A stretch of 64,000 nucleotides of DNA. Origin: an uncultured Clostridia bacterium. Its GTDB lineage: Bacteria; Bacillota; Clostridia; Oscillospirales; Ruminococcaceae. The notes beneath the pieces are model-generated. The model was not told the origin of the DNA. It made no database searches and worked only from the letters and a program-made list of their open reading frames with translations. Position numbers and translations under genes: made by a program. Of this stretch, positions 1 to 64,000 are shown in pieces (the stretch's first letter is position 1; every line of letters starts with the position of its first letter). The stretch spans positions 62,001 through 126,000 of the forward strand of contig CANQRG010000002.1 in NCBI GenBank assembly GCA_947626165.1. The letters run 5' to 3'.

Positions 1-206
1 AGGATATATAACTTGTCAGTTGAAAAGAATAAAGAATTAGGAAAGAATAGGTCAAAGGTGATGTTGTTTTAGATCCATTTGCTGGAATAGGCACATTTGG
101 AAGAATAGCAAATATGATGGGTAGAATTCCTGTTCTGTGTGAAATAAATAAAAAATATATTGAAGTTATAGAAGGAGAAAATATTTATAGTGATAAAAGA
201 TTATAA
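1..206 (+). pseudogene. C-terminal fragment of a DNA (adenine) methyltransferase
   Basis: The reading frame from base 51 to the stop at 204-206 gives VKGDVVLDPFAGIGTFG, the AdoMet-binding motif found near the C-terminus of DNA-modification methylases that carry the catalytic motif first. An in-frame TAG lies just before it at 48-50. The preceding bases read sensibly (NLSVEKNKELGKN) only in another frame, so a frameshift near base 50 is likely. The 5' part is outside the window. The end overlaps the next gene's GTG start, as is usual in phage-like modules. Methylase class is inferred from one motif only. Confidence 0.6.
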
Positions 207-505
207 AATAATTACTCTTTGTGGCTCTACAAAATTTAAAGATGAATTTCAGATGATACAGAAAAAACTAACTCTTGACGGATATATAGTTATTTCTGTT
301 GGACTATTTGGTCACTCTGGAGACGAAGAAGTTTGGAAAGAGAATATTAAAGAAATGCTTGATGATATGCATAAAGCAAAAAAATGATTTGGCTGACGAG
401 ATATTTGTTATTAATAAAAATGGATACATAGGAAAATCTACAGAATCTGAAATTAAATATGCATTAAAACAAGGCAAACCGGTGCGTTATTTAGAAAATA
501 TGTAA
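190..505 (+). pseudogene. DUF4406-like / nucleoside deoxyribosyltransferase-like phage protein, frameshifted
   Basis: Two overlapping frames together make one protein of about 104 residues. The first, from a GTG at 190 preceded by GGAGAAAAT, starts MIKDYKIITLCGSTKF and contains SVGLFGHSGDEEVWKEN. It stops at 387, just after a run of seven A at 378-384. The second frame continues without a gap as NDLADEIFVINKNGYIGKST to 505. Removing one A from the run restores a continuous protein of the length I recall for this phage family (LCGST N-terminus, ADEIFVIN core). The cause may be a real mutation, transcriptional slippage at the A run, or a sequencing error. The family is commonly carried by phages; its substrate is unknown. 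Confidence 0.6.
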
Positions 506-515
506 AGGAGATTAT

Positions 516-1112
516 ATGGCGTTAGCAGGAAGTAAAATAGCAGGAGGAAATCCAAAAAATAAAAGAGTAGAAAACGATTTTTACGCAACAAATCCGTTGG
601 CAGTTAGAAAATTATTATCAAAATATAAATTTAACGGAAATAAAATGCTGGAACCGTGTGTCGGACAAGGACATATAGCAAAAACAGTTAAAGAGTATTA
701 TACTTCCCCCATTAATATTACAGCATTAGATATTGTAGATAGGGGATATCCGAAAACTATTGTAAATGGTTTTATTACATGGGATACAGAAGACAAATTT
801 GACTTTATTATCACAAATCCACCATATTCTACGGCAAAAGAATTTGTTGAAAAGGGTATGTCATTATTAACTAATAGTGGTCAAATGGCAATGTTTTTAA
901 AAATACAATTTCTTGAGGGAGCAAAACGTAGAGAACTATTTAATTGTTATCCACCTCGATACATATATGTATTCCGAAATCGAATGGCAACATGGAATAA
1001 TGGACACGAACACGACGATATGGGTAAAAGATGGGCAACAACTATGTGTCACGCTTGGTTTATATGGGAAAATGGTAGCAAAAGCGAACCCATTATTCGT
1101 TGGATAGATTAA
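516..1112 (+). CDS. Phage-type DNA adenine methyltransferase-like protein
   Basis: A 198-residue protein starting at ATG 516 after AAAGGAG, 10 bases beyond the preceding stop. It shows an AdoMet-site-like segment MLEPCVGQGHIA around residue 46 and the catalytic IITNPPYS around residue 90, typical of N6-adenine or N4-cytosine methylases. A C-terminal half rich in aromatic residues follows, with no clear target-recognition domain. Length and context (between a DUF4406-like gene and excisionase/integrase) fit small phage methylases that protect element DNA. No restriction enzyme is visible beside it. The catalytic fold is well supported; the recognition site is unknown. Confidence 0.75.
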   Translation: MALAGSKIAGGNPKNKRVENDFYATNPLAVRKLLSKYKFNGNKMLEPCVGQGHIAKTVKEYYTSPINITALDIVDRGYPKTIVNGFITWDTEDKFDFIITNPPYSTAKEFVEKGMSLLTNSGQMAMFLKIQFLEGAKRRELFNCYPPRYIYVFRNRMATWNNGHEHDDMGKRWATTMCHAWFIWENGSKSEPIIRWID

Positions 1113-1176
1113 TATTTGCTAGAATAAAAACAAAAGATATGTTAAAACAAATCACAATAGATTGGGAGATATATTT

Positions 1177-1410
1177 ATGGAAGTAAAAAATGATGAAAAC
1201 ATTATTTATACAATGAAAGAGGTTAGTAAATTATTACATATAAGTATTGGTTATACATATAAACTTGTTAATAAAGGTTTATTACCAGCAATTAAATTGG
1301 GTTCATTAAAAGTTAGGAAAGAAACTTTAATTAATTTTTTAAAAAAATACGAAGGATATGATTTATCAGATGTCTCCAATATTGTTTTATTACATTCCAA
1401 AAAAGATTGA
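1177..1410 (+). CDS. Excisionase-like helix-turn-helix protein
   Basis: 77 residues starting MEVKNDENIIYTMKEVSKLL. ATG 1177 is chosen over the in-frame TTG at 1162 because GGGAG at 1164-1168 sits 8 bases before it. Residues 10-60 match the MerR-like winged helix of the excisionase family (TMKEVSKLLHISIGYTYKLV, then GLLPAIKLGSLKVRKETL). It lies 118 bases upstream of the integrase in the same direction, the usual xis-int order. Its expected role is to bend attachment-site DNA and favour excision. Family assignment is firm; function is by family and position. Confidence 0.75.
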   Translation: MEVKNDENIIYTMKEVSKLLHISIGYTYKLVNKGLLPAIKLGSLKVRKETLINFLKKYEGYDLSDVSNIVLLHSKKD

Positions 1411-1528
1411 CAATAAGTTAAGCTTATGATATAATTAAATACAAACCCAAACAATTCATATTATAAATTATTATTACATATTAAATTTTACATTATAATA
1501 TGAATATTAATAGAAAGAAGGTTCTATT

Positions 1529-2740
1529 ATGGGTGAGTTGCGACTTCGTAAAAGAGGAACTAAATGGGAATATAGTTTTGAAGGAGCAAGAATTAACGGC
1601 AAACGTCAATATATAAGTAAAAGTGGGTTTCGCACAAAAGCCGAAGCTATTACTGTTGGCACAAAAGCAATGGATGAGTATAACAGAGCGGGGGTAGTTT
1701 TTAGTCCAAAAGATATTAGTTTTTCCGATTATTTAGATTTGTGGCTTGAACAGTATTGCAAAGTAAATTGTAAACAAGCTACTGTTGCTAATTATGAAAA
1801 AAAGATTAGATTACACATTAAACCTGCATTGGGCAAATATAAACTTGTAGCACTAAGTCCATTAGTAATACAGAAATTAATAGATGATTTATTTAATAAT
1901 GGATATAGTAGAAACACATTAGCTGTAATCAAAGGCATATTAACGGGAAGCCTATCCTATGCTGTTCAACCACTTGGATATATTCAAAGTAACCCATCTA
2001 TTTATGTTAAGTTGCCGTCTATGAGAGCAGAAAGCACTATAAAAACAAGAACAGCACCACATGTCGTTATATCACCAGAACAAATGTCATTGGTTTTAAA
2101 ACGATTTCCCGAAGGTACAAGTTCTCATATACCTCTTTTAATTGGATATAAATGTGGTTTGCGTATTGGTGAAACATTTGCATTAACATGGGATTGTGTT
2201 GATTTGAAGAATAAAACATTAACTATAAATAAACAAGTGCAATGGCATGAAAAAGATAAAGACACAGGTGAAAGTGGATTTTGGTATTTTACACCGCCTA
2301 AGTACAATAGTATTAGAACAATTGAAATGCCATCAGATTTAACTGAGGTTCTTAAACGCGAAAAAGAAAGACAAGATAAGGCTGTTTCTTTATATAAGGA
2401 ATTATATACTGAATATTACGTAGATGATAATAATAAGCTTAACACTGAGTGTCAAGGAAAGAAAATTAATCTCGTAATGATAAGACTTGACGGAACATAT
2501 ATAATTAGCCGTAATATGCAATATGTTAGTATTATAGCTCGTCAAGAATTAAATCTGCCTAGATTTAATTATCATAGTTTACGACATACACATGCTACGC
2601 TTCTCGCAGAAAAAGGTGCATCTCCTAAATATGTACAACATAGATTGGGACATAAGAATATACAAATTACAATGCAAGTATACCAACATTTAACAGAAAA
2701 AATGTCGTCTGAAGGCGCTAAGATACTTGAAACTATTTAA
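1529..2740 (+). CDS. int: Tyrosine recombinase, integrase of the element
   Basis: 403 residues, start ATG 1529 after AGAAGG. It has an arm-binding N-terminal domain (GTKWEYSFEGARINGKRQY, residues 10-29), a SAM-like core-binding domain (about 65-165) and a C-terminal catalytic domain. The visible catalytic set is R212 (CGLRIGE), H349 and R352 (HSLRHTHATLL), H375 (RLGHKN) and Y385 (QVYQHLT), so the enzyme appears intact. It is the last gene before an apparent attachment junction: 220 bases downstream lies the tail of a disrupted host gene. It should catalyse integration and, with the neighbouring excisionase, excision. An intergenic hairpin terminator follows its stop. Confidence 0.92.
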   Translation: MGELRLRKRGTKWEYSFEGARINGKRQYISKSGFRTKAEAITVGTKAMDEYNRAGVVFSPKDISFSDYLDLWLEQYCKVNCKQATVANYEKKIRLHIKPALGKYKLVALSPLVIQKLIDDLFNNGYSRNTLAVIKGILTGSLSYAVQPLGYIQSNPSIYVKLPSMRAESTIKTRTAPHVVISPEQMSLVLKRFPEGTSSHIPLLIGYKCGLRIGETFALTWDCVDLKNKTLTINKQVQWHEKDKDTGESGFWYFTPPKYNSIRTIEMPSDLTEVLKREKERQDKAVSLYKELYTEYYVDDNNKLNTECQGKKINLVMIRLDGTYIISRNMQYVSIIARQELNLPRFNYHSLRHTHATLLAEKGASPKYVQHRLGHKNIQITMQVYQHLTEKMSSEGAKILETI

Positions 2741-2741
2741 G

Positions 2742-2770
2742 GACTATTAGTATAATCTAATAGTCTTTTT
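2742..2770 (+). terminator. Intrinsic terminator of the integrase gene
   Basis: GACTATTAG and CTAATAGTC form a 9-bp stem with a 6-base loop, followed by TTTTT, starting just after the integrase stop. Confidence 0.85.
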
Positions 2771-2777
2771 ATATAAT

Positions 2778-2814
2778 GCCTACCTATTTTTGCTTTGCCT
2801 ACCTCATGCCTACT
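2778..2814. repeat. Short direct repeats, possible integrase arm-binding sites
   Basis: GCCTAC occurs three times in 37 bases (2778, 2797, 2808; the first two extend to GCCTACC). Short direct repeats between int and the core junction are typical of arm-type sites bound by the N-terminal domain of tyrosine integrases. This role is inferred from position. The AT-rich stretch 2815-2960 shows nothing else. Confidence 0.4.
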
Positions 2815-2960
2815 TTACATAAAAAACAATTAAAAATGTAAAATATAATAAAGAATAATTAAAAGTAATTCATATAGGGTTATGCTAATTTTATAGGAGA
2901 AAATTAAAAAAATAAGAAATTATAAAAATAATAAAAAAATATAAAAAATAATTATTTAAT

Positions 2961-3029
2961 ATGGGCAACAATCCTATGGTTGGAGCAACAGTGGCTTGCG
3001 CCGTTGCGGTAGAAGAGGCGATGAAATAA
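2961..3029 (+). pseudogene. 3' tail of a host gene at the element junction (attachment site)
   Basis: An abrupt change from roughly 85% AT to balanced sequence at about 2961 opens a 22-codon frame, MGNNPMVGATVACAVAVEEAMK, with an in-frame stop 4 codons upstream and no ribosome-binding site. It reads like the C-terminus of a conserved enzyme. It is followed by a strong terminator, as a real 3' end would be. The simplest reading is that the element integrated in the 3' end of this gene, leaving its original tail here while the other end of the element restores the reading frame. I do not recognise the parent gene. Confidence 0.6.
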
Positions 3030-3061
3030 GGGATTTTTTCAAAACACATTATAAAGTTGAG

Positions 3062-3110
3062 TTAGACACATTATCTTTGACATTTTGTCAGTGATGTGTC
3101 TAATCTTTTT
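3062..3110 (+). terminator. Terminator downstream of the disrupted host gene
   Basis: TTAGACACAT at 3062-3071 pairs with ATGTGTCTAA at 3094-3103, with an inner GACA/TGTC pairing and a following TCTTTTT. It probably ended the interrupted gene before integration. Confidence 0.8.
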
Positions 3111-3123
3111 ATGGGTGATTTTT

Positions 3124-3315
3124 ATGCAAAGATTAAAATTAAAACCTATTGTGCTGTCATTTTCAAATGGTTGTGAGATGTATTTAAATGATTGCAGATG
3201 TTGCAATTTAAGAGAAGCGACCATTAGTCATTACGAGCAAAGTTATAAGCAGTTTTATATGTGGTTATCATTTTATGATGATATGAAATTAGAAGAGGAA
3301 AAGATTTATTTTTAG
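3124..3315 (+). pseudogene. N-terminal fragment of a second tyrosine recombinase
   Basis: 64 codons starting MQRLKLKPIVLSFSNGCEMY. The pattern of a hydrophobic helix, Cys-rich turn and TISHYEQSYKQFYMWLSF is that of the SAM-like N-terminal domain of phage integrases. The catalytic domain is absent; a stop follows a short acidic tail. It is not part of the complete integrase at 1529 and differs in sequence. It probably remains from an older integration or a lost XerD-like gene at the same place. Only a terminator hairpin follows it. Confidence 0.5.
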
Positions 3316-3323
3316 TATTTATC

Positions 3324-3360
3324 AATCCTTCTGTACTGTTGAAGTACTGAGGGATTTTTG
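3324..3360 (+). terminator. Imperfect hairpin terminator
   Basis: AATCC...GGATT outer pairs and GTACT/AGTAC inner pairs enclose a short loop, followed by TTTTTGTTTT. Confidence 0.55.
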
Positions 3361-3433
3361 TTTTATATTGCATATTTTATTTATGACATACAGTACAAAT
3401 TTCAGCTTATTTAAAATAGTCTTAAAATTAAAT

Positions 3434-3466
3434 AAACCCCGAAAAACCGTTGTTTTCCGAGGTTTG
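3434..3466 (-). terminator. Terminator of rplM-rpsI
   Basis: On the minus strand AAACCTCGGAAAAC pairs with GTTTTTCGGGGTTT, followed by a short T-rich tail, 14 bases after the rpsI stop. Confidence 0.85.
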
Positions 3467-3479
3467 TAAAATTGTATTC

Positions 3480-3881
3480 TTATCTCTTCGAGAACTGAGG
3501 AGCTCGACGTGCAGCCTTTAAACCGTACTTCTTTCTTTCCTTCATTCTCGGGTCTCTTGTCAGGAAGCCTGCTGCTTTAAGCTGTGGACGAAGCTCTGCA
3601 TTAGCTTCAACTAATGCCCTAGAAATTCCGTGCCTGATTGCTCCTGCCTGACCTGTAACTCCTCCGCCTGTAACTGTGCAGACAACATCGTAGTTCTGAA
3701 CAGTTCCTGTTAGCTCAAGCGGCTGTCTTACAATAAGTTTTAATGTCTCAAGACCAAAATAATCGTCAATGTCTCTGTCATTGATGGTTACCTTGCCACT
3801 GCCTTGATATAGTCTTACTCTTGCTACAGAGTTCTTTCTTCTTCCTGTTCCATAAAAATATGGTTGTTTTGATTCGTACAT
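3480..3881 (-). CDS. rpsI: 30S ribosomal protein S9
   Basis: 133 residues containing [16 protein letters not shown] at the start, [19 protein letters not shown] in the middle and the basic tail [17 protein letters not shown]. The C-terminal KR reaches the P-site tRNA in the small subunit. It is co-transcribed with rplM (16-base gap), the conserved pair in almost all bacteria, and followed by a terminator. Length and motifs are standard; nothing is missing. Confidence 0.98.
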
Positions 3882-3897
3882 CTAAATGCTCCTTTCT

Positions 3898-4323
3898 TTA
3901 TAGCTCGTAAGCTTCCGGCTTCTGTGCAGCGTGATTGTGTGTGTCGCCTTTGTATACCCTTAAACGTGTTGCTGCTGTTCTGCCAAGTGTGTTGTTAGGA
4001 AGCATTCCGTTTACTGCTAGTGTCATTGCTTTGTCTGACCTTTCAGCCATCATCTTGTCATACTTGATCTCTTTAAGTCCGCCTATCCAGCCTGTGTGCC
4101 ATCTGTGGAATTTCTGGTCTAGCTTTTTGCCGGTCAATACAGCCTTGTCTGTGTTTATGATGATTACAAAATCACCGCAGTCTGCGTGAGGTGCATATGT
4201 CGGCTTGTGCTTTCCGCGAAGAATGTGTGCAGCCTTTGCGGCAGTTCTTCCAAGAGATTCGCCTGCTGCATCAATAACATACCATTTGCGCTCAATGTCG
4301 CTTGCCTTTGGCATATAAGTCAT
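3898..4323 (-). CDS. rplM: 50S ribosomal protein L13
   Basis: 141 residues with the family's WYVIDAAGESLGRTAAKAA near residues 14-32, RGKHKPTYAPHADCGDFVII and the conserved GMLPNNTLGRTAATRLRVY. It is an early assembly protein of the large subunit. GGAGG precedes the ATG by 8 bases. The transcript begins at a perfect sigma-A promoter at 4404-4432 and carries a leader hairpin, suggesting the autogenous control known for the Firmicutes L13 leader. Confidence 0.98.
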   Translation of the reverse strand: MTYMPKASDIERKWYVIDAAGESLGRTAAKAAHILRGKHKPTYAPHADCGDFVIIINTDKAVLTGKKLDQKFHRWHTGWIGGLKEIKYDKMMAERSDKAMTLAVNGMLPNNTLGRTAATRLRVYKGDTHNHAAQKPEAYEL

Positions 4324-4357
4324 AGTTGTTTTCCTCCAATTAAGTTTTTTCTTTCCT

Positions 4358-4387
4358 GCTTTATTGGTTCAGCATACCCAATAAAGC
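4358..4387 (-). promoter_or_regulatory. L13 leader hairpin in the rplM 5' UTR
   Basis: On the minus strand GCTTTATTGG pairs perfectly with CCAATAAAGC across a 10-base loop, between the promoter and the rplM start. Position and shape agree with the ribosomal protein L13 leader of Firmicutes, bound by L13 for feedback control. Assignment rests on location and one helix; a covariance-model search would settle it. Confidence 0.6.
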
Positions 4388-4403
4388 CGAAGCAACATTT
4401 AAC

Positions 4404-4432
4404 ATTATAATGTTTAGTAAATTGGTTGTCAA
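4404..4432 (-). promoter_or_regulatory. Sigma-A promoter of rplM-rpsI
   Basis: Minus-strand TTGACA (4427-4432) and TATAAT (4404-4409), both perfect, 17 bases apart. The stretch 4440-4562 upstream shows no further feature. Confidence 0.9.
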
Positions 4433-4562
4433 GAGGTAAATTACTAAAATTTTAAAATATATCCTCTATTCTCTCGAAATCTCTCTGTTTTTCTTTAATT
4501 CTCTTTGTTTCTTGAGTTTCATTTCATTGTTTACGATTTGTTCATAAGGCAAACAAATCTAC

Positions 4563-4590
4563 AAAAAAGCCCCTCCCGATAGGGAGAAGC
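4563..4590 (-). terminator. Terminator on the minus strand
   Basis: GCTTCTCCC and GGGAGGGGC pair around TATC and are followed by six T on the minus strand. It would end transcripts from the Fn3 gene and the Fn3 remnant upstream. Confidence 0.85.
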
Positions 4591-4621
4591 TTGATAAGGA
4601 GAGATGTATGGAAATGTGATA

Positions 4622-4819
4622 TCAGTTTGTTTTGACATTTTTCTTAGTCCACTTGCTGTAGGTGTATTTTGGTTTGCCGTCAGCGTTCTTGCTGGTAGTA
4701 TATGCTCTTACTCGTATATAGTATATCCTGTTTTTCTTTATTTTATTTCCTTTTATAGTAATCTTTTTCTTACCTATATGTTTTAATTGATGTTTGGGCT
4801 TTGCACAAAAATTTACGTT
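4622..4819 (-). pseudogene. Remnant of an Fn3-domain exported protein (C-terminal end)
   Basis: An open frame without a usable start gives IGKKKITIKGNKIKKNR, then YYIRVRAYTTSK, then TYSKWTKKNVKTN and a stop at 4622. It matches the last strands of the fibronectin type III domain in the neighbouring gene (FIKVRAFSKS, YGKWSKTLSVRT). The rest of the protein is missing, and it lies only 14 bases behind that gene's stop. It looks like the C-terminus of a tandem duplicate or older relative whose 5' part was lost. A natural terminator follows. Confidence 0.65.
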
Positions 4820-4833
4820 TCATCGTATGAATT

Positions 4834-5736
4834 TTAAACTATAAATTCATTGGTTATTTCATCATAAGTCAACTCATATTTAACGCTTACTAAACCACTT
4901 TCATTTGTTGTATTACTATTTGCATAAATTTTATTATTTTCATATGTAAAGCGAAAATATTTACCGGATACATCAAATTCATGTGGTTTTCCATTAACTA
5001 CTTCAAAAATAAAACCTGTTGATGGTGCTTCATTGCTGCTAGTGAAAGAGAAAAAGCATTTCTTTTTCTGTTTAAACACTTCCACATTGGAATAATAGGA
5101 ACAGTACGAAAAACTTTCGTTTAATTTGTTCATCATTTGTGTTGTTTCACCTTTGCTGTTTATAAACCATATATAAACAAATGCTTTTTTATTTTCCACA
5201 TACTTCTGAGAACCTATAACAGCAAATGCTTCTTTAGTTCCGTTACCATCAAAATCTTCATATTTCCATTCAGCTATTTTTTTACCTGACTTTTTTTCTA
5301 TTATACTTTTTAAATCAGATTCTGTAAGTTCTTTGTGTAACAAAACAGGCTTCGTCCTCACAGATAAAGTTTTACTCCATTTGCCATAAACTTTCTTACC
5401 TTTAGATTTTGAAAATGCTCTTACTTTTATGAAATACTTAGTTCCTGCTTTCAATTTTTTTATCTTTTTAGTACAAGCATTTTTATTAACATTGATTTTT
5501 CTGGCTTTAGTAAATTTTTTGTTTTTAGAAATTTTTATCTGATAGCCCTTTGCTTTCTTTACTTTTTTCCATTTTACCCTAATGACCTTTTTTGATACGA
5601 CTTTTACCGACTTTAATTTAACTCTTGACGGCTTAGCTGAAGTTTTTTGGTCAACTGACGAAACAGGCATACTAATAGCAGACATAGATACAATGGCTAT
5701 TATTAGAATATTTAGTAGTGTTGATAATTTTTTCAT
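4834..5736 (-). CDS. Exported Fn3-domain protein of unknown function
   Basis: 300 residues. The ATG at 5736 has GGAGG 5 bases before it; the in-frame TTG at 5748 overlaps that site and is rejected. Residues 1-29 are a Sec signal peptide (MKKLSTLLNILIIAIVSMSAIS). Residues 40-130 are a lysine-rich fibronectin type III domain (VIRVKWKKVKKAKGYQIKIS ... YGKWSKTLSVRT). The rest, starting at WKYEDFDGNGTKEAFAVIG, carries a DxDGNGxxE loop like calcium-binding dockerin or VCBS-type repeats. No sortase motif is seen. It is likely secreted or wall-associated, and single-gene. Its target is unknown. Confidence 0.7.
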   Translation of the reverse strand: MKKLSTLLNILIIAIVSMSAISMPVSSVDQKTSAKPSRVKLKSVKVVSKKVIRVKWKKVKKAKGYQIKISKNKKFTKARKINVNKNACTKKIKKLKAGTKYFIKVRAFSKSKGKKVYGKWSKTLSVRTKPVLLHKELTESDLKSIIEKKSGKKIAEWKYEDFDGNGTKEAFAVIGSQKYVENKKAFVYIWFINSKGETTQMMNKLNESFSYCSYYSNVEVFKQKKKCFFSFTSSNEAPSTGFIFEVVNGKPHEFDVSGKYFRFTYENNKIYANSNTTNESGLVSVKYELTYDEITNEFIV

Positions 5737-5872
5737 ATTTACCTCCAAATTTTAATATTATACTACATATATGTATTTGTATAGACAATTATATCATAAT
5801 TGGTATTACTTGTAAATACAAAAACTACAAAATTTTCTTAAATTTATAATAAAAGATTTATTTCAATAACCC

Positions 5873-5925
5873 TTGACAACTATAAATCATATGATATAAT
5901 AAACATATGAACAATTATTCATATG
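5873..5925 (+). promoter_or_regulatory. cad promoter and CadC-type operator
   Basis: TTGACA (5873-5878) and TATAAT (5895-5900) are 16 bases apart. Just downstream, CATATGAA and TTCATATG (5904-5925) form a perfect 8-bp inverted repeat with a 6-base spacer. This closely resembles the operators of the SmtB/CadC metal repressors (ATATGAACA...TGTTCATAT). The operator covers the expected transcription start, so a bound repressor would block initiation. Confidence 0.85.
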
Positions 5926-5940
5926 AAAGGAGCAAAGAAA

Positions 5941-6321
5941 ATGTCCGAGAGGGAAGTTGAGAAAGAGAAAATTAAAACTGAGCACTCCGAATGCGGGGGA
6001 AAGTATGTAGAAATGGTAAAGAAAATTAATGATAATATGCCTTGCGAGGAGGAGTTTTACGACTTGTCCGAGCTTTTCAAAATGCTGGGCGACTCGACAA
6101 GAGTTAAGATATTGTATGCACTGTCTCAAGGGGAGATGTGCGTGTGCGATATTGTAGAACTGCTTGATGTTACGCAGTCAGCGGTTTCGCATCAGCTAAG
6201 GCTTTTAAAGCAGGCAAGGCTTGTTAAATACAGACGAAGCGGAAAGTCTGCAATATACTCAATTTCTGACGATCATGTATATACTATATTAAGTATGGGT
6301 ATGGAGCATATATCAGAGTAG
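5941..6321 (+). CDS. cadC: ArsR/SmtB-family metal-sensing repressor, CadC type
   Basis: 126 residues from ATG 5941, which follows AAAGGAG; the earlier in-frame ATG at 5923 lies within the operator and lacks a ribosome site. A winged helix occupies residues 45-115. GEMCVCDIVELL holds the Cys-x-Cys of the alpha-3 sensor site, and an N-terminal Cys (SECGGKY) could complete a thiolate site for Cd, Pb or Zn. DDHVY near the C-terminus could supply alpha-5 ligands. It lies 23 bases upstream of the P-type ATPase gene and behind a CadC-type operator, so it should repress this operon until metal binds. Confidence 0.88.
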   Translation: MSEREVEKEKIKTEHSECGGKYVEMVKKINDNMPCEEEFYDLSELFKMLGDSTRVKILYALSQGEMCVCDIVELLDVTQSAVSHQLRLLKQARLVKYRRSGKSAIYSISDDHVYTILSMGMEHISE

Positions 6322-6344
6322 ATTTTAGTAATGGAGATGATTTT

Positions 6345-8423
6345 ATGCAAAAGCTGGTGCTGGAGCTGTCAGGGCTTGACTGTCCCAACTGTGCAGAGAA
6401 GATAAATAATAGAGTTTCAAGGCTTGCTGAGGTAAGCGAGTCTAATCTGGATTTTATTAATAAAAAGCTTACTGTATCAACTGAGAGCAGTTCTATTATA
6501 GAAGAAGTTAAGAAAATAGTGAGCGAGATTGAGCCTAATGTAGAGGTTAAACCGTTTGAAAGAAAAAGCGGAGTGCAGTTACATAAGAGCAGAACCAGAG
6601 AGATTTTAGAGATTGTAATTTCTCTTGTGTTTTTTGTGCTTTCGTTTATATTTGACGGCGGTGTGTTAAATATAATTTTTTCGCTCCTTGCGTTTTTTGT
6701 ATCGGGATATGGAGTTATAATATCCGCCGTAAGAAATCTTATAAAGGGCGAGGCGTTTGATGAAACACTGCTTATGACGATAGCGTCTGTCGGGGCGCTC
6801 TGTATCGGAGATGTTAAAGAGGGTGCGGCGGTAATGATATTCTTCCGTGTGGGAGAACTCTTTCAAGATATTGCGGTCGAGCGTTCGAGAAAGTCGATAA
6901 CAAGTCTGCTGACTCTCAAGAGCGACACTGTAAATGTAAGGGTTGGCAGTGAGATCAAAGAGATTGAAACTGATAAGGTTCAGGTTGGCGACATAATGGT
7001 CGTAAGAGTAGGTGAGAGAGTGCCAATAGACGGCATTTTAGTCAGCGGAAGCGCTTCTTTTGACGCATCTGCATTAACGGGAGAGGCTGTTCCTGTTGTG
7101 GCATATGAAGGTTCAGAGATTTTAAGCGGAAGCGTGAATTTGACTTCGGTTGTTGAGATAAAAGCAACAAAGAAATACAGTGATTCTACTATAGCAAAGA
7201 TTTTAGAGATGGTTGAAAACGCTTCAGAGAAAAAGGCAAAAGCCGAGAAATTTATCACAAAATTTGCGAGAGTATATACTCCGCTTGTGGTTGCAGCTGC
7301 TGTATTGCTTGTATTAATACCATCAATAGTGACAGGCTTTTCACAGTTCAGCGAATGGCTTTACAGAGGTCTGCTGTTCTTGGTAATATCCTGTCCCTGT
7401 GCGCTGGTTATATCTGTACCGCTTAGCTTTTTTGCAGGAATAGGGTGCGCCTCAAGAAAGGGAATACTTATTAAAGGAGCTAAGGATATTGAGAATTTAA
7501 GCAATTTGAAGTCAGTAGCATTTGACAAAACAGGAACGCTTACAGAGGGAAAATTTAAAGTAACTGATATTATTCCTAGCGGTGATTTAGACAAGGATTA
7601 TTTATTAAAAATTTGTGCATATGCTGAATCTATGTCTACGCACCCTATAGCGCAGTCAATAGTTGAGAGATATGGAGAAACTATTGATAATAGTGTTTTG
7701 TCAGACGCGTCTGAAATCGCAGGAGGCGGTGTTAAAGCAAAAATCAATGGTCACGAGGTTTTATGCGGAACGAGAAAACTATTAGAACAAAACTCGATAA
7801 AGGCTGAGTTAAAATATTATGACAGCACATGTGTATATGTCGCTTTAGACGGTCGTTATTCGGGTGCAATTTTATTAGGAGATTCTATAAAGAGCGGTTC
7901 TAGTTCAGCTGTTGAAACGCTTAGATCAAAGGGGATCTCAACAACACTTTTAACAGGTGACAAAGAGAATACAGCGATAAAAACAGCTAACGAACTGGGG
8001 ATTGACAATGTATACAGCGAGCTTTTGCCTGCTGATAAGGTTATAAAGGTCGAGGAGCTTATAAGCGATAAAGAAAAAGGCTGCGTAGGCTTTGTAGGTG
8101 ATGGAATTAATGACGCACCTGTAATAGCAAGAGCAGACGTAGGGTTTGCTATGGGAGGATTAGGCTCAGACATTGCTATAGAAGCAGCAGATGTAGTTTT
8201 GATGAACGATGACCCAACTAACATTCCGACTGCTGTATCAATTTCAAAAAAGACTATGAGAATCGTTAAGGAAAACATAGCTTTTGCAATAGGCATTAAG
8301 CTATTGGTAATGCTCTTTGGGGCAATAGGTATAGCAGGTATGTGGGTAGCAGTTTTTGCTGATGTTGGCGTATCGGTTATTGCTATTTTAAATTCATTGA
8401 GAGCGATGCTTATAAAAAGGTAA
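6345..8423 (+). CDS. cadA: P1B-type heavy-metal efflux ATPase (Cd/Zn/Pb class)
   Basis: 692 residues. An N-terminal HMA domain has the metal pair C13-x-x-C16 (GLDCPNCAEK). Eight predicted membrane helices include the transport motif C350-P-C352. The phosphorylation loop D394-KTGTLTEG, an HP motif (STHPIAQS) and GDGINDAPVIARADVG of the hinge domain are all present. CPC with one CxxC HMA domain is typical of Zn2+/Cd2+/Pb2+ exporters (ZntA/CadA) rather than copper pumps. It pumps toxic divalent ions out of the cytoplasm at the expense of ATP. It is co-transcribed with and controlled by the preceding CadC-like repressor. Confidence 0.93.
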   Translation: MQKLVLELSGLDCPNCAEKINNRVSRLAEVSESNLDFINKKLTVSTESSSIIEEVKKIVSEIEPNVEVKPFERKSGVQLHKSRTREILEIVISLVFFVLSFIFDGGVLNIIFSLLAFFVSGYGVIISAVRNLIKGEAFDETLLMTIASVGALCIGDVKEGAAVMIFFRVGELFQDIAVERSRKSITSLLTLKSDTVNVRVGSEIKEIETDKVQVGDIMVVRVGERVPIDGILVSGSASFDASALTGEAVPVVAYEGSEILSGSVNLTSVVEIKATKKYSDSTIAKILEMVENASEKKAKAEKFITKFARVYTPLVVAAAVLLVLIPSIVTGFSQFSEWLYRGLLFLVISCPCALVISVPLSFFAGIGCASRKGILIKGAKDIENLSNLKSVAFDKTGTLTEGKFKVTDIIPSGDLDKDYLLKICAYAESMSTHPIAQSIVERYGETIDNSVLSDASEIAGGGVKAKINGHEVLCGTRKLLEQNSIKAELKYYDSTCVYVALDGRYSGAILLGDSIKSGSSSAVETLRSKGISTTLLTGDKENTAIKTANELGIDNVYSELLPADKVIKVEELISDKEKGCVGFVGDGINDAPVIARADVGFAMGGLGSDIAIEAADVVLMNDDPTNIPTAVSISKKTMRIVKENIAFAIGIKLLVMLFGAIGIAGMWVAVFADVGVSVIAILNSLRAMLIKR

Positions 8424-8476
8424 AGTGAAATTAGTTTTAATCTGCAAAATCTTTAAAAATTAAATCAGAAAAACTA

Positions 8477-8505
8477 TTGACAAAGAAAATTTGCTGTGAT
8501 AAAAT
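8477..8505 (+). promoter_or_regulatory. Sigma-A promoter of tRNA-Leu
   Basis: TTGACA (8477-8482), 17-base spacer, TAAAAT (8500-8505), 32 bases upstream of the mature tRNA 5' end. Confidence 0.8.
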
Positions 8506-8537
8506 ATTTAAGTCGTTTGAAAAAACGGCTTAAATAT

Positions 8538-8622
8538 GCGGATGTGGCGGAATTGGCAGACGCGCTAGACTTAGGATCTAGTGGGGTAACCCGTGAGTGT
8601 TCAAGTCACTTCATCCGCACCA
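8538..8622 (+). tRNA. tRNA-Leu(UAG)
   Basis: Acceptor GCGGATG/CATCCGC, anticodon stem CTAGA/TCTAG around loop CTTAGGA (anticodon UAG), a long variable arm (class II), T-loop TTCAAGT, discriminator A and an encoded CCA. Length is 85 nt. It marks the left border of the repeat-punctuated accessory region. Confidence 0.95.
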
Positions 8623-8711
8623 CCGGCGAGCCGCCGGAGCTTGTTCGCGTTTCACATTTTGTGGAACGTGAATTTTTTATATCTCGCGTTTTATATAGCG
8701 ATAAAATTAAC

Positions 8712-8900
8712 AGTTATAAAGATTTTTAGCGAGAAAGCCCCGATTTTTCGGGGCTTTCTTGCATATTTGAATAAAATTTCAAAAGGTAGTTTCATCGATC
8801 GTTTTGGGGAAATTTACGGAACTGTAAGGACTCGAACTATCACCAACCAAATATTAAAAAAATCAGGCACATAGAAATAAAAATCTATGTGTCTTTTTTT
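8712..8900 (+). repeat. Double-terminator repeat, copy A
   Basis: It has two hairpins. The first (8732-8759) pairs AGAAAGCCCCGA with TCGGGGCTTTCT. The second (8868-8891) pairs CACATAGA with TCTATGTG, followed by a T run. Between them lies the conserved stretch GGAACTGTAAGGACTCGAAC followed by TATCACCAACC. The same arrangement recurs at 12827-13018 (B) and 21421-21620 (C), and its end at 27640-27705 (D). Copy A directly follows tRNA-Leu. Both hairpins could end transcription. Confidence 0.85.
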
Positions 8901-8910
8901 TATACATAAA

Positions 8911-8948
8911 GCCAATCGTTTTGAAAATAAGCGGTTGGCTTTTTTTAT
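8911..8948 (+). terminator. Hairpin terminator after repeat A
   Basis: GCCAATCG pairs with CGGTTGGC (one G-T pair) and is followed by TTTTTTT. Confidence 0.7.
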
Positions 8949-8992
8949 TTAACATACATTTATAAAATCAAAAAATGAAAGGATGATAAGCA

Positions 8993-9631
8993 ATGATTAA
9001 AGTAAAAGTTAAGTATGTAAACAACAACACAGAAATTGAATTTCCCATTGATGAAAGTAATTTGCTTTCACAGCTTCAAACACTATTTAAGGATGAAAAT
9101 GACAAACAATTTTCAAAAAGTACGAAATTCTTAATAGATGAAGTTATTGAACCAAGAGGTTTGTCTGTAATAAAAAATAGTGTTGTCAATTTAGATGAGC
9201 TTAATTATCTAGCGAAAAGAATGGATAGCTTTGTGGAATTCTATATCATCACATGGCAGATATGCATATTCCGTTTTTTCTTTAAACTTGATACCAACGA
9301 TTGCAACGCAGTCTTTATATACATACAAAGGGAAGACTTGTCCGTCATATACATCTTCAAGTGGAACATCTATATTTTCAAACAATAACCCATATTCGGT
9401 TATTCCTGTTCCTGAATTAATTAATTCTCTGCCAACTGAAGCAAAATCAGTTTTTTCCATTTCTTCTTCGCTCATACCTCCGAGCTTGTTCATTAAATGA
9501 ATTTTACCGATATTCTCCTTACTGCTGAAGTCTTGAATCAATGTATAGTGCTGTAGATTAAAAGTTAGGTTAATTAAATCCTTCATTTTATTCATTCCAA
9601 AATAATTTGCTGTCGCATAAAATTGTTTAAA
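8993..9631 (+). pseudogene. ArdA-like antirestriction gene split by an internal inversion
   Basis: The plus-strand half (from ATG 8993, GAAAGG upstream) reads MIKVKVKYVNNNTEIEFPID ... LDELNYLAKRMDSF, to about 9235. The second half lies on the minus strand from about 9631 to 9209: KQFYATANYFG, then KMKDLINLTFNLQHYTLIQD, then the C-terminal AYLPCDDIEFHKAI. Joined head to tail they make a full antirestriction (ArdA-like) protein of gut Firmicutes mobile elements, where LAKRMDSF is followed by QFYA...KDLINLTFNL. So the 3' half, about 400 bases, has flipped in place. ArdA proteins mimic DNA and inhibit type I restriction enzymes; this copy cannot make the whole protein. Confidence 0.75.
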
Positions 9632-9642
9632 CTAAAGGCTAG

Positions 9643-12036
9643 GAGCATAAATGGAACGGTTCTAAGTACACAGTTACCATGACAGACAGTAATAAGGTGC
9701 TGTCAGACTACAGCTTCAGCGGAAACGGTCTTAAGTTTTCAAAGGACGGCAATAAGCTGACGATTACAGCAGATGAAGCTCCAAGCGGTACTGTAAAGGT
9801 TACAGCAGATAAAAAAGAGTCAAAGCGTAAGTCGATTATCACATGGACCGATGAAATATACGATCCTGATTCTGAGGATATTCAGGATGTTGTTACCTAT
9901 GGCGAAAGCGTGAACGATCCTGTTAAGGCGTTTTTGAATGTAAAGGTAAGCTACGGCTCTATAAAAATTCAGAAGTCATCTGAGGACAGCAAGGTTTCAG
10001 GAATCTCCTTTACCATTTCGGGAAACGGAGTAAACAAGACGGTGCAGACAAACAGCAGCGGTGTTGTTCAGGTAGACAATCTTCCTCCCGGAACATATAC
10101 AATTACAGAGCAATTGTATGATAAATATGTGCCGCAGGAAGCTCATAAGGTTACCGTTGTTGGCGGTCAGGTGTCAACAGTATCGTTTAATAATAAGCTG
10201 AAGCGAGGAAAGCTGACTGTAACTAAAAATTCAGAGGACGGTCTTAATCAAGGGGTTAAATTTCATTTGTACGGTACATCTTTATCAGGAATAAAGGTAG
10301 ATGAGTATGCAGTTACAAATGCAAACGGAATAGCAACTTTTAATGATATTCTGATAGGCACAGGCTTTACCCTTGAAGAAGTTGATACAGCAATACGCTA
10401 TGTTATTCCAAAAAGCCAGACATCAGCCGTTGAGTGGAATAAGGTAACGAATAAGACAGTTGCAAATATTCTGAAAAAATTCTGTGTTACAGTAACTAAA
10501 TCAGATATAGAAACAAAATCCCCTCAGGGTGACGCATCTCTAGCAGGGGCAAAGTACGGAATATATAAAGGGGATAAGCTGATAGACACCTATACCACAG
10601 ACGCAAATGGTCAGTTCACAACAAAGTATTATGTTTGCGGTGATGACTGGTCAATCAAAGAAATCTCACCAAGTGAGGGATATCTGCTTGACGAAAAGTC
10701 TTACCATGTAGGTGCAGAGGCAAAGCTGTATACAGTTGAGTATAACAAGACGAAAAATGATGTAACTGAGCAGGTCATTAAGGGCAATATTTCAATTATC
10801 AAGCATACGGATGACGGCAAAACTCAGATAGAAACACCTGAAAAAGGTGCAGAGTTTAAAGTGTATTTGAAATCCTCAGGAAGTTATGAGAAAGCAAAGG
10901 ACACAGAAAAAGATCATCTCATTTGCGATGAAAACGGCTATGCTCAGACAAAAGATATGCCATACGGCATATATACTGTTCATCAGGTAAGCGGATGGGA
11001 AGGCAGAGAGAAAATAAAGGATTTTGATGTATATATAGCAAAAGACGGTCAGACCTACAGATACCTCATAAATAACGCTAACTTTGAATCGTATATAAAG
11101 ATAGTAAAGACAGACTCTGAAACAGGAAAAACTATTCCGTATGCAGGGGCAGGCTTTCAACTGTATCGTCCTGACGGAAGTCTTATCACTCAGACCTTCA
11201 CATATCCAACGCCTACAACTATAGATACCTTCTATACAAACAGCGAGGGTTATCTTGTAACTCCTGAAAAGCTGGAATACGGCAGCGGATATTATCTTAT
11301 CGAGGTTCAGGCTCCTTACGGATATGTGTTAAACAGCGATCCTGTGTATTTTGATGTAACTGAAGAAAACTCGCATGATGAAAACGGCTTGACTATTGTA
11401 GTTGCAAAAAAGCCTAATAAGCCTCAAAAGGGAGTAATCAAAATATCAAAGGACGGAGAAGTATTTTCATCAGTTACTGAAACAGACGGTATATATCAGC
11501 CTGTATATGAAATCAAAGGCTTAGAGGGTGCAGTATATGAAATAACTGCCGCTGAAGATATTGTAACTCTTGACGGAACGGTTCGTGCTAAAAAAGGCGA
11601 TGTCGTTGATACCGTTACTACAGACAAAGATGGTAAGACAGTCAGCAAAGAACTTTATCTCGGAAAATATGAGGTAAAGGAAATTACGGCTCCTTATGGT
11701 ATGGTATTAAATGATAAAACAAATAAGGTAGAGCTCACCTATGCAGGGCAGGAGGTTGAGATAACAGAAACAGAAACAAGCTTCTACAATGAAAGACAGC
11801 GTGTTCAAATTGATCTGAACAAGGTTATGGAACAGGACGAAAAGTTCAATATAGGCAAGAACGGAGAGATAACAGCAGTATCATTCGGCATTTACGCAAG
11901 CGAGGATATAACTGCCTCAGACGGAACTGTTATTCCAAAGGACGGTTTGATAGAAATAGTATCCTGCAATAAAGACGGTCAGGCAGCATTTGCTCAGATT
12001 ACTGTGGTATACTGTGTTCTGAAAAAACATAAGTAA
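9643..12036 (+). pseudogene. CnaB/SpaA-repeat surface protein lacking both ends
   Basis: About 797 codons are open from 9643 (no start signal; the frame simply begins after a stop at the rearrangement junction) to 12036. It contains tandem CnaB (SpaA/prealbumin-like) domains, recognisable by GSIKIQKSSEDSKVSGISF, LPPGTYTITEQ, YGIYTVHQV and YLGKYEVKEITAPYG, about seven units. Such domains form Lys-Asn isopeptide bonds in Gram-positive adhesins and pilins. The signal peptide, N-terminal head, LPxTG motif and C-terminal membrane helix are all missing, and the last residues (VVYCVLKKHK) look out of frame. Large proteins of this type are common in Firmicutes conjugative elements, in line with the ArdA and PrgI fragments beside it. 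Confidence 0.7.
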
Positions 12037-12054
12037 TTAAGGAAGTCAGAATTG

Positions 12055-12411
12055 ATGACAGATAAGGTTTATAGCATTTCAGAAATCAGAGAAATAGTTG
12101 CACCTATAGCTCAAAAGTACGGTGTAGAAAGAGTTTATCTGTTCGGCTCTTATGCCAAAGGTACAGCAAATCCCAATAGTGATGTTGACTTGAGAATCGA
12201 AAGGGGTTCACTTAGAGGTCTATTCGCTCTAAGCGGACTCAGGATCGACCTAGTAGAAGGTTTAAACAAAGAAGTGGATTTACTGACAACGGGAAGCCTT
12301 GATAAAGAGTTTTTAAACAGAATTAAAAATGATGAGGTTTTAATATATGACATACAGCTATTTCAAGAATCGGATGTCAATATGAATTCAAATCATGGTA
12401 TGACACTTTAA
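12055..12411 (+). CDS. MNT-type minimal nucleotidyltransferase (orphan antitoxin-like)
   Basis: 118 residues from ATG 12055 (AAGGAAG 10 bases upstream). YLFGSYAKGTANPNSDVDLR contains the GS...DxD nucleotidyltransferase motif, and IDLVEGLNKEVDLLT the third acidic strand. MNT proteins usually pair with a HEPN toxin, which they neutralise by adding AMP; no HEPN gene is present here. The C-terminal tail (FQESDVNMNSNHGMTL) looks unrelated to the fold and may derive from a junction. The gene sits among conjugative-element fragments, so it is probably the survivor of a broken toxin-antitoxin pair. Catalytic residues appear intact. Confidence 0.75.
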   Translation: MTDKVYSISEIREIVAPIAQKYGVERVYLFGSYAKGTANPNSDVDLRIERGSLRGLFALSGLRIDLVEGLNKEVDLLTTGSLDKEFLNRIKNDEVLIYDIQLFQESDVNMNSNHGMTL

Positions 12412-12429
12412 AAAACAGAATAAATATAC

Positions 12430-12461
12430 AAAAGGACTTACAAAACTGCAAGTCCTTTTTG
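12430..12461 (+). terminator. Terminator after the MNT gene
   Basis: AAAAGGACTT pairs with AAGTCCTTTT across a 10-base loop, with a T-rich end. Confidence 0.75.
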
Positions 12462-12466
12462 TATAT

Positions 12467-12700
12467 ATGAAGGGGGAATTATATGACAACTATCTATATC
12501 CGCAGAATCTTAAAGCTACAGCAAATTTATGGCTGTGGGGGTTAAAGGATTTTGCGATTTTATGTATTGCCGCACTTTTATCATTACTGATATTAGTGCA
12601 GATTAGATTTTTTATCCCGGCGGTTGTAACTCTGTGTTACGGATTTTTGACGATACGTCTGGACGGCTACGCCGGGGATATTTATTATATCTCGCGTTAG
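12467..12700 (+). pseudogene. Truncated PrgI-like conjugal transfer membrane protein
   Basis: 77 codons starting MKGELYDNYLYPQNLKATAN. LWLWGLKDFAILCIAALL and the following hydrophobic segment are the paired membrane helices of the small PrgI-like protein that precedes the VirB4-type ATPase in Firmicutes conjugative elements. The homology ends after YGFLTIRLD; the family normally continues for about 40 more residues. The final GYAGDIYYISR is encoded by sequence belonging to repeat B (ATATCTCGCGTT also occurs beside copy A). No transfer genes follow, so the conjugation module has been deleted. Confidence 0.7.
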
Positions 12701-12729
12701 TGGTATATCTTTTTTGCTAAGTATTTCCA

Positions 12730-12745
12730 GCAACGGTGACGTTGC
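12730..12745. repeat. Short palindromic repeat GCAACG-CGTTGC, copy 1
   Basis: GCAACGGTGACGTTGC followed by ATCCAGT. The same hairpin lies at 40970-40984 and 61096-61111. Here it follows the truncated PrgI gene and interrupts the left part of repeat B. Confidence 0.65.
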
Positions 12746-12826
12746 ATCCAGTTCACGCATTCGTAAGTGCGTGGATTTTTGCTTTATATCTTGCGTTAGT
12801 AGTTGAACTTTTTTGTTAGCCCATTT

Positions 12827-13018
12827 AAGTTAGTAAAAAAGATTTTTAGCGAGAAAGCCCCGAAAAATCGGGGCTTTCTTGCGTTAAAAAATCTATGAAA
12901 ATGAATAGTTTTTTATAGATGCATTTTGCCAAATTTACTGAACTGTAAGGACTCGAACTATCTCCAACCAAATATTTGAAAAAATCAGGCACATAGAAAA
13001 AATCTATGTGTATTTTTG
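12827..13018 (+). repeat. Double-terminator repeat, copy B
   Basis: Begins AAGTTAGTAAAAAAGATTTT like copy C. First hairpin 12852-12879 (GAAAGCCCCGA/TCGGGGCTTTC), conserved GAACTGTAAGGACTCGAAC, second hairpin CACATAGA/TCTATGTG at about 12991-13012. It separates the conjugative-element scraps from the LysR/redox block. Confidence 0.85.
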
Positions 13019-13082
13019 CATTGTTGGGTGATTTTTGCTAAGTGTACTAAAAAAGTATATACGCATATTTTTATTATTCCGC

Positions 13083-13111
13083 TTGATTTAATATGTTAAA
13101 ATAAGTATAAT
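13083..13111 (+). promoter_or_regulatory. Probable promoter of the LysR gene
   Basis: TTGATT (13083-13088), 17 bases, TATAAT (13106-13111), 49 bases before the start codon. Confidence 0.6.
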
Positions 13112-13160
13112 TAAAAATGGTATAGAAACAATCTTATTGGAAATGAGATGACATTATAGC

Positions 13161-14063
13161 ATGAATAATATTCATCTTGAAACATTTATACGCATTGTAG
13201 AGGCGGGAAGCTTTAATAAAGCAGCAGAGGAGCTGTATATTACCTCAACTGCTGTTATAAAGCAAATTAATCTTCTGGAAAATGACGTAGGTGTGCAGCT
13301 CTTTGAACGGACACATCGGGGACTTAAATTAACAAAAGCAGGGGAGTCACTCTATAAAGATGCGAAATATATCATTACATACTGTAATGAAGCTGTGCGT
13401 CGTGCAAGAAGTGCTATGATGGAGAAAAATTCAGTTATTCGCATTGGTACGTCTCCTATTACTCCTGCTCAGATATTGACTGATTTGTGGCCAAAAATTC
13501 ACGAGCATTGTTCAGATATCAGTTTTCAGCTTGTTCCTTTTGAAAACACTCCGGAAAACGCAAAAGAAATACTCAAAAATCTTGGTCGGAATATTGACGT
13601 CGTTACAGGCATTTTCGATGATACTATGCTTGAAGTAAGACAATGTGCAGGTCTTGAGATCACAAGAGAACCGCTGTGCTGTGCAGTATCAATATACCAC
13701 CCGTTGGCTGGTAAAGATAAGCTGACTGTGCAAGATTTATACGGTGAGAATTTATTGCTGATGCATCGTGGATGGAGTTATTATGTAGACAAGCTTAGAG
13801 ATGAATTGACTGAAAATCATCGAGAGATAAATATTGTTGATTTTGATTTTTACGATATTAGTATTTTCAATCGCTGTGAACAGGAAAAAGACGTTTTGTT
13901 AGTTATAAAAAGTTGGGATTGCGTGCATCCGATGATGAAAGTTATACCTGTTGAGTGGGAGCATAACATACCGTTTGGTGTGCTGTATTCAAAAACGCCT
14001 TCGCCGACAGTAGAGCGATTTCTTATGGCAGTAAAAACTGTAATTGAACAGAAGCAGTTATAA
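13161..14063 (+). CDS. LysR-family transcriptional regulator
   Basis: 300 residues. An N-terminal winged helix (residues 2-60: LETFIRIVEAGSFNKAAEEL ... LFERTHRGLKLTKAGE) is followed by a coiled linker and a periplasmic-binding-protein-like effector domain starting near IRIGTSPITPAQ. It lies upstream of and in the same direction as an aldo-keto reductase, flavodoxins and an alcohol dehydrogenase, which it may control. LysR proteins typically activate neighbouring genes when a small effector binds; the effector is unknown. The ribosome site is weak. A strong hairpin separates it from the next gene. Confidence 0.9.
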   Translation: MNNIHLETFIRIVEAGSFNKAAEELYITSTAVIKQINLLENDVGVQLFERTHRGLKLTKAGESLYKDAKYIITYCNEAVRRARSAMMEKNSVIRIGTSPITPAQILTDLWPKIHEHCSDISFQLVPFENTPENAKEILKNLGRNIDVVTGIFDDTMLEVRQCAGLEITREPLCCAVSIYHPLAGKDKLTVQDLYGENLLLMHRGWSYYVDKLRDELTENHREINIVDFDFYDISIFNRCEQEKDVLLVIKSWDCVHPMMKVIPVEWEHNIPFGVLYSKTPSPTVERFLMAVKTVIEQKQL

Positions 14064-14082
14064 CCTATGGTTTAAACTGATG

Positions 14083-14118
14083 AACTAATAGAGACTTCTT
14101 ATGAAGTCTCTATTAGTT
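14083..14118 (+). terminator. Long hairpin between the LysR gene and the AKR gene
   Basis: AACTAATAGAGACTTC pairs perfectly over 16 bp with GAAGTCTCTATTAGTT, loop TTAT. No long T run follows. The left arm and flanks (AACTGATGAACTAATAGAG) recur at 17553-17588, so it is also a repeat. Confidence 0.65.
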
Positions 14119-14175
14119 TATAATATAAAGTATAAACAAAATATATTAAATTTAAAACTTAGGAGGAAAATTAAA

Positions 14176-15027
14176 ATGGAGTATACTTTATTAAACAATG
14201 GTGTTAAAATGCCGATGGAGGGTTTCGGAGTTTTTCAGGTGCCTGATCCAAAGCAGTGTGAGCAGGCAGTTTTGGACGCTTTGTCTGTGGGATATCGTCT
14301 TATTGATACTGCCGCTGCATATATGAATGAAGAAGCTGTGGGTTCGACTATTAAAAAGAGTGGCGTTCTGCGTGAAGATCTGTTTATTACGACAAAGCTA
14401 TGGGTTCAGGATACAAGTTATGACGGAGCGAAAAAAGCCTTTGAGGCTTCACTTAGTAAGCTGGGCCTTGAATACTTAGACCTTTATTTGATTCATCAGC
14501 CTATGGGCGACTATATTGGCGCATACCGTGCTATGGAGGAGCTTTATAAGGAAGGACGTATTCGTGCTATCGGTGTATGTAACTGTTATCCACATGTACT
14601 TGCAGATATTTGTGAGACGGTCGAGGTCACACCTGCGGTAAATCAGGTGGAACTACATCCATTTTTTCAACAGGCAGACGCACTGGCTTTTATGAAGGAA
14701 TACGAGGTACAGCCTGAGGCGTGGGGACCTTTTGCTGAGGGAAAGCATGGTATTTTTACAAATCCTATACTTACTCAAATTGGTGAGAAATACTCAAAAA
14801 GTGCCGCACAGGTAGTTTTACGTTGGAATGTGCAGCGTGGCGTAGTAGTTATTCCGAAATCTGTTCACAGAAGCCGTATGGAGCAGAATTTTGATATATG
14901 GGATTTTAAGCTGACTGATGAGGAGATGAAGTCAATTTCTTCGCTTGATCTCGGTCACAGCGAAATTGTCAACCACTATGATCCTGCCTTTGTAAAAATG
15001 CTTCATAATATGAAGATTCATGAATAA
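14176..15027 (+). CDS. Aldo/keto reductase, diketogluconate-reductase-like
   Basis: 283 residues from ATG 14176, which follows AGGAGG by 9 bases; the upstream frame to 14101 has no ribosome site. The fold is an NADPH-binding TIM barrel. Catalytic D (RLIDTAAAYMNEEAVG), Y (AAYMNE), K (TTKLWVQD) and H (DLYLIHQPMG) are all visible, as is the cofactor segment VVIPKSVHRSRM. It reduces aldehydes or ketones; family members include 2,5-diketo-D-gluconate reductases, but the substrate cannot be read from sequence. It heads a run with two flavodoxins and an iron-type alcohol dehydrogenase. The next gene's ribosome site lies 13 bases after its stop. Confidence 0.9.
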   Translation: MEYTLLNNGVKMPMEGFGVFQVPDPKQCEQAVLDALSVGYRLIDTAAAYMNEEAVGSTIKKSGVLREDLFITTKLWVQDTSYDGAKKAFEASLSKLGLEYLDLYLIHQPMGDYIGAYRAMEELYKEGRIRAIGVCNCYPHVLADICETVEVTPAVNQVELHPFFQQADALAFMKEYEVQPEAWGPFAEGKHGIFTNPILTQIGEKYSKSAAQVVLRWNVQRGVVVIPKSVHRSRMEQNFDIWDFKLTDEEMKSISSLDLGHSEIVNHYDPAFVKMLHNMKIHE

Positions 15028-15052
15028 TACAATATTCAAGGAGGAATTTATT

Positions 15053-15568
15053 ATGGCAAAAAATCTGATTATCTACTACTCACGCAAGGGCGAGAACTAT
15101 TGGAACGGAAGTATTAAAAACATTGAAAAGGGCAATACCGAGATAGTTGCAGAGTTTATCCAAAAAGCAGTCGGAGGCGATTTGTTTAAGGTTGATACCG
15201 TTAAACCTTATTCGAGTGATTATATGACCTGCACTCGTGAGGCGCAGGATGAGTTACACTCAAATGCACGCCCTGAATTAAAACAGTATCTTGATGATAT
15301 TTCGGATTACGACAATATTTTTGTTGCAGGTCCTTGCTGGTGGGGGACTTACCCAATGGCAGTTTTCTCACAGCTTGAAAGGCTTGATTTCACAGGCAAA
15401 AAAGTTTTGGCGGTTATGACTCACGAAGGCAGCGGACTTGGTTCTTGTGAGCGTGATTTGAAAAAGCTGTGTTCAGGTGCAGTTTTTGGTAAAGGTCTTG
15501 CTGTTCACGGTGCTGATGCTGCGAAGTCGGAAAGCATTGTTGCTGAGTGGGCGAAGAAAGCAGTATAA
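15053..15568 (+). CDS. Cytoplasmic flavodoxin
   Basis: 171 residues from ATG 15053 after AAGGAGG. It opens with a beta strand and a modified FMN phosphate loop (IYYSRKGENYWNGS ... KGNTEIVAEF), followed by VAGPCWWGTYPMAVFSQLE, the aromatic isoalloxazine-facing loop. This is the Flavodoxin_4-type family seen next to aldo-keto reductases in Clostridia. No signal peptide is present, unlike the other flavodoxins in the region. It is likely an FMN-binding electron carrier or NAD(P)H-quinone-reductase-like partner of the preceding reductase. Confidence 0.85.
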   Translation: MAKNLIIYYSRKGENYWNGSIKNIEKGNTEIVAEFIQKAVGGDLFKVDTVKPYSSDYMTCTREAQDELHSNARPELKQYLDDISDYDNIFVAGPCWWGTYPMAVFSQLERLDFTGKKVLAVMTHEGSGLGSCERDLKKLCSGAVFGKGLAVHGADAAKSESIVAEWAKKAV

Positions 15569-15575
15569 GGGGAAT

Positions 15576-15629
15576 ATGAAAATGAGTAAAGATGTAGTTA
15601 TTTTAACCGATGCAGGACAGATAAGTTAA
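15576..15629 (+). pseudogene. 17-codon reading frame, possible gene scar
   Basis: GGGG followed by ATG at 15576 gives MKMSKDVVILTDAGQIS and a stop. It has a plausible ribosome site (AAGGGG) and sits between two flavodoxin genes. It looks like the start of a deleted gene rather than a functional peptide; I do not recognise it. Confidence 0.3.
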
Positions 15630-15650
15630 AGTAGAGGAGGATTGATTGTA

Positions 15651-16289
15651 ATGCAGTTTAGTTTAAGTGAAAAAAAGTTTTATCGTATATTATCAATAGC
15701 TCTGGCATTTGTTATGCTGTTTACACTTATAAATGTGAATAGTATACCTGCACAGGCAAAGGACAACAAAAAAATTGTAATATTGTATTTTAGTGCAACT
15801 GGAACGACAAAGGCAGTAGCTAAGAAGATAAAAAAGAATACAAATGGAAAGCTGATTGAGATCAAAGCTGCTGACGCATATACTTCCGCTGATATTGATT
15901 GGGCAGATGACAACAGCCGTGTGACCAAAGAGCATAATAGTGCGTCATCTCCTGCAAAAAGCAGTGTAAGACCAAAGATAAAAAATCTTAGTGCAATTAA
16001 AAAGGCGGTCAAAAAAGCAGATGTTGTTTATATCGGATATCCGATATGGTGGGGAGAAGCACCTCATATTGTATATACTCTTGTTGAGAATATCAGCTTA
16101 AAAAAGAAAACAGTTATTCCGTTTTGCACATCTATGAGCAGTGGACTGGGAAACAGCGCAAAAAGTCTTAAGAAAAATGCTATCGTTTCTAAGAAAACAA
16201 AATGGCTTAAGGGTCGGAATTTTTACGATATACCGTCTCAAAAGAAAATAAATAAATGGATCGAGGCTTTAAAAGTTAAAAAAATCTAA
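15651..16289 (+). CDS. Exported flavodoxin
   Basis: 212 residues from ATG 15651; GAGGAGG ends 10 bases before it, and the in-frame TTG at 15642 is too close to that site. Residues 1-37 form a Sec signal peptide (MLFTLINVNSIPAQAKD). The flavodoxin fold follows: phosphate loop ILYFSATGTTKAVAKK, FMN-facing loop YIGYPIWWGEAPHIVYT and VIPFCTSMSSGLGNS. The protein is lysine-rich. No lipobox is seen. It is probably secreted or loosely bound to the cell and would need FMN outside the membrane. It is a paralogue of the flavodoxin domains at 20571, 24650 and 26820. Confidence 0.85.
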   Translation: MQFSLSEKKFYRILSIALAFVMLFTLINVNSIPAQAKDNKKIVILYFSATGTTKAVAKKIKKNTNGKLIEIKAADAYTSADIDWADDNSRVTKEHNSASSPAKSSVRPKIKNLSAIKKAVKKADVVYIGYPIWWGEAPHIVYTLVENISLKKKTVIPFCTSMSSGLGNSAKSLKKNAIVSKKTKWLKGRNFYDIPSQKKINKWIEALKVKKI

Positions 16290-16334
16290 TTATGATGCAG
16301 TGCATTTAATTTTCTTTTTATTTGGAGGTTTATT

Positions 16335-17495
16335 ATGAACGATTTCACATATCAATATCCCGTTAAAGTTTATTTCGGTGAGAAAGCAGTCCAGAAAAAT
16401 CTATCCTCAGAGCTTTCCAAAGTCGGACAAAATGTAATGCTTGCATACGGCGGCGGTTCAATAAAGAAAAACGGCATTTATGAAGAACTGATTGAAATTC
16501 TTAATAATGCAGGAAAAAACGTTACAGAGTTAAGCGGAATTATGTCTAATCCAACCTATGCTAAGGTGCAGGAGGGTGCAAGGCTGGCGAGGGAAAACAA
16601 TATTGATTTTATTCTTGCTGTAGGGGGCGGAAGTGTTATAGACTGCTGCAAAATCGTTTCTGCACAAGCAAAGCTGGATAAAGATATATGGGAGATGGAA
16701 TACACCGAGCAAAAAAATCCGACAGAATTTATCCCGATGGGGGCTGTTGTAACGGCGTTTGGAACAGGTGCAGAGATGAATAACGGAGCAGTTATTACTA
16801 ACGAGGAAAAAATGCAGAAATCTGCACTTTGGGGTGCGTTCTATGACTTTGCAATTCTCGAACCGGCATACACTATGACTATGCCAATTAAACAGGTTGT
16901 TTCAGGCTCGTTCGACGCTCTTTCTCATTGTATGGAAACCTATATGGGCTCGCCGAGAGAGGTTAATCTATCAGACGAGATAAACGAGGCTTGTCAACGT
17001 AATATCATACGCAATTTGCGAGCTACTCTGAAAAATCCGCAGGATATTACCGCAAGAAGCGAGCTTATCTGGGCAGCGGCAATGGGCGAAAACGGTATTT
17101 TGAAAATCGGAAAGGTAACAGATTTTCAGGCACATATGCTTGAGCATCAATTGGGTGCTTATACTGATTGTAATCATGGGCAGGGTCTTGCGGTTATTCA
17201 CCCGACCATCTACCGTCATATGCTGCCTGAGGCGGCTCCGCAGTTTGCAAGACTTGCGGTAAATGTGTGGGATATTTCTCCTTATGGTAAATCTGACGAA
17301 CAGCTTGCAAATGAATTTATTGACGCACTCTCAGCGTTTATAAAAGAGGTCGGACTTCCGACAACATTTACTGATATGGGCATACCTGATGATACTGACT
17401 TCAAAGCGATTGCCGACAGCACCGTTAAAACGGCTGGCTGTTGCAAGAAATTTACCAGTGGAGAGCTATTGGAAGTTCTTAGCGAATGTAAATAA
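16335..17495 (+). CDS. Iron-containing alcohol dehydrogenase (YqhD/BdhA type)
   Basis: 386 residues, start ATG 16335 after TTTGGAGG. The NAD(P)-binding GGGSVIDCCKIVSA segment, GTGAEMNNGAVIT, and metal ligands in SFDALSHCMETYM and HMLEHQLGAYTDCNHGQGL (Asp/His set) are in place. It resembles butanol dehydrogenase/YqhD enzymes that reduce aldehydes with NADPH, which fits the nearby aldo-keto reductase. It is the last gene before a hairpin duplicated from 14083. Confidence 0.92.
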   Translation: MNDFTYQYPVKVYFGEKAVQKNLSSELSKVGQNVMLAYGGGSIKKNGIYEELIEILNNAGKNVTELSGIMSNPTYAKVQEGARLARENNIDFILAVGGGSVIDCCKIVSAQAKLDKDIWEMEYTEQKNPTEFIPMGAVVTAFGTGAEMNNGAVITNEEKMQKSALWGAFYDFAILEPAYTMTMPIKQVVSGSFDALSHCMETYMGSPREVNLSDEINEACQRNIIRNLRATLKNPQDITARSELIWAAAMGENGILKIGKVTDFQAHMLEHQLGAYTDCNHGQGLAVIHPTIYRHMLPEAAPQFARLAVNVWDISPYGKSDEQLANEFIDALSAFIKEVGLPTTFTDMGIPDDTDFKAIADSTVKTAGCCKKFTSGELLEVLSECK

Positions 17496-17570
17496 ACAGA
17501 TTATTAAATTATTAAAAAGAAATATATTAAGTTTAGTTATAACTTTTAGTATGAACTGATGAACTAATAG

Positions 17571-17590
17571 AGACTTCTTAAGAGGTCTTT
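17571..17590 (+). terminator. Hairpin terminator, partial duplicate of the 14083 hairpin
   Basis: AGACTTCT/AGAGGTCT around TA, then TTTATTTTTTT. The flanks GAACTGATGAACTAATAG and TTATAATATAA match the copy at 14075-14130. Confidence 0.65.
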
Positions 17591-17654
17591 ATTTTTTTAT
17601 AATATAAGTGTATAAATAAATTTTAGGCTATAAATATTGAAAGGAGTAATTTCT

Positions 17655-19037
17655 ATGATTTTGCGTAAAAAGCTTACAATACTTCTTCTGATAGTGGCAT
17701 TGATATGTCCTATGGTCTTTAGTGCTGGAAGCGTGCAGGCAGCAAGTAAAGTGAGACTGAATAAGACTAAGATCACCTTAGTTGTAGGGCAAAAAAAGAA
17801 ACTGAAGGTAAAAGGCACTAAAAAGAAAGTAAAGTGGTCATCAAGCAAGAAGTCTGTAGTATCAGTATCAAAAAAGGGAGTAATTAAAGCTAAGAAAAAA
17901 GGAAAGGCAGTTATTACCGCTCGTGTTGGAAAAAAGAAATTAAAGTGCAAGGTTACAGTTAAGAAGAAAAAATCAGCTTTGTCTACTACGCTGGCAACCA
18001 CGAGATTTCCAACTTCTATAACAACAACTGCCGGCATAACTTCCGGTATGATAAATCCAGATGCAACTACATCTGCTATTGAAAGCACAGAAACACCATC
18101 GGAAAGCAAGAGTCCAACTACTACACAGCCTACTACAGCTTCTACATCATCAGGAGATGTGGATAATAACACGGATTCTATAGTGTATATGACAACTGAT
18201 ATTTCCTCTGACGGTTTAATGGCAGCATATAAGGCTTTAGGCGTTGAATTGACAGGGAACAATATTGCTGTCAAGCTATCTACAGGAGAACCGCCTGCAA
18301 GCAATTATCTTGACCCGAATCTGATAAAAGATCTTGTTCATCATGTTGATGGTACTATTGTCGAGTGCAACACGGCTTACGGAGGTTCACGTTCTGAAAC
18401 GGCTATGCACTATCAGGTGGCTAAGGATCACGGATTTACCGATATTGCAGACGTTGTAATAATGGACGAAGACGGTTCAATGACAATTCCGGTAAACGGC
18501 GGAAATCGGCTTTCCGAAAACTATGTAGGCAAGCATTTCGCAGATTTTGACGGGTTCTTGGTTCTTTCACACTTCAAGGGTCATGCAATGGCAGGCTTTG
18601 GAGGAGCGATAAAGAATATTTCAATAGGTATAGGTTCTAAAGAAGGAAAATGTCTGATACACACAGCAGGACAAAGTCATACCAGCCCTTGGGGAGGTAA
18701 TCAGGATGCATTTTTGGAATCAATGGCTGATGCAGGAAAATCTGTAGTGGACGCTTTAAACGGCAACATACTGTATGTCAATGTTATGAATAGGCTTTCT
18801 ATTGACTGCGATTGTGACGGTAATCCGTCGGAGCCGGATATCCACGATATTGGAATACTTGCATCAACAGACCCTGTTGCACTCGACCAGGCGTGTGTAG
18901 ACCTAATCTACAAGGCAGAAGGCAATGCTTCTTTTGTGCACAGAATGGAAGGACAAAATGCACAACACGTTTTGGAGGCAGGCGAGAAAATAGGTCTTGG
19001 AAACAGAAGTTATAAGCTTGTTTCAATAGATAATTAG
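17655..19037 (+). CDS. Exported BIG2-type Ig domain fused to DUF362
   Basis: 460 residues from ATG 17655 (AAGGAG upstream). Residues 1-31 are a signal peptide ending VQAAS. Residues 35-105 are a lysine-rich bacterial Ig-like (BIG2) domain (NKTKITLVVGQKKKLKVKG, VSVSKKGVIKAKKKGKAVI). A Thr/Ser-rich linker follows to about 175. The C-terminal 280 residues are a DUF362 domain (VKLSTGEPPASNYLDP, SHFKGHAMAGFGGAIKN, CDCDGNPSEPDIHD, DPVALDQACVDLIY). Many DUF362 proteins carry ferredoxin domains; this one has no CxxCxxC cluster but keeps a Cys-Asp-Cys pair. It starts a tight operon with a permease, an ECF S component and a lipoprotein flavodoxin (gaps 20, 21 and 1 bases), which suggests extracytoplasmic redox or cofactor handling. 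Confidence 0.82.
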   Translation: MILRKKLTILLLIVALICPMVFSAGSVQAASKVRLNKTKITLVVGQKKKLKVKGTKKKVKWSSSKKSVVSVSKKGVIKAKKKGKAVITARVGKKKLKCKVTVKKKKSALSTTLATTRFPTSITTTAGITSGMINPDATTSAIESTETPSESKSPTTTQPTTASTSSGDVDNNTDSIVYMTTDISSDGLMAAYKALGVELTGNNIAVKLSTGEPPASNYLDPNLIKDLVHHVDGTIVECNTAYGGSRSETAMHYQVAKDHGFTDIADVVIMDEDGSMTIPVNGGNRLSENYVGKHFADFDGFLVLSHFKGHAMAGFGGAIKNISIGIGSKEGKCLIHTAGQSHTSPWGGNQDAFLESMADAGKSVVDALNGNILYVNVMNRLSIDCDCDGNPSEPDIHDIGILASTDPVALDQACVDLIYKAEGNASFVHRMEGQNAQHVLEAGEKIGLGNRSYKLVSIDN

Positions 19038-19057
19038 AGTTAGAGGGAGCAATTTGT

Positions 19058-19969
19058 ATGGAGATATTAGAAGTTTTACAGCGTGAATTTGTTTATCTGC
19101 GTTACTATTTTGTGCTTCAGCTTAGTCAGATTGCTCCTTATTATGTGCTGGGTATTGTACTCGGCAGCGTAATTTCGGTATTTGTCAAGAATCGTATACA
19201 CGGCTTGTTCCGTGCATTAGGAAACAAAAAACTAGGTGTACTTGGAGTAATTCCTGCAAGTATTCTCGGTATTGCTTCGCCTCTATGTATGTACGGCACA
19301 ATACCTCTGGCGGCATCGTTCTCAAGAAGCGGTATACGTGATGATTGGCTGGCAGCGTTTATGATGAGTTCTATTTTGCTCAATCCTCAGCTTATTCTGT
19401 ATAGCACTGCTTTGGGCAGTGTAGCTTTGACAGTCAGACTGGTATCCTGCTTTGTATGCGGAGTTGTTGCAGGACTTTTGATTAGATTATTTTATAGAAA
19501 TAAGAGCTTCTTTAACTTCACAGGTTTTGATGAGCCGCATAATCACGACACAGACCCGAACCTATTTCTAAGACTGCTTAAAAATATCGGAAGAAATATC
19601 AAGGCAACTGCTCTATGGTTTCTGATCGGAGTATTGCTTTCGGTGCTATTTCAGCGGTATGTACCGGCAGATTCGTTTGCCAAGCTTTTTGGAGAAGGAA
19701 ACGAGGGATTTGGTGTGTTAATGGCGGCGACTATCGGTGTACCGCTATACGCTTGCGGCGGAGGAACTATTCCGCTTTTAAGGGAGTGGCTCTACTCAGG
19801 TATGAGTATGGGCAGTGCTGCAGCATTTATGCTGACTGGTCCGTCTACTAAAATAACCAATCTAGGTGCGCTTAAAATCGTACTCGGTGTAAAGCGGTTT
19901 TTGCTTTATTTAGCTTTTGTTATCGTATTTTCACTATTAACTGGATTTATTGTTAATATTGTGATATAA
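19058..19969 (+). CDS. DUF318-family permease
   Basis: 303 residues with about eight membrane helices. It carries paired signatures of the predicted permease family PF03773: ASPLCMYGTIPLAASF near residue 70 and GVPLYACGGGTIPLL near 230, separated by a short hydrophilic loop with HNHDTD. Members have been linked to export of arsenicals or other metals; no substrate is proven here. A GAGGGAG site lies 8 bases before the start. It is the second gene of the DUF362 operon. Confidence 0.8.
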   Translation: MEILEVLQREFVYLRYYFVLQLSQIAPYYVLGIVLGSVISVFVKNRIHGLFRALGNKKLGVLGVIPASILGIASPLCMYGTIPLAASFSRSGIRDDWLAAFMMSSILLNPQLILYSTALGSVALTVRLVSCFVCGVVAGLLIRLFYRNKSFFNFTGFDEPHNHDTDPNLFLRLLKNIGRNIKATALWFLIGVLLSVLFQRYVPADSFAKLFGEGNEGFGVLMAATIGVPLYACGGGTIPLLREWLYSGMSMGSAAAFMLTGPSTKITNLGALKIVLGVKRFLLYLAFVIVFSLLTGFIVNIVI

Positions 19970-19990
19970 ATTAATAAGGAGGATTTTATT

Positions 19991-20569
19991 ATGTCTAATA
20001 CAACAATTATCAGAACAATAGAAAAACCCCGTCTGTCGGTTAAAGTACAGACAATAGCAACTATTTTAGCTATCGCTGGAGCGGTTGCTGTTCCGCAGTT
20101 GTTTCACTTGCTTGGTGCAGTTTCTGGGCTTGGAACGGCTCTTGGCGAAACATTCTTGCCAATGCATCTTCCGATTATTTTAGTCGGTCTTCTGGCAGGT
20201 CCATATGCCGGAGCAATTTCAGGATCGCTCGGGCCTATTATGAGCTTTGCACTTTCAGGTATGCCGGGAGCTGTTATGCTGCCGTTTATGATGATTGAAC
20301 TATGTGTGTACGGTCTTTCGGCAGGACTGCTCCGCAATGTAAAGATACCAACAATAGGAAAGGTTTTAGTTGTACAGGTTGCAGGTCGTGCGATACGTGC
20401 GGCAGCTATTTTGATAGCAGTTTATGCTTTTGGTAACGACAGTATAAAGGTAGCAGCTATTTGGAATAGTATTAGCACAGGTGTTTTTGGTCTGGCACTC
20501 CAATGGGCACTTTTACCATTAATAATTTACCGTGTGGAAAATATTAAAAATAAAAATACAGGTGATTAA
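19991..20569 (+). CDS. ECF transporter S component
   Basis: 192 residues with five to six predicted helices. FLPMHLPIILVGLLAGPYAG and SGMPGAVMLPFMMIELCVYG are hallmark segments of substrate-binding S components. GGAGG lies 9 bases before the start. No energising module is local; it would use the shared EcfA1/A2/T encoded at 41.7-45.6 kb. The substrate is unknown; flavins are an attractive guess because the operon also encodes a flavodoxin, but sequence alone does not show it. Confidence 0.82.
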   Translation: MSNTTIIRTIEKPRLSVKVQTIATILAIAGAVAVPQLFHLLGAVSGLGTALGETFLPMHLPIILVGLLAGPYAGAISGSLGPIMSFALSGMPGAVMLPFMMIELCVYGLSAGLLRNVKIPTIGKVLVVQVAGRAIRAAAILIAVYAFGNDSIKVAAIWNSISTGVFGLALQWALLPLIIYRVENIKNKNTGD

Positions 20570-20570
20570 T

Positions 20571-21230
20571 ATGAAAAAAGTAATTGCATTATTTACAAGT
20601 TTATTTATAGTTGTATCTTTTACTGCGTGTAGTCAGAATACTAATGACAGTTCGTCAGATACTTCATCTGAAACAAGTACAAGTAAAGAATCACAAACAG
20701 AAAATACACCCAATGAAGCAACCGCTGAAAATTCAGAAACAGTGGGCAGTAAATCCTTAGTAGTATATTTTTCGGCAACGGGAAATACCAAGTCTGTTGC
20801 AGGTTATATCGCTGACGCAGCTAACGCTGATACATTTGAATTGATACCTAAAGAACCATATAGCGATGATGATCTGGATTGGACAAATGAGAAAAGCCGT
20901 GTATCACGTGAGCATGACAATACCAATTTGAGAAATGTAGAGCTTACTTCAACTACTGTTGAGAATTGGGAAGACTACAAAACTGTATTTATAGGTTATC
21001 CCATCTGGTGGGGGACTGCCGCATGGCCGGTAAATGGATTTATTACTGCAAACGATTTTACCGGAAAAACTGTGATACCGTTTTGTACTTCGTCCAGTTC
21101 CGGAATTGGTGAAAGCGGAGAGCTTTTAGCAAAGGAAGCCGGAACAGGTAACTGGCTTGAGGGTGAAAGGTTCCAGTCGGGAACATCAGAAGACGATGTT
21201 AAGGACTGGGTAGAAGGTCTAGATTTGTAA
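20571..21230 (+). CDS. Lipoprotein flavodoxin
   Basis: 219 residues from ATG 20571, one base after the preceding stop. Residues 1-20 form a lipoprotein signal (LFIVVSFTACSQN), with Cys as the lipidated residue. A Ser/Thr/Glu-rich tether of about 45 residues follows. The flavodoxin fold has VVYFSATGNTKSVAGYI, FIGYPIWWGTAAWPVN and VIPFCTSSSSGIGESGE. It is expected on the outer face of the membrane. It closes the operon with the DUF362 protein, permease and ECF S component. No terminator is evident before repeat C. Confidence 0.87.
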   Translation: MKKVIALFTSLFIVVSFTACSQNTNDSSSDTSSETSTSKESQTENTPNEATAENSETVGSKSLVVYFSATGNTKSVAGYIADAANADTFELIPKEPYSDDDLDWTNEKSRVSREHDNTNLRNVELTSTTVENWEDYKTVFIGYPIWWGTAAWPVNGFITANDFTGKTVIPFCTSSSSGIGESGELLAKEAGTGNWLEGERFQSGTSEDDVKDWVEGLDL

Positions 21231-21420
21231 GAGAAATTATCTGTTTACTTGAAATAGCTTGATAAAATTAACTCTCTTAATCACATGGAAAGTTTACGGT
21301 CAGCTTTGCGACTGCATTACTGTTGTTGCCTCAGATTATGTAGGTATGTTTCGGCAAATAATGTGCTAAATAAAGTGAAAATAAGCGTGCAAAAATATTT
21401 ATTAAAACTATTGACAGGAT

Positions 21421-21620
21421 AAGTTAGTAAAAAAGATTTTTAGCAAGAAAGCCCCGATTTTTCGGGGCTTTCTTGCGTTAAAAAAGCAATAAAAATGAAT
21501 AGTTTTTTTATAGATGCATTTTGCTAAATTTGCGGAACTGTAAGGACTCGAACTATCACCAACCAAATATTTGAAAAAATCAGGCACATAGAAATAAAAA
21601 TCTATGTGTCTTTTTCGTAT
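21421..21620 (+). repeat. Double-terminator repeat, copy C
   Basis: Shares AAGTTAGTAAAAAAGATTTT with copy B. The first hairpin (21443-21475) is extended to a near-perfect GCAAGAAAGCCCC/GGGGCTTTCTTGC palindrome. GGAACTGTAAGGACTCGAAC and the CACATAGA/TCTATGTG terminator follow. Just upstream AAAACTATTGACA resembles the sequence in front of tRNA-Leu. The stretch 21231-21420 otherwise holds nothing I recognise. Confidence 0.85.
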
Positions 21621-21650
21621 CTAAAGCTAAATAATTAATGGAATAATTTA

Positions 21651-22562
21651 TTAAAGGTGTAGATGCTTTGAATTATTCGTTTCATATTCCTCGAAACTCT
21701 TTTTGATCTGTAATAGGAACCTTTCGGCAATCGGTGTGAAAGTCTGATATTTGTTCCAGATCAGAAAGAGCTTTGTTTCCAATTTCGGAGAAAGCGGTCG
21801 GAAGATAAGTCCGCTTTCCGGGGATGTGCCAATCAACCTTGCAAAGGTAAGCTGATAGCCCAGTCCTTCTTTCACAAACACCGATGCATTATAAGCAAGC
21901 CGGAACGAACCCTCCAAATGAAGTTCATTTATGCGTTCGCCGCACCACTTTGCAATATCGTTTTTCCAACTTTGTTCTGAAGCAAAAAGCGGAAGCCCGA
22001 TTAGATCTTCAGCGGTAACCGTTTCCTTTTTGGTAAGCGGTGCGTCATACGGCATGATAACTCCCCAGATATCAGACTCCGGGAACGGAATATAATCATA
22101 TTTTCGAGCGTCAGGAGTATCGCATAGAACAGCAAAATCCAAAAGCCCTTTATCGAGTTTTTCCGTGACTTGCTCGGTATCGCCACTGGTAATGTGATAG
22201 TTGAGTCCCGGATAAACGGTTTTCAGTTTTAGAATATCTTTTGCAAGGTATCGAATTTGATAGGACTCTGCTAGCCCTAAAAACAACTCGCCGCCGGTGA
22301 TGTCATCCAATGACAAAAATTCTTTCTCGATTTTATCCGCCATGGTAATCAGATCTTCTGCTCTGTCACGAAGGAGTAACCCTTCCTCGGTTAGCGAAAT
22401 ACTGAAACTATGCCGTGTAAACAGCTTCTTCCCAAGCTCGTCCTCCAAAGCTCGCAGCGTCCTGGATAGTGTGGGCTGTGTAACATGAAGAATCTCCGCA
22501 GCCTTTGTCATATTTTCTTCTCTTGCGACGGCAAGAAAATACCTTAAAGTACGAATTTCCAT
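21651..22562 (-). CDS. LysR-family regulator, divergent from the hydrolase operon
   Basis: 303 residues starting MEIRTLRYFLAVAREENMTK. The ATG at 22562 is preceded by GGAGG; the longer frame to 22763 runs through the operator region and is rejected. The N-terminal winged helix (AAEILHVTQPTLSRTLRALE) and substrate-binding domain are complete. It diverges from a small helical protein and an alpha/beta hydrolase, with three GAATATCA-type half-sites between them, so it most likely controls those genes and itself. Base composition here and in the hydrolase is visibly richer in GC than in neighbouring genes, hinting at transfer. Confidence 0.9.
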   Translation of the reverse strand: MEIRTLRYFLAVAREENMTKAAEILHVTQPTLSRTLRALEDELGKKLFTRHSFSISLTEEGLLLRDRAEDLITMADKIEKEFLSLDDITGGELFLGLAESYQIRYLAKDILKLKTVYPGLNYHITSGDTEQVTEKLDKGLLDFAVLCDTPDARKYDYIPFPESDIWGVIMPYDAPLTKKETVTAEDLIGLPLFASEQSWKNDIAKWCGERINELHLEGSFRLAYNASVFVKEGLGYQLTFARLIGTSPESGLIFRPLSPKLETKLFLIWNKYQTFTPIAERFLLQIKKSFEEYETNNSKHLHL

Positions 22563-22583
22563 ATAGAACCTCCATAACGGCAT

Positions 22584-22614
22584 TGATATTCGCAAATTGA
22601 ATATCATGATATTC
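22584..22614. promoter_or_regulatory. Inverted-repeat operator between the divergent LysR and hydrolase genes
   Basis: Three half-sites: TGATATTC (22584-22591), GAATATCA (22599-22606), TGATATTC (22607-22614). The first two form an 8-bp inverted repeat with a 7-base gap; the last two form a 16-bp palindrome. Spacing and position suit a LysR recognition and activation site. Confidence 0.7.
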
Positions 22615-22695
22615 ATTATAACTATTAGCAAATAAAATGTCAAGGTGTTATACTGTAAGTGCAAGAAAAAAGCCACTTGCAGAAAGGATGACACA

Positions 22696-22944
22696 ATGAG
22701 AGAACAATTTGAAAATCTTCTCGTGGGGATGGCCAATGCAGGATGTACCCAGGAGGAAATCAAAGGAGCAGAACGGTTCGTGAAAGCTGAAAGTTATCAG
22801 GAACTGACAAAGCACCTTAGAAAATGCCGCGCGAGCCTGCTCGATAGTATGCACGAAAGCCAAAAACGGGTAGATTGTATGGATTATCTTATACGTCAAA
22901 TCGAAAAATCACTTAAGAACAAAGAAAGGATGGCAAGATCATGA
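22696..22944 (+). CDS. Small helical protein of unknown function
   Basis: 82 residues from ATG 22696 (GAAAGGATG upstream): MREQFENLLVGMANAGCTQE ... LRKCRASLLDSMHES ... YLIRQIEKSLKNKERM. Predicted all-helical, with a C-terminal coiled-coil pattern (LLDSMHES...VDCMDYLIRQIEK). Similar short proteins sit beside LysR-controlled enzymes in Clostridia. Its stop overlaps the hydrolase start (ATGA), so the two are translationally coupled. I do not recognise a named family. Confidence 0.65.
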   Translation: MREQFENLLVGMANAGCTQEEIKGAERFVKAESYQELTKHLRKCRASLLDSMHESQKRVDCMDYLIRQIEKSLKNKERMARS

Positions 22945-23942
22945 TTAAGAAAGAAGAACTGAGACTGACAATGGAATGGGACAAAACATTCCCCAAGAGC
23001 GAGAAGGTCGATCACAGCAAGGTGACCTTTGTTAATCGTTACGGAATCACTCTTGCAGCAGATATGTATGTACCGAAAGATGCAATTGAAAAGCTTCCTG
23101 CAATTGCTGTCTGCGGACCTTTCGGTGCGGTAAAAGAACAGTGTGCAGGGCTGTACGCACAGACGATGGCGGAACGGGGATTTTTGACAATCGCTTTTGA
23201 TCCGTCCTTCACGGGCGAAAGCGGCGGGAATGTTCGCTATATGGCGTCTCCTGACATCAATACCGAGGATTTTATGGCAGCGGTCGATTTTCTGTCCCTG
23301 CATAATAGGGTTGATCTGAATAGAATTGGTATTATCGGTATCTGCGGTTGGGGCGGTATGGCTCTGAATGTAGCTGCTCTCGATACGAGGATCAAAGCGA
23401 CGGTTGCTTCCACTATGTACGATATGACACGCGTCAACGCCAACGGGTATTTTGACGGTGAAAACAGCGAGGAGGCTCGTTATCAAAAAAAGGCGGCAAT
23501 GTGCGCACAAAGGCTTGAAGACTTAAAGTCGGGCGAAAATGCACTTGGTGGCGGCGTTGTCGATCCTCTGCCGGAGGACGCGCCGTTTTTCGTAAAGGAT
23601 TATTACGATTATTACAAGACTAATCGTGGTTATCATGTCCGTTCTTTGAACTCTAACGGTGGCTGGAACGTAATTGGCTGCGAATCGTTTATGAATCAGC
23701 CGATTCTTAAATATAGCAATGAGATACGCAGCGCTGTTCTGATTATGCACGGTGAGAAAGCACATTCCTGCTACTTCGGCAAGGATGCATACGCAGCCAT
23801 GACGAAGAATAGTAAGTACACGGACAACAAAAAACTTCTGATTATTCCGGACGCTGTTCATACCGATCTGTATGACGGCGGTGGAAAAGATGCCATTCCA
23901 TTTGATAAGCTGGAGAGTTTCTTTACGGAATATCTTAAGTAA
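22941..23942 (+). CDS. Alpha/beta hydrolase with Cys nucleophile motif
   Basis: 333 residues. The nucleophile elbow is GICGWGG near residue 133, with Cys where most esterases have Ser, as in dienelactone-hydrolase-like enzymes and a broad YcjY-like family. The acid/base pair is plausibly in LIMHGEKAHS and DAVHTDLYD near the C-terminus. It is cytoplasmic, with no signal peptide. It overlaps the preceding small gene by four bases and probably answers to the divergent LysR regulator. Natural substrate unknown. Confidence 0.82.
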   Translation: MIKKEELRLTMEWDKTFPKSEKVDHSKVTFVNRYGITLAADMYVPKDAIEKLPAIAVCGPFGAVKEQCAGLYAQTMAERGFLTIAFDPSFTGESGGNVRYMASPDINTEDFMAAVDFLSLHNRVDLNRIGIIGICGWGGMALNVAALDTRIKATVASTMYDMTRVNANGYFDGENSEEARYQKKAAMCAQRLEDLKSGENALGGGVVDPLPEDAPFFVKDYYDYYKTNRGYHVRSLNSNGGWNVIGCESFMNQPILKYSNEIRSAVLIMHGEKAHSCYFGKDAYAAMTKNSKYTDNKKLLIIPDAVHTDLYDGGGKDAIPFDKLESFFTEYLK

Positions 23943-24045
23943 AACTAAATCAGGCGCGATTGGAACTATCAGCGCCTGATTTGTAAAATGAGTTGATATG
24001 ATGAGTATATATATTTTGTACGAGTGAGAAAGGGAGATGTATATT

Positions 24046-24615
24046 TTGACATTAGAAGAAGTGATAAAGTGTTTTAATAATGACATCAATGCCGACGAAG
24101 AAAAGCAATTAAGTTCTTGTGAATTATTTCAGGAAGCTATAAAAATCACTATGGAAATGAATTCTCAATACCATACGCCAGAGGAACTTAGAAAAATAAT
24201 GAGTAGGCTTATTGGAAAAAAGGTTGATGATACATTCCGTCTGTTCCCACCGTTTTATACTGACTTTGGAAAGAATATCACGATTGGAAAAAATGTTTTT
24301 ATAAATTCAGGATGTCATTTTCAGGATCAGGGAGGAATTACAATCGGGGACGGCACATTGATAGGTCACAATGTTGTTCTTGCAACAATTAATCATGACC
24401 TTGATCCGAAAAAAGAACGTAAAAATCATTATGCGCCTATTAAAATTGGCAAGAATGTTTGGATAGGTTCAAATGCAACTGTCTTGCCCGGAGTTACGAT
24501 TGGTAATTGGGCTGTGGTTGCTGCGGGGGCTGTTGTAACAAAAGATGTTCCGGATATGACAGTGGTGGGAGGTGTTCCTGCAAAGCTTATTAAAACCATT
24601 GTTCCCGAAGAATAA
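24046..24615 (+). CDS. Sugar O-acetyltransferase (maltose/galactoside acetyltransferase type)
   Basis: 189 residues. AGGGAG at 24031-24036 abuts an in-frame ATG at 24037 but lies 9 bases before TTG 24046, which is therefore my preferred start; 24037 remains possible. The N-terminal helical part is followed by left-handed beta-helix hexapeptide repeats ([39 protein letters not shown]). The catalytic His is in TINHDLDP. It ends in the usual [11 protein letters not shown]. It transfers acetyl from acetyl-CoA to sugar hydroxyls, often as a detoxifying side reaction. Confidence 0.9.
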
Positions 24616-24649
24616 TCAGATTTTAATATTTAGATAGGAGAAGGCAGAT

Positions 24650-26401
24650 ATGAAAAAGACAAAAAATATAATTATAAAATTAACAACATTAATGCTTGCA
24701 GTTATATTAATGTTAGGTTCATTTGCAGTACAGGCAAGTGCAGTTTCAAAGAAAAAGACCTTGATAGTATATTTTTCAAGAACCGGCACAACTAAAGAAA
24801 TTGCAAGAAAGATTCAAAAATTAACGGGAGCAGACATTGTAGAGATAAAAACAAAAAAGTCTTATCCGTCAGACTATAATGAATTGCTGAAAGCTGCACA
24901 GGAAGAACAGGATAGAAATGCACGTCCTGAGCTTGAAACAAGAATTACTAACTTCAAAGACTATAAATCAATTATTATAGGCTATCCGATTTGGCTGGGA
25001 ATACAGCCAATGGCAATCAATACGTTTTTGGAGAGTTATGATTTCAAAGGAAAAAATGTAATACCTTTCTGTACCAGCGGAGGCAGTGGAATTTCTGACA
25101 GTATCAGAAGTATGAGAAAAATATGTAAGGGTGCAGACTTTGGTACTGGACTTAACGCAACAAATGCAGGCAATAAAAAACTGAAAAAATGGTTAAAAGA
25201 AAATAAGGTAACCTTAATAAGTTCTTCGCCTAAAGTAATATTAAAAATCAATAAAAAGAATGTAACTAAAAAGATTTATTCAGTTAATAAGGGAAAAAAG
25301 GTAACACTAAAAGCAAGCGTTAGCAACTTAAAAGGAAAAAAGAAGATCAAATATTCTTCCTCTAATAAAAAAGTTGTTACCGTAAATGCAAAAGGTATCA
25401 TAAAAGCAAAGAAATCTGGTACCGCAAAAATTAAAGTTACGGTTAATTCCAAAAAGAAAAAGCTAACAGCATGGACTAAAATTAAGGTCGTGAAAAAAAC
25501 TTCGTCAAAGCCAAAGAAGATAAACAAAAATATGAGTAATAAAAATACTATTGCTAATACCCAGAATGATAAAACTACGGATAATAATACATTAAACGAT
25601 AATCCGATGGATAGCACCACTCAGAATAATAACAATCAAAATAATAATACATCCAATAATACTCCAAACAATAACAATAACACGACAGATAGTAATGTTC
25701 CTGATAATGATGTCGATGATAATATTTCGGATAACAATACTCCAAATGACAATGGAAGACAGACAAATATTTTAGTAGCCTATTTTTCATGTACAGGTAC
25801 TACAAAAACTCTTGCAGGGTATGTGGCAGAGTATCTTAATGCGGATTTGTATGAGATAGTTCCAAAACAGCCATATACTGATGAAGATTTGGCATATTAC
25901 ACAGGCGGAAGAGCCGACAAAGAGCAAAATGACCCGTCGGCACGCCCTGAAATCTCCGGCTCTGTTGAGAATATGGAGCAATATGATACTATCCTGCTTG
26001 GTTATCCAATTTGGCATGGGCAAGCTCCAAGGATTATCAGTACTTTTTTGGAAAGCTACGATTTTTCTGGTAAGAATGTTTTGCCATTCTGCACATCTCA
26101 TAGCAGCGATATAGGTTCAAGCGATACAAATTTGCATTCACTTGCGGCAAATGCAAGTTGGCTTAAAGGTAAGAGGTTTGCATCAGAAACCGCTAAAGAG
26201 GAAATCATACAGTGGGTGAAAGAAAAAGGTATAGAACCTTTTGTATCTGAAAACGGAGGAATACAAATGGAACGAGTCTTTAACTTTAAAACAAAAACGG
26301 TAACATTAAACAGCGGGTATGAAATGCCGCTGAATGGAATTGGTACTTACAGCTTGTTAACGATAGAATGTATCTTACGGTTTGTCCAACTGGTATATTG
26401 A
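24650..26401 (+). CDS. Exported flavodoxin-BIG2-flavodoxin protein with a broken AKR tail
   Basis: 583 residues. Signal peptide 1-32 (ends VQASAVS). Flavodoxin domain 1 about 37-188 (IVYFSRTGTTKEIARK, GYPIWLGIQPMAINTF). Lysine-rich BIG2 domain about 195-285. An Asn/Asp-rich linker to about 373. Flavodoxin domain 2 about 374-520 (VAYFSCTGTTKTLAGY, GYPIWHGQAPRIISTF). It then starts an aldo/keto reductase (TVTLNSGYEMPLNGIGTYSL) but loses the frame at about 26360 and ends LTIECILRFVQLVY. The AKR C-terminal half continues in another frame downstream. The second flavodoxin is nearly identical to that of the next gene, so the gene may be a recombinant of a BIG2 flavodoxin and a flavodoxin-AKR fusion. 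Confidence 0.75.
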   Translation: MKKTKNIIIKLTTLMLAVILMLGSFAVQASAVSKKKTLIVYFSRTGTTKEIARKIQKLTGADIVEIKTKKSYPSDYNELLKAAQEEQDRNARPELETRITNFKDYKSIIIGYPIWLGIQPMAINTFLESYDFKGKNVIPFCTSGGSGISDSIRSMRKICKGADFGTGLNATNAGNKKLKKWLKENKVTLISSSPKVILKINKKNVTKKIYSVNKGKKVTLKASVSNLKGKKKIKYSSSNKKVVTVNAKGIIKAKKSGTAKIKVTVNSKKKKLTAWTKIKVVKKTSSKPKKINKNMSNKNTIANTQNDKTTDNNTLNDNPMDSTTQNNNNQNNNTSNNTPNNNNNTTDSNVPDNDVDDNISDNNTPNDNGRQTNILVAYFSCTGTTKTLAGYVAEYLNADLYEIVPKQPYTDEDLAYYTGGRADKEQNDPSARPEISGSVENMEQYDTILLGYPIWHGQAPRIISTFLESYDFSGKNVLPFCTSHSSDIGSSDTNLHSLAANASWLKGKRFASETAKEEIIQWVKEKGIEPFVSENGGIQMERVFNFKTKTVTLNSGYEMPLNGIGTYSLLTIECILRFVQLVY

Positions 26402-26789
26402 GGAACTTGAAGAGTTTCTGCCACAGGTAAGCATTACTCCAGCAGTGGTACAAAATGAAATACACCCGTATTATCAGGAAAGTGAAGTTATTAAATATAT
26501 CCACAATCTAGGAATTGTAGTTGAGGGTTGGTATCCTCTTGGCGGACGCGGACACACAGCTGAGCTTTTAGGTGATGAGGTAATATCGAAAATTGCCAAA
26601 GCTCATTTAGTTAGTTCGGCACAAGTGATTTTAAGGTGGAACTTACAAAAAGGCGTTATAGTCATTCCCGGTTCCAGTAATCCTGATCATATAAAGGAGA
26701 ACACAGAGATTTATGATTTTGAATTAACAGATGAAGAAATGGAACAAATCAATGCACTTAACAGGAATGAAAAGCACGATTGGTATTAG
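26370..26789 (+). pseudogene. C-terminal half of an aldo/keto reductase, severed from its N-terminus
   Basis: The frame reads GLSNWYIEELEEFLPQV, then TPAVVQNEIHPYYQES, VVEGWYPLGGRGHT, AQVILRWNLQKGVIVIPG and ends NALNRNEKHDWY. These are the second half of the AKR barrel and the NADPH-binding loop. The N-terminal piece (GYEMPLNGIGTYSL) lies in the preceding gene in a different frame. About 120 residues carrying the catalytic Asp, Tyr, Lys and His have been deleted between them. No enzyme can result. Confidence 0.75.
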
Positions 26790-26819
26790 AAAACAGTTTA
26801 TAATTCAGGAGGAAACATT

Positions 26820-27671
26820 ATGAAAAAAATAGCTGCCGTTTTTATGACGCTGATGATTTTGCTCGGACTAACTGCTTGCGGCAGTAATTCAAAGCAAAAA
26901 GAATCTGGAAAATCTATAGATAATAAAGTTACATCACAGGAAAAAGATATTGTAAAAAATGAGGATACCATAACAAATAATATCTTGATAGCATACTTTT
27001 CAGCAACGGGAACAACAAAAACGATTGCTAAATATGCCGCAGAAATTCTGAATGCAGATATTTATGAAATCGTTCCAAAACAGCCATATACTGATGAAGA
27101 TTTAGCATATTATACTGGCGGAAGATCAGACAAAGAGCAAAACAATCCGTCAGCACGCCCTGAAATTTCCGGTTCTGTTGAGAATATGGAGAAGTATGAT
27201 ACTATCTTACTCGGCTATCCTATATGGTATGGTCAAGCACCGAGAATTATCAGTACTTTTTTGGAAAGTTACGATTTTTCAGGCAAGACAATTTTGCCAT
27301 TTTGCACATCTCACAGCAGCGATATAGGGTCAAGCGATACAGATCTGCATACACTTGCGGCAAATGCTAATTGGCTTAAAGGTAAGAGGTTTGCTTCAGA
27401 TACTTCCAAAGAGATAATTAAAAAATGGTTAGATTCTAATAAATTAATTTCAAATGCCGACTCGGAAGTTGGCGTGTTTGATTTTGAAAGTCATACAGTT
27501 ATGCTTAACAGCGGATATAAAATGCCTATTATGGGTCTTGGCACTTACAGTCTTTCTGACGATGAGTGCTATAACTCTGTTACCGCTTTGTTAAAGTCCG
27601 GAGGCAGGTTGATTGACACGGCATATATGTATAAAAATGTGAACTATCACCAACCAAATATTTTAAAATAA
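26820..27671 (+). CDS. Lipoprotein flavodoxin fused to a truncated aldo/keto reductase
   Basis: 283 residues, AGGAGG before ATG 26820. A lipoprotein signal (MTLMILLGLTACGSN) is followed by a polar tether and a flavodoxin domain (about 55-205; IAYFSATGTTKTIAKY, GYPIWYGQAPRIISTF). Then come the first 60 residues of an aldo/keto reductase (YKMPIMGLGTYSLSDDECYN, GGRLIDTAYMYKN). Homology stops at the edge of repeat D; the final NYHQPNILK is encoded by the repeat. The flavodoxin part should still fold and be surface-anchored; the AKR part cannot. With the preceding gene, it implies that the ancestral protein was a surface flavodoxin-AKR fusion. Confidence 0.8.
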   Translation: MKKIAAVFMTLMILLGLTACGSNSKQKESGKSIDNKVTSQEKDIVKNEDTITNNILIAYFSATGTTKTIAKYAAEILNADIYEIVPKQPYTDEDLAYYTGGRSDKEQNNPSARPEISGSVENMEKYDTILLGYPIWYGQAPRIISTFLESYDFSGKTILPFCTSHSSDIGSSDTDLHTLAANANWLKGKRFASDTSKEIIKKWLDSNKLISNADSEVGVFDFESHTVMLNSGYKMPIMGLGTYSLSDDECYNSVTALLKSGGRLIDTAYMYKNVNYHQPNILK

Positions 27672-27705
27672 GGCACATAGAAGTAAAAAAAATGTGTCTT
27701 TTTTG
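27640..27705 (+). repeat. Double-terminator repeat, copy D (3' end only)
   Basis: GAACTATCACCAACCAAATA and the second hairpin (GGCACATAGA...ATGTGTC, TTTTTT) match copies A-C. The first hairpin is missing, and the copy is fused directly to the truncated AKR coding sequence, so it is a deletion junction. Confidence 0.8.
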
Positions 27706-27824
27706 TATTCAAAAAGCAAATTTCATTTTGCTTTCTATTTATTATATAATTCATTTGCTTTTATTGACTTTATCATATATAATAAAATGAAAATATAAAA
27801 GGTGAATAAAAGTGGGGATTTAAA

Positions 27825-28511
27825 ATGGAATACATACAGGTTCAGCAGATCGCAAAGGATACTATTAAATTTGCAAAGAAAAACATTAAACCCGGAATGA
27901 ATTTGCTTGAAGTAAGAGAAATGTGTGAAGAAAAAATGTTAGAACTTGGAGCAGATTCATTTTGGTATTGGGATATCGGTGCATTTGTGTTTGCCGGAGA
28001 TGAGACAACGGTCTCTGTTTCAGGAAAACAATATACTACAAGTAATCGTATTATTGGTGAGAACGATATTATAACCATAGATTTAAGTCCTCAAAAAAAT
28101 AATATTTGGGGAGATTATGCAAGGACAATCGTTATTGAAAATGGTATTGTTGTTGAAAGTAGAGATGTAAAAAATGTAGAGTGGCGAAATGGTTTGATTA
28201 TGGAAGATAGATTACATAAAGAATTATTAGATTTCGTGAAGCCAGAAACAACATTTGAAGAATTGTATTTCCATATTAATGAAATGATAACAAAGCATGG
28301 ATTTATTAATCTTGATTTTATTGGGAATTTGGGCCATTCTATTGCTAATAATAAGGATGACAGAGTGTATATTGAGAAAGGAAATAATAAAAAGCTCAGT
28401 GAAGTATCCTATTTTACTTTTGAGCCGCATATTAGTGTTCCGGGCTCAAAGTACGGATATAAAAAAGAAAATATTTATTATTTTGAAAATAGGAAGCCGA
28501 TTGAATTGTAG
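27825..28511 (+). CDS. M24-family metallopeptidase (Xaa-Pro aminopeptidase-like)
   Basis: 228 residues, comprising only the pita-bread domain. All five metal ligands can be placed: Asp in ITIDLSPQ, Asp in WGDYARTI, His in GNLGHSI, Glu in FTFEPHIS and Glu in KKENIYYF. It lacks the N-terminal creatinase domain of full-length aminopeptidase P. It should be a cytoplasmic two-metal hydrolase, but the substrate (proline peptide, creatine-like compound or other) is open. It is monocistronic, with a bidirectional hairpin behind it. Confidence 0.85.
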   Translation: MEYIQVQQIAKDTIKFAKKNIKPGMNLLEVREMCEEKMLELGADSFWYWDIGAFVFAGDETTVSVSGKQYTTSNRIIGENDIITIDLSPQKNNIWGDYARTIVIENGIVVESRDVKNVEWRNGLIMEDRLHKELLDFVKPETTFEELYFHINEMITKHGFINLDFIGNLGHSIANNKDDRVYIEKGNNKKLSEVSYFTFEPHISVPGSKYGYKKENIYYFENRKPIEL

Positions 28512-28540
28512 ATTTATAAAAATTTGATATTAATTATTAA

Positions 28541-28577
28541 GCCTGCTGAAATAAATCAGCAGGCACTTTTCATTTTT
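28541..28577. terminator. Hairpin between convergent M24 and cimA genes
   Basis: GCCTGCTGA pairs with TCAGCAGGC around AATAAA, followed on the plus strand by a T-rich stretch. It serves the plus strand well and the ilvB-cimA operon less clearly. Confidence 0.75.
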
Positions 28578-30138
28578 CTTGCATTTTCATCAGCTTGTAT
28601 TCAATACTGTCAACCAGAGCCTTAACCGAAGCATTGATAATATCTGTTGACGCTCCTACTGTAGTCCATACGTTTTGACCGTCGGTAGATTCTATCAGAA
28701 CCCTTACTGCCGCTGCTGTTGCAGACGCCGTATCAACAACTCTTACTTTGTAGTCTATGAGGTTTATATGCGACAGAACGTCAGGATAATATTCTGCAAG
28801 TGCGTTCCTGATTGCCTTGTCAAGTGCATTAACAGGACCGTTACCCTCGTCTGCTGCCATTTTGCACTTGTTTGAAACCTTTACCTTCACCATAGCACAG
28901 GCAGGCGATTCTCTGTCGCCCTCAGGTTCTGTAATTACTTTGAAAAATTCAATATGAAAAAACGGATTTAATAGACCTAAAAACCTTTTTACTAAAAGCT
29001 CAAAAGATGCGTCTGCCGCCTCGTATTGAAAGCCCTTCTGCTCTTGAAGTTTAAGCATTTCAAGAACGTCTGTGAGAACAGGCGAGCCCTTCTCAATATC
29101 GGGAAGAAATGTCTTTATCTTAGAAAGTATTGCTGTTCTGCCTGAAACCTCGCTTAGCAGAAACTGACGTTCATTTCCGACCTCTGAGGGGTCTATATGC
29201 TCAAATGATCTCGACAACTTTGATACGCCGTCTATGTGCATTCCGCCCTTGTGAGCAAACGCCGATTTGCCAACATATGAAAGCCCATCTGAAAGAGTTA
29301 TGTTTGAAAGCTCGGCTATGTATCTCGCATATGAGGTCAGCTTTTTCATAGAGGCTTCCGGTATAACCTCATAACCAAGTTTTAGCTGAAGGTTTGGAAT
29401 AACTGTCGAAAGACATGTGTTTCCGCATCTTTCTCCAATGCCGATAAATGTTCCTTGAACGCTAGTTGCTCCTCCGATAACGGCAGAGACAGTGTTTGCT
29501 ACAGCGCATCCTGAATCGTTATGACAGTGGATTCCTATCTCGCAGGATACAGCCTTACAAACCTCTCTTACTATATTTTCAATCTCATGAGGGAAACACC
29601 CTCCGTTTGTGTCACAAAGGGCAATGGATTTAGCACCTGCTTTTTCTGCAGTCTTTATCGTCTCAATTGCATACTCGGGGTTGTTTTTATAACCGTCAAA
29701 GAAATGCTCTGCGTCAAAGAAAACAAACTTCCCCTTGTCGGTGAGATACTTAACCGTATCGTAAATCATATTGAGGTTTTCTTCAAGGGTTGTGTTAAGT
29801 ATCTTAGTTGCGTGAAGATCCCAGCTTTTTCCGAAAATTGCAACATAGTTGCATGGCACTTCTGCCATTACGTTTACCGATTTATCATCTTTGACATCTG
29901 TGTTTGCTCGTCTTGTTGAGCCGAATGCGACAATTTTAGAATGTGAAAGCTCAAGGCTTTTGCTTGCTTCAAAGAACTCCTTGTCTTTCGGATTTGAGAA
30001 GGGGTTTCCGGCTTCGATAAAATCTATGCCGATTTCGTCAAGCGCCTTTGTAATCGCAATTTTATCCTGAACCGAGAAGTTCATATTTTCACCCTGAGCG
30101 CCGTCACGCAGGGTTGAATCGTACATCGAAACTCTCAT
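28570..30138 (-). CDS. cimA: (R)-citramalate synthase
   Basis: 522 residues. DSTLRDGAQGENMNFSVQDK at the N-terminus and HCHNDSGCAVANT carry the metal-binding and catalytic residues of the isopropylmalate/homocitrate synthase family. HKGGMHIDGVSK and the C-terminal regulatory domain (from about residue 400) match the bacterial citramalate synthase group rather than LeuA. It condenses pyruvate with acetyl-CoA, giving the isoleucine precursor without threonine. It lies 32 bases behind ilvB in the same T-box-controlled operon, which fits an isoleucine route. Confidence 0.9.
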   Translation of the reverse strand: MRVSMYDSTLRDGAQGENMNFSVQDKIAITKALDEIGIDFIEAGNPFSNPKDKEFFEASKSLELSHSKIVAFGSTRRANTDVKDDKSVNVMAEVPCNYVAIFGKSWDLHATKILNTTLEENLNMIYDTVKYLTDKGKFVFFDAEHFFDGYKNNPEYAIETIKTAEKAGAKSIALCDTNGGCFPHEIENIVREVCKAVSCEIGIHCHNDSGCAVANTVSAVIGGATSVQGTFIGIGERCGNTCLSTVIPNLQLKLGYEVIPEASMKKLTSYARYIAELSNITLSDGLSYVGKSAFAHKGGMHIDGVSKLSRSFEHIDPSEVGNERQFLLSEVSGRTAILSKIKTFLPDIEKGSPVLTDVLEMLKLQEQKGFQYEAADASFELLVKRFLGLLNPFFHIEFFKVITEPEGDRESPACAMVKVKVSNKCKMAADEGNGPVNALDKAIRNALAEYYPDVLSHINLIDYKVRVVDTASATAAAVRVLIESTDGQNVWTTVGASTDIINASVKALVDSIEYKLMKMQEK

Positions 30139-30170
30139 ATATATTCTCCATTCTTAATTTATCAAACTTA

Positions 30171-31859
30171 TCAATCGTCTATCTCAATTTCCATTATCTG
30201 ATCGTTTATGTCTGCTCCGGCAGGAACCATAGGAAGTACATTTATATCCTTATGTATTCTGCAATCAATAAGACACGGTCTGCCCGATTTAAGAGCCTTT
30301 TCAAGAACGCTCTTTATATCAGATTTCTTTTCTATAACATAACCGTCTATTCCAAACGCTTCGGCAAGTTTCATATAGTCTGTTTTCCTGTCAATATCAG
30401 TTTCGGAGAAATGCTTTTTGTAAAAAAGTCTCTGCCACTGGCGAACCATTCCAAGAACATTGTTGTTAAACACAAGCTCTATAACGGGTATGTTGTGTTT
30501 TTTAAGAGTTGAAAGCTCGTTTAAGTTCATAAAAAAGCTTCCGTCGCCTGCGATATTTATAACAGGTTTGTCGGGATTACCTATTTTCGAGCCAATCGAC
30601 GCTCCTAAACCGTAACCCATTGTTCCTAAGCCTCCGCTTGAGGCAAACTGTCTTGCAGTTTTAAAGTTGTAAAACTGAGCCGCCCACATCTGATGCTGAC
30701 CGACTTCTGTAGTTATGACTGCTTTGCCATCGGTTAATTCATCGAGTGTTGTAATAACGTCGCTGGGAAGAACCTCGCTGTCATTTTTAAACGGCTTCAT
30801 ATGAAGGGTATATTCCTTTTTCCACTTTGAAATTTCATTTATCCAAGCACTGTGGTCTTGCTCTGTCAGCAGGCTGTTCAGCTTGCTTATTATGTACTTA
30901 ACATCGCCGTTTACTGATAAGTATGCGTTTACATTCTTTCCTATCTCTGCAGGGTCAATATCTATGTGTATAATTTTCTTACCCTTTGCAAAGGTATCTG
31001 CATTACACAAAACTCTGTCTGAAAATCTCGAGCCGAACACAATAAACAAATCGCAGTTTTGCAAAGCCAAAGCGCTGGTTTTTGTTCCATGCATACCTAG
31101 CATACCTGTATAAAGCTCATTTGTATTGTCAAAAGCGCACTGTCCCATAAGAGAGAGAGAAACAGGAGCGTTAATCTTTTCTACAAGTGCTTCAAAGTCA
31201 TCTTTAGCGTCAGCCGAAACAACTCCGCCGCCTGCATATATAAAAGGCTTTTTGCTTTCTTTGATAAGTTCGGCAACCTTTTCGCACTGCTCATTTATAT
31301 TATCGGGGTTGTGATAAACAGGCTTTACAGGAGCTTTCTTTTTGTATTCGCAAACAGCGGCGGTTATATCCTTTGGAATATCAATCAAGACAGGTCCTTT
31401 TCTGCCTTCGTTTGCAATGTAAAATGCTTCTCTGATCGTGTCCGCCAGCTTGTTTATATCTTTTACTATGTAGTTGTGTTTTGTGACAGGCATTGTTATA
31501 CCGCATATGTCGACCTCTTGGAAAGAGTCAAGCCCAAGCAGGGAAGTGCCGACGTTTCCTGTTATCGCAACGAGCGGTATTGAATCCATATGCGCTGTTG
31601 CAATTCCCGTTACGAGATTTGTTGCACCCGGACCTGATGTAGCGATTACAACGCCTGTTTTGCCGGTTGTTCTTGAATATCCGTCAGCCGCGTGGCAAGC
31701 GCCCTGCTCGTGAGCGGTGATAATGTGTCTGATTTTTTTCTTGTACTTATAAAGCGCATCGTAGATGTTTAATACTGCGCCGCCGGGATATCCGAATACA
31801 GTGTCTACCCCTTGCTCTAAAAGACATTCGATAATAATATCAGAACCGTTTAATTTCAT
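30171..31859 (-). CDS. ilvB: Acetolactate synthase large subunit
   Basis: 562 residues from ATG 31859 (GGGGA 5 bases upstream); an in-frame ATG four codons earlier is less well placed. TAHEQGACHAADGYSR contains the catalytic Glu. The FAD/CoA-like middle domain and the ThDP motif GDGSFFMNLNELST ... NNN are intact. The enzyme makes acetolactate or acetohydroxybutyrate, the first common step of branched-chain amino acid synthesis. No ilvN small subunit lies beside it. Expression is controlled by a T-box leader. Confidence 0.95.
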   Translation of the reverse strand: MKLNGSDIIIECLLEQGVDTVFGYPGGAVLNIYDALYKYKKKIRHIITAHEQGACHAADGYSRTTGKTGVVIATSGPGATNLVTGIATAHMDSIPLVAITGNVGTSLLGLDSFQEVDICGITMPVTKHNYIVKDINKLADTIREAFYIANEGRKGPVLIDIPKDITAAVCEYKKKAPVKPVYHNPDNINEQCEKVAELIKESKKPFIYAGGGVVSADAKDDFEALVEKINAPVSLSLMGQCAFDNTNELYTGMLGMHGTKTSALALQNCDLFIVFGSRFSDRVLCNADTFAKGKKIIHIDIDPAEIGKNVNAYLSVNGDVKYIISKLNSLLTEQDHSAWINEISKWKKEYTLHMKPFKNDSEVLPSDVITTLDELTDGKAVITTEVGQHQMWAAQFYNFKTARQFASSGGLGTMGYGLGASIGSKIGNPDKPVINIAGDGSFFMNLNELSTLKKHNIPVIELVFNNNVLGMVRQWQRLFYKKHFSETDIDRKTDYMKLAEAFGIDGYVIEKKSDIKSVLEKALKSGRPCLIDCRIHKDINVLPMVPAGADINDQIMEIEIDD

Positions 31860-31908
31860 ATTGATCCCCATTCCTGCGTTAAATTTACGCTTGTTTTATA
31901 ATCTTCAA

Positions 31909-32180
31909 CAAAAAACGCTTCACTCAAAAGCATAAGCTTTAAGAGACGAAGCGAAAACCGTTCGTGTTACCACTCTTATTCGGCAATGGTTTTATGTATA
32001 TCCATTACCCTCGTAAGCATCAAACAATGCTTTACTCTATAACGGGAGTTCCCGAACAAGCTTACTGAAAATTTCAGCCGTCAGCTCAGAGGTGATAAAA
32101 TACTGGTCAAGTCTTACTGACTTGCATCGACCGTCAGCTTTCTAAAAAGACTAAAACCGATTCGTCCTCGTCATAGCTTT
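31909..32180 (-). promoter_or_regulatory. T-box riboswitch (probably isoleucine-specific) upstream of ilvB
   Basis: On the minus strand a stem-I region with AGAAAGCTGACGG and CACCTCTGAGCTGACGGCTG is followed by the T-box core AAGAGTGGTAACACG (31963-31977). A terminator comes next (31909-31954; CGCTTC...GAAGCG then TTTTTT), competing with an antiterminator. The triplet ATC at 32094-32096, just before ACCTCTGAG, sits where specifier codons lie, giving isoleucine. Uncharged tRNA-Ile should therefore switch on ilvB-cimA. Confidence 0.9.
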
Positions 32181-32193
32181 TATACTAATTTTC

Positions 32194-32222
32194 ATTATAT
32201 ACAAACAAAAAGTATTTGTCAA
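32194..32222 (-). promoter_or_regulatory. Sigma-A promoter of the T-box/ilvB/cimA operon
   Basis: Minus-strand TTGACA (32217-32222) and TATAAT (32194-32199), both perfect, spacer 17. Confidence 0.9.
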
Positions 32223-32424
32223 GAGCTTTTTTACAATAAATATAATGTACTGTTGTAGGTTTACAGTAGATATGTTACAAATGGATAAAAAGAAGAAATG
32301 AAATGAAAACGCTGTATTACAGTTAGGTTACGGGAAAAACATAAAAATAGGGAACCTTTTTATTATTAATCTTTTAAATTATATACACTAATTTTTATGC
32401 TAGCTATACGTAATACCTGAATTA

Positions 32425-32453
32425 TTGACAATTCATAATATTTGTGCTACTAT
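32425..32453 (+). promoter_or_regulatory. Probable nadA promoter
   Basis: TTGACA (32425-32430), 17 bases, TACTAT (32448-32453). The rest of the 310-base gap 32223-32532 shows no other clear feature. Confidence 0.65.
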
Positions 32454-32547
32454 AAGTATCAGTCCTATAATAACAGTAGGAATAAAATTGACTTGGTTTT
32501 AAAATTAAACAGAGATGTAAATTTACTTTGCTATGCGGAGGATTATT

Positions 32548-33468
32548 ATGTCAAGAACAATTACAGATGTTCAAAATGAGATAAGGAAACTAAAAAGGGA
32601 AAAGGATATATGTATTCTTGCCCATAGCTATCAGGGCAGAGAAATCATTGAAATAGCTGATTTTGTGGGAGATTCCTATGCGCTTTCCGTTAAGGCTAAA
32701 AGTGTTCCGAATAAAATAGTAATAATGTGCGGAGTTCGCTTTATGGCTGAAACTGTTAAACTTTTGTCGCCGGATAAAACGGTTATTTTATCAAATAAAA
32801 ACGCTGGCTGTCCAATGGCTGAACAGTTTGAAAAGGATGAAATTGAATACATAAAAACGAAAAATAAGAATCTATGTGTTGTTTGTTATATTAATACAAC
32901 AACTGAGCTTAAAACTGTTTGTGATGTTTGTGTTACGTCATCATCTGCTTTGAAGATAGTTGATAAGTTAGAAGCAAAAGATATACTGTTTATACCCGAC
33001 ATTAATCTAGGAACATATGTAAAGAATAATGTAAAGGGAAAGAACATTCAGCTTCTTCACGGCGGCTGTCCTGTTCACGCGTGTGTTACGGAGAGTGAGG
33101 TTTTAAAAGCAAAAGAGGTCCACCCTAATGCGTTGTTGCTGGTTCACCCTGAATGCGTTCCTGATGTGGTTAAGTATGCAGATTACGTTGGTTCGACGTC
33201 GGGGATAATGGAATTTGCAAAGGCTTCTGACGCTGATGAATTTATCATCGGTACAGAACAGGCAATCGTGGAAACACTTCAGTTTGAATGCCCTGATAAG
33301 AGTTTTTACCCGTTAAGTGTTAATATAACTTGCCGAAATATGAAAGCAACAACTCTTGTTGACGTTTTGAATTGCTGTAAGGGAACAGGCGGAGAGGTAA
33401 TTGAGCTTGAAGAAGAAACTATGAAAAAAGCAAAGAAATGTATCGACAGAATGATCGAGTTAGGATAG
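32548..33468 (+). CDS. nadA: Quinolinate synthase
   Basis: 306 residues from ATG 32548; GGAGG at 32537 lies 6 bases upstream, so the in-frame ATG at 32533 is rejected. Substrate and cluster residues are visible in ILAHSYQGREI, MCGVRFMAETVK, LLVHPECVPDVV and the C-terminal LNCCKGTGGEVIELEEE. This 4Fe-4S enzyme joins iminoaspartate with dihydroxyacetone phosphate to form quinolinate for NAD. It stands alone: the usual partners nadB and nadC are not within this window. Confidence 0.93.
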   Translation: MSRTITDVQNEIRKLKREKDICILAHSYQGREIIEIADFVGDSYALSVKAKSVPNKIVIMCGVRFMAETVKLLSPDKTVILSNKNAGCPMAEQFEKDEIEYIKTKNKNLCVVCYINTTTELKTVCDVCVTSSSALKIVDKLEAKDILFIPDINLGTYVKNNVKGKNIQLLHGGCPVHACVTESEVLKAKEVHPNALLLVHPECVPDVVKYADYVGSTSGIMEFAKASDADEFIIGTEQAIVETLQFECPDKSFYPLSVNITCRNMKATTLVDVLNCCKGTGGEVIELEEETMKKAKKCIDRMIELG

Positions 33469-33479
33469 AACGGTTTAAA

Positions 33480-33520
33480 AGTAGCTACAGGAGTTTTCCT
33501 ATAGCTGCTTAATTTTTTAA
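33480..33520 (+). terminator. Terminator of nadA
   Basis: AGTAGCTACAGGA pairs with CCTATAGCTGCT around a T-rich loop, followed by AATTTTTT. Confidence 0.8.
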
Positions 33521-33651
33521 CCTTTTTTATAGAGAGCCATTGTGATTTCGCCAGTTGACAAGGATTGTGATATTTGTTATAATAATCTATTATGTGTATA
33601 GATTTCTAAAATAAAGATGATTATTTTATAAATATCAGGAGGTTATACGAA

Positions 33652-35967
33652 GTGGAAGATAAAAATTCAACTGATATGGAAAGTATAACTCTAGTTGACA
33701 AAAATAAATCTCATAATATAAACAGCAAGTTTATTAGTGTAAAAAACAGAATAATAAAGTATATAAAGAACAATATTTTGTTTTTGTCATATGTGGTTTT
33801 AATGCTTCTTAATGCAACAGTTCTACGCTTTTTCACAGTTAAAAATTACTTTTCAATAAAGCCTTTGCTTGCAGATGCCGCAGTGGTACTGATAATCGGC
33901 TTGTTCGGTTATTTTATAAAGCCGAGAAAAAGATTTGTATATTATATGATTTGGCTCAGTGTGTTTTCAGTGCTGTCTATGGCTAACTCGATTTACTATA
34001 CAAATTATAAGTCGTTTATATCGGTGTCTCTATTTTCGACGGCGTCGCAGCTTGGCGGGGTTATAGATGCCGTAACAGAGAACATTCTTGAAGCTAAGGA
34101 TCTTGTTTTTTTATTGTCAATTTTAATATATATCGCAATTTACATTTTGCTTAGAAAGAGAAAAACATATTTTGCAAAACTTGATAACACAAACAAAAAA
34201 ACTTTTAAAAAAACTGCCAGAAACACCTTATTTGTCGGATTGGCGTTTGCAGTATTATTTGTGACAACTTTAACTAAAACTGATGTATCAAGACTCGGAA
34301 ATTCGTGGAACAGGGAATACGTTTTATCTGCGTTCGGGCTTTACACATATACATTCAGTGATATTGTAACAAGCACAAAGGCTCAGCTCAATGTTGTGTT
34401 TGGAGAAAGGGAAAGCGCAGATGCGTTTCATGCTTTTTACGACGATAAGGAAGAAGCTGACCCTGTAAGTGATGATAATAAGTATACAGATATTTTTAAA
34501 GGTAAGAATGTTTTAGTTATACACGCAGAGAGTATTCAGCAGTTTACAATGGACACTAAAATAAACGGTCAGGAACTTACGCCTAACCTTAACAAGCTTG
34601 CCGATGAGGGTATTTACTTTTCTAACTTCTATGCTCAGGAAAGCGTAGGAACAAGCTCTGACTCTGAGTTTACGTTCAGCACCTCTCTTATGCCTGCTTC
34701 AAGCGGAACTGTTGCGATAAATTACTGCGACAGGACTTATGTATCAATACAAAAGCTCTTGAAAGAGCAGGGATATTATACATTTTCAATGCACGGAAAC
34801 AACGGCTCGTATTGGAACAGATTAAAGTTGCACGAATCTCTTGGGTATGATAAATTCTATAATTACACTACCGATTACGATATCGATGAAACTATAGGGC
34901 TGGGGCTTTCTGATAAATCGTTTTTCAGACAATCAAGTGATATAATTGATGGAATTGCAAAGGAGCATAATAAGTTTTACGGAACTTTGATCATGCTGAC
35001 TAATCACACTCCGTTTACCGATATAGAAAATTACAGCGATTATGAAGTCGATTTTAAATATCAGAGGCTTAACGAAGAAACAGGTAAATATGAAAGTGCG
35101 TCGGCTCCGTTTTTGGAGGGAACAAAGCTTGGAAGCTATTTTAAGTCGGTTCACTATGCCGACGAGGCTATCGGTGAATTTATAAACGAACTGGATTCCA
35201 AAGGTCTTTTGGAAAATACGGTAGTTGTTCTATACGGCGACCATGACGCTAAAATTAAGGAAAGCGAATACAATTATTATCTGAACTATGACCCTTTCAC
35301 AGACAGTGTTTTAAGCGAGGGAGATGAGGGATATATCCCTGTCGATGAGTATTGCTACAATATAAACAGACGCGTTCCGTTTATAATCTGGACAAAGGAT
35401 CACAAGGAGTATGAGCCGACAGAAGTAACCTCTGTAGCGGGAATGTATGACGCTTTGCCGACACTTGGAAATATGTTTGGATTTCACGACGAATACGCTT
35501 TAGGACACGACTTGTTCAGCAGCTATGCAAAAGATAATATAGTAGTTTTACCGAATGCAAACTTTATTACTAATAAAATATACTATTCAAATTCAAAACA
35601 GGAATACTTTGATTTGGATAAATATGAAAATGTAGTCATATCTATTCCGTGTAATCAGGTTTACGATTACACAAGTGGCTTGCCTAAGCTTAAAGACAAC
35701 ACCGATTTTCTTAACGAGAACAGGATGAATTACACTTCTGAAAAGCTATTGGAAAGGTACAATAATGATGCTGTTGACGAGTTATATATTCAGGAGAGGA
35801 GCGAGTATGCCGAGAACAGAATGAATATTTCAAGCTCGATAATATTCCACGATATGATAGCTAAAAGTCGGGAAGCCGCTACGTCAGACGGTACCGATAG
35901 CGCTTCAGAAATAAAACAGATCGAACAGAATATTTCAACAAAAGCTAAAACAAAGAAAGCATCTTAA
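33652..35967 (+). CDS. LtaS-like membrane sulfatase-fold phosphotransferase
   Basis: 771 residues, GTG start 33652 after AGGAGG. Five membrane helices lie within residues 40-210. An extracellular sulfatase-fold domain follows from about 285 (VLVIHAESIQQF with a metal-binding Glu; ESVGTSSDSEFTFSTSL at the nucleophile; LYGDHDAKI and FSMHGNNGSYW for metal and substrate). In staphylococcal LtaS the nucleophile is Thr in GKTSDSE; here the aligned residue appears to be Ser (GTSSDSE). The family makes lipoteichoic acid or transfers phosphoglycerol to other glycans. The exact polymer is not evident. Confidence 0.85.
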   Translation: MEDKNSTDMESITLVDKNKSHNINSKFISVKNRIIKYIKNNILFLSYVVLMLLNATVLRFFTVKNYFSIKPLLADAAVVLIIGLFGYFIKPRKRFVYYMIWLSVFSVLSMANSIYYTNYKSFISVSLFSTASQLGGVIDAVTENILEAKDLVFLLSILIYIAIYILLRKRKTYFAKLDNTNKKTFKKTARNTLFVGLAFAVLFVTTLTKTDVSRLGNSWNREYVLSAFGLYTYTFSDIVTSTKAQLNVVFGERESADAFHAFYDDKEEADPVSDDNKYTDIFKGKNVLVIHAESIQQFTMDTKINGQELTPNLNKLADEGIYFSNFYAQESVGTSSDSEFTFSTSLMPASSGTVAINYCDRTYVSIQKLLKEQGYYTFSMHGNNGSYWNRLKLHESLGYDKFYNYTTDYDIDETIGLGLSDKSFFRQSSDIIDGIAKEHNKFYGTLIMLTNHTPFTDIENYSDYEVDFKYQRLNEETGKYESASAPFLEGTKLGSYFKSVHYADEAIGEFINELDSKGLLENTVVVLYGDHDAKIKESEYNYYLNYDPFTDSVLSEGDEGYIPVDEYCYNINRRVPFIIWTKDHKEYEPTEVTSVAGMYDALPTLGNMFGFHDEYALGHDLFSSYAKDNIVVLPNANFITNKIYYSNSKQEYFDLDKYENVVISIPCNQVYDYTSGLPKLKDNTDFLNENRMNYTSEKLLERYNNDAVDELYIQERSEYAENRMNISSSIIFHDMIAKSREAATSDGTDSASEIKQIEQNISTKAKTKKAS

Positions 35968-35975
35968 AAAACAAT

Positions 35976-36006
35976 ATCCGTAAGCTATATGCTTGCGGAT
36001 GTTTTC
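35976..36006 (+). terminator. Terminator of the LtaS-like gene
   Basis: ATCCGTAAGC pairs with GCTTGCGGAT around TATAT, followed by GTTTT, 9 bases after the stop. Confidence 0.8.
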
Positions 36007-36017
36007 AATAATAAAAA

Positions 36018-36052
36018 AGAACAGCCGATAATAATATCCGCTGTCTTAACTA
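36018..36052 (-). terminator. Terminator of rpmB
   Basis: On the minus strand ACAGC-GGAT and ATC-GGCTGT pair around a short loop, followed by TCTTTTTT. Confidence 0.65.
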
Positions 36053-36059
36053 ACTATTC

Positions 36060-36245
36060 TTATGCTCTTGTAACCTTTCCGGAACGTAAGCATCTTGTGC
36101 ATGCGTGAACGTGACAAGGAGTGCCGTTTACGATTGCCTTTATTCTTTTAACATTAGGCTTCCATGCTCTGTTTGTTCTTCTGTGTGAGTGAGATACTGC
36201 AGCTCCGAAAGTTACACCCTTTCCGCAAAAATCGCATTTTGCCAT
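36060..36245 (-). CDS. rpmB: 50S ribosomal protein L28 (zinc-binding form)
   Basis: 61 residues. MAKCDFCGKGVTFGAAVSHS gives the first Cys pair and CTRCLRSGKV the second, so this is the C+ zinc-ribbon form. SHRRTNRAWKPNVKRIKA is the family core. AGGAGG precedes the ATG. It stands alone on the minus strand. A zinc-independent paralogue would be expected only if the strain has a Zur-type response; none is in view. Confidence 0.97.
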   Translation of the reverse strand: MAKCDFCGKGVTFGAAVSHSHRRTNRAWKPNVKRIKAIVNGTPCHVHACTRCLRSGKVTRA

Positions 36246-36404
36246 ACGACTGCACCTCCTTTAATCCTTATTATAATTGCAACTATATTAGTTTAACAGA
36301 TTTCTTTTTAAATTGCAAGCACTTTTGCAAAATTTCTTAAATTATTCATATTTGACCCTTTACAAGGGTAAATTTTAACTAACTTTTAATTATCATAAAA
36401 ACTG

Positions 36405-36433
36405 TTGACAACCAGAGTAAAGTCGTATATAAT
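36405..36433 (+). promoter_or_regulatory. Sigma-A promoter of tRNA-Thr
   Basis: TTGACA (36405-36410), 17 bases, TATAAT (36428-36433), both perfect. Confidence 0.9.
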
Positions 36434-36447
36434 ATTTAATTGTTAAT

Positions 36448-36523
<76 letters not shown>

Positions 36524-36615
36524 GTTAAGTGAGTGACCGAAGGCACTTTGTCCCTATGTGTGATATTCAAATAGAACAAAGTTTGCTAAAAGGTTGGTAG
36601 TATATAATTATTAAA

Positions 36616-36660
36616 GTACAAGAGCGTTCGGAATTTTTTCGAACGCTTTTCTTGTACCTG
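36616..36660 (+). terminator. Terminator downstream of tRNA-Thr
   Basis: GTACAAGAGCGTTCG pairs with CGAACGCTTTTCTTGTAC, a long stem with T-rich inner and outer stretches. Confidence 0.75.
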
Positions 36661-36794
36661 ATCTTTAATATCTAACTGATAATCTTGGTTTCCTGCACTT
36701 GCATTTTTTATATAATAATGATATAATTAATTGTTAATAAACTGAGGAAATATTGCTTGTTTTCAAATAATGTTTATTTAAACATTGGAGATAG

Positions 36795-36816
36795 TGTGAA
36801 AAATTCTTTTCACACA
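36795..36816 (+). other. Leader hairpin before ruvC
   Basis: GTGTGAAAA pairs perfectly with TTTTCACAC around ATTC, about 40 bases before the ruvC start. There is no T tail, so it is not a terminator; it may stabilise the mRNA or bind a regulator. No LexA-type box was recognised here. Confidence 0.4.
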
Positions 36817-36856
36817 GGAAGGGATACATTCACAGTGCAAAGGTACGGTGATTGAT

Positions 36857-37354
36857 ATGAGAATAATAGGTATTGATCCCGGGTATGCAATCGTAGGATT
36901 CGGGGTACTTGATTATGCTGGCAGTGATTTTCAGGTTGTGAACTTTGGAGCGATAACTACTGAGGCGCATACTCCGTTTGACTTGCGGATAAAAACTATC
37001 TATGACGATATGTGCGAGGTTTTGGATAAGTATAAGCCTGATGAGATGGGTATTGAAAAGCTGTTTTTCAACACAAACCAAAAGACGGTAATAGACGTTG
37101 CTCAAGCTAGGGGAGTTATACTTCTTTCTGCTATTGAACGAGGAATAAAGGTTTGTGAATACACACCGCTACAGGTAAAGCAGGCGGTGGTAGGGTATGG
37201 CAGAGCCGAAAAAAAGCAGGTTCAGGAGCTTACACGTTCTATGCTAAGGCTAAAGGAAGTTCCAAAGCCCGATGATACAGCAGACGCACTTGCGCTAGCT
37301 ATCACGCATGGGCATTCGTCAAATTATAATTTAAAATACGGAGATATAATATGA
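36857..37354 (+). CDS. ruvC: Holliday junction resolvase RuvC
   Basis: 165 residues from ATG 36857 (MRIIGIDPGYAIVGFGV); an in-frame GTG three codons earlier is possible. Catalytic acids are visible: D in IGIDPG, E in GIEKLFF, and two Asp in KPDDTADALALA. The dimeric nuclease cuts Holliday junctions driven by RuvAB. Its stop overlaps ruvA by four bases. ruvB is separated from this pair by about 5.7 kb, a partial break-up of the usual ruvCAB operon. Confidence 0.96.
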   Translation: MRIIGIDPGYAIVGFGVLDYAGSDFQVVNFGAITTEAHTPFDLRIKTIYDDMCEVLDKYKPDEMGIEKLFFNTNQKTVIDVAQARGVILLSAIERGIKVCEYTPLQVKQAVVGYGRAEKKQVQELTRSMLRLKEVPKPDDTADALALAITHGHSSNYNLKYGDII

Positions 37355-37950
37355 TTTACAGCGTAAAAGGAAAACTTATTCACTGGGGTCAGGATATCGC
37401 AGTCATAGAATGCGGAGGAGTTGGATATGCTTGTAATACGACACTGTCAACTATAAGTCAGATTCAAGGAACGCAGGGTGATGTAACACTCTACACATCT
37501 ATGGTCGTTCGTGAGGATGATGTTTCGCTGTACGGCTTTGCAACTCTTGACGAGCTTAACGCATTTAAGCTTCTAACGTCGGTATCTGGAGTAGGACCTA
37601 AAGCGGGGATCGCTATTTTGTCTGTGTGCGATCCTCAGTCGTTTGCGCTTGCCGTTGCTTCGGGTGACTCTAAAATGTTCACAAAAGCAAAGGGCGTTGG
37701 TCCAAAGGTGGCACAGAGAATTGTTCTGGAGCTTAAAGACAAGGTTTCAAAGGAAGCGGCGCTTATGGGTGAGAACGTCAATGTTGATTTTTCTGCTGTG
37801 GGCAAAGGAAATGCCGCAGAAGCAATATCGGCTCTTGTTGTTTTGGGGTATTCTCAGTCAGAGGCTGCTAGGGTTATTTCTGCGATTGACCCTGAAACTT
37901 CTGTTGAGGAGATGATAAAGCAGGCTTTGAGAGGTCTTGCGGCAATGTAG
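37351..37950 (+). CDS. ruvA: Holliday junction branch migration protein RuvA
   Basis: 199 residues. An N-terminal OB-fold (MIYSVKGKLIHWGQDIAVIE), two helix-hairpin-helix motifs (LLTSVSGVGPKAGIAIL, FTKAKGVGPKVAQRIVLELKD) and a C-terminal UBA-like domain (GYSQSEAARVISAI) that contacts RuvB. It binds four-way junctions as a tetramer. Translation is coupled to ruvC through ATGA. Confidence 0.96.
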   Translation: MIYSVKGKLIHWGQDIAVIECGGVGYACNTTLSTISQIQGTQGDVTLYTSMVVREDDVSLYGFATLDELNAFKLLTSVSGVGPKAGIAILSVCDPQSFALAVASGDSKMFTKAKGVGPKVAQRIVLELKDKVSKEAALMGENVNVDFSAVGKGNAAEAISALVVLGYSQSEAARVISAIDPETSVEEMIKQALRGLAAM

Positions 37951-37977
37951 AGAAATATTATTAAAGGGGAGATAATT

Positions 37978-38679
37978 ATGCCTGGTGCAATTACACATAT
38001 AGCAATAGCGGATAAAATTATTGAGCTTTTGGGAGATGAAAAGTTTGATAATATTTCGTTATTTTATTGTGGCAGCATAGGACCTGACGCTATTCATGCC
38101 AGACCGGGTTTTAGCAGAAAGGATAAGAAAAAGACTCATCTTAGAGAGGGGATAAGAGACGCTGAGTTTTTAACTGACGAAAATCAGGAGCTTTTTCACA
38201 AGAGAGTAAGCGACTTTATAGATAAAAGGATTTACAAAGGTAATAAATACAACGATTTTTTAAAGGGATATGTGGTGCATTTACTTAGCGACGAGCTTTT
38301 TATGAAAACTGTTCGTTTAGAATACATAAAGGCTATGAACGGTGAGGAAACAACAGAGCATGGCAAGGAGTTTTTTGACGGCTTTATGTTTGATATGGAC
38401 GACATTGATTATCGTCTTGCGAGGGAATATCCTTTTTCAAGAAATGTTCGTGAGGAGCTTTATACCGAATGGGGATATTCAGTTGACGGTCTGCTCGCTC
38501 ATGAAGAGCTTTCGGGAAGCAAATGGTTTGTGTGCAATAAGTTTTTTGATAATAAGAACCAAGAATATAAAACTCCTAAGTATATTACATATCAGAGAAT
38601 GCTTGAATTTATTGAAGAAAGTTCAATGAACATTGTTGTGCAGCTTTCCGATGACAGATTATACAAAAGTTTATTTTAA
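37978..38679 (+). CDS. Zinc-dependent phospholipase C/nuclease-like protein
   Basis: 233 residues starting MPGAITHIAIADKIIELLGD. The N-terminal H7, SIGPDAIHA, KKTHLREG and KGYVVHLLSDELF place His and Asp residues as in the zinc-dependent phospholipase C / S1-P1 nuclease helical fold (PF00882). No signal peptide is present, so it should be cytoplasmic. AAAGGGG lies before the start. It sits in the same direction between ruvA and glmM. The substrate is unknown. Confidence 0.7.
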   Translation: MPGAITHIAIADKIIELLGDEKFDNISLFYCGSIGPDAIHARPGFSRKDKKKTHLREGIRDAEFLTDENQELFHKRVSDFIDKRIYKGNKYNDFLKGYVVHLLSDELFMKTVRLEYIKAMNGEETTEHGKEFFDGFMFDMDDIDYRLAREYPFSRNVREELYTEWGYSVDGLLAHEELSGSKWFVCNKFFDNKNQEYKTPKYITYQRMLEFIEESSMNIVVQLSDDRLYKSLF

Positions 38680-38734
38680 ACAGAAGTCTTTATTAGAAGT
38701 CTTCAAACATAAATATTAATGAAGGAGAAGAAAT

Positions 38735-40090
38735 ATGGGAAGATTATTTGGAACTGACGGGGCAAGAGGAGTAGCGGTTACTGAGCTGACCTGTGAAATG
38801 GCAATGCAGATCGGCAGGGCTGCTGCTATTGTTCTGACTAAAGAAAAGAGGCACAAGGCTAAAATACTGATAGGAAAGGATACACGGATATCAAGTGATG
38901 TTCTGGAATCGGCTCTAATAGCCGGAATTTGTTCTGTAGGGGCAGACGCTCATAAGCTGGGAGTTGTTCCCACGCCTGCTGTTGCAATGCTTGTAAACAA
39001 GTATAATGCCGATGCAGGAGTGATGATTTCAGCTTCGCATAATTCTGTTGAGTTTAACGGAATAAAGTTGTTTGCAGGAACAGGCTTTAAACTTGACGAT
39101 AAAATTCAAGAAGAAATTGAAGAGCTTATACTTGACACGCCGGAAAAAATCGAGCTTTCAAGTGGCACAAAAATCGGCAGAGTTTATGAAGAAAAGAACG
39201 CTGAATGGGATTATGTCAGATATATTATGAAAAATGTCGGCTGCGATTTTAACGGTATCAAGGTTGCAATCGACTGTGCAAACGGCTCTGCGTCATCGTG
39301 CGCTGTTAAGTTATTTCAGGGCTTGGGAGCAAGCTGTTACTTTATAAATAACACTCCTGACGGAACAAATATTAATGATAACTGCGGTTCAACTCATATG
39401 GAGAGGCTTTGCAAGCACGTTGTGGAAAATAGGTGTCATGTCGGTCTTGCCTTTGATGGAGACGCTGATAGATGCTTAGCTTGTGATGAAAAGGGCAATA
39501 TCATAAACGGAGATAAGCTTTTGGCAGTTTTCTCTAAGTATATGAAAACTAAAGGAACTCTTAATCACAACACCTGTGTTGTAACGGTTATGACAAACCT
39601 TGGGTTTTTCAAGTATGCAAAGAGCGATAATATAATTGCGGCAACTACAAACGTAGGTGACAGATATGTTCTTGAGGAAATGCAAAAGGGCGGTTATAAC
39701 TTAGGCGGAGAGCAGTCGGGGCATATAATCTTTTTAGATGAAGCTAACACAGGCGACGGAGAGCTTACGGGAGTTAGGTTCTTAGAGGTTATGGTAAACA
39801 CAGGGGCAAAGGCGTCTGAGCTTGCGTCTATTATAGAGGAATATCCCCAGGTGCTTGAGAATGTTACTATTGATACGAAGTATAAGGGTGTATGGTCACA
39901 GGAGCCTGAAGTGAACAGGTTTATTGAGGACTACAAGGAGAAGCTCGGAGACGACGGCAGAATACTGGTTCGTGAATCGGGCACAGAGCCTCTAATTCGC
40001 GTAATGATCGAGGGTAAACATCTTGGTCTTATCACAGACTATGCAAAGACAATAGCTCATGCTTTGGAATTTAAGTTTGGAGTAAAATAA
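38735..40090 (+). CDS. glmM: Phosphoglucosamine mutase
   Basis: 451 residues. MGRLFGTDGARGVA opens the protein; the active serine lies in GVMISASHNSVEFNGIK; the Mg-binding loop is LAFDGDADRCLA; the sugar-binding GGEQSGHII and phosphate-binding RESGTEPLIRVM follow. It interconverts glucosamine-6-P and glucosamine-1-P for peptidoglycan precursors. In many Firmicutes glmM follows cdaA-cdaR; here that pair lies 17 kb away. Confidence 0.97.
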   Translation: MGRLFGTDGARGVAVTELTCEMAMQIGRAAAIVLTKEKRHKAKILIGKDTRISSDVLESALIAGICSVGADAHKLGVVPTPAVAMLVNKYNADAGVMISASHNSVEFNGIKLFAGTGFKLDDKIQEEIEELILDTPEKIELSSGTKIGRVYEEKNAEWDYVRYIMKNVGCDFNGIKVAIDCANGSASSCAVKLFQGLGASCYFINNTPDGTNINDNCGSTHMERLCKHVVENRCHVGLAFDGDADRCLACDEKGNIINGDKLLAVFSKYMKTKGTLNHNTCVVTVMTNLGFFKYAKSDNIIAATTNVGDRYVLEEMQKGGYNLGGEQSGHIIFLDEANTGDGELTGVRFLEVMVNTGAKASELASIIEEYPQVLENVTIDTKYKGVWSQEPEVNRFIEDYKEKLGDDGRILVRESGTEPLIRVMIEGKHLGLITDYAKTIAHALEFKFGVK

Positions 40091-40114
40091 CCTTTTATTT
40101 TAAGGATTTTATAA

Positions 40115-40978
40115 ATGAGAGTAGCAGATAAGTGGAAAGACTATAAAATAATAGATACATCAACGGGCGAAAAGCTTGAAAGCTGGGGCGGAAAAATACT
40201 TGTCCGACCCGATCCGCAAATTATATGGAAGTCAAAACACAGGTCAAGTATGTGGAAAAAGGCAGACGCAGTTTATCATCGCTCAAACAAGGGCGGAGGA
40301 GAGTGGGAATACAGAGCAATGCTCCCAGATTCGTGGAATATTTCTTACGGCAGACTTACTTTCAATATACGTCCTACAGGCTTTAAGCACACGGGACTTT
40401 TCCCCGAACAAGCGGTGAACTGGGATTTTATGTCCGATAAGATAAGAAACGCAGGCAGGGAGATAAAGGTTTTGAATCTTTTTGCATACACAGGCGGAGC
40501 AACTCTTGCCTGTGCTGAGGCAGGAGCTTTAGTTTCTCACGTAGACGCCTCAAAGGGAATGGTACAATGGGCAAGAGAGAACGCTGCGGCTTCTAACCTT
40601 TCAGACAAGCCTATACGCTGGCTTGTAGACGACTGTGAAAAGTTTGTGCGCAGAGAAATCAGACGTGGAAACCTTTATGACGCAGTTGTAATGGATCCAC
40701 CAAGCTATGGCAGAGGTCCGAACGGTGAGATCTGGAAGCTGGAGGACTCGATTTACGACCTTGTAAAGGTATGCTCGGAAGTTTTATCAGATAGTCCTTT
40801 GTTCTTTTTATTAAACAGCTACACGACAGGGCTTTCGCCGTCGGTTATGGCATACATCTTAAACGATATACTTGTAGAAAAGTTCGGCGGTAAAGTAGTT
40901 GCCGATGAGATTGGCTTGCCGGTTGAGGCTACAGGCGGTATTCTGCCATGCGGTTCAACTGCAATCTGGGCAACGTGA
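40115..40978 (+). CDS. Class I SAM methyltransferase, RlmI/RlmK-like
   Basis: 287 residues. The AdoMet site is VLNLFAYTGGATLACAEAGA, with HVDASKGMVQWARENAA, and the catalytic-region motif VMDPPSYGRGPNGEIW. This resembles the catalytic domain of 23S rRNA methyltransferases of the RlmI/RlmK group (COG1092), without the N-terminal PUA domain. An rRNA target is likely but not shown. The final residues and the TGA stop fall inside a dispersed GCAACG-TGA-CGTTGC palindrome. Confidence 0.8.
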   Translation: MRVADKWKDYKIIDTSTGEKLESWGGKILVRPDPQIIWKSKHRSSMWKKADAVYHRSNKGGGEWEYRAMLPDSWNISYGRLTFNIRPTGFKHTGLFPEQAVNWDFMSDKIRNAGREIKVLNLFAYTGGATLACAEAGALVSHVDASKGMVQWARENAAASNLSDKPIRWLVDDCEKFVRREIRRGNLYDAVVMDPPSYGRGPNGEIWKLEDSIYDLVKVCSEVLSDSPLFFLLNSYTTGLSPSVMAYILNDILVEKFGGKVVADEIGLPVEATGGILPCGSTAIWAT

Positions 40979-41040
40979 CGTTGCATCCAGTGCCGCCTTT
41001 GGGAAGTTTGCATAATGTATCACTTTGTACAACGGCGGAT
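40970..41040. repeat. Palindromic repeat copy 2, at the 3' end of the methyltransferase gene
   Basis: GCAACG-TGA-CGTTGC (40970-40984), then ATCCAGTGCCGCCTTTGGGA and, 35 bases on, ACGGCGG, which can pair with CCGCC. The methyltransferase stop codon is the loop TGA. A related ACGGCGGGATTTTACTTT lies at about 41123 and CTTTTGGGAAG at about 41184, so 40979-41250 is mostly degenerate repeat. Confidence 0.65.
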
Positions 41041-41252
41041 TTTACTTTGAAATAAAGGATAATGATAAGTTCCTGCACGAGAAGCCGCCTATTATAGTTT
41101 GCCAAATGTTAGACAATGCACTACGGCGGGATTTTACTTTTAATAGAACCTTTCATTATTGTAAGGTTGTATTCGGTACTGCTTTTGGGAAGTTATAAGA
41201 TATAGGATAGTATTATAAACGGTATGTTAGACTTTGATAGGAGATAAAAGAA

Positions 41253-41666
41253 ATGAAAAAGACTAAAAAAATAGTTTTAATTATTCTGGCTTGTATTTTG
41301 ATTATCGGAATTGCATGCGTTACATTAACAAGGGCGTATTTGAAAACATGGGAAGTTTCTTATGGCTTTAAATTAGTCAAAAACATTGTTCTGGACGACC
41401 CTGATTATTACCATTTGAAAAAAGGCCGCTATTGCGGTGAGGGAGGCTCAAGCTGTAACCATTGGATAGGGTATATATACTACAATGATGATTTCACAGC
41501 CGAACAGGCAATGGAGAAAGCAGGTTTCAAGGAAACAGGATATACATGGTATGACGGAAAAACACATACAAAATATAGTTTTGATTATGAAGATGCTATT
41601 ATTGAAAATGTATCAGATTTTTCCGGTGGACATTTGTTGGAGTATCACGTTATAGGCGTTCTATAA
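41253..41666 (+). CDS. Small membrane-anchored protein of unknown function
   Basis: 137 residues with a single N-terminal membrane segment (VLIILACILIIGIACVTL) and a positively charged start, so the rest should lie outside. The outer part has three Cys (RYCGEGGSSCN plus the membrane Cys) and many aromatic residues (YYHLKKGRYCG, GYIYYNDDF). GATAGGAG precedes the start. I do not recognise a family. It lies upstream of ecfA1 but is probably transcribed separately. Confidence 0.6.
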   Translation: MKKTKKIVLIILACILIIGIACVTLTRAYLKTWEVSYGFKLVKNIVLDDPDYYHLKKGRYCGEGGSSCNHWIGYIYYNDDFTAEQAMEKAGFKETGYTWYDGKTHTKYSFDYEDAIIENVSDFSGGHLLEYHVIGVL

Positions 41667-41697
41667 TTGAATACATATTAATATTTTGGAGACAAAT

Positions 41698-42552
41698 ATG
41701 AGTTTTTTATATGCTAGAAATATAACCTTTTCATATATAAATGATTTTGATGAAAATGAGAGCGCTAAAAAGACAACGGTGTTTCGCAATTTGAACTTTT
41801 CTGTTGAAAGAGGAGAATTTGTTGCGGTGCTTGGTCATAACGGAAGCGGAAAATCTACGCTTGTAAAATGCTTTAACGGCATAAACATTCCTGAGGAGGG
41901 AGACGTAATTGTCAACGGTTATAACACAAAAGATGACGAGCATTTGCTTGATATTCGACAGTCGGTGGGAATGGTTTTCCAGAACCCGGACAATCAGATA
42001 GTGGCTACAATCGTTGAGGAAGACGTTGCCTTTGCGCTTGAAAATATGGGAGTAGAGCCAAACGAGATCCGCAGGCGTGTTGACGACGCATTAAAAACCG
42101 TCGGTATGTATGAATACCGTGAACACGCACCTCACAAGCTGTCTGGAGGGCAAAAGCAGAGGGTCGCAATAGCAGGGATACTTGCTATGCGTCCTGACTG
42201 TATTTTACTGGACGAGCCTACCGCAATGCTTGACCCGAACGGACGAAAAGAGGTTTTAAAGACGATTAAAATGCTCAATAAGGAGTTTGGGGTTACAATA
42301 GTGCTTATAACTCACTATATGGACGAAGCGGCACAGGCTGAGCGAGTAGTTGTTATGGACAGCGGAGAAATTGTTATGAACGACACTCCGAAAAAGGTGT
42401 TTTCAAGAGTCGAGGAGCTTAAAAATATAGGTCTTGATGTTCCTCAGGTGACGGAGCTTACACATATGCTTATTGACGAGGGTATAAGCCTTGATTCAGA
42501 GATAATTACAGAGGACGAATGTGTTGAGGCGATTAGAGCACTTTTTAATTAA
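41698..42552 (+). CDS. ecfA1: Energy-coupling factor transporter ATPase A1
   Basis: 284 residues from ATG 41698 (TTGGAG upstream; the earlier in-frame TTG is inside that site). Walker A GHNGSGKST, Q-loop VFQNPDNQIVATIVEEDVAF, signature HKLSGGQKQRVAIAG and Walker B ILLDEPTAMLD are complete. With EcfA2 and EcfT it energises vitamin-binding S components, such as the one at 19991. The gene pair is interrupted by a 170-base hairpin-rich repeat. Confidence 0.95.
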   Translation: MSFLYARNITFSYINDFDENESAKKTTVFRNLNFSVERGEFVAVLGHNGSGKSTLVKCFNGINIPEEGDVIVNGYNTKDDEHLLDIRQSVGMVFQNPDNQIVATIVEEDVAFALENMGVEPNEIRRRVDDALKTVGMYEYREHAPHKLSGGQKQRVAIAGILAMRPDCILLDEPTAMLDPNGRKEVLKTIKMLNKEFGVTIVLITHYMDEAAQAERVVVMDSGEIVMNDTPKKVFSRVEELKNIGLDVPQVTELTHMLIDEGISLDSEIITEDECVEAIRALFN

Positions 42553-42564
42553 TTTAAAAGTTTT

Positions 42565-42735
42565 CGGTCAAGCCTTTTTCAAAAGGCTTGCGGGTCAAGG
42601 GCGGAGCCCTGTCGCTGACGAGACGTCAGCGAAATACCCCTTACTTAGTGCGCTCCGAAAGGGGTGAATTTAAAAACAGTCCGGTGGACTGTTTTTAAAG
42701 AGGGGAAGCCCTGCAAGAGAGGGCTTCCCATAAAA
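42565..42735. repeat. Hairpin-rich MITE-like repeat between ecfA1 and ecfA2
   Basis: A chain of strong palindromes: AAGCCTTTT/AAAAGGCTT (from 42569), GGGCGGAGCCC, CGCTGAC/GTCAGCG (42613-42631), CCCCTT/AAGGGG, AAAAACAGTCC/GGACTGTTTTT (42672-42697) and GGGAAGCCCT/AGGGCTTCCC (42703-42729). It has no reading frame and is GC-richer than its surroundings. It resembles the non-autonomous intergenic repeats of Clostridia, but I see no second copy in the window. Confidence 0.65.
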
Positions 42736-42766
42736 AATTATACAAATTAATTAGTATACAGGATCG

Positions 42767-43636
42767 GTGATTAAAATATCAATTATAAAAACAGAGAATT
42801 TAACATACGTTTACGGCGAGAAAACTCCGTTTGAGCATACTGCCGTAGACAATGTAAGTATAGATATAGACGAAGGCGAGTTTGTCGGAGTTATCGGGCA
42901 TACGGGAAGCGGAAAATCGACTTTGATACAGCACTTCAACGGTCTGCTCAAGGCGACTAGCGGAAGGATTTTCATAGATAACGAGGAACTGCTTTGGGAC
43001 GATAAGAAAAAGCTTAGAGAGATGCGATTTAAGGTAGGTTTGGTTTTTCAGTACCCCGAATACCAGCTTTTTGAGGAAACGGTTTATAAGGACATATCTT
43101 TCGGACCTAAGAATATGGGTCTTGATGAAAATGAAATTGACAGGCGAATTAGAGAAACCGCAAGGCTTGTAGGGCTTGATGAGAGTATTCTAGAAAAGTC
43201 TCCGTTTGAGCTTTCGGGAGGACAAAAGCGCAGAGCCGCTATTGCAGGAGTTATGGCGATGGAGCCTAAGGTGCTTATTCTTGACGAGCCGACGGCAGGG
43301 CTCGACCCAAAAGGCAGAGACAGGATATTGGGTCAGATAAAGGAGTATCACGAGGAAAAGAAAAACACGGTAATGCTTGTATCTCACTCAATGGAGGACG
43401 TTGCAAAAAATGCTACAAAGATACTTGTTATGAACAATTCAAAGCTGTTTTGCTATGATACTCCTGTTAATGTTTTCAAAAGAGCAGACAAGCTTGAAGG
43501 TATGGGACTTTCTGTTCCTCAGGTGACTAAGGTTTTCAATCGCTTAAAGGCTATGGGAGTACCCATTAACGATGATGTTTATACGGTTGAGTACGGCAAA
43601 AAGCTGATTATGAAGATGCTAGGCAAGCAAGCGTAA
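42767..43636 (+). CDS. ecfA2: Energy-coupling factor transporter ATPase A2
   Basis: 289 residues, GTG start at 42767 with AGGATC just upstream. Walker A GHTGSGKST, Q-loop VFQYPEYQLFEETVYKDI, signature FELSGGQKRRAAIAG and Walker B LILDEPTAGLD are present. It pairs with EcfA1 to drive the group II ECF transporter. ruvB follows after 27 bases and ecfT after that, so the ecf operon has ruvB inserted in it. Confidence 0.95.
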   Translation: MIKISIIKTENLTYVYGEKTPFEHTAVDNVSIDIDEGEFVGVIGHTGSGKSTLIQHFNGLLKATSGRIFIDNEELLWDDKKKLREMRFKVGLVFQYPEYQLFEETVYKDISFGPKNMGLDENEIDRRIRETARLVGLDESILEKSPFELSGGQKRRAAIAGVMAMEPKVLILDEPTAGLDPKGRDRILGQIKEYHEEKKNTVMLVSHSMEDVAKNATKILVMNNSKLFCYDTPVNVFKRADKLEGMGLSVPQVTKVFNRLKAMGVPINDDVYTVEYGKKLIMKMLGKQA

Positions 43637-43663
43637 AGTTTTTTGTAAAAGAAAGGAATTGCT

Positions 43664-44704
43664 ATGATAGAAACAAACGACTTTGACCTTGAAAACAGAA
43701 TAGTTGCGCCGGAGGTTATAAAGGCAGATACTACTGACGATGTAGATTTGAATTTAAGACCTAAAACGCTTGACGAATACATCGGGCAGGAAAAGGTTAA
43801 AGAGAATTTAAAGATATACATTGAAGCGGCAAAAAAACGAGGAGACACTCTCGACCATGTACTTTTATACGGACCTCCGGGACTGGGAAAGACGACTCTT
43901 TCGGGTATAATAGCGCACGAAATGGGAGTTAATTTTAGAGTTACATCAGGACCTGCTATTGAAAAGCCGGGTGATTTGGCGGCTCTTTTAACTAATCTCC
44001 AAGAGGGTGACGTTCTGTTTATAGATGAGATACACCGTCTTTCAAGAGCCATTGAGGAGGTTTTATATCCTGCGCTTGAGGATTTTGCCCTTGATATAAT
44101 TATCGGCAAGGGACCAAGTGCGAGAAGTATCAGGCTTGATTTAAACAAATTTACACTTGTCGGGGCAACAACAAGGGCAGGACAGTTGACGTCGCCTCTG
44201 CGTGACAGGTTTGGTGTTATGCAGAGACTTGAATTGTACTCTAAAGAGGAGCTTTGCGATATTATAATGCGTTCGTCTGTTATTTTGGGTGTAGCCTGCG
44301 ATAAGGACGGCGCTTATGAGCTTGCTAGCCGTTCAAGGGGAACGCCTAGAATTGCAAACAGGTTTTTAAAACGTGTTCGTGATTATGCCGACGTTATGGG
44401 CAACGGCAAAGTGACAAAGGAAATAGTTAAGATAGCTCTTGACAGAATGGAAGTTGACGATTTAGGATTGGACGGTCTTGACCGCCGCCTGCTTACTATG
44501 ATAATTAAGGGCTATAGCGGAGGACCTGTCGGATTAGATACTTTAGCTTCTGCTATTGGCGAGGAGGCTGTTACCATTGAGGATGTATGCGAGCCTTATC
44601 TGATGCAGTTAGGTTTTATTGCAAGAACTCCGAGAGGAAGATGTGCAACAGACCTTGCGTATAAGCATCTCGGTCTGCTTAAAGATGGTCAGACAACATT
44701 ATAG
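43664..44704 (+). CDS. ruvB: Holliday junction branch migration helicase RuvB
   Basis: 346 residues. Walker [13 protein letters not shown], Walker [13 protein letters not shown], sensor [17 protein letters not shown] and a C-terminal winged helix ([19 protein letters not shown]). This AAA+ hexamer pumps DNA at RuvA-bound junctions. AAAGGAA precedes the ATG. It lies between ecfA2 and ecfT rather than next to ruvCA. Confidence 0.97.
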
Positions 44705-44759
44705 TATTGCGAGGAAATTTATTTGAAATATAAAAAAGATTTACAAGAGGTGAAACGAT

Positions 44760-45563
44760 TTGCTTAAGGATATTACAATAGGACAGTTTTTTCCGGGCAA
44801 ATCAGTAGTTCACCGATTAGACCCCAGAATGAAAATAATACTTACTGGAATATTTATTGTTCTTTTGTTTATGGCAAAATCAATAATTGCTCTGTCGGTT
44901 GGAATTGTTTTTATGCTAGGTGCGTTTTTGGTATCAACAATTCCGTTTAGACTAATGTTAAAAAGCATTAAGCCTATTATTCCGATTATAATTTTCACAG
45001 CCGTATTGAATTTGTTTTTTATAACAACAGGCGATACGCTTGTACATTTTTGGATAATTAAAATAACAACAGGCGGAGTTAAGACGTCAATTTTTATGGT
45101 TGTAAGAATAGTGTGTCTTATAATTGGAACTTCGCTTTTGACATATACGACGTCTCCTATTGCGCTTACCGACGCTATAGAGCGTCTTTTATCTCCACTT
45201 AAAAAGATAAAGGTTCCAGTGCACGAGCTCTCTATGATGATGACGATAGCCTTGAGGTTTATACCTACCCTTATTGAGGAGACGGACAAGATAATGTCAG
45301 CACAGAAGGCAAGGGGAGCGGATATGGAAACAGGCTCGATAATTCAAAGAGCGAAGGCTCTAGTTCCTATATTGATTCCGCTTTTTGTATCGGCATTCCG
45401 CCGTGCAGAGGAGCTTGCAATGGCAATGGAGTGCCGTTGTTATCACGGTGGCGAGGGAAGAACAAGACTCAAACAGCTACACATTGCGACTAGGGATTTT
45501 ATTGCATTGCTTGTGACCGCTGTGTTTTTAGCTGGGGTAATTTTAATTAACAGGATAGTTTGA
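44760..45563 (+). CDS. ecfT: Energy-coupling factor transporter transmembrane protein EcfT
   Basis: 267 residues, TTG start 44760 after AGAGGTG. Multiple membrane helices, plus the coupling helices with AQKARGADMETG and AMAMECRCYHGGEGRT, the Ala-Arg-Gly-type motifs that contact the ATPases. It links EcfA1A2 to interchangeable S components. truA follows after 4 bases. Confidence 0.93.
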   Translation: MLKDITIGQFFPGKSVVHRLDPRMKIILTGIFIVLLFMAKSIIALSVGIVFMLGAFLVSTIPFRLMLKSIKPIIPIIIFTAVLNLFFITTGDTLVHFWIIKITTGGVKTSIFMVVRIVCLIIGTSLLTYTTSPIALTDAIERLLSPLKKIKVPVHELSMMMTIALRFIPTLIEETDKIMSAQKARGADMETGSIIQRAKALVPILIPLFVSAFRRAEELAMAMECRCYHGGEGRTRLKQLHIATRDFIALLVTAVFLAGVILINRIV

Positions 45564-45567
45564 TAAG

Positions 45568-46305
45568 ATGGTAAATTACAAGGTTAAAATGGCATATGAC
45601 GGAAGCGCCTATCACGGCTTTCAAAGGCAGGAGAATGCTATTTCCGTTCAGGAGGTCGTTGAGGAGGCTTTAAAAAAGCTTTTTTTGCAGGATATTACTA
45701 TTTTCGGGTGTTCAAGAACAGATACTGGCGTTCACGCTAATGAATATTATTTTTCATTTCAGTGCGATGAAATAAATATAGATAACAGAGGGATAATATT
45801 TGGTCTTAATTCAAAGCTGCCGGATGATATAGCGATACTAAGCTGTGAAGAAGTCGATGAAAGCTTTCACGCGAGATATGATTGCATAGGAAAAGAATAT
45901 AAGTATTTGATTCACAACAGTGAAATTAAAGATCCCTTTTTGCGGACCAGGATATATAAGTATTGGTATCCTATTGACGAGAAGCTTCTTGACAAGGCGG
46001 CAAAGCATTTTGTTGGTAAGCACGATTTCAGGAGCTTTTGTTCAAATGCAGATGAAAAGGAAAACACCGTAAGAACAATACACCGATTTGATGTTGAGCG
46101 AAACGGCGACAAAATAATAATGACAGTATCGGGAGACGGATTTTTATACAATATGGTGAGAATAATGGTCGGAACTCTGTTATTTGTCAACGAGGGAAAA
46201 ATAGATGAGTCTGAGATACCCGAAATTATAGAAAAAAGAGACAGACGTTTTGCCGGCAGAACTGCCAGTGCAAGCGGATTGTATTTGAATAAAGTATATT
46301 ATTAA
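45568..46305 (+). CDS. truA: tRNA pseudouridine(38-40) synthase
   Basis: 245 residues. MAYDGSAYHGFQRQ and the catalytic Asp in CSRTDTGVHANEY mark TruA; FHARYDCIGKEYKYLI and GDGFLYNMVRIMVGTLL are conserved. It isomerises uridines in the anticodon arm. It is coupled to ecfT, a common neighbour pair in Firmicutes. Confidence 0.96.
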   Translation: MVNYKVKMAYDGSAYHGFQRQENAISVQEVVEEALKKLFLQDITIFGCSRTDTGVHANEYYFSFQCDEINIDNRGIIFGLNSKLPDDIAILSCEEVDESFHARYDCIGKEYKYLIHNSEIKDPFLRTRIYKYWYPIDEKLLDKAAKHFVGKHDFRSFCSNADEKENTVRTIHRFDVERNGDKIIMTVSGDGFLYNMVRIMVGTLLFVNEGKIDESEIPEIIEKRDRRFAGRTASASGLYLNKVYY

Positions 46306-46345
46306 TAGAATTGTATTATTTTCCGAGAGAGGAAGTGAAAGTGTT

Positions 46346-47533
46346 ATGGATTATGAACCGCAAAAGCCGTTTCAGATGGATATAAGAAAAGAGAGAAGAA
46401 AGAAGAAATTTATTCAGAATATAAAGAAAATAGTATTGGCAGGCGTGGTTTTGGTTTTAGCCGGAGCAATTTTCTTTACAAGAGGAATATGGTCACCGTA
46501 TGTTTATAATATACTGGAAAAAACCCAGGAGACTATTGTAAACGACGGAGAGCTTGCTAAAGGAAACTTTCCTATTGATCTCGGAGAGGGCTCGACCTCA
46601 TCAACCTTTATTGAGTGCGATGAGGATCTGGTCGTGGCGACTGATACCTATATAACCTTTTACAATAAAAGCGCCGATAAAATAAATTCAATTCAGCATA
46701 CACTGTCAGAGCCTGTGCTGTCTGCATCTTCAAATATGGTTTTGGCATATGATTTAAACGGATACTCTTTTTCGGTAATGACGAAAAAGGGTGAGGTATT
46801 CCAAAAAACACTTGACAATGTGATTATAAGTGCTAAAATAAGCGAAAGCAATTATATTGCCGTTGTAACAGAAACCGACAAGTATCCTTCATATCTGACA
46901 GTTTACAACAGTGAGGGTAAGGAATGTTATAAATGGGCGAATGGTCAGCGGATTTTGAGCGTTGATTTTATATCATCAGGCGACGGAGCGATAGTTTCCA
47001 CTTTTAACACAGAGAACGGTTTGCCTGCGACAACTTTGAACGGAATAAGTTTTAATAATACAGAGCAGCTATTTACAAGCGATAAAATTAATTCGCTTGT
47101 TTACGGTGTGCAGAAGATGAGCGATAACAGTATCTGGGCTGTTTGTCAGGACAGATATGTAAAGCTGACATCAGACGGAAAAATAGATAAAGAGTATTTA
47201 TATAAATCTGAGCTTATATCTTTTTCATCAAATGAGGATAACTTATCCATTGCATTTGAAAGCGTAAGCGAGGACGGAACGTCAGATCTTGTTTTGATTG
47301 AATCTGACTCAGAGCCTGTTGAGATAGTTGTTGATGAGAAAATAAAGACGATAAAGACATATTTTTCACATACCTTTGTTTTATCTGATAAGACTATTTC
47401 TGCATATAATGCAAGAGGAAAGTCAATTTCTATGGCGAATGTAAAAAACGACTATGTTGATTTTGTGTATATAGACGGAAATATATTCTTTATGGGATAC
47501 AGAGATATCAATAAGATAGAATTCAAGTATTGA
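46346..47533 (+). CDS. DUF5711-family membrane-anchored protein
   Basis: 395 residues. A basic cytoplasmic N-terminus (RKERRKKKF) and one membrane helix (VLAGVVLVLAGAIFF) precede an extracellular region built of repeated beta-strand units (VVATDTYITFYNKSAD, VLAYDLNGYSFSVMTKKG, YIAVVTETDKYPSYLTVYN), like a beta-propeller. This matches DUF5711 proteins of Clostridia. It is followed by a CvpA-like protein. Function unknown; a role in sensing or envelope upkeep is only a guess. Confidence 0.75.
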   Translation: MDYEPQKPFQMDIRKERRKKKFIQNIKKIVLAGVVLVLAGAIFFTRGIWSPYVYNILEKTQETIVNDGELAKGNFPIDLGEGSTSSTFIECDEDLVVATDTYITFYNKSADKINSIQHTLSEPVLSASSNMVLAYDLNGYSFSVMTKKGEVFQKTLDNVIISAKISESNYIAVVTETDKYPSYLTVYNSEGKECYKWANGQRILSVDFISSGDGAIVSTFNTENGLPATTLNGISFNNTEQLFTSDKINSLVYGVQKMSDNSIWAVCQDRYVKLTSDGKIDKEYLYKSELISFSSNEDNLSIAFESVSEDGTSDLVLIESDSEPVEIVVDEKIKTIKTYFSHTFVLSDKTISAYNARGKSISMANVKNDYVDFVYIDGNIFFMGYRDINKIEFKY

Positions 47534-47574
47534 TAGACTGTTTTGTAAAAGCTTAACTGAAAGGAAATTTCAAA

Positions 47575-48459
47575 TTGGCACTTTTATATGACATTATAAT
47601 GATTATAATAGTAATATTGTTCTGCATATCCGGCGCGCGCAGAGGGATAGTAAGAAGCATTGTTATGTTTGTAATACTGATATTATCTCTTTTGGTTGGC
47701 TATCTGGCTTCCGGTTTTTTAGCAGAACCTGTTTATGACTCCTATGTAAAGGAACGGGTTGTGAACAGCATAAAAGAACCTATAGAAAACTTTGACACTG
47801 CCGAGTTTGTAAATAAACATTTTTTTGATAACAAATTTGGTATAAAAATCAGCGATGAAGAGATAGAAAAGGCTTTAGGAGAAAGCGGAGATATTTCAGA
47901 AAGTATATCAAGCTATGCAAAATCAAAAGGTATACCGATTTCAAGCGATACTATTTCAGATAAAATAGATTCGCTGTTTAAAGATGAAGAGGTTAAAAGC
48001 GAGGTAGAGAAGTCGTTGCCTTCTTATCTTGTTCCTGCTTTTGATTCCGCAGCGTCAAATGATTCAAAAATGTTTGGGGATATGCTCCGTTCGCTGGCGA
48101 AAACTGATAAGAACGAGGCGGCTAATGATTTGACAGAGATTGCGTTAAAGCCTATAATTTTAATTGCTTTAAAAGCCGCTTTATTTGTATTATGTTTTAT
48201 TGTAATATGGATAATACTCAGAATAATAGTTGCCGTCACAAGGCTTGGTAAGAACAAAGAGACGGGCGGAATTAATACCGTACTGGGAGGTCTGCTAGGA
48301 GCTGTTAAAGGCTTGTTAGTAGTTTTTCTAATAACCGCAATTATCAGTGTAGTATTTCCCGTGTTTTCACTTGCAGACTCAGAAAGCTCGTTTACTCTTA
48401 GCGAGACGGCAATCAATAATTCTGTATTTTTGAGAATAATGAATGATATATTAAATTAG
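47575..48459 (+). CDS. CvpA-family membrane protein
   Basis: 294 residues, TTG start 47575 after AAAGGAAA. Two N-terminal and two C-terminal membrane helices flank a long acidic, helical outer segment. GARRGIVRSIVMFVILILSLL and GLLGAVKGLLVVFLITAI are the conserved CvpA parts. CvpA proteins are linked to colicin V export and bile or envelope stress, with no firm biochemical role. Confidence 0.8.
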   Translation: MALLYDIIMIIIVILFCISGARRGIVRSIVMFVILILSLLVGYLASGFLAEPVYDSYVKERVVNSIKEPIENFDTAEFVNKHFFDNKFGIKISDEEIEKALGESGDISESISSYAKSKGIPISSDTISDKIDSLFKDEEVKSEVEKSLPSYLVPAFDSAASNDSKMFGDMLRSLAKTDKNEAANDLTEIALKPIILIALKAALFVLCFIVIWIILRIIVAVTRLGKNKETGGINTVLGGLLGAVKGLLVVFLITAIISVVFPVFSLADSESSFTLSETAINNSVFLRIMNDILN

Positions 48460-48549
48460 ATTTTAACTTTAAGTTACTAAAGACGGAAATGAACTTTAGT
48501 GATTTTTCGAGAACATCATAAACAACACAAGAAAGGATGGCAAAAACCA

Positions 48550-50865
48550 ATGATGATGTGTACCAGATGCAAAAAAAGACCGGCAGTTGTGTTTATTACC
48601 GCAATGCAGGGTAATGAAAAAAAGAACGAGGGACTGTGTCTTGTCTGCGCAAAAGAAATGGGCATAACACAGGTAGATGATTATATGAAGTCAATGGGCA
48701 TTTCAGAGGAGGATCTAGAAAACTTTTCTGATCAGCTTATGGATATAAATGACGGAGAGGATTTTCAGCTTGGCGGAAGTGATATGCTCCCGAATTTTAT
48801 TAACAGCTTCTTCGGAAACGCTAATTCGAACAGTATGAAAAACCCTGATGACGACAGCTATACTGTTGATGATATTAAAAGGAAAAAAAGACAGAATAAA
48901 GCTAAGGAAAAGGAAAAAGAGGATAAGAAAAAGAAACTCAAATACCTTGATAATTACTGCACAAACCTTACTGAACGTGCAAGAAACAACGAGCTTGACA
49001 ATATAATAGGACGTGACAAGGAGATTGCCAGAGTAGTTCAGATTTTGTCGAGACGCCAAAAAAACAACCCGTGCCTTATAGGAGAACCGGGCGTTGGAAA
49101 GACCGCTATTGCTGAGGGTATAGCGCAGAAAATTGTTTCGGGCGATGTGCCTTTCCATGTTCGGGGAAAAGAAGTATATCTTCTTGATCTGACTGCTCTA
49201 GTTGCGGGAACTCAATTCAGAGGACAGTTTGAGTCAAGGTGCAAGGGCTTAGTAGGAGAGGTGAAGGCTCAGGGCAATATAATTTTGTTTATTGATGAAA
49301 TTCACAACCTTGTTGGAACAGGCGACAGCGAGGGTACTATGAATGCGGCTAACATTCTTAAGCCCGCGCTCTCGAGAGGTGAAATTCAGGTTATCGGGGC
49401 GACGACCTTTAAGGAGTACAGAAAGTATATTGAAAAGGACGCGGCGTTAGAGAGACGTTTTCAGCCTGTAACGGTAAATGAGCCTACGCTTGCTGATTCG
49501 ATTGAACTTTTAGGCGGTATCAGAAAATACTATGAAGAGCATCACAAGGTTAAAATTGACGACGGAACTTTGAGAATGTGTGCAGTTTTAGCCGAGAGAT
49601 ATATAAACGACAGGTTTTTGCCCGATAAGGCTATTGACCTTCTCGACGAGGCTTGTGCCTGCTGTAGTATAAGAAGTCCTGAAATAGAAGAATATGAAAC
49701 TGTTAAGGCTGAACTCTCACAACAAAAATTGCGTGAGGAAGAGGCTGAAAAGGAAGAAAATCCTGACTATGAGGCAATAGCAAAGATTAAGGCTGATATA
49801 ATCAGGCTTGAGGAAAAGGAAAAGGAGTTATCTCAAAAGGTTGACAAGGTTAGGGTGACTGAGGAGGATTTGTCTAAGGTCATTGAGCTTTGGACGGGTA
49901 TTCCTGCTAACAAGGTAGTTGAGTCTGAATATACAAAGATAAGAAATCTAAAAGATGAGTTGAAAAGAAGAATAATCGGTCAGGACGAGGCTTGCGACGC
50001 AGTCGCAAGGGCTATAAAAAGAACTAGAGTACAGCTTTCAAAACGCCGCAGACCGGCTTCGTTTATATTTGTGGGTCCTACCGGAGTGGGTAAAACCGAG
50101 CTGGTAAAGGTTCTGGGCGAAACTCTCTTTGACGCAACCGAGCCGATCATTAGAGTCGATATGTCGGAGTATATGGAAAAGCACAGTGTGGCAAAGTTAA
50201 TCGGTTCGCCTCCGGGATATGTAGGCTATGACGAGGCAGGGCAGCTTACCGAAAAGGTGAGACGCCGTCCATATTCGGTTGTATTGTTTGACGAAATAGA
50301 AAAGGCTCACCCTGACGTTATGAACATTATGCTTCAGCTTTTAGACGAGGGTAAGCTCACAGATGCACAGGGAAGAACAGTCTCGTTTGAGAACACGGTC
50401 ATAGTAATGACATCTAACGCAGGCTCGACCTCAAAGGACACAGGCGTTGGATTTAACAAGTCGGACTATCAAATTTCTAAAGAAAAGGCTATGAAAGGGC
50501 TGAGAGACTTTCTAAGACCTGAATTTCTGGGCAGAGTTGATGAGATCGTGGTATTCAATCCGCTTACTGAGGATAATTATGCAGATATTGCGGCTCTGAT
50601 GCTTGATGAGATGAAAGAGCCTCTTGCAGAAAAGGGAATTGAATTCAGCTATGACAGGCAGGCTTGCGAGTACATTGCTCACAAGTCATACAATCAGAAA
50701 CTTGGAGCAAGAGATATCAGGAGAGTAATAAGAAGCGAGGTAGAGGATAAGATAGCCGAGCTTCTCATTGACGAGCTTAAGATTGAAACTACTCAAATCA
50801 AGCTAACTACAAAGACGCTCAAGTCGAACGACGAAAAGACTGAGCTTGCATTGAAAACAAAGTAG
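48550..50865 (+). CDS. clpC: ClpC-like Clp ATPase with an N-terminal zinc finger
   Basis: 771 residues from ATG 48550 (GAAAGGATGG upstream; the in-frame TTG at 48499 has no such site). Residues 4-35 hold two Cys pairs (CTRCKKRPAVV ... GLCLVCAKEMG) like the first zinc finger of McsA. They replace the double ClpN domain. AAA domain 1 (LIGEPGVGKTAIAEG), a coiled middle region (QQKLREEEAEKEENPDYEA) and AAA domain 2 (FVGPTGVGKTELVKVLG, then YMEKHSVAKLIGSPPGYVG) follow, with a C-terminal small domain. It should unfold proteins for ClpP. A separate mcsA/mcsB/ctsR set is absent here. Confidence 0.88.
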   Translation: MMMCTRCKKRPAVVFITAMQGNEKKNEGLCLVCAKEMGITQVDDYMKSMGISEEDLENFSDQLMDINDGEDFQLGGSDMLPNFINSFFGNANSNSMKNPDDDSYTVDDIKRKKRQNKAKEKEKEDKKKKLKYLDNYCTNLTERARNNELDNIIGRDKEIARVVQILSRRQKNNPCLIGEPGVGKTAIAEGIAQKIVSGDVPFHVRGKEVYLLDLTALVAGTQFRGQFESRCKGLVGEVKAQGNIILFIDEIHNLVGTGDSEGTMNAANILKPALSRGEIQVIGATTFKEYRKYIEKDAALERRFQPVTVNEPTLADSIELLGGIRKYYEEHHKVKIDDGTLRMCAVLAERYINDRFLPDKAIDLLDEACACCSIRSPEIEEYETVKAELSQQKLREEEAEKEENPDYEAIAKIKADIIRLEEKEKELSQKVDKVRVTEEDLSKVIELWTGIPANKVVESEYTKIRNLKDELKRRIIGQDEACDAVARAIKRTRVQLSKRRRPASFIFVGPTGVGKTELVKVLGETLFDATEPIIRVDMSEYMEKHSVAKLIGSPPGYVGYDEAGQLTEKVRRRPYSVVLFDEIEKAHPDVMNIMLQLLDEGKLTDAQGRTVSFENTVIVMTSNAGSTSKDTGVGFNKSDYQISKEKAMKGLRDFLRPEFLGRVDEIVVFNPLTEDNYADIAALMLDEMKEPLAEKGIEFSYDRQACEYIAHKSYNQKLGARDIRRVIRSEVEDKIAELLIDELKIETTQIKLTTKTLKSNDEKTELALKTK

Positions 50866-50918
50866 TTGAGACGGCAGGTCGTACACAGATATTAAAAAAT
50901 TAGAAATTTTACTTTAGT

Positions 50919-50944
50919 TGCACAATTTTGTGCAACTTTTTTGT
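50919..50944 (+). terminator. Terminator of the Clp ATPase gene
   Basis: GTTGCACA pairs with TGTGCAAC around ATTT, followed by TTTTTTG. Just before it, GACGGCAGGTCGTACACAGA (50872) resembles part of palindromic repeat copy 3. Confidence 0.85.
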
Positions 50945-50990
50945 TTTATACAAGTATTAGTGAGGGAGGAATACTAAGAAAGGAAAGGGC

Positions 50991-51236
50991 TTGTGCCAAG
51001 AAAAAATGTCAAATGAAATTTTAATAGCCGCTTTATCGCTTATAGGAACAGCATTCGGTTCTTTAACAGGTATTTTTACAGCTAACAAACTGCTTTCATA
51101 TAGAATCGAAAAACTGGAAAAAAGCGTAGAAAAGCTAAGCGAGATATATGTCAGAATGTCTCTGCTTGAAAAAGAGCAGTCTGTGTTAAACCACAGAATT
51201 CTTGATTTGGAAAAGTTAAATGTAAAAAGGTCTTAA
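50991..51236 (+). CDS. XhlA-like phage lysis accessory protein
   Basis: 81 residues. GGAAAGGG precedes a TTG start at 50991; ATG 51006 is an alternative without a clear ribosome site. One membrane segment (IAALSLIGTAFGSLTGIF) is followed by a coiled coil (YRIEKLEKSVEKLSEIYVRM). It resembles small phage proteins found just upstream of holins. It pairs with the next gene as a leftover lysis module; there is no endolysin. Confidence 0.6.
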   Translation: MCQEKMSNEILIAALSLIGTAFGSLTGIFTANKLLSYRIEKLEKSVEKLSEIYVRMSLLEKEQSVLNHRILDLEKLNVKRS

Positions 51237-51370
51237 AGATCAGCAATAAGGAGTAACAAAGCCATTAGTTTTTACATTTAATAATATTGCGGAGACTGTT
51301 TTCTATGGTCTTAGCAATTTTGGTCAATGCACGTTGAAAAAGTAAAATATAAAAGGAATGGGGAATTGAT

Positions 51371-51649
51371 ATGAAAAATGATAAATTTATCAATATTAAA
51401 TGTACGAAGTCCACTTTATTAAGAACTGCTCTTTTGATAGTTGCTTTGATAAATAACTGCCTTACGCTTTGCGGACACAGCGTTTTGCCGTTTGATGAAG
51501 AAATGGTTACTCAAGTTATCTCAGCGGCGTTTACCGGTGTAACGTCTATTATGGCATGGTGGAAAAACAACAGCTTTTCCGAAGCCGCCCACAAGGCTGA
51601 CAGTCATTTAAAAGAACTTAAGGATTCAAAAAAAGTTTCTGCGGAATAA
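51371..51649 (+). CDS. SPP1-type phage holin
   Basis: 92 residues from ATG 51371 (AAGGAATGGGG upstream). Two membrane segments (LLRTALLIVALINNCLTLCG; AAFTGVTSIMAWWKNNSF) and the family pattern LPFDEEMVTQVIS...WKNNSFSEAAHKAD identify the SPP1 holin family. Holins make membrane holes that release endolysin. No lysin, tail or capsid genes are near, so this may be a domesticated or stranded fragment of a prophage. Confidence 0.8.
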   Translation: MKNDKFINIKCTKSTLLRTALLIVALINNCLTLCGHSVLPFDEEMVTQVISAAFTGVTSIMAWWKNNSFSEAAHKADSHLKELKDSKKVSAE

Positions 51650-51655
51650 AAATTA

Positions 51656-51687
51656 AGGTATTGAGATGATTCTCAATACCTTTTTTA
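51656..51687 (+). terminator. Terminator after the holin
   Basis: AGGTATTGAGA pairs with TCTCAATACCT, followed by TTTTTT. It lies between the convergent holin and pheA. Confidence 0.85.
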
Positions 51688-51704
51688 TAAATAGCTTAAA
51701 GTAT

Positions 51705-52817
51705 TTAAACTTCCTCAAAGTTTCCCAAAAATTTAAAATAGCTCAAATCCGATCTCAACTCAGCAATAAGCTTTGGTACATCTGGATTTAATATTGAGCC
51801 TTCAAAGTCGAGATAGAACTGCACGTCAAAATCCTTTGAAGCAAGAGGCTTATTTTCAAGCCTTACAAGGTTAAGACCGCATACTGAAAACTTTGTAAGA
51901 AGTCGGTACAGTGCAGAACGTCTATGAGAAATTGTCAAAGTTACCGAAACTATATTAGCCCTTTTTGAAGAGCACAGCTTATTTGAAACAAGAATGAAAC
52001 GCGTATAGTTTTTGTCGTTGTTAGCAACATTGGTCTTTACAATTTTAAGTCCGTGTTCTTTAGCACATTCTTCAGAGCAAATACAAGCTAATGGCTCGCT
52101 GCTTTCGCTGACCATATGTGCGGCAATAGAAGTGTTTGCGCATTCACGCTTGTAAAATTTATTTTTCTTGATGAATTCAGAGCACTGCATAAGCCCCTGT
52201 TCATGGGAAAAAACCTTTTTAATATCAATTTCTTTTGTTTCCGGTCGGCAAGCAAGACAGTGATTGATTTTTACCTTTGTTGAGCAGGCTATGTAGAGAT
52301 CGTACCTTGAAAGAAGCTCATATGTAGCAGAAACCGAACCTGCCGTAGAATTCTGAATAGGCACGATTCCGTAAGGCATTTCGCCGTTTTCAACAGCTTC
52401 AAAAACATCGTCGAAGTCTTCATAGTATTTAATATCTGCGTTTTTTGAAATCTGATAAGCCGCCTGTTCGCTGTAGCTTCCTGCAATACCCGGACAGGCG
52501 ATTTTCATATTGTCTGTAATTTCAAATTCAGTGTGATCTATATCGCAGTTGTCTGCAAAAAATTCGCTGAACTGCTTTGACTTTCCTATGTCCATAATGG
52601 TAGTAAAAAGAGTTTCCGCACAGTTTTGAAGCCCTTCGGGAGATTTTTCTCTTACCTTTTCAATAATTGATCTCTCACGTTCTGATTGAAAAACTTTAAG
52701 TCCGTTTTCGATTTTATACTGCGCTACCTGATGCGTTATTTCCATTCTTTTTTCAAATAGCTTGAGCAATTCGTCGTCTATCTCGTCAATACTTTTTCTA
52801 AGCTCGTCTAAATACAT
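51705..52817 (-). CDS. pheA: Bifunctional chorismate mutase / prephenate dehydratase (P-protein)
   Basis: 370 residues from ATG 52817 (GGAGGAATTT upstream; a 14-codon longer frame is rejected). Chorismate mutase about 1-85 (LDELRKSIDEIDDELLKLFE), prephenate dehydratase about 105-285 (ACPGIAGSYSEQAAYQI, IVPIQNSTAGSVSATYELL, NYTRFILVS), ACT domain about 295-370. It makes phenylpyruvate; the ACT domain normally gives feedback inhibition by phenylalanine. In the ACT region the ESRP-type motif reads RLENKPLA. It is monocistronic. Confidence 0.95.
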   Translation of the reverse strand: MYLDELRKSIDEIDDELLKLFEKRMEITHQVAQYKIENGLKVFQSERERSIIEKVREKSPEGLQNCAETLFTTIMDIGKSKQFSEFFADNCDIDHTEFEITDNMKIACPGIAGSYSEQAAYQISKNADIKYYEDFDDVFEAVENGEMPYGIVPIQNSTAGSVSATYELLSRYDLYIACSTKVKINHCLACRPETKEIDIKKVFSHEQGLMQCSEFIKKNKFYKRECANTSIAAHMVSESSEPLACICSEECAKEHGLKIVKTNVANNDKNYTRFILVSNKLCSSKRANIVSVTLTISHRRSALYRLLTKFSVCGLNLVRLENKPLASKDFDVQFYLDFEGSILNPDVPKLIAELRSDLSYFKFLGNFEEV

Positions 52818-52879
52818 AAATTCCTCCGAAAATCTATTCTCGGCAAAACCGAAATACAATGGTAATTAATAATATGGTA

Positions 52880-52908
52880 ATTATAACACAACAGATCAAA
52901 ATTTTCAA
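52880..52908 (-). promoter_or_regulatory. Probable pheA promoter
   Basis: Minus-strand TTGAAA (52903-52908), 17-base spacer, TATAAT (52880-52885). Confidence 0.65.
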
Positions 52909-52995
52909 TATTGATATTGAAATTATTAATCGTTTGTGATACTATATGATACAGAAAAAATATGCATTTTTTTGTGTATAAGAATGGAGAATATT

Positions 52996-53841
52996 ATGAT
53001 TTTTGAAGCTATCGATATAAAGGTGGATTATAAAAAGGTAGGTCTGAACGGTGATGGCTGCAACCCAATTTTGACGAGCTATTGTACATCTAAGTCTGAG
53101 GAGATAGGAGAGAAAAGGTTTCCTGCGGTTATAATTTGTCCGGGCGGAGGATACGACTACAATTCTGACAGGGAAAACGAGCCTGTAGCGCTTAGGTTTT
53201 CAGGTCACGGAATAGCGTCATTTGTTCTGAGATACTCTTGCGTTAATAAAAAGTTTCCTACTGCCGCGCTGGAGCTTGCAAGCGCAGTTAAGTATGTAAG
53301 AGAAAATGCCGATAAATATCAGGTCAACAAGGATAAGATTTTCGTTCTTGGCTTTTCGGCGGGAGGTCATTTAGCGGCGTCGGTTGCTAATTTTTATGAT
53401 AAGGATATACTTACAAAACCATTAGGTGTAAAGTCTGATGATATAAAGCCCAACGGCTGTATTTTATGCTATCCTGTTATAACAAGCGACAGTGAATTCA
53501 CCCACGAAACAAGCATTTTAAATCTTTTGGGCGATGACAAATTAAATGAAGAGGCGTTAAAAATGCGTGAGCTTGTTTCTCTTGAGAATGGAGTGTCAAA
53601 GTCTACGCCACCAACATTTCTCTGGCATACTGCCGATGATTCGGCTGTACCTGTTGAAAACTCACTGCGTTATATGACGGCTTTGTCTAAGTATAAAATT
53701 CCGTTTGAGGCTCACATATACGAGTGGGGAAACCATGGACTTTCGCTTTGCAATTACCAGACATCGACCGGTGAGCATCATATCGTTCCTGTAAACGAAA
53801 AGTGGGTCGAGCTTGCGATAGACTGGATCAACAGACAATAA
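52996..53841 (+). CDS. Alpha/beta hydrolase, acetyl-esterase-like
   Basis: 281 residues from ATG 52996 (ATGGAG upstream; the longer frame to 52936 lacks a ribosome site). The oxyanion motif is ICPGGGYDY, the nucleophile elbow GFSAGGHLAAS, and acid and base are visible in WHTADDSAVP and YEWGNHGLSLC. This is the pattern of small acetyl-xylan-esterase-like enzymes common in fibre-degrading Clostridia. It has no signal peptide, so it acts on imported oligosaccharides or other small esters. Confidence 0.85.
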   Translation: MIFEAIDIKVDYKKVGLNGDGCNPILTSYCTSKSEEIGEKRFPAVIICPGGGYDYNSDRENEPVALRFSGHGIASFVLRYSCVNKKFPTAALELASAVKYVRENADKYQVNKDKIFVLGFSAGGHLAASVANFYDKDILTKPLGVKSDDIKPNGCILCYPVITSDSEFTHETSILNLLGDDKLNEEALKMRELVSLENGVSKSTPPTFLWHTADDSAVPVENSLRYMTALSKYKIPFEAHIYEWGNHGLSLCNYQTSTGEHHIVPVNEKWVELAIDWINRQ

Positions 53842-53863
53842 AACTTATATTTAAATGATCACT

Positions 53864-53894
53864 TGGACGGCTTTAACAGCCGTCTGTTTTTTTT
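53864..53894 (+). terminator. Terminator after the esterase gene
   Basis: GGACGGCT pairs with AGCCGTC around TTAAC, followed by a run of eight T. Confidence 0.85.
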
Positions 53895-53964
53895 GTAATT
53901 ATATATCGTTTTTTGTTCACGATTAAATGAAAAAGTCATATTATATTAATGCCCCTAATATTTA

Positions 53965-53978
53965 TTGTCAATTGACAA
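53965..53978. promoter_or_regulatory. Perfect palindrome upstream of the DUF3343 gene
   Basis: TTGTCAATTGACAA, a 14-bp perfect palindrome ending 2 bases before the GGAGG site of the next gene. It may be an operator or simply a -35-like element; no matching -10 is convincing. Confidence 0.35.
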
Positions 53979-53997
53979 AAGGAGGACTAATTAAACA

Positions 53998-54219
53998 ATG
54001 CAAAAAAGCCTGATAGCAGTTTCATCTATAACTTATGCCATGAAAGCAAAAAAGCTTCTCAACAATATGGGATTATACTGCGAGATACAAAAAACACCTA
54101 AAAATCTAGGCTCGGGATGTGGTTATTCAATAAGAGTCCGTGATGATTTAAGATATATATTTTCAATTCTCGACGCTGAAAACATTGCTCACAAGGCGTA
54201 TCAGAAGCTTTCTGAGTAG
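53998..54219 (+). CDS. DUF3343 protein, putative Se/S carrier-like
   Basis: 73 residues. SSITYAMKAKKLLNNMGLYC, then the conserved GSGCGYSIRV, characterise DUF3343. The Cys in GCGYS is thought to carry sulfur or selenium from a neighbouring cysteine desulfurase. GGAGG lies 12 bases upstream. The class V aminotransferase that follows supports this role. Evidence is family plus neighbour. Confidence 0.8.
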   Translation: MQKSLIAVSSITYAMKAKKLLNNMGLYCEIQKTPKNLGSGCGYSIRVRDDLRYIFSILDAENIAHKAYQKLSE

Positions 54220-54345
54220 TTTTCCGGAAGGTAAGGTCTGTGTATTAGGTCATTATCCAAAATGCTCGCAATCTTTGCAAAAATACAGAGTTTAAAACTC
54301 AATAAACGAAAAAGGAGGTATGCTCTTAACAGAGCGTGGATAAAG

Positions 54346-55485
54346 ATGATATATTTTGATAATTCTGCTACCACCTTCCCAAAGCCGAGCACTGTAATTA
54401 CAAAGGCTTGCTACTCTTTAAAATATCTGGGAGGAAATCCCGGAAGAAGCGGACACAAGATGTCGGTAAGAGTGGCGGACGAGGTTTATAAGGTAAGGGA
54501 AAAGATAGCTCAATTTTTTAATGCAAAGCCTGAGAATGTTGTTTTTACACTAAATTGTACCCATGCGGTAAACTTTGCAATGAAGGGAATAATGCAAAGC
54601 GGAGGACATATGATAATATCCTCTCTTGAGCATAATGCCGTATCCCGTCCTGCTTTTGCACTTGAACATAACAGGAGAAATGTAAGTGTTTCTGTAGCAA
54701 AGGTTGCGGAAAGCAATGAAAAGACTATAGCAAATTTCAAAGCGCTGATAAGGCGTAATACAAAGTGTATATGTATGATGGCGGCGTCTAATGTTACTGG
54801 TGAGATATTGCCGTTTAATGAGATAGCGGCTATATGCCAGAAGCAAGGAATATGCTTTATTCTTGACGCTGCTCAGGGAGCAGGCGTTATGGATATCAAG
54901 CTGGGTAAAGGAATAAACTTTATCTGCTGTGCCGGTCACAAGGGTCTTTACGGACTTTCGGGAACAGGTGTGCTTATTTCAGACGGTAAATATCCGCTGA
55001 GTACAATAATTGAAGGCGGAACAGGAGCGACTTCACTTGAACTTAAGCAGACAGACTTTTTACCTGAGCAGCTAGAAAGCGGAACGATAAATGTTCCGGG
55101 AATTATTTCACTGGGAGCAGGAGTTGATTTTGTAAAAGAAAACGGAATAGATAACATAAAAAGAAAAGAGGACAGACTATGCGATATGTTCGTATCGCAG
55201 GTTGGACAGCTAGATAATTTCACTGTTATAAGAGAGGATAATAAAGAATATGCACCGCTGGTTTCGTTCAGCTATAAAAATGCAAACTCATTTGAGGTAA
55301 CAGAGTACCTTAGTAATCGCGGCTTTGCACTTCGGGGAGGTTTTCATTGCTCTGCTCTGGCACATAAATCACTCGGAACAGTGGAGGACGGACTGACAAG
55401 ATTCTCACCTTCGGTGTTTAACAGCGAAATAGAAGTTAGAAAAGTAGTAACAGAGCTTAAAAAAGTAAATAATATTGGGATTTAA
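54346..55485 (+). CDS. Cysteine desulfurase / selenocysteine lyase-like aminotransferase (class V)
   Basis: 379 residues from ATG 54346 (MIYFDNSATTFPKPSTVI). A strong AGGAGG lies about 30 bases upstream, oddly far; it instead sits in front of a 7-codon frame (MLLTERG). PLP binding is visible: H in SLEHNAV, D in FILDAAQGAG, and the lysine in CAGHKGLYGLSGTG. A reactive Cys lies in GGFHCSALAH. It removes S or Se from (seleno)cysteine, probably for the DUF3343 partner. Confidence 0.88.
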   Translation: MIYFDNSATTFPKPSTVITKACYSLKYLGGNPGRSGHKMSVRVADEVYKVREKIAQFFNAKPENVVFTLNCTHAVNFAMKGIMQSGGHMIISSLEHNAVSRPAFALEHNRRNVSVSVAKVAESNEKTIANFKALIRRNTKCICMMAASNVTGEILPFNEIAAICQKQGICFILDAAQGAGVMDIKLGKGINFICCAGHKGLYGLSGTGVLISDGKYPLSTIIEGGTGATSLELKQTDFLPEQLESGTINVPGIISLGAGVDFVKENGIDNIKRKEDRLCDMFVSQVGQLDNFTVIREDNKEYAPLVSFSYKNANSFEVTEYLSNRGFALRGGFHCSALAHKSLGTVEDGLTRFSPSVFNSEIEVRKVVTELKKVNNIGI

Positions 55486-55488
55486 CCC

Positions 55489-55517
55489 TTGTTAAAATTA
55501 TATTGGTGTGTTATAAT
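55489..55517 (+). promoter_or_regulatory. Probable cdaA promoter
   Basis: TTGTTA (55489-55494), 17 bases, TATAAT (55512-55517). Confidence 0.7.
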
Positions 55518-55627
55518 ATTTATAGAATTGTTATGTATGTGTGTTTAATATCTTAAATACAAGGAAATTTCTTTTTCTAATAGTTGAAATTAATAGGTAA
55601 TAATGGATATAGAAATCAAGAAGGGAA

Positions 55628-56524
55628 GTGAATATTTTGTCTGCAATTTCTGAAGTTTTACAAGCCTTTGTAAGCGTTTTTAAATCAATAACAGTTGTTG
55701 ATTTGATAGATATGGCTATTTTGTCTTATCTTATTTTTAAGGGTACGCAAATCGTCAGAGAGACAAGGGCAGGACAGCTTGTAAAAGGAATAATTATCAT
55801 TCTGTTAGGCTACTTAATATCTTCACTTCTTCAATTAAAGACAATGACATTTTTGCTTGAAAACTTTTTCAGATGGGGATTTGTCGCACTGATCATAGTG
55901 TTCCAGCCTGAGCTGAGAAGAATTCTAGAAAAAATGGGACGTACTAAGGTTGCAAATTTATCGTTTATAAATTTGGAGAATGAACAGGACCGTTCGGTAT
56001 GGGCGGGATGTATTGATGCAATTTGCGACGCTGTATCAAATCTTTCAAAGACAAAAACCGGTGCGTTGATAGTTTGTGAAAGAAAGACAAAGCTCGGTGA
56101 ACAGGTTGCAAACGGGATCATACTTGATTGTAAGCCGAGTGATTCGATTTTCGGTAACATATTTTTCCCTAATTCTCCGCTTCACGATGGTGCTGTAATA
56201 ATAAGAGACGCTAAAATTTTAGCAGCGGGCTGTTTTCTTCCTACTCCGCAGAAGGAGGAGCTTATTAATAAACAGCTTGGCTCAAGACACAGAGCTGCGA
56301 TCGGGATCAGCGAGGTATCAGATGCGATAGTAATAGTTGTTTCTGAGGAAACAGGCAACATATCCGTTGCGGAGGAGGGAGAGCTTACTCGAGGCTTCTC
56401 TAAAGAAAGTTTAAGAAGGCTTTTGAAAAAACGCTTCATACCTGACGTACCGGTCAAGGATAAGGGCGGATTTGCAAAGAAGGTGAAGAAAAAGTGGAAA
56501 AGCGTGCAAAAAGAACAAAAATAA
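55628..56524 (+). CDS. cdaA: Diadenylate cyclase CdaA
   Basis: 298 residues; GTG 55628 or TTG 55637 (better spaced from AAGGGAAG) may start it. Three N-terminal membrane helices are followed by the DAC domain with PLHDGAVIIR (DGA motif) and GSRHRAAIGISE (RHR motif), which make c-di-AMP from two ATP. The C-terminus is strongly basic. It overlaps cdaR by 31 bases. c-di-AMP controls potassium and osmolyte balance and wall strength in Firmicutes. glmM, the usual third gene, is elsewhere in the window. Confidence 0.95.
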   Translation: MNILSAISEVLQAFVSVFKSITVVDLIDMAILSYLIFKGTQIVRETRAGQLVKGIIIILLGYLISSLLQLKTMTFLLENFFRWGFVALIIVFQPELRRILEKMGRTKVANLSFINLENEQDRSVWAGCIDAICDAVSNLSKTKTGALIVCERKTKLGEQVANGIILDCKPSDSIFGNIFFPNSPLHDGAVIIRDAKILAAGCFLPTPQKEELINKQLGSRHRAAIGISEVSDAIVIVVSEETGNISVAEEGELTRGFSKESLRRLLKKRFIPDVPVKDKGGFAKKVKKKWKSVQKEQK

Positions 56525-57780
56525 CAAAAATTAATTTGGAACATCTTTTTGATAATAAGTTATTTTTGAGGATATTTTCAGTTGTTTTAGCTGTTATTAT
56601 CTGGGTTGCAATGTCGCTTACTCTTTACCCGACTATACACAAAACGGTTTCAAACATTCCGCTTTCTGTTAATTTGACAGGTACAAAAGCAGAGCGTGAG
56701 GGGCTTTCTGTTGTAAAATATGATGTCAGCCAGGTAAGAGCCACCATAAACGGAATGCGTTACGAAATAGGAAACTATTCAAGTGAAGATCTTTATGCAA
56801 CGGCGGACGTCTCTAAGGTCGACAGATCCGGCGAGTTTGTTCTTGACGTAAGGATACAGTCTAAAAACGATGACGAATTTACTGTTGAAAACATAACTCC
56901 TAATAAGGTTACGGTAAATCTTGATTATATTGAATCAGTTGAAAAAGAGCTCTCTGTTGAAGCGCCTGGAGTCAGTGCTTCGGAGGGTTACACATTGACA
57001 GAAGCATCTGTGTCTCCTGAAAAGGTTGAGATAAGAGGCCCTAAGGATAAGATCAATTTGATTACCGATGTCAAGGTGAAATTCGACGGAAGGCTTTCTT
57101 TGTCTGAATCTTATTCCACATCATCTTCTCAGGTCATTTTATATCAAGGCGATACTGTTCTAGATCAATCGGATATTACTCTTAGCACATATGATTTTCA
57201 AATAGATTTTTCTGTGTATATGAGAAAGACTCTACCGTTTTCTGTAGGAATACAGGGTGCTCCTGATAATTTTGACGAGTCTGTTATTGAGTATTCGTTA
57301 TCAGACGAAAGCATAGATGTTTTGTCTCCGAATAACGATATTGAAGATACAACGACAAATTCTTTGGGATATCTGCAATTAAGGGATATACGTCCCGGCG
57401 CAAAATTTGATATGGACGTTAAAACTGAAAGCGGTCAGATAAACGCTTCGGGGATAAGTACGGTTACAGTAAGAGTGAAAAAGAATAATCTCAGCAAAAA
57501 GGTCATATCTCTTAATAGTTCGCAGATAAAAATTATTAACAAGGCTGATGACAACAGAGTTGCTAAAAGAACTAATCAGATAACCGATGTAACGATTTAC
57601 GGTCCTGAAAGAGTTATTTCGTCTGTTAAAGCATCTGATTTTATTGCAGAACTGGATTTGAAAGGTGAATCGCTGAGCGAAGGCTCTTATACAAAATCTG
57701 TAACGATATATGCACCCAATAACGGCAAGGTATGGGCTTACGGTTTGTATGACATAACTTTTGAGGTCGCAGAAAGGTAA
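56494..57780 (+). CDS. cdaR: CdaA regulatory protein CdaR (YbbR-domain protein)
   Basis: 428 residues, GTG start 56494 with AAGGTG 8 bases upstream, inside the end of cdaA. One N-terminal membrane helix (IFSVVLAVIIWVAMSLTL) and then about four YbbR repeats outside the membrane, each ending in a PxxVxVxG-like turn (SPEKVEIRGPKDKI; ITDVTIYGPERVI). It binds CdaA and tunes its activity. A hairpin terminator follows. Confidence 0.92.
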   Translation: MEKRAKRTKITKINLEHLFDNKLFLRIFSVVLAVIIWVAMSLTLYPTIHKTVSNIPLSVNLTGTKAEREGLSVVKYDVSQVRATINGMRYEIGNYSSEDLYATADVSKVDRSGEFVLDVRIQSKNDDEFTVENITPNKVTVNLDYIESVEKELSVEAPGVSASEGYTLTEASVSPEKVEIRGPKDKINLITDVKVKFDGRLSLSESYSTSSSQVILYQGDTVLDQSDITLSTYDFQIDFSVYMRKTLPFSVGIQGAPDNFDESVIEYSLSDESIDVLSPNNDIEDTTTNSLGYLQLRDIRPGAKFDMDVKTESGQINASGISTVTVRVKKNNLSKKVISLNSSQIKIINKADDNRVAKRTNQITDVTIYGPERVISSVKASDFIAELDLKGESLSEGSYTKSVTIYAPNNGKVWAYGLYDITFEVAER

Positions 57781-57872
57781 ACTTTATCTATAAAGTCAGC
57801 CGAATTTTTAAGCAAAGCGGTTGGTTACAGCCGAAGGATTTAATAACATAGGGTTTTGTCCTTACTGAATTT

Positions 57873-57905
57873 TTGGGTGGCATTTTTAATGTCACCCATT
57901 TTTGT
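57873..57905 (+). terminator. Terminator of cdaA-cdaR
   Basis: GGGTGGCAT pairs with ATGTCACCC around TTTTTA, followed by ATTTTTGT. Confidence 0.8.
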
Positions 57906-57946
57906 AAATTTATTTGAAAGGCTTAGCTCAATGGAGGTTGAAGGCA

Positions 57947-59524
57947 GTGCCTGTAATTATATCGGGAATAAAAACTCCGCTAGATGCAAACAAGGATAGT
58001 ATCTATTCTAAGGCGTTAAAAGCAGCGTCGCTTAGAAGGAGCGATATAAGAAAAATTCAAATACACAAGACGTCCATAGATGCAAGAGACAGAAGCAATA
58101 TAAGGCTTGTACATTCCGTTTTTTTAGAGCTTTGTGATTCTGAGCGTGAAAAAGAACTGTGTAATAAAAATAAAAATGCAAGCTATTGTGAGAATTTTGT
58201 ATTCTCACTGCTTCTTAAAAAGGGCAATGAGAACAAAAGGACTGCTGTAATAGGCTTTGGTCCGGCAGGAATGTTTTCAGCGTTAGTGCTTGCTGAAAGC
58301 GGGATAAAGCCAATAGTTATTGAGCGCGGAGAGCCGATTGAAAAGCGTATTTCGTCGGTTGATACATTTATTAACGGCGGAGCTTTTAATGAAATATCTA
58401 ACATACAGTTTGGAGAGGGAGGGGCAGGAACCTTTTCTGACGGAAAGCTTACATCGCGAATAAAGGACAGGCTTTGCAGGTATGTTCTTGAGCGGTTTGT
58501 TGAGTTCGGAGCGCCAGAGGAAATACTTACTAAAGCTAAGGCTCATATTGGAACTGACAATCTGAGAAGTATTGTTAAAGCTATAAGAGAGCGTATTCTA
58601 TCGCTTGGCGGAGAGATATATTTTGAAACAAAGCTTGAGGATTTCACCTTTAAAAACGGTCTGGTTACGGAGATAAAAACAAACAGATTTTCTATGCAGG
58701 TCGACGATGTTATTTTGGCGATTGGTCACTCAGCTAGGGATACCTTTGAGATGCTGTTGAGAAAAAATATAATCCTTTCTCCCAAGCCGTTTTCAGTCGG
58801 AGTTAGAATAGAACACAAACAAAAAGACGTAGATTTCAGTCTTTATGGAGAAAACGCCGAGAACCCTCTTTTGCCTAAGGGAGAGTATCAGCTTTCAAAA
58901 AGAAACAAGGATGGTAGGGCTGTCTACACGTTTTGTATGTGTCCGGGAGGTTATGTTGTTCCGGCGTCAAGCGAGGAAAAAACTGTTGTGACTAACGGAA
59001 TGAGTGAGTTTTCGAGAAACGGCGAGAATGCAAACTCTGCTTTGGTTGTATCTGTATCATCAAGAGATTACGGTGATAAGTCTCTTGATGGAATGTATTT
59101 TCAGAGAGAAATAGAAACTCGTGCATATAAATTGGCAGGTGAGGATTATTCGGCTCCTGCAACGACAGTTGAGGGCTTTTTGAGCTGTGAACCAAGTGTA
59201 AAGTCGGATATCAAGGGAACATACTCAAGAGGGTTAAGAGCACTCGAGCTTCGTGATTTGTTTCCGTCGTTTGTAACGGATATGCTGGAGGTCGGGCTTG
59301 ATGATTTTTCAAAAAAGATGAAGTGCTTTGGTAACGGTAATGCGATTCTCACCGCACCTGAAACTAGAACTTCGTCGCCTGTTCGTATAACAAGAACGGA
59401 AAGTTTTCATTCGCTAAGCTGCGAAAATCTGTATCCCTGTGGAGAGGGAGCAGGTTATGCAGGCGGAATTATGAGCGCTGCAGTTGATGGAATTAAAGCC
59501 GCTGTGCAAATCATTGAAAATTAA
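57947..59524 (+). CDS. FAD-dependent dehydrogenase-like protein
   Basis: 525 residues. GTG 57947 has GGAGG 9 bases upstream; the frame is open further but that site decides the start. VIGFGPAGMFSALVLAESG near residue 105 is the FAD dinucleotide motif, IVIERGEPI the ribose-binding acid, and GEGGAGTFSDGKL typical of the NAD(FAD)-utilising dehydrogenases of COG2509. LYPCGEGAGYAGGIMSAAVDG is the second FAD motif. The N-terminal 90 residues form a conserved basic domain. The substrate is unknown. Confidence 0.85.
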   Translation: MPVIISGIKTPLDANKDSIYSKALKAASLRRSDIRKIQIHKTSIDARDRSNIRLVHSVFLELCDSEREKELCNKNKNASYCENFVFSLLLKKGNENKRTAVIGFGPAGMFSALVLAESGIKPIVIERGEPIEKRISSVDTFINGGAFNEISNIQFGEGGAGTFSDGKLTSRIKDRLCRYVLERFVEFGAPEEILTKAKAHIGTDNLRSIVKAIRERILSLGGEIYFETKLEDFTFKNGLVTEIKTNRFSMQVDDVILAIGHSARDTFEMLLRKNIILSPKPFSVGVRIEHKQKDVDFSLYGENAENPLLPKGEYQLSKRNKDGRAVYTFCMCPGGYVVPASSEEKTVVTNGMSEFSRNGENANSALVVSVSSRDYGDKSLDGMYFQREIETRAYKLAGEDYSAPATTVEGFLSCEPSVKSDIKGTYSRGLRALELRDLFPSFVTDMLEVGLDDFSKKMKCFGNGNAILTAPETRTSSPVRITRTESFHSLSCENLYPCGEGAGYAGGIMSAAVDGIKAAVQIIEN

Positions 59525-59575
59525 ACAGCGGATAATTAACAATAAAATTTCATACTGATAAAGGAGATTGACATA

Positions 59576-61105
59576 ATGTTTGCTAAAATTGACAGCATAG
59601 GTCTTTTGGGTATGAACTCATTTGGCGTCACGGTCGAGATAGAAGCTTCAAACGGATTGCCTAAATTTGATATTGTTGGGCAGGCGGACACTGTAGTAAG
59701 AGAAAGCCGAGACAGAATTAAAAGTGCGTTTCGTTCAAGCAATATACATTTTCCCGAGCGGTCTGTTACGGTAAATCTTGCGCCTGCTGATATAAGAAAA
59801 ACACAGTCGTCGTTTGATATGGCGATTTCGGTTGCGGTGCTTGTTGTATCAGGGGTTATTGAGGAGTCGGTGACACAAGGCAAGGCTTTTATAGGCGAGG
59901 TATCGCTGGGTGGGGAAATAAGAGATGTAAACGGCGTTCTCCCTATGGTTTTGTATGCAAAAAAGCATGGAGTAAAAGAGATATTTGTACCCAAGAAAAA
60001 TGCGTATGAAGCGTCGGTAGTCGAGGGAATAACCGTATATGGAGTAAGCACGCTTAAAGAGCTTTTGTCTCACTTCTTATCAGTACCTATCACACCTGAG
60101 CGAAAATATATACCCAAGGATGTAGATTATTTCGATTCGCTTGATTTTTCAGATGTAAAGGGTCAGGAAGGAGCTAAAAAGGCTCTTGAGATAGCGGCTT
60201 GCGGAGGACATAATGTAATTATGATAGGTTCGCCGGGAAGCGGAAAGAGTATGCTTGCCAAAAGGCTTCCAACTATTCTTCCTAAGATGACCTTTGAGGA
60301 ATCAATAGAAGCTACTAATCTGTATTCGGTTGCCGGCATTCTAAACCCTGATACTCCGCTGATTACAAAGCGTCCGTTCAGAAGTCCGCATCATACGATC
60401 TCACAAGCAGGACTGACCGGTGGGGGAACTATTCCCAAGCCTGGAGAAATATCTCTTTCTCACAACGGTCTTTTGTTTTTAGATGAGCTTGCCGAATTTG
60501 ACAGAAAAACATTAGAAGCTCTGCGCCAGCCCTTAGAGGACGGTGTGGTAACCATTTCAAGGGCATGGGGAAACATTACATATCCTTGTTCGGTTATGCT
60601 TGTTGCCGCTATGAACCCTTGTCCATGCGGATATTACGGACATCCTACCAGAAAGTGCATATGCACTCCAAGTCAGACAGCGAGGTATCTCTCAAAAATT
60701 TCAGGACCGTTGATGGACAGATTTGATATACATTTAGATGTTGCTCCTGTTGAGTATGAAAGTATATCGTCAAATGTAAAGTCTGAGACATCGGCTCAGA
60801 TAAGAGAACGTGTTTTCAAGGCTAGGGAGATACAGAACAGAAGATTTAGAAACACGAAAATCACCTGCAACGCTAACATTACCTCTGATTTACTTCACGA
60901 GGTTTGTCCAATGACTGACGGTGCAAACACAATACTGAAAAACGTATTTGAAAAGCTGGGGCTATCTGCACGTGCATACGATAAAATAGTTAAGGTCGCA
61001 AGAACTATAGCGGATATGGATAAAAGCGAGGTTATAGACAAGGCGCACATTGCACAGGCTGTTCAGTACAGAAGTCTGGACAGGAAGTATTGGCAGCAAC
61101 GGTGA
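59576..61105 (+). CDS. comM: YifB/ComM family Mg-chelatase-like AAA+ ATPase
   Basis: 509 residues. An N-terminal ChlI/Lon-like domain (about 1-175) precedes the AAA module with MIGSPGSGKSMLAKRLP (Walker A) and LLFLDELAEFDRK (Walker B). AAMNPCPCGYYGHPTRKC is the family's zinc-like Cys motif. ComM assists branch migration of incoming DNA in natural transformation. The last residues and the stop lie in the third copy of the GCAACG palindrome. Confidence 0.93.
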   Translation: MFAKIDSIGLLGMNSFGVTVEIEASNGLPKFDIVGQADTVVRESRDRIKSAFRSSNIHFPERSVTVNLAPADIRKTQSSFDMAISVAVLVVSGVIEESVTQGKAFIGEVSLGGEIRDVNGVLPMVLYAKKHGVKEIFVPKKNAYEASVVEGITVYGVSTLKELLSHFLSVPITPERKYIPKDVDYFDSLDFSDVKGQEGAKKALEIAACGGHNVIMIGSPGSGKSMLAKRLPTILPKMTFEESIEATNLYSVAGILNPDTPLITKRPFRSPHHTISQAGLTGGGTIPKPGEISLSHNGLLFLDELAEFDRKTLEALRQPLEDGVVTISRAWGNITYPCSVMLVAAMNPCPCGYYGHPTRKCICTPSQTARYLSKISGPLMDRFDIHLDVAPVEYESISSNVKSETSAQIRERVFKAREIQNRRFRNTKITCNANITSDLLHEVCPMTDGANTILKNVFEKLGLSARAYDKIVKVARTIADMDKSEVIDKAHIAQAVQYRSLDRKYWQQR

Positions 61106-61220
61106 TGTTGCAGGTAGAAGCAAGAAAATTAGAAGCAAGAAGCAAGACCGGCGAGCCGCCGCAGGCGCTACCGCCTTTGGGAAATTAGATATAAAACATA
61201 ATTTGATAAACGGCGGGTCG
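61096..61220. repeat. Palindromic repeat copy 3, at the comM 3' end
   Basis: GCAACGGTGATGTTGC (61096-61111) contains the comM TGA stop in its loop. Then CCGCCTTTGGGAA (61168) and ACGGCGGGTCGTACATAG (61210) repeat the second hairpin seen at 40992-41040. Degenerate AGAAGCAAGAA direct repeats lie between. Confidence 0.65.
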
Positions 61221-61241
61221 TACATAGATGTAAAAAACAAG

Positions 61242-61270
61242 GCGTTCGGAAAAATTCCGAACGCTTTTGT
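61242..61270 (+). terminator. Terminator of comM
   Basis: GCGTTCGGAA pairs perfectly with TTCCGAACGC around AAA, followed by TTTTG. Confidence 0.85.
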
Positions 61271-61311
61271 CTTGCCTCTTGCCTCTGGCATCTAGTCTCT
61301 AATAGGGCAGC

Positions 61312-61347
61312 AGAGCCTCCGCTGGCTCAGCGGTTGGGCGGTTTTTT
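61312..61347 (+). terminator. Second GC-rich hairpin with T run
   Basis: GCCTCCGCTG and CAGCGGTTGGGC pair around GCT and are followed by GGTTTTTT. Confidence 0.55.
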
Positions 61348-61364
61348 GAAATTTCTAAAAATAG

Positions 61365-61400
61365 AAACTGCCCACTTGCCAAAAGCAAATGAGCAGTTTT
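61365..61400 (-). terminator. Terminator of the putative 6S RNA
   Basis: On the minus strand AAACTGCTCATTTGC pairs with GCAAGTGGGCAGTTT (two G-T-type positions), followed by CTATTTTTA. Confidence 0.75.
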
Positions 61401-61409
61401 AAATTCTAA

Positions 61410-61621
61410 TATATCCGCCTTGCCGTCGCACAGTGAATAAAACCCGCACTCATGCAGGTGGGTAACGGCCTGACAGCCTCACGCTCCCTTCGTCCGGCAA
61501 AAGCCGGGAGGTCTGCAATCCTCAGTCAGAGCTTAGTTCCCTTATTCTTTGTGTTGGATTATAAAAACTGTGCTTGTTCGCACAAGGCAGAAAGTTTTGT
61601 AAGTCACTTATGTTTCTTACT
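61410..61621 (-). ncRNA. ssrS: Putative 6S RNA
   Basis: No reading frame, but a promoter at 61628-61656 and a terminator at 61365-61400. On the minus strand TCTGCCTTG pairs with CAAGGCGGA to close a core of about 180 nt. GCACAGT pairs with ACTGTGC inside it. A large unpaired region follows (TTTATAATCCAACACAAAG opposite CATGAGTGCGGGTTTTATT), then an apical stem (CTGAC/GTCAG, CTCC/GGAG, CCGGC/GCCGG). A long helix with a central bubble and apical stem is the architecture of 6S RNA, which holds sigma-A RNA polymerase. The assignment is by structure, not by a covariance search. Confidence 0.6.
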
Positions 61622-61627
61622 GTAAGT

Positions 61628-61656
61628 ATTATACCACTTGTAAGATTAGTATACAA
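61628..61656 (-). promoter_or_regulatory. Promoter of the putative 6S RNA
   Basis: Minus-strand TTGTAT (61651-61656), 17 bases, TATAAT (61628-61633). Confidence 0.7.
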
Positions 61657-61697
61657 GCGGTAATATTCGACAAATTAATATTTAAAAGAAATCAAAA

Positions 61698-62075
61698 TTA
61701 GTCATCTAAATCTGTTAAGTCTACCTCTCCGTTATCAAGATCAACTCTGTCGCTTCCTTCAATTTCAATAGCGTCATCGTCGTCATCTTCAAACAACTCA
61801 GCAAAGCGATCCATAAACAAGTCTCCAAGCTTGTCGAAAAGTTCGTCGTCGTCAACAGAAACAAGAACCTCCTCGTCTCCCTCATATGTTGATTTTAAAA
61901 TAACTACTTCGCCGTCGTCGGCAAGAATAGCTTCAGCGTCCTCTAAATAGGGTGTAAGAGCGTAATATGTTTCACCTTCATATTCAAGAGAATCCAAAAG
62001 CTCAAACATTTGCTCCTGACCTTCCTCATCTACAAGAGTATACAAATCAGGCTGCATATCCATTTCTTCGTTCAT
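61698..62075 (-). CDS. DUF1292 acidic protein
   Basis: 125 residues, strongly acidic. YTLVDEEGQEQMFELLDSLE and GETYYALTPYLED match DUF1292 (YrzB-like). The C-terminal half is mostly Asp and Glu (FEDDDDDAIEIEGSD). AGGAGG lies upstream of the ATG. In other Firmicutes it accompanies YrrK/Hpf-type genes; here it stands alone. Function unknown. Confidence 0.85.
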   Translation of the reverse strand: MNEEMDMQPDLYTLVDEEGQEQMFELLDSLEYEGETYYALTPYLEDAEAILADDGEVVILKSTYEGDEEVLVSVDDDELFDKLGDLFMDRFAELFEDDDDDAIEIEGSDRVDLDNGEVDLTDLDD

Positions 62076-62263
62076 AACTAAAAACCTCCTAAAAAATTCT
62101 AAACATATTTATGCAATTTTTCGGTTAATAAAAAAGTTATGGTGTTTAAAAAGTATATTATCACCACAACACTCATATTATAATATAAAAGAAATTAAAA
62201 GTCAAGCAGATTTTGTAAAAGTAAAATTAAATAAAAAAATTATAAAAAAGTTGAAAAAAACTA

Positions 62264-62292
62264 TTGACAACAGCTAAGAGATGTGTTATATT
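62264..62292 (+). promoter_or_regulatory. Promoter of the 62.3-63.0 kb transcript
   Basis: TTGACA (62264-62269), 17 bases, TATATT (62287-62292); TATAAT also lies at 62292-62297. The start would be near 62300. Confidence 0.8.
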
Positions 62293-62298
62293 ATAATT

Positions 62299-63022
62299 GA
62301 AGAAAGGAAAAAGATTAAAATTAACAAAAGTTTATTGAGTTTTCCTAACTTCAAAATTCTAATTAAGGAGAAAGGTCCGATGAACGGTTAAGATTAAATC
62401 CTAAAACAATTATTTGAAAAGGAGATCAGTCCGATGTGCTAATGTAGTGTATTGAGAAATACTAAAGCAAATCAAATTTTTGAATAGGAGAATAGTCCGA
62501 TGAACAGTTAAGACTGAGTAGCTTTGAGGTGTTATACATCAAAGAGTTACTGTTAAAGCCGAGATTGGAATTTAAGGAAAGGGCGTGATAGGAATGTTAA
62601 AAAGAAGACTTAAAGCCTATCAAGACCGATTGATCAAAATTTGAAAAGAAAGAGGCGAGTCCAATGGCAACAGAAGATGCATCAATGTTAGTTAGCTTGA
62701 AGGTAGGCTCGGCTGTTATATAAATGAAATCTAAGTTCAGAATCTGAATTAACTGAAAAAGATTTAAACTAACGAAGCTATAACAAAAGCCGCAGACATT
62801 TAGGTATACGTTGATACAGAAAGTAAGATTACAAATAAAGTAATAACATTCAAAATTGGTTTGGAGCTTAACGGATGCAGTGTTAAGACTAAGTGATTTA
62901 AGTCTGTGAAGTATATCGGAAGAGTGCAGCCGATTACTAAATCAGAATTAGATGTGATTTAGAATACAAATTAAATATAATTAACGAAATTAAAATCCCT
63001 CGGCTAAGCCGGGGGATTTTTT
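62299..63022 (+). ncRNA. Candidate large structured non-coding RNA
   Basis: About 720 bases between a good promoter and a strong terminator, with no open frame longer than about 20 codons in the transcribed sense. It contains many hairpins: AGTGTATT-GAGA-AATACT (62446-62464), CTTTGA...TCAAAG (62522-62544), GATAGG...CCTATC (62587-62621), TTCAG/CTGAA (62736-62748), CTTAAC/GTTAAG (62868-62887), AGACT/AGTCT (62886-62904) and CTAAATC/GATTTAG (62938-62962). A 7-bp long-range match joins AGCCGAG (62557) and CTCGGCT (62708). Four modules of purine-rich AGGAGA or AGAGG followed by GTCCGATG/GTCCAATG recur at 62366, 62420, 62486 and 62651. Size and structure recall the large RNAs ROOL, GOLLD and OLE; I cannot say which, if any. 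Confidence 0.6.
62994..63022 (+). terminator. Terminator of the candidate large RNA
   Basis: ATCCCTCGGCT pairs with AGCCGGGGGAT around a single A, followed by TTTTTT. The stretch 63023-63208 beyond it shows nothing further. Confidence 0.9.
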
Positions 63023-63208
63023 GCTGAGTAGATATGTCTTAATTTGTCACATTTCAATGACTTTTGGAATAATATATTTTATCAGTGAATTTAAAAGCTT
63101 CATAAATGCAGAGAGTGGCATAAGCGGATAATATTGCGTGTGTGTTCATTTATGTCCATAGGGGAGCTTTCAGCATGGAGCTTTTATTCTCACTGTAAAA
63201 TAAATGTG

Positions 63209-63237
63209 GGTGTGCTTCTTCGGTACACCCACTTTGA
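63209..63237 (-). terminator. Terminator of the LytR-CpsA-Psr gene
   Basis: GTGGGTGT pairs perfectly with ACACCCAC around an 11-base loop, 26 bases after the stop of the minus-strand gene. The tail after it on the minus strand is ATTTATTTT. Confidence 0.7.
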
Positions 63238-63262
63238 ATTTTATTGACTATATACTCGACTA

Positions 63263-64000
63263 TTAATAACCGTAAATAGTTTTTCTAAGCAATGCTGAAT
63301 TCTTTTCAAAATCAACAACCATTATTGAAGAACCGCCTGCGCCTGTTCCATATTCCCAATACCTCTTATCTGACGTACTATCTTCATCTCCGAAAGGTAT
63401 TCTCAACTCAATGCGTTCATAACCGAGAATAAACGGCGCCCTAAGAGACAGGAAGTAAAGCTGGTTCTTAGTCATATTGGTGGTAATTTGCGGAAAAACA
63501 TTTTCAAGCATTTTATTTATATCGAAAATACCGGCGCTTTTGATTTTGTCAATAACCATATTAAGAACCTTCCTTTGCCGGTCCGTTCTGCCAAAGTCGG
63601 TACCTGTAGTTCCATCAATATGCCTTATCCTTGCATATGCAAGAGCTTGATTTCCATTCATATGGATTTTTCCGCCCTTTTTAAGATAATCAGTACCTCT
63701 TTCATTTTTAAGATACTTATTCTGCTCGCCTAAAGGATCAGTCATAGCCTGAGCTTCAGCGTCTGAGATTTCTATATCCAGACCTCCTAGCGCGTCGATA
63801 ATATCAATAAACGAGAAGAAATCTATCTGTATATAGTGGTCTATCTGAATGTTGAAGTTTTGCTCAATGGTGTCCATAACAAGCTCAGGACCGCCGTTGT
63901 TAAAGGCGGCATTTATTTTATTTTCACCAAAGCCGGGAATTTCAACATACATATCTCTCATAAATGAGGTCTGTACAAGCTGTTTGCTGTCTTTGTTAAT
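63263..64000 (-). CDS. LytR-CpsA-Psr family protein (5' end beyond the window)
   Basis: The frame is open through the window edge: NKDSKQLVQTSFMRDMYVEI, so the internal ATG at 63961 is not the true start. Core residues are visible: the conserved Arg in SFMRDMYVEIPG, KINAAFNNGGPEL, the Asp/Gly-rich DALGGLDIEIS and YARIRHIDGTTGTDFGRTDR. The enzyme attaches teichoic-acid-like polymers or capsule to peptidoglycan from lipid carriers, outside the membrane. The missing N-terminus should carry the membrane helix. About 246 residues are visible. Confidence 0.92.
   Translation of the reverse strand: MNKDSKQLVQTSFMRDMYVEIPGFGENKINAAFNNGGPELVMDTIEQNFNIQIDHYIQIDFFSFIDIIDALGGLDIEISDAEAQAMTDPLGEQNKYLKNERGTDYLKKGGKIHMNGNQALAYARIRHIDGTTGTDFGRTDRQRKVLNMVIDKIKSAGIFDINKMLENVFPQITTNMTKNQLYFLSLRAPFILGYERIELRIPFGDEDSTSDKRYWEYGTGAGGSSIMVVDFEKNSALLRKTIYGY

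What the first reader, a model, noticed from the sequence alone, without database searches (positions are those of the whole stretch)
62264..63022. A promoter-to-terminator unit of about 730 nt with no protein but many hairpins: candidate large structured RNA
Seen: perfect TTGACA with TATATT at 17-base spacing, a strong terminator, no long sense frame, and at least seven local stems plus a 7-bp long-range complement (AGCCGAG 62557 / CTCGGCT 62708). Repeated purine-rich modules AGGAGA..GTCCGATG also occur. Known: ROOL (about 580 nt on average), GOLLD and OLE are large bacterial RNAs of unclear function, ROOL being known from gut and rumen Firmicutes. Inference: this is a ROOL-like RNA or a new class. 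It is not flanked by phage structural genes here.
Basis: partly seen in the sequence, partly recalled or inferred. Interest (0 to 1): 0.85.

Follow-up and report, generated by a model that had tools for sequence, protein, structure and literature searches.

The report
Conserved RNA carrying tiny-gene array
Between two ordinary genes of a gut Clostridia bacterium lies what looks like a free-standing RNA studded with ribosome start sites that mostly lead to a stop codon only one or two codons later, a layout seen in many related bacteria, so it may be an RNA built to load ribosomes rather than to make a protein.

Summary
The predicted transcription unit (promoter, about 725 nt, intrinsic terminator) is at the same place in the own genome and in 13 of 13 congeners with a readable locus. 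It matches no Rfam family, ROOL, GOLLD, OLE and raiA included. The window holds AUG-AAC-GGU-stop, AUG-UGC-stop, AUG-AAC-AGU-stop, a 16-aa ORF, a 19-aa ORF and AUG-CAG-UGU-stop. In regions divergent from DUF1292 in 80 family genomes the module occurs 98 times forward, 3 reverse. The third codon is a stop in 40 of 98 modules against 5.8% of 2471 other ATGs (p=4e-22); all three stop codons are used. Five Ruminococcus-type units carry eight or nine micro-ORFs in conserved order, AUG-UAA among them in three. The 3' half has covarying helices within one clade, two overlapping the 19-aa ORF. Best reading: a structured RNA with a minigene array, coated by ribosomes that start and stop at once, whose fold or stability reports or buffers translation initiation. 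The anatomy is well supported; transcription, translation and function are inferred. Seven paper searches found no description.

The parts
62264..62292 (+). promoter TTGACA-N17-TATATT with extended -10 TG
   Evidence: 11 of 12; a promoter of the same layout was found in 14 of 14 units
62366..62391 (+). module 1: AGGAGA..GGUCCG + AUG AAC GGU UAA (MNG*)
   Evidence: ORF of 2-3 aa at this place in 9 of 9 clade-A units
62420..62442 (+). module 2: AGGAGA..AGUCCG + AUG UGC UAA (MC*)
   Evidence: ORF of 2-3 aa in 9 of 9 clade-A units; stop UAA or UGA (sequences); in G014 the bases before AUG are ACCG, not TCCG
62486..62511 (+). module 3: AGGAGA..AGUCCG + AUG AAC AGU UAA (MNS*)
   Evidence: 3 aa (MNS* or MNR*) in 9 of 9 clade-A units
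62594..62644 (+). ORF1, 16 aa MLKRRLKAYQDRLIKI*; hairpin 62581-62592/62616-62627 holds the AUG in its loop
   Evidence: peptide with a K[AST]Y core in 14 of 14 units; the three distinct alignment gaps inside it are 3, 3 and 6; hairpin paired in 100% of clade-A cells but nearly invariant
62650..62723 (+). module 4: AAGAGGCGAGUCCA + ORF2, 19 aa MATEDASMLVSLKVGSAVI*
   Evidence: peptide of 11-23 aa in 14 of 14 units, Glu at residue 4 in 13 of 14
62680..62816 (+). long-range helices 62680-62687/62809-62816 and 62695-62708/62792-62805, whose 5' arms lie in ORF2, enclosing hairpin 62727-62740/62753-62765
   Evidence: second helix: 5 of 12 pairs with changes on both sides; first: 1 of 8; inner hairpin nearly invariant
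62867..62887 (+). hairpin CUUAACG..UGUUAAG with AUG CAG UGU UAA (MQC*, ORF 62875-62886), AUG in the loop
   Evidence: all cells paired, up to 8 sequences; the short ORF is listed in 5 of 9 clade-A units
62889..62962 (+). 3' arm with inner hairpin 62915-62919/62930-62934
   Evidence: helices 8-10: 4 pairs with changes on both sides
62987..63022 (+). intrinsic terminator
   Evidence: hairpins of several different sequences followed by T-rich DNA end the 14 units

Best explanation
The unit is a free-standing, partly structured RNA with a tandem array of strong ribosome-binding sites, most leading to a minigene (AUG, one or two codons, stop), plus two short peptide ORFs. Ribosomes initiate at each site and terminate or drop off at once, so the transcript is held in a ribosome-coated state with little peptide output. 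Occupancy at ORF1, ORF2 and the hairpin minigene competes with the helices that enclose them, so stability and fold follow how well the cell can initiate translation. The RNA thus acts as a sensor or buffer of free ribosomes and initiator complexes. Shown: transcription-unit anatomy by sequence, conserved start-stop modules, covarying helices in one clade. Inferred: that it is transcribed and translated, that ribosome occupancy sets fold or stability, and any effect on the cell.
For:: own genome and 13 of 13 congeners with a readable locus carry the unit; 55 modules in 14 units, 41 with ORFs of 2-3 aa, 14 being ORF2; 98 forward and 3 reverse modules in 80 family loci; third-codon stop in 40 of 98 against 5.8% of 2471 other ATGs (p=4e-22; modules of one array are related, so p is nominal); stops TAG 19, TAA 17, TGA 4, and 4 direct AUG-UAA; offsets 7 and 8 show no excess; of 49 third-codon triplets starting with T, 40 are stops; with an SD pattern that does not demand TCC, 32 of 62 sites with TCC have the third-codon stop against 6 of 64 without; pairing to the anti-SD averages -9.3 kcal/mol against -5.3 for shuffled modules and -4.3 for other ATGs (the pattern itself asks for purine-G, so this is partly built in); 48 of 80 loci have at least 1 and 28 at least 2 forward modules, reverse 3 and 0; five Ruminococcus-type units keep MA*, MA*, MAM* in order, 53-60 nt apart, the MAM stop being UGA in one and UAA in four; covariation in the 3' half. 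PMC8708949 (passages): minigenes act in cis, and bound ribosomes are proposed to protect the RNA.
Against: No expression, ribosome-profiling or genetic data. 32 of 80 family loci have no module by this pattern; the strict pattern hits only 27 of 394 genomes of the order (34 hits against 9 control hits), and misses the own genome. The 3' structured domain is shown only in clade A (9 genomes, one of them lacking most of its 3' part); the inner hairpin read by eye in clade B pairs only after a register shift, and RNAalifold over all 14 gives only -3.9 kcal/mol in the ORF1-ORF2 core. ORF1 variable columns in clade A are not concentrated at third positions (7, 5, 6), so peptide selection rests on frame-keeping gaps and cross-clade similarity. 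Offsets 9 and 10 also show a smaller excess of stops (10% and 11% against 4-5%), and 10 is out of frame. Nothing shows that the modules act together.
Confidence: 0.45

Rival explanations
1. The peptides are the product: an mRNA for two conserved short peptides (ORF1 with a K[AST]Y core, ORF2 with an acidic start), with minigenes as spacing or protection elements.
For: ORF1 and ORF2 are kept in 14 of 14 genus units; acidic residues at positions 2 and 5 of module-led ORFs of 10-40 aa are enriched (47% and 47% of 34 against 7% and 9% of 985).
Against: Many modules encode only M*, MK*, MA* or MY*, too short for sequence-specific products; in the 34 family peptides listed the sequences differ widely after the first few residues; no Pfam match for the two peptides tested.
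Confidence: 0.2
2. Trans-acting minigene load: the array depletes specific tRNAs or free ribosomes through peptidyl-tRNA drop-off, as a growth brake or toxin-like element.
For: Two-codon minigenes can be toxic this way (PMC8708949 passages); Lys AAA is the commonest second codon (15 of 40).
Against: Consensus-like promoter that suggests steady expression (inference); second codons vary (K, A, Y, R, V, others); 19 of 40 stops are UAG, which that paper describes as less toxic than UAA; its own two-codon minigene was not toxic when induced.
Confidence: 0.15
3. The module GGUGAGUCCRAUGNNNUAR is an RNA- or protein-binding motif and is not translated; the resemblance to start-stop ORFs is incidental.
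For: The bases before the AUG are more conserved than an SD needs (with SD alone demanded, 62 of 126 sites have TCC one base before ATG); some copies lack AUG (GUGAGUCCRCC in L025-L028); UAR dominates (36 of 40 stops).
Against: All three stop codons used, AUG-UAA and AUG-NNN-NNN-stop variants besides AUG-NNN-stop, gaps of 3 and 6 in ORF1.
Confidence: 0.12
4. A decayed protein gene or operon.
For: An AT-rich run near 62780-62962 reads like interrupted coding sequence (judged by eye).
Against: Start-stop modules recur across many genera; the 120-nt module pair is duplicated in two congeners; promoter and terminator in 14 of 14; longest stop-free sense stretch 30-72 codons in the 14 units.
Confidence: 0.03
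5. A ROOL-, GOLLD- or OLE-type large noncoding RNA.
For: Size, hairpins, gut Clostridia host.
Against: No Rfam match to these families; dominated by translation-start modules.
Confidence: 0.02

Closest known systems
Two-codon minigenes in leaders (axe-txe mg1/mg2, ler leader; PMC8708949, passages seen)
   Same: SD, AUG, one codon, stop; ribosome binding proposed to protect RNA in cis
   Different: There one or two minigenes precede a gene; here arrays sit in a unit with its own terminator and no gene downstream on that strand
Phage lambda bar minigenes (recalled)
   Same: natural AUG-codon-stop units
   Different: recalled as isolated, in phage DNA and toxic through tRNA depletion; here tandem, chromosomal and found across related genera
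ROOL / GOLLD / OLE / raiA (ModT) RNAs (abstract starts of PMC12286853 and PMC11706538 seen in the listing)
   Same: large structured bacterial RNA
   Different: no Rfam match; micro-ORF arrays (that those families lack them is recalled, not tested)

Membership tests
ROOL, GOLLD, OLE, raiA (Rfam) | match to the family covariance model at gathering score | tested here: not met
   window; six relatives: only 6S RNA found
two-codon minigene | SD + AUG + one or two codons + stop, more often than chance | tested here: met
two-codon minigene | translated in the cell | not testable with these tools
   no ribosome profiling available
cis-regulatory leader (riboswitch, T-box, leader peptide) | lies upstream of and co-directional with a gene it controls | tested here: not met
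   terminator at 62987-63022; the next gene (LytR_cpsA_psr, 63263-63961) is on the opposite strand
small noncoding RNA without translation | no conserved ORFs | tested here: not met
   (conserved by sequence; translation itself untested)
structured RNA | compensatory base changes | tested here: met
   for 9 clade-A genomes; almost none over all 14 in the core

The most novel reading that the evidence does not exclude
A new class of bacterial RNA, seen in at least two or three families of one order, made of tandem start-stop minigenes that load and release ribosomes, so that the RNA senses or buffers the cell's translation-initiation capacity through its ribosome-dependent fold.
Probability: 0.4. 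Interest if true: 0.9.

Novelty: categorically new. Interest (0 to 1): 0.8.

Why it matters
Two-codon genes are mostly known (recalled, and PMC8708949) as phage oddities, laboratory constructs or single leader elements. Here they are repeated, positioned and kept across many genera in a unit with no main product. If translated, the RNA would give a natural system for watching initiation, immediate termination and drop-off, and a case of an RNA organised around them. It also shows how a unit listed as 'no protein' can be dense in translation signals.

Tried and rejected
Rfam at gathering and at E<=10: nothing relevant in the unit, only 6S beside it in relatives. Pairing of the whole module with the 16S tail beyond the SD: UGAG is replaced in the own genus, so only ordinary SD pairing is claimed. 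GGA..UCC mini-hairpin: in the logo the third pair is mostly U opposite U, so it is not claimed, although RNAalifold draws it in clade A. A general promoter pattern used as locator was far too common (208 of 394 genomes). Phage origin: no blastn match; six viral contigs hold one strict hit each, with no further start-stop module within the flank held (two have little flank on one side). Across the phylum the strict pattern is at chance: 8 hits in 8 of 249 genomes, one of the same order, against 6 control hits. TCC appears invariant only because the search pattern demanded it. Antisense gene: the 114-codon stop-free antisense stretch of the own unit is not matched in congeners. Paper searches gave no description of this RNA; most subscription journals are not held, and apart from passages of PMC8708949 only listings were seen.

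Full report
WHAT THE WINDOW SHOWS. At 62264-62292 stands a near-consensus promoter with extended -10; at 62987-63022 an intrinsic terminator. Between them no ORF reaches 60 aa. The unit lies between a DUF1292 gene (61698-62075, minus; PF06949) and a LytR_cpsA_psr gene (63263-63961, minus; PF03816), so no gene follows on its strand in the rest of the window. Rfam finds nothing in it; a 6S RNA lies beyond DUF1292 at 61408-61596, minus. Folding beats shuffles mainly through the terminator (z -5.6 with, -2.4 without).

THE MODULES ARE START SITES. The repeats read AGGAGA-N-GUCCGAUG. Three have a stop within three codons after the AUG: MNG* at 62380, MC* at 62434, MNS* at 62500. A fourth copy, AAGAGGCGAGUCCAAUG, starts a 19-aa ORF at 62664. 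A 16-aa ORF starts at 62594 in the loop of a hairpin, and MQC* at 62875 in the loop of another. In the whole own genome the pattern RRGNNNNNRGTCCRATG occurs 4 times, all here, with 0 control hits.

CONGENERS. blastn at E<=0.001 found matches in 10 of 14 congeners, but starting from the DUF1292 gene the unit was found in 13 of 13 congeners that have it; in the fourteenth, 84% complete, DUF1292 was not found. The 14 units, own included, have a promoter and a terminator. Nine (clade A) have three minigenes, then ORF1, then ORF2; in two of these the minigene pair is duplicated. Five (clade B) have ORF1, ORF2 and two or three MK* minigenes, with AAG or AAA for Lys (sequences). Over the 14 units 41 of 55 modules have ORFs of 2-3 aa and 14 are ORF2. 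ORF1 peptides share a K[AST]Y core in 14 of 14; ORF2 has Glu at residue 4 in 13 of 14. The three distinct alignment gaps inside ORF1 are 3, 3 and 6. Of seven distinct gaps inside the span of the own ORF2, three are multiples of 3; the other four (1, 1, 2, 4) lie at its 3' end or at the stop codon of the row concerned, except that the 2-base gap falls in clade-B ORFs that run further. ORF1 variable columns in clade A are spread evenly over codon positions (7, 5, 6), which does not by itself indicate peptide selection.

THE FAMILY. DUF1292 was found in 112 of 118 family genomes. The best place of the 80 best-scoring genomes was fetched with its divergent side. With a pattern that says nothing about the ORF, there are 98 forward and 3 reverse modules; 48 of 80 loci have at least one and 28 at least two, against 3 and 0 on the reverse strand. 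The third codon is a stop in 40 of 98, against 5.8% of 2471 other ATGs in the same regions (p=4e-22, nominal since modules of one array are related). Offsets 7 and 8 show no excess; 9 and 10 show a smaller one. Stops are TAG 19, TAA 17, TGA 4, plus 4 AUG-UAA; second codons are mostly Lys, Ala and Tyr (30 of 40). Without demanding TCC, an SD pattern gives 62 of 126 sites with TCC; 32 of these have the third-codon stop, against 6 of 64 without TCC.

BEYOND. A strict pattern hits 27 of 394 genomes of the order (34 hits against 9 control hits). Arrays are seen in two loci of another family (L173, L174) and a promoter-linked MY* in four loci of a third (L179, L180, L181, L184); the remaining single hits may be chance. 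Some family units are not beside DUF1292 (G024: different contig; G177: about 100 kb away). In 249 genomes across the phylum the strict pattern is at chance (8 hits against 6).

STRUCTURE. In clade A (9 genomes) RNAalifold gives 102 pairs, 17 with at least one double change. For 79 chosen pairs 94.1% of cells pair; 14 pairs have changes on both sides against a shuffled mean of 6.2, and 0 of 500 shuffles reach that; sliding the partners gives 2-7; the number of further pair types is reached by 7 of 500 shuffles. Four of the 14 are in the terminator. The pairs were taken from the prediction on the same alignment, leaving out 23 pairs mostly of the 5' half, so the test leans towards them. The two long-range helices have their 5' arms in ORF2, so translating ORF2 should open them; that is inference. 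Over all 14 genomes the ORF1-ORF2 core has almost no common structure (-3.9 kcal/mol).

INTERPRETATION. Three stop codons, start-stop variants of different length and frame-keeping gaps in ORF1 point to translation; the early stops point away from peptide products for most modules. I therefore favour an RNA that recruits ribosomes repeatedly, with its fold or stability following occupancy. Published work on minigenes supports single steps: cis action, proposed protection by bound ribosomes, and toxicity by peptidyl-tRNA release for some (PMC8708949, passages). What the cell gains is not shown.

Noticed in passing
window 61408-61596, minus: 6S RNA at Rfam gathering score; 6S also lies near DUF1292 in 5 of 6 relatives searched, so 6S - DUF1292 - unit looks like a kept gene order.
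   Followed up: partly
window 31939-32183, minus: T-box leader at Rfam gathering score.
   Followed up: no
L025-L028, unit: Copies GUGAGUCCRCC without AUG; a GUG start would give MSPP.. peptides.
   Followed up: no
window 62706-62713 and the ORF2-like ORFs of L025, L035: GGCUCGGC recurs inside these ORFs in two different reading frames (own against L025 and L035; read by eye), which suggests an RNA-level signal.
   Followed up: partly
L033, L034: Modules in family genomes away from their DUF1292 gene (G177 about 100 kb, G024 another contig).
   Followed up: no
L174 (another family of the order): Compact unit of about 500 nt read by eye: promoter, MKNETPPAHFIK*, MK*, MK*, a 9-aa ORF, MYNLKS*, terminator.
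   Followed up: partly
window 62600-62941, minus: Stop-free antisense stretch of 114 codons; the longest antisense stretch in 13 congener units is 39-91 codons.
   Followed up: yes
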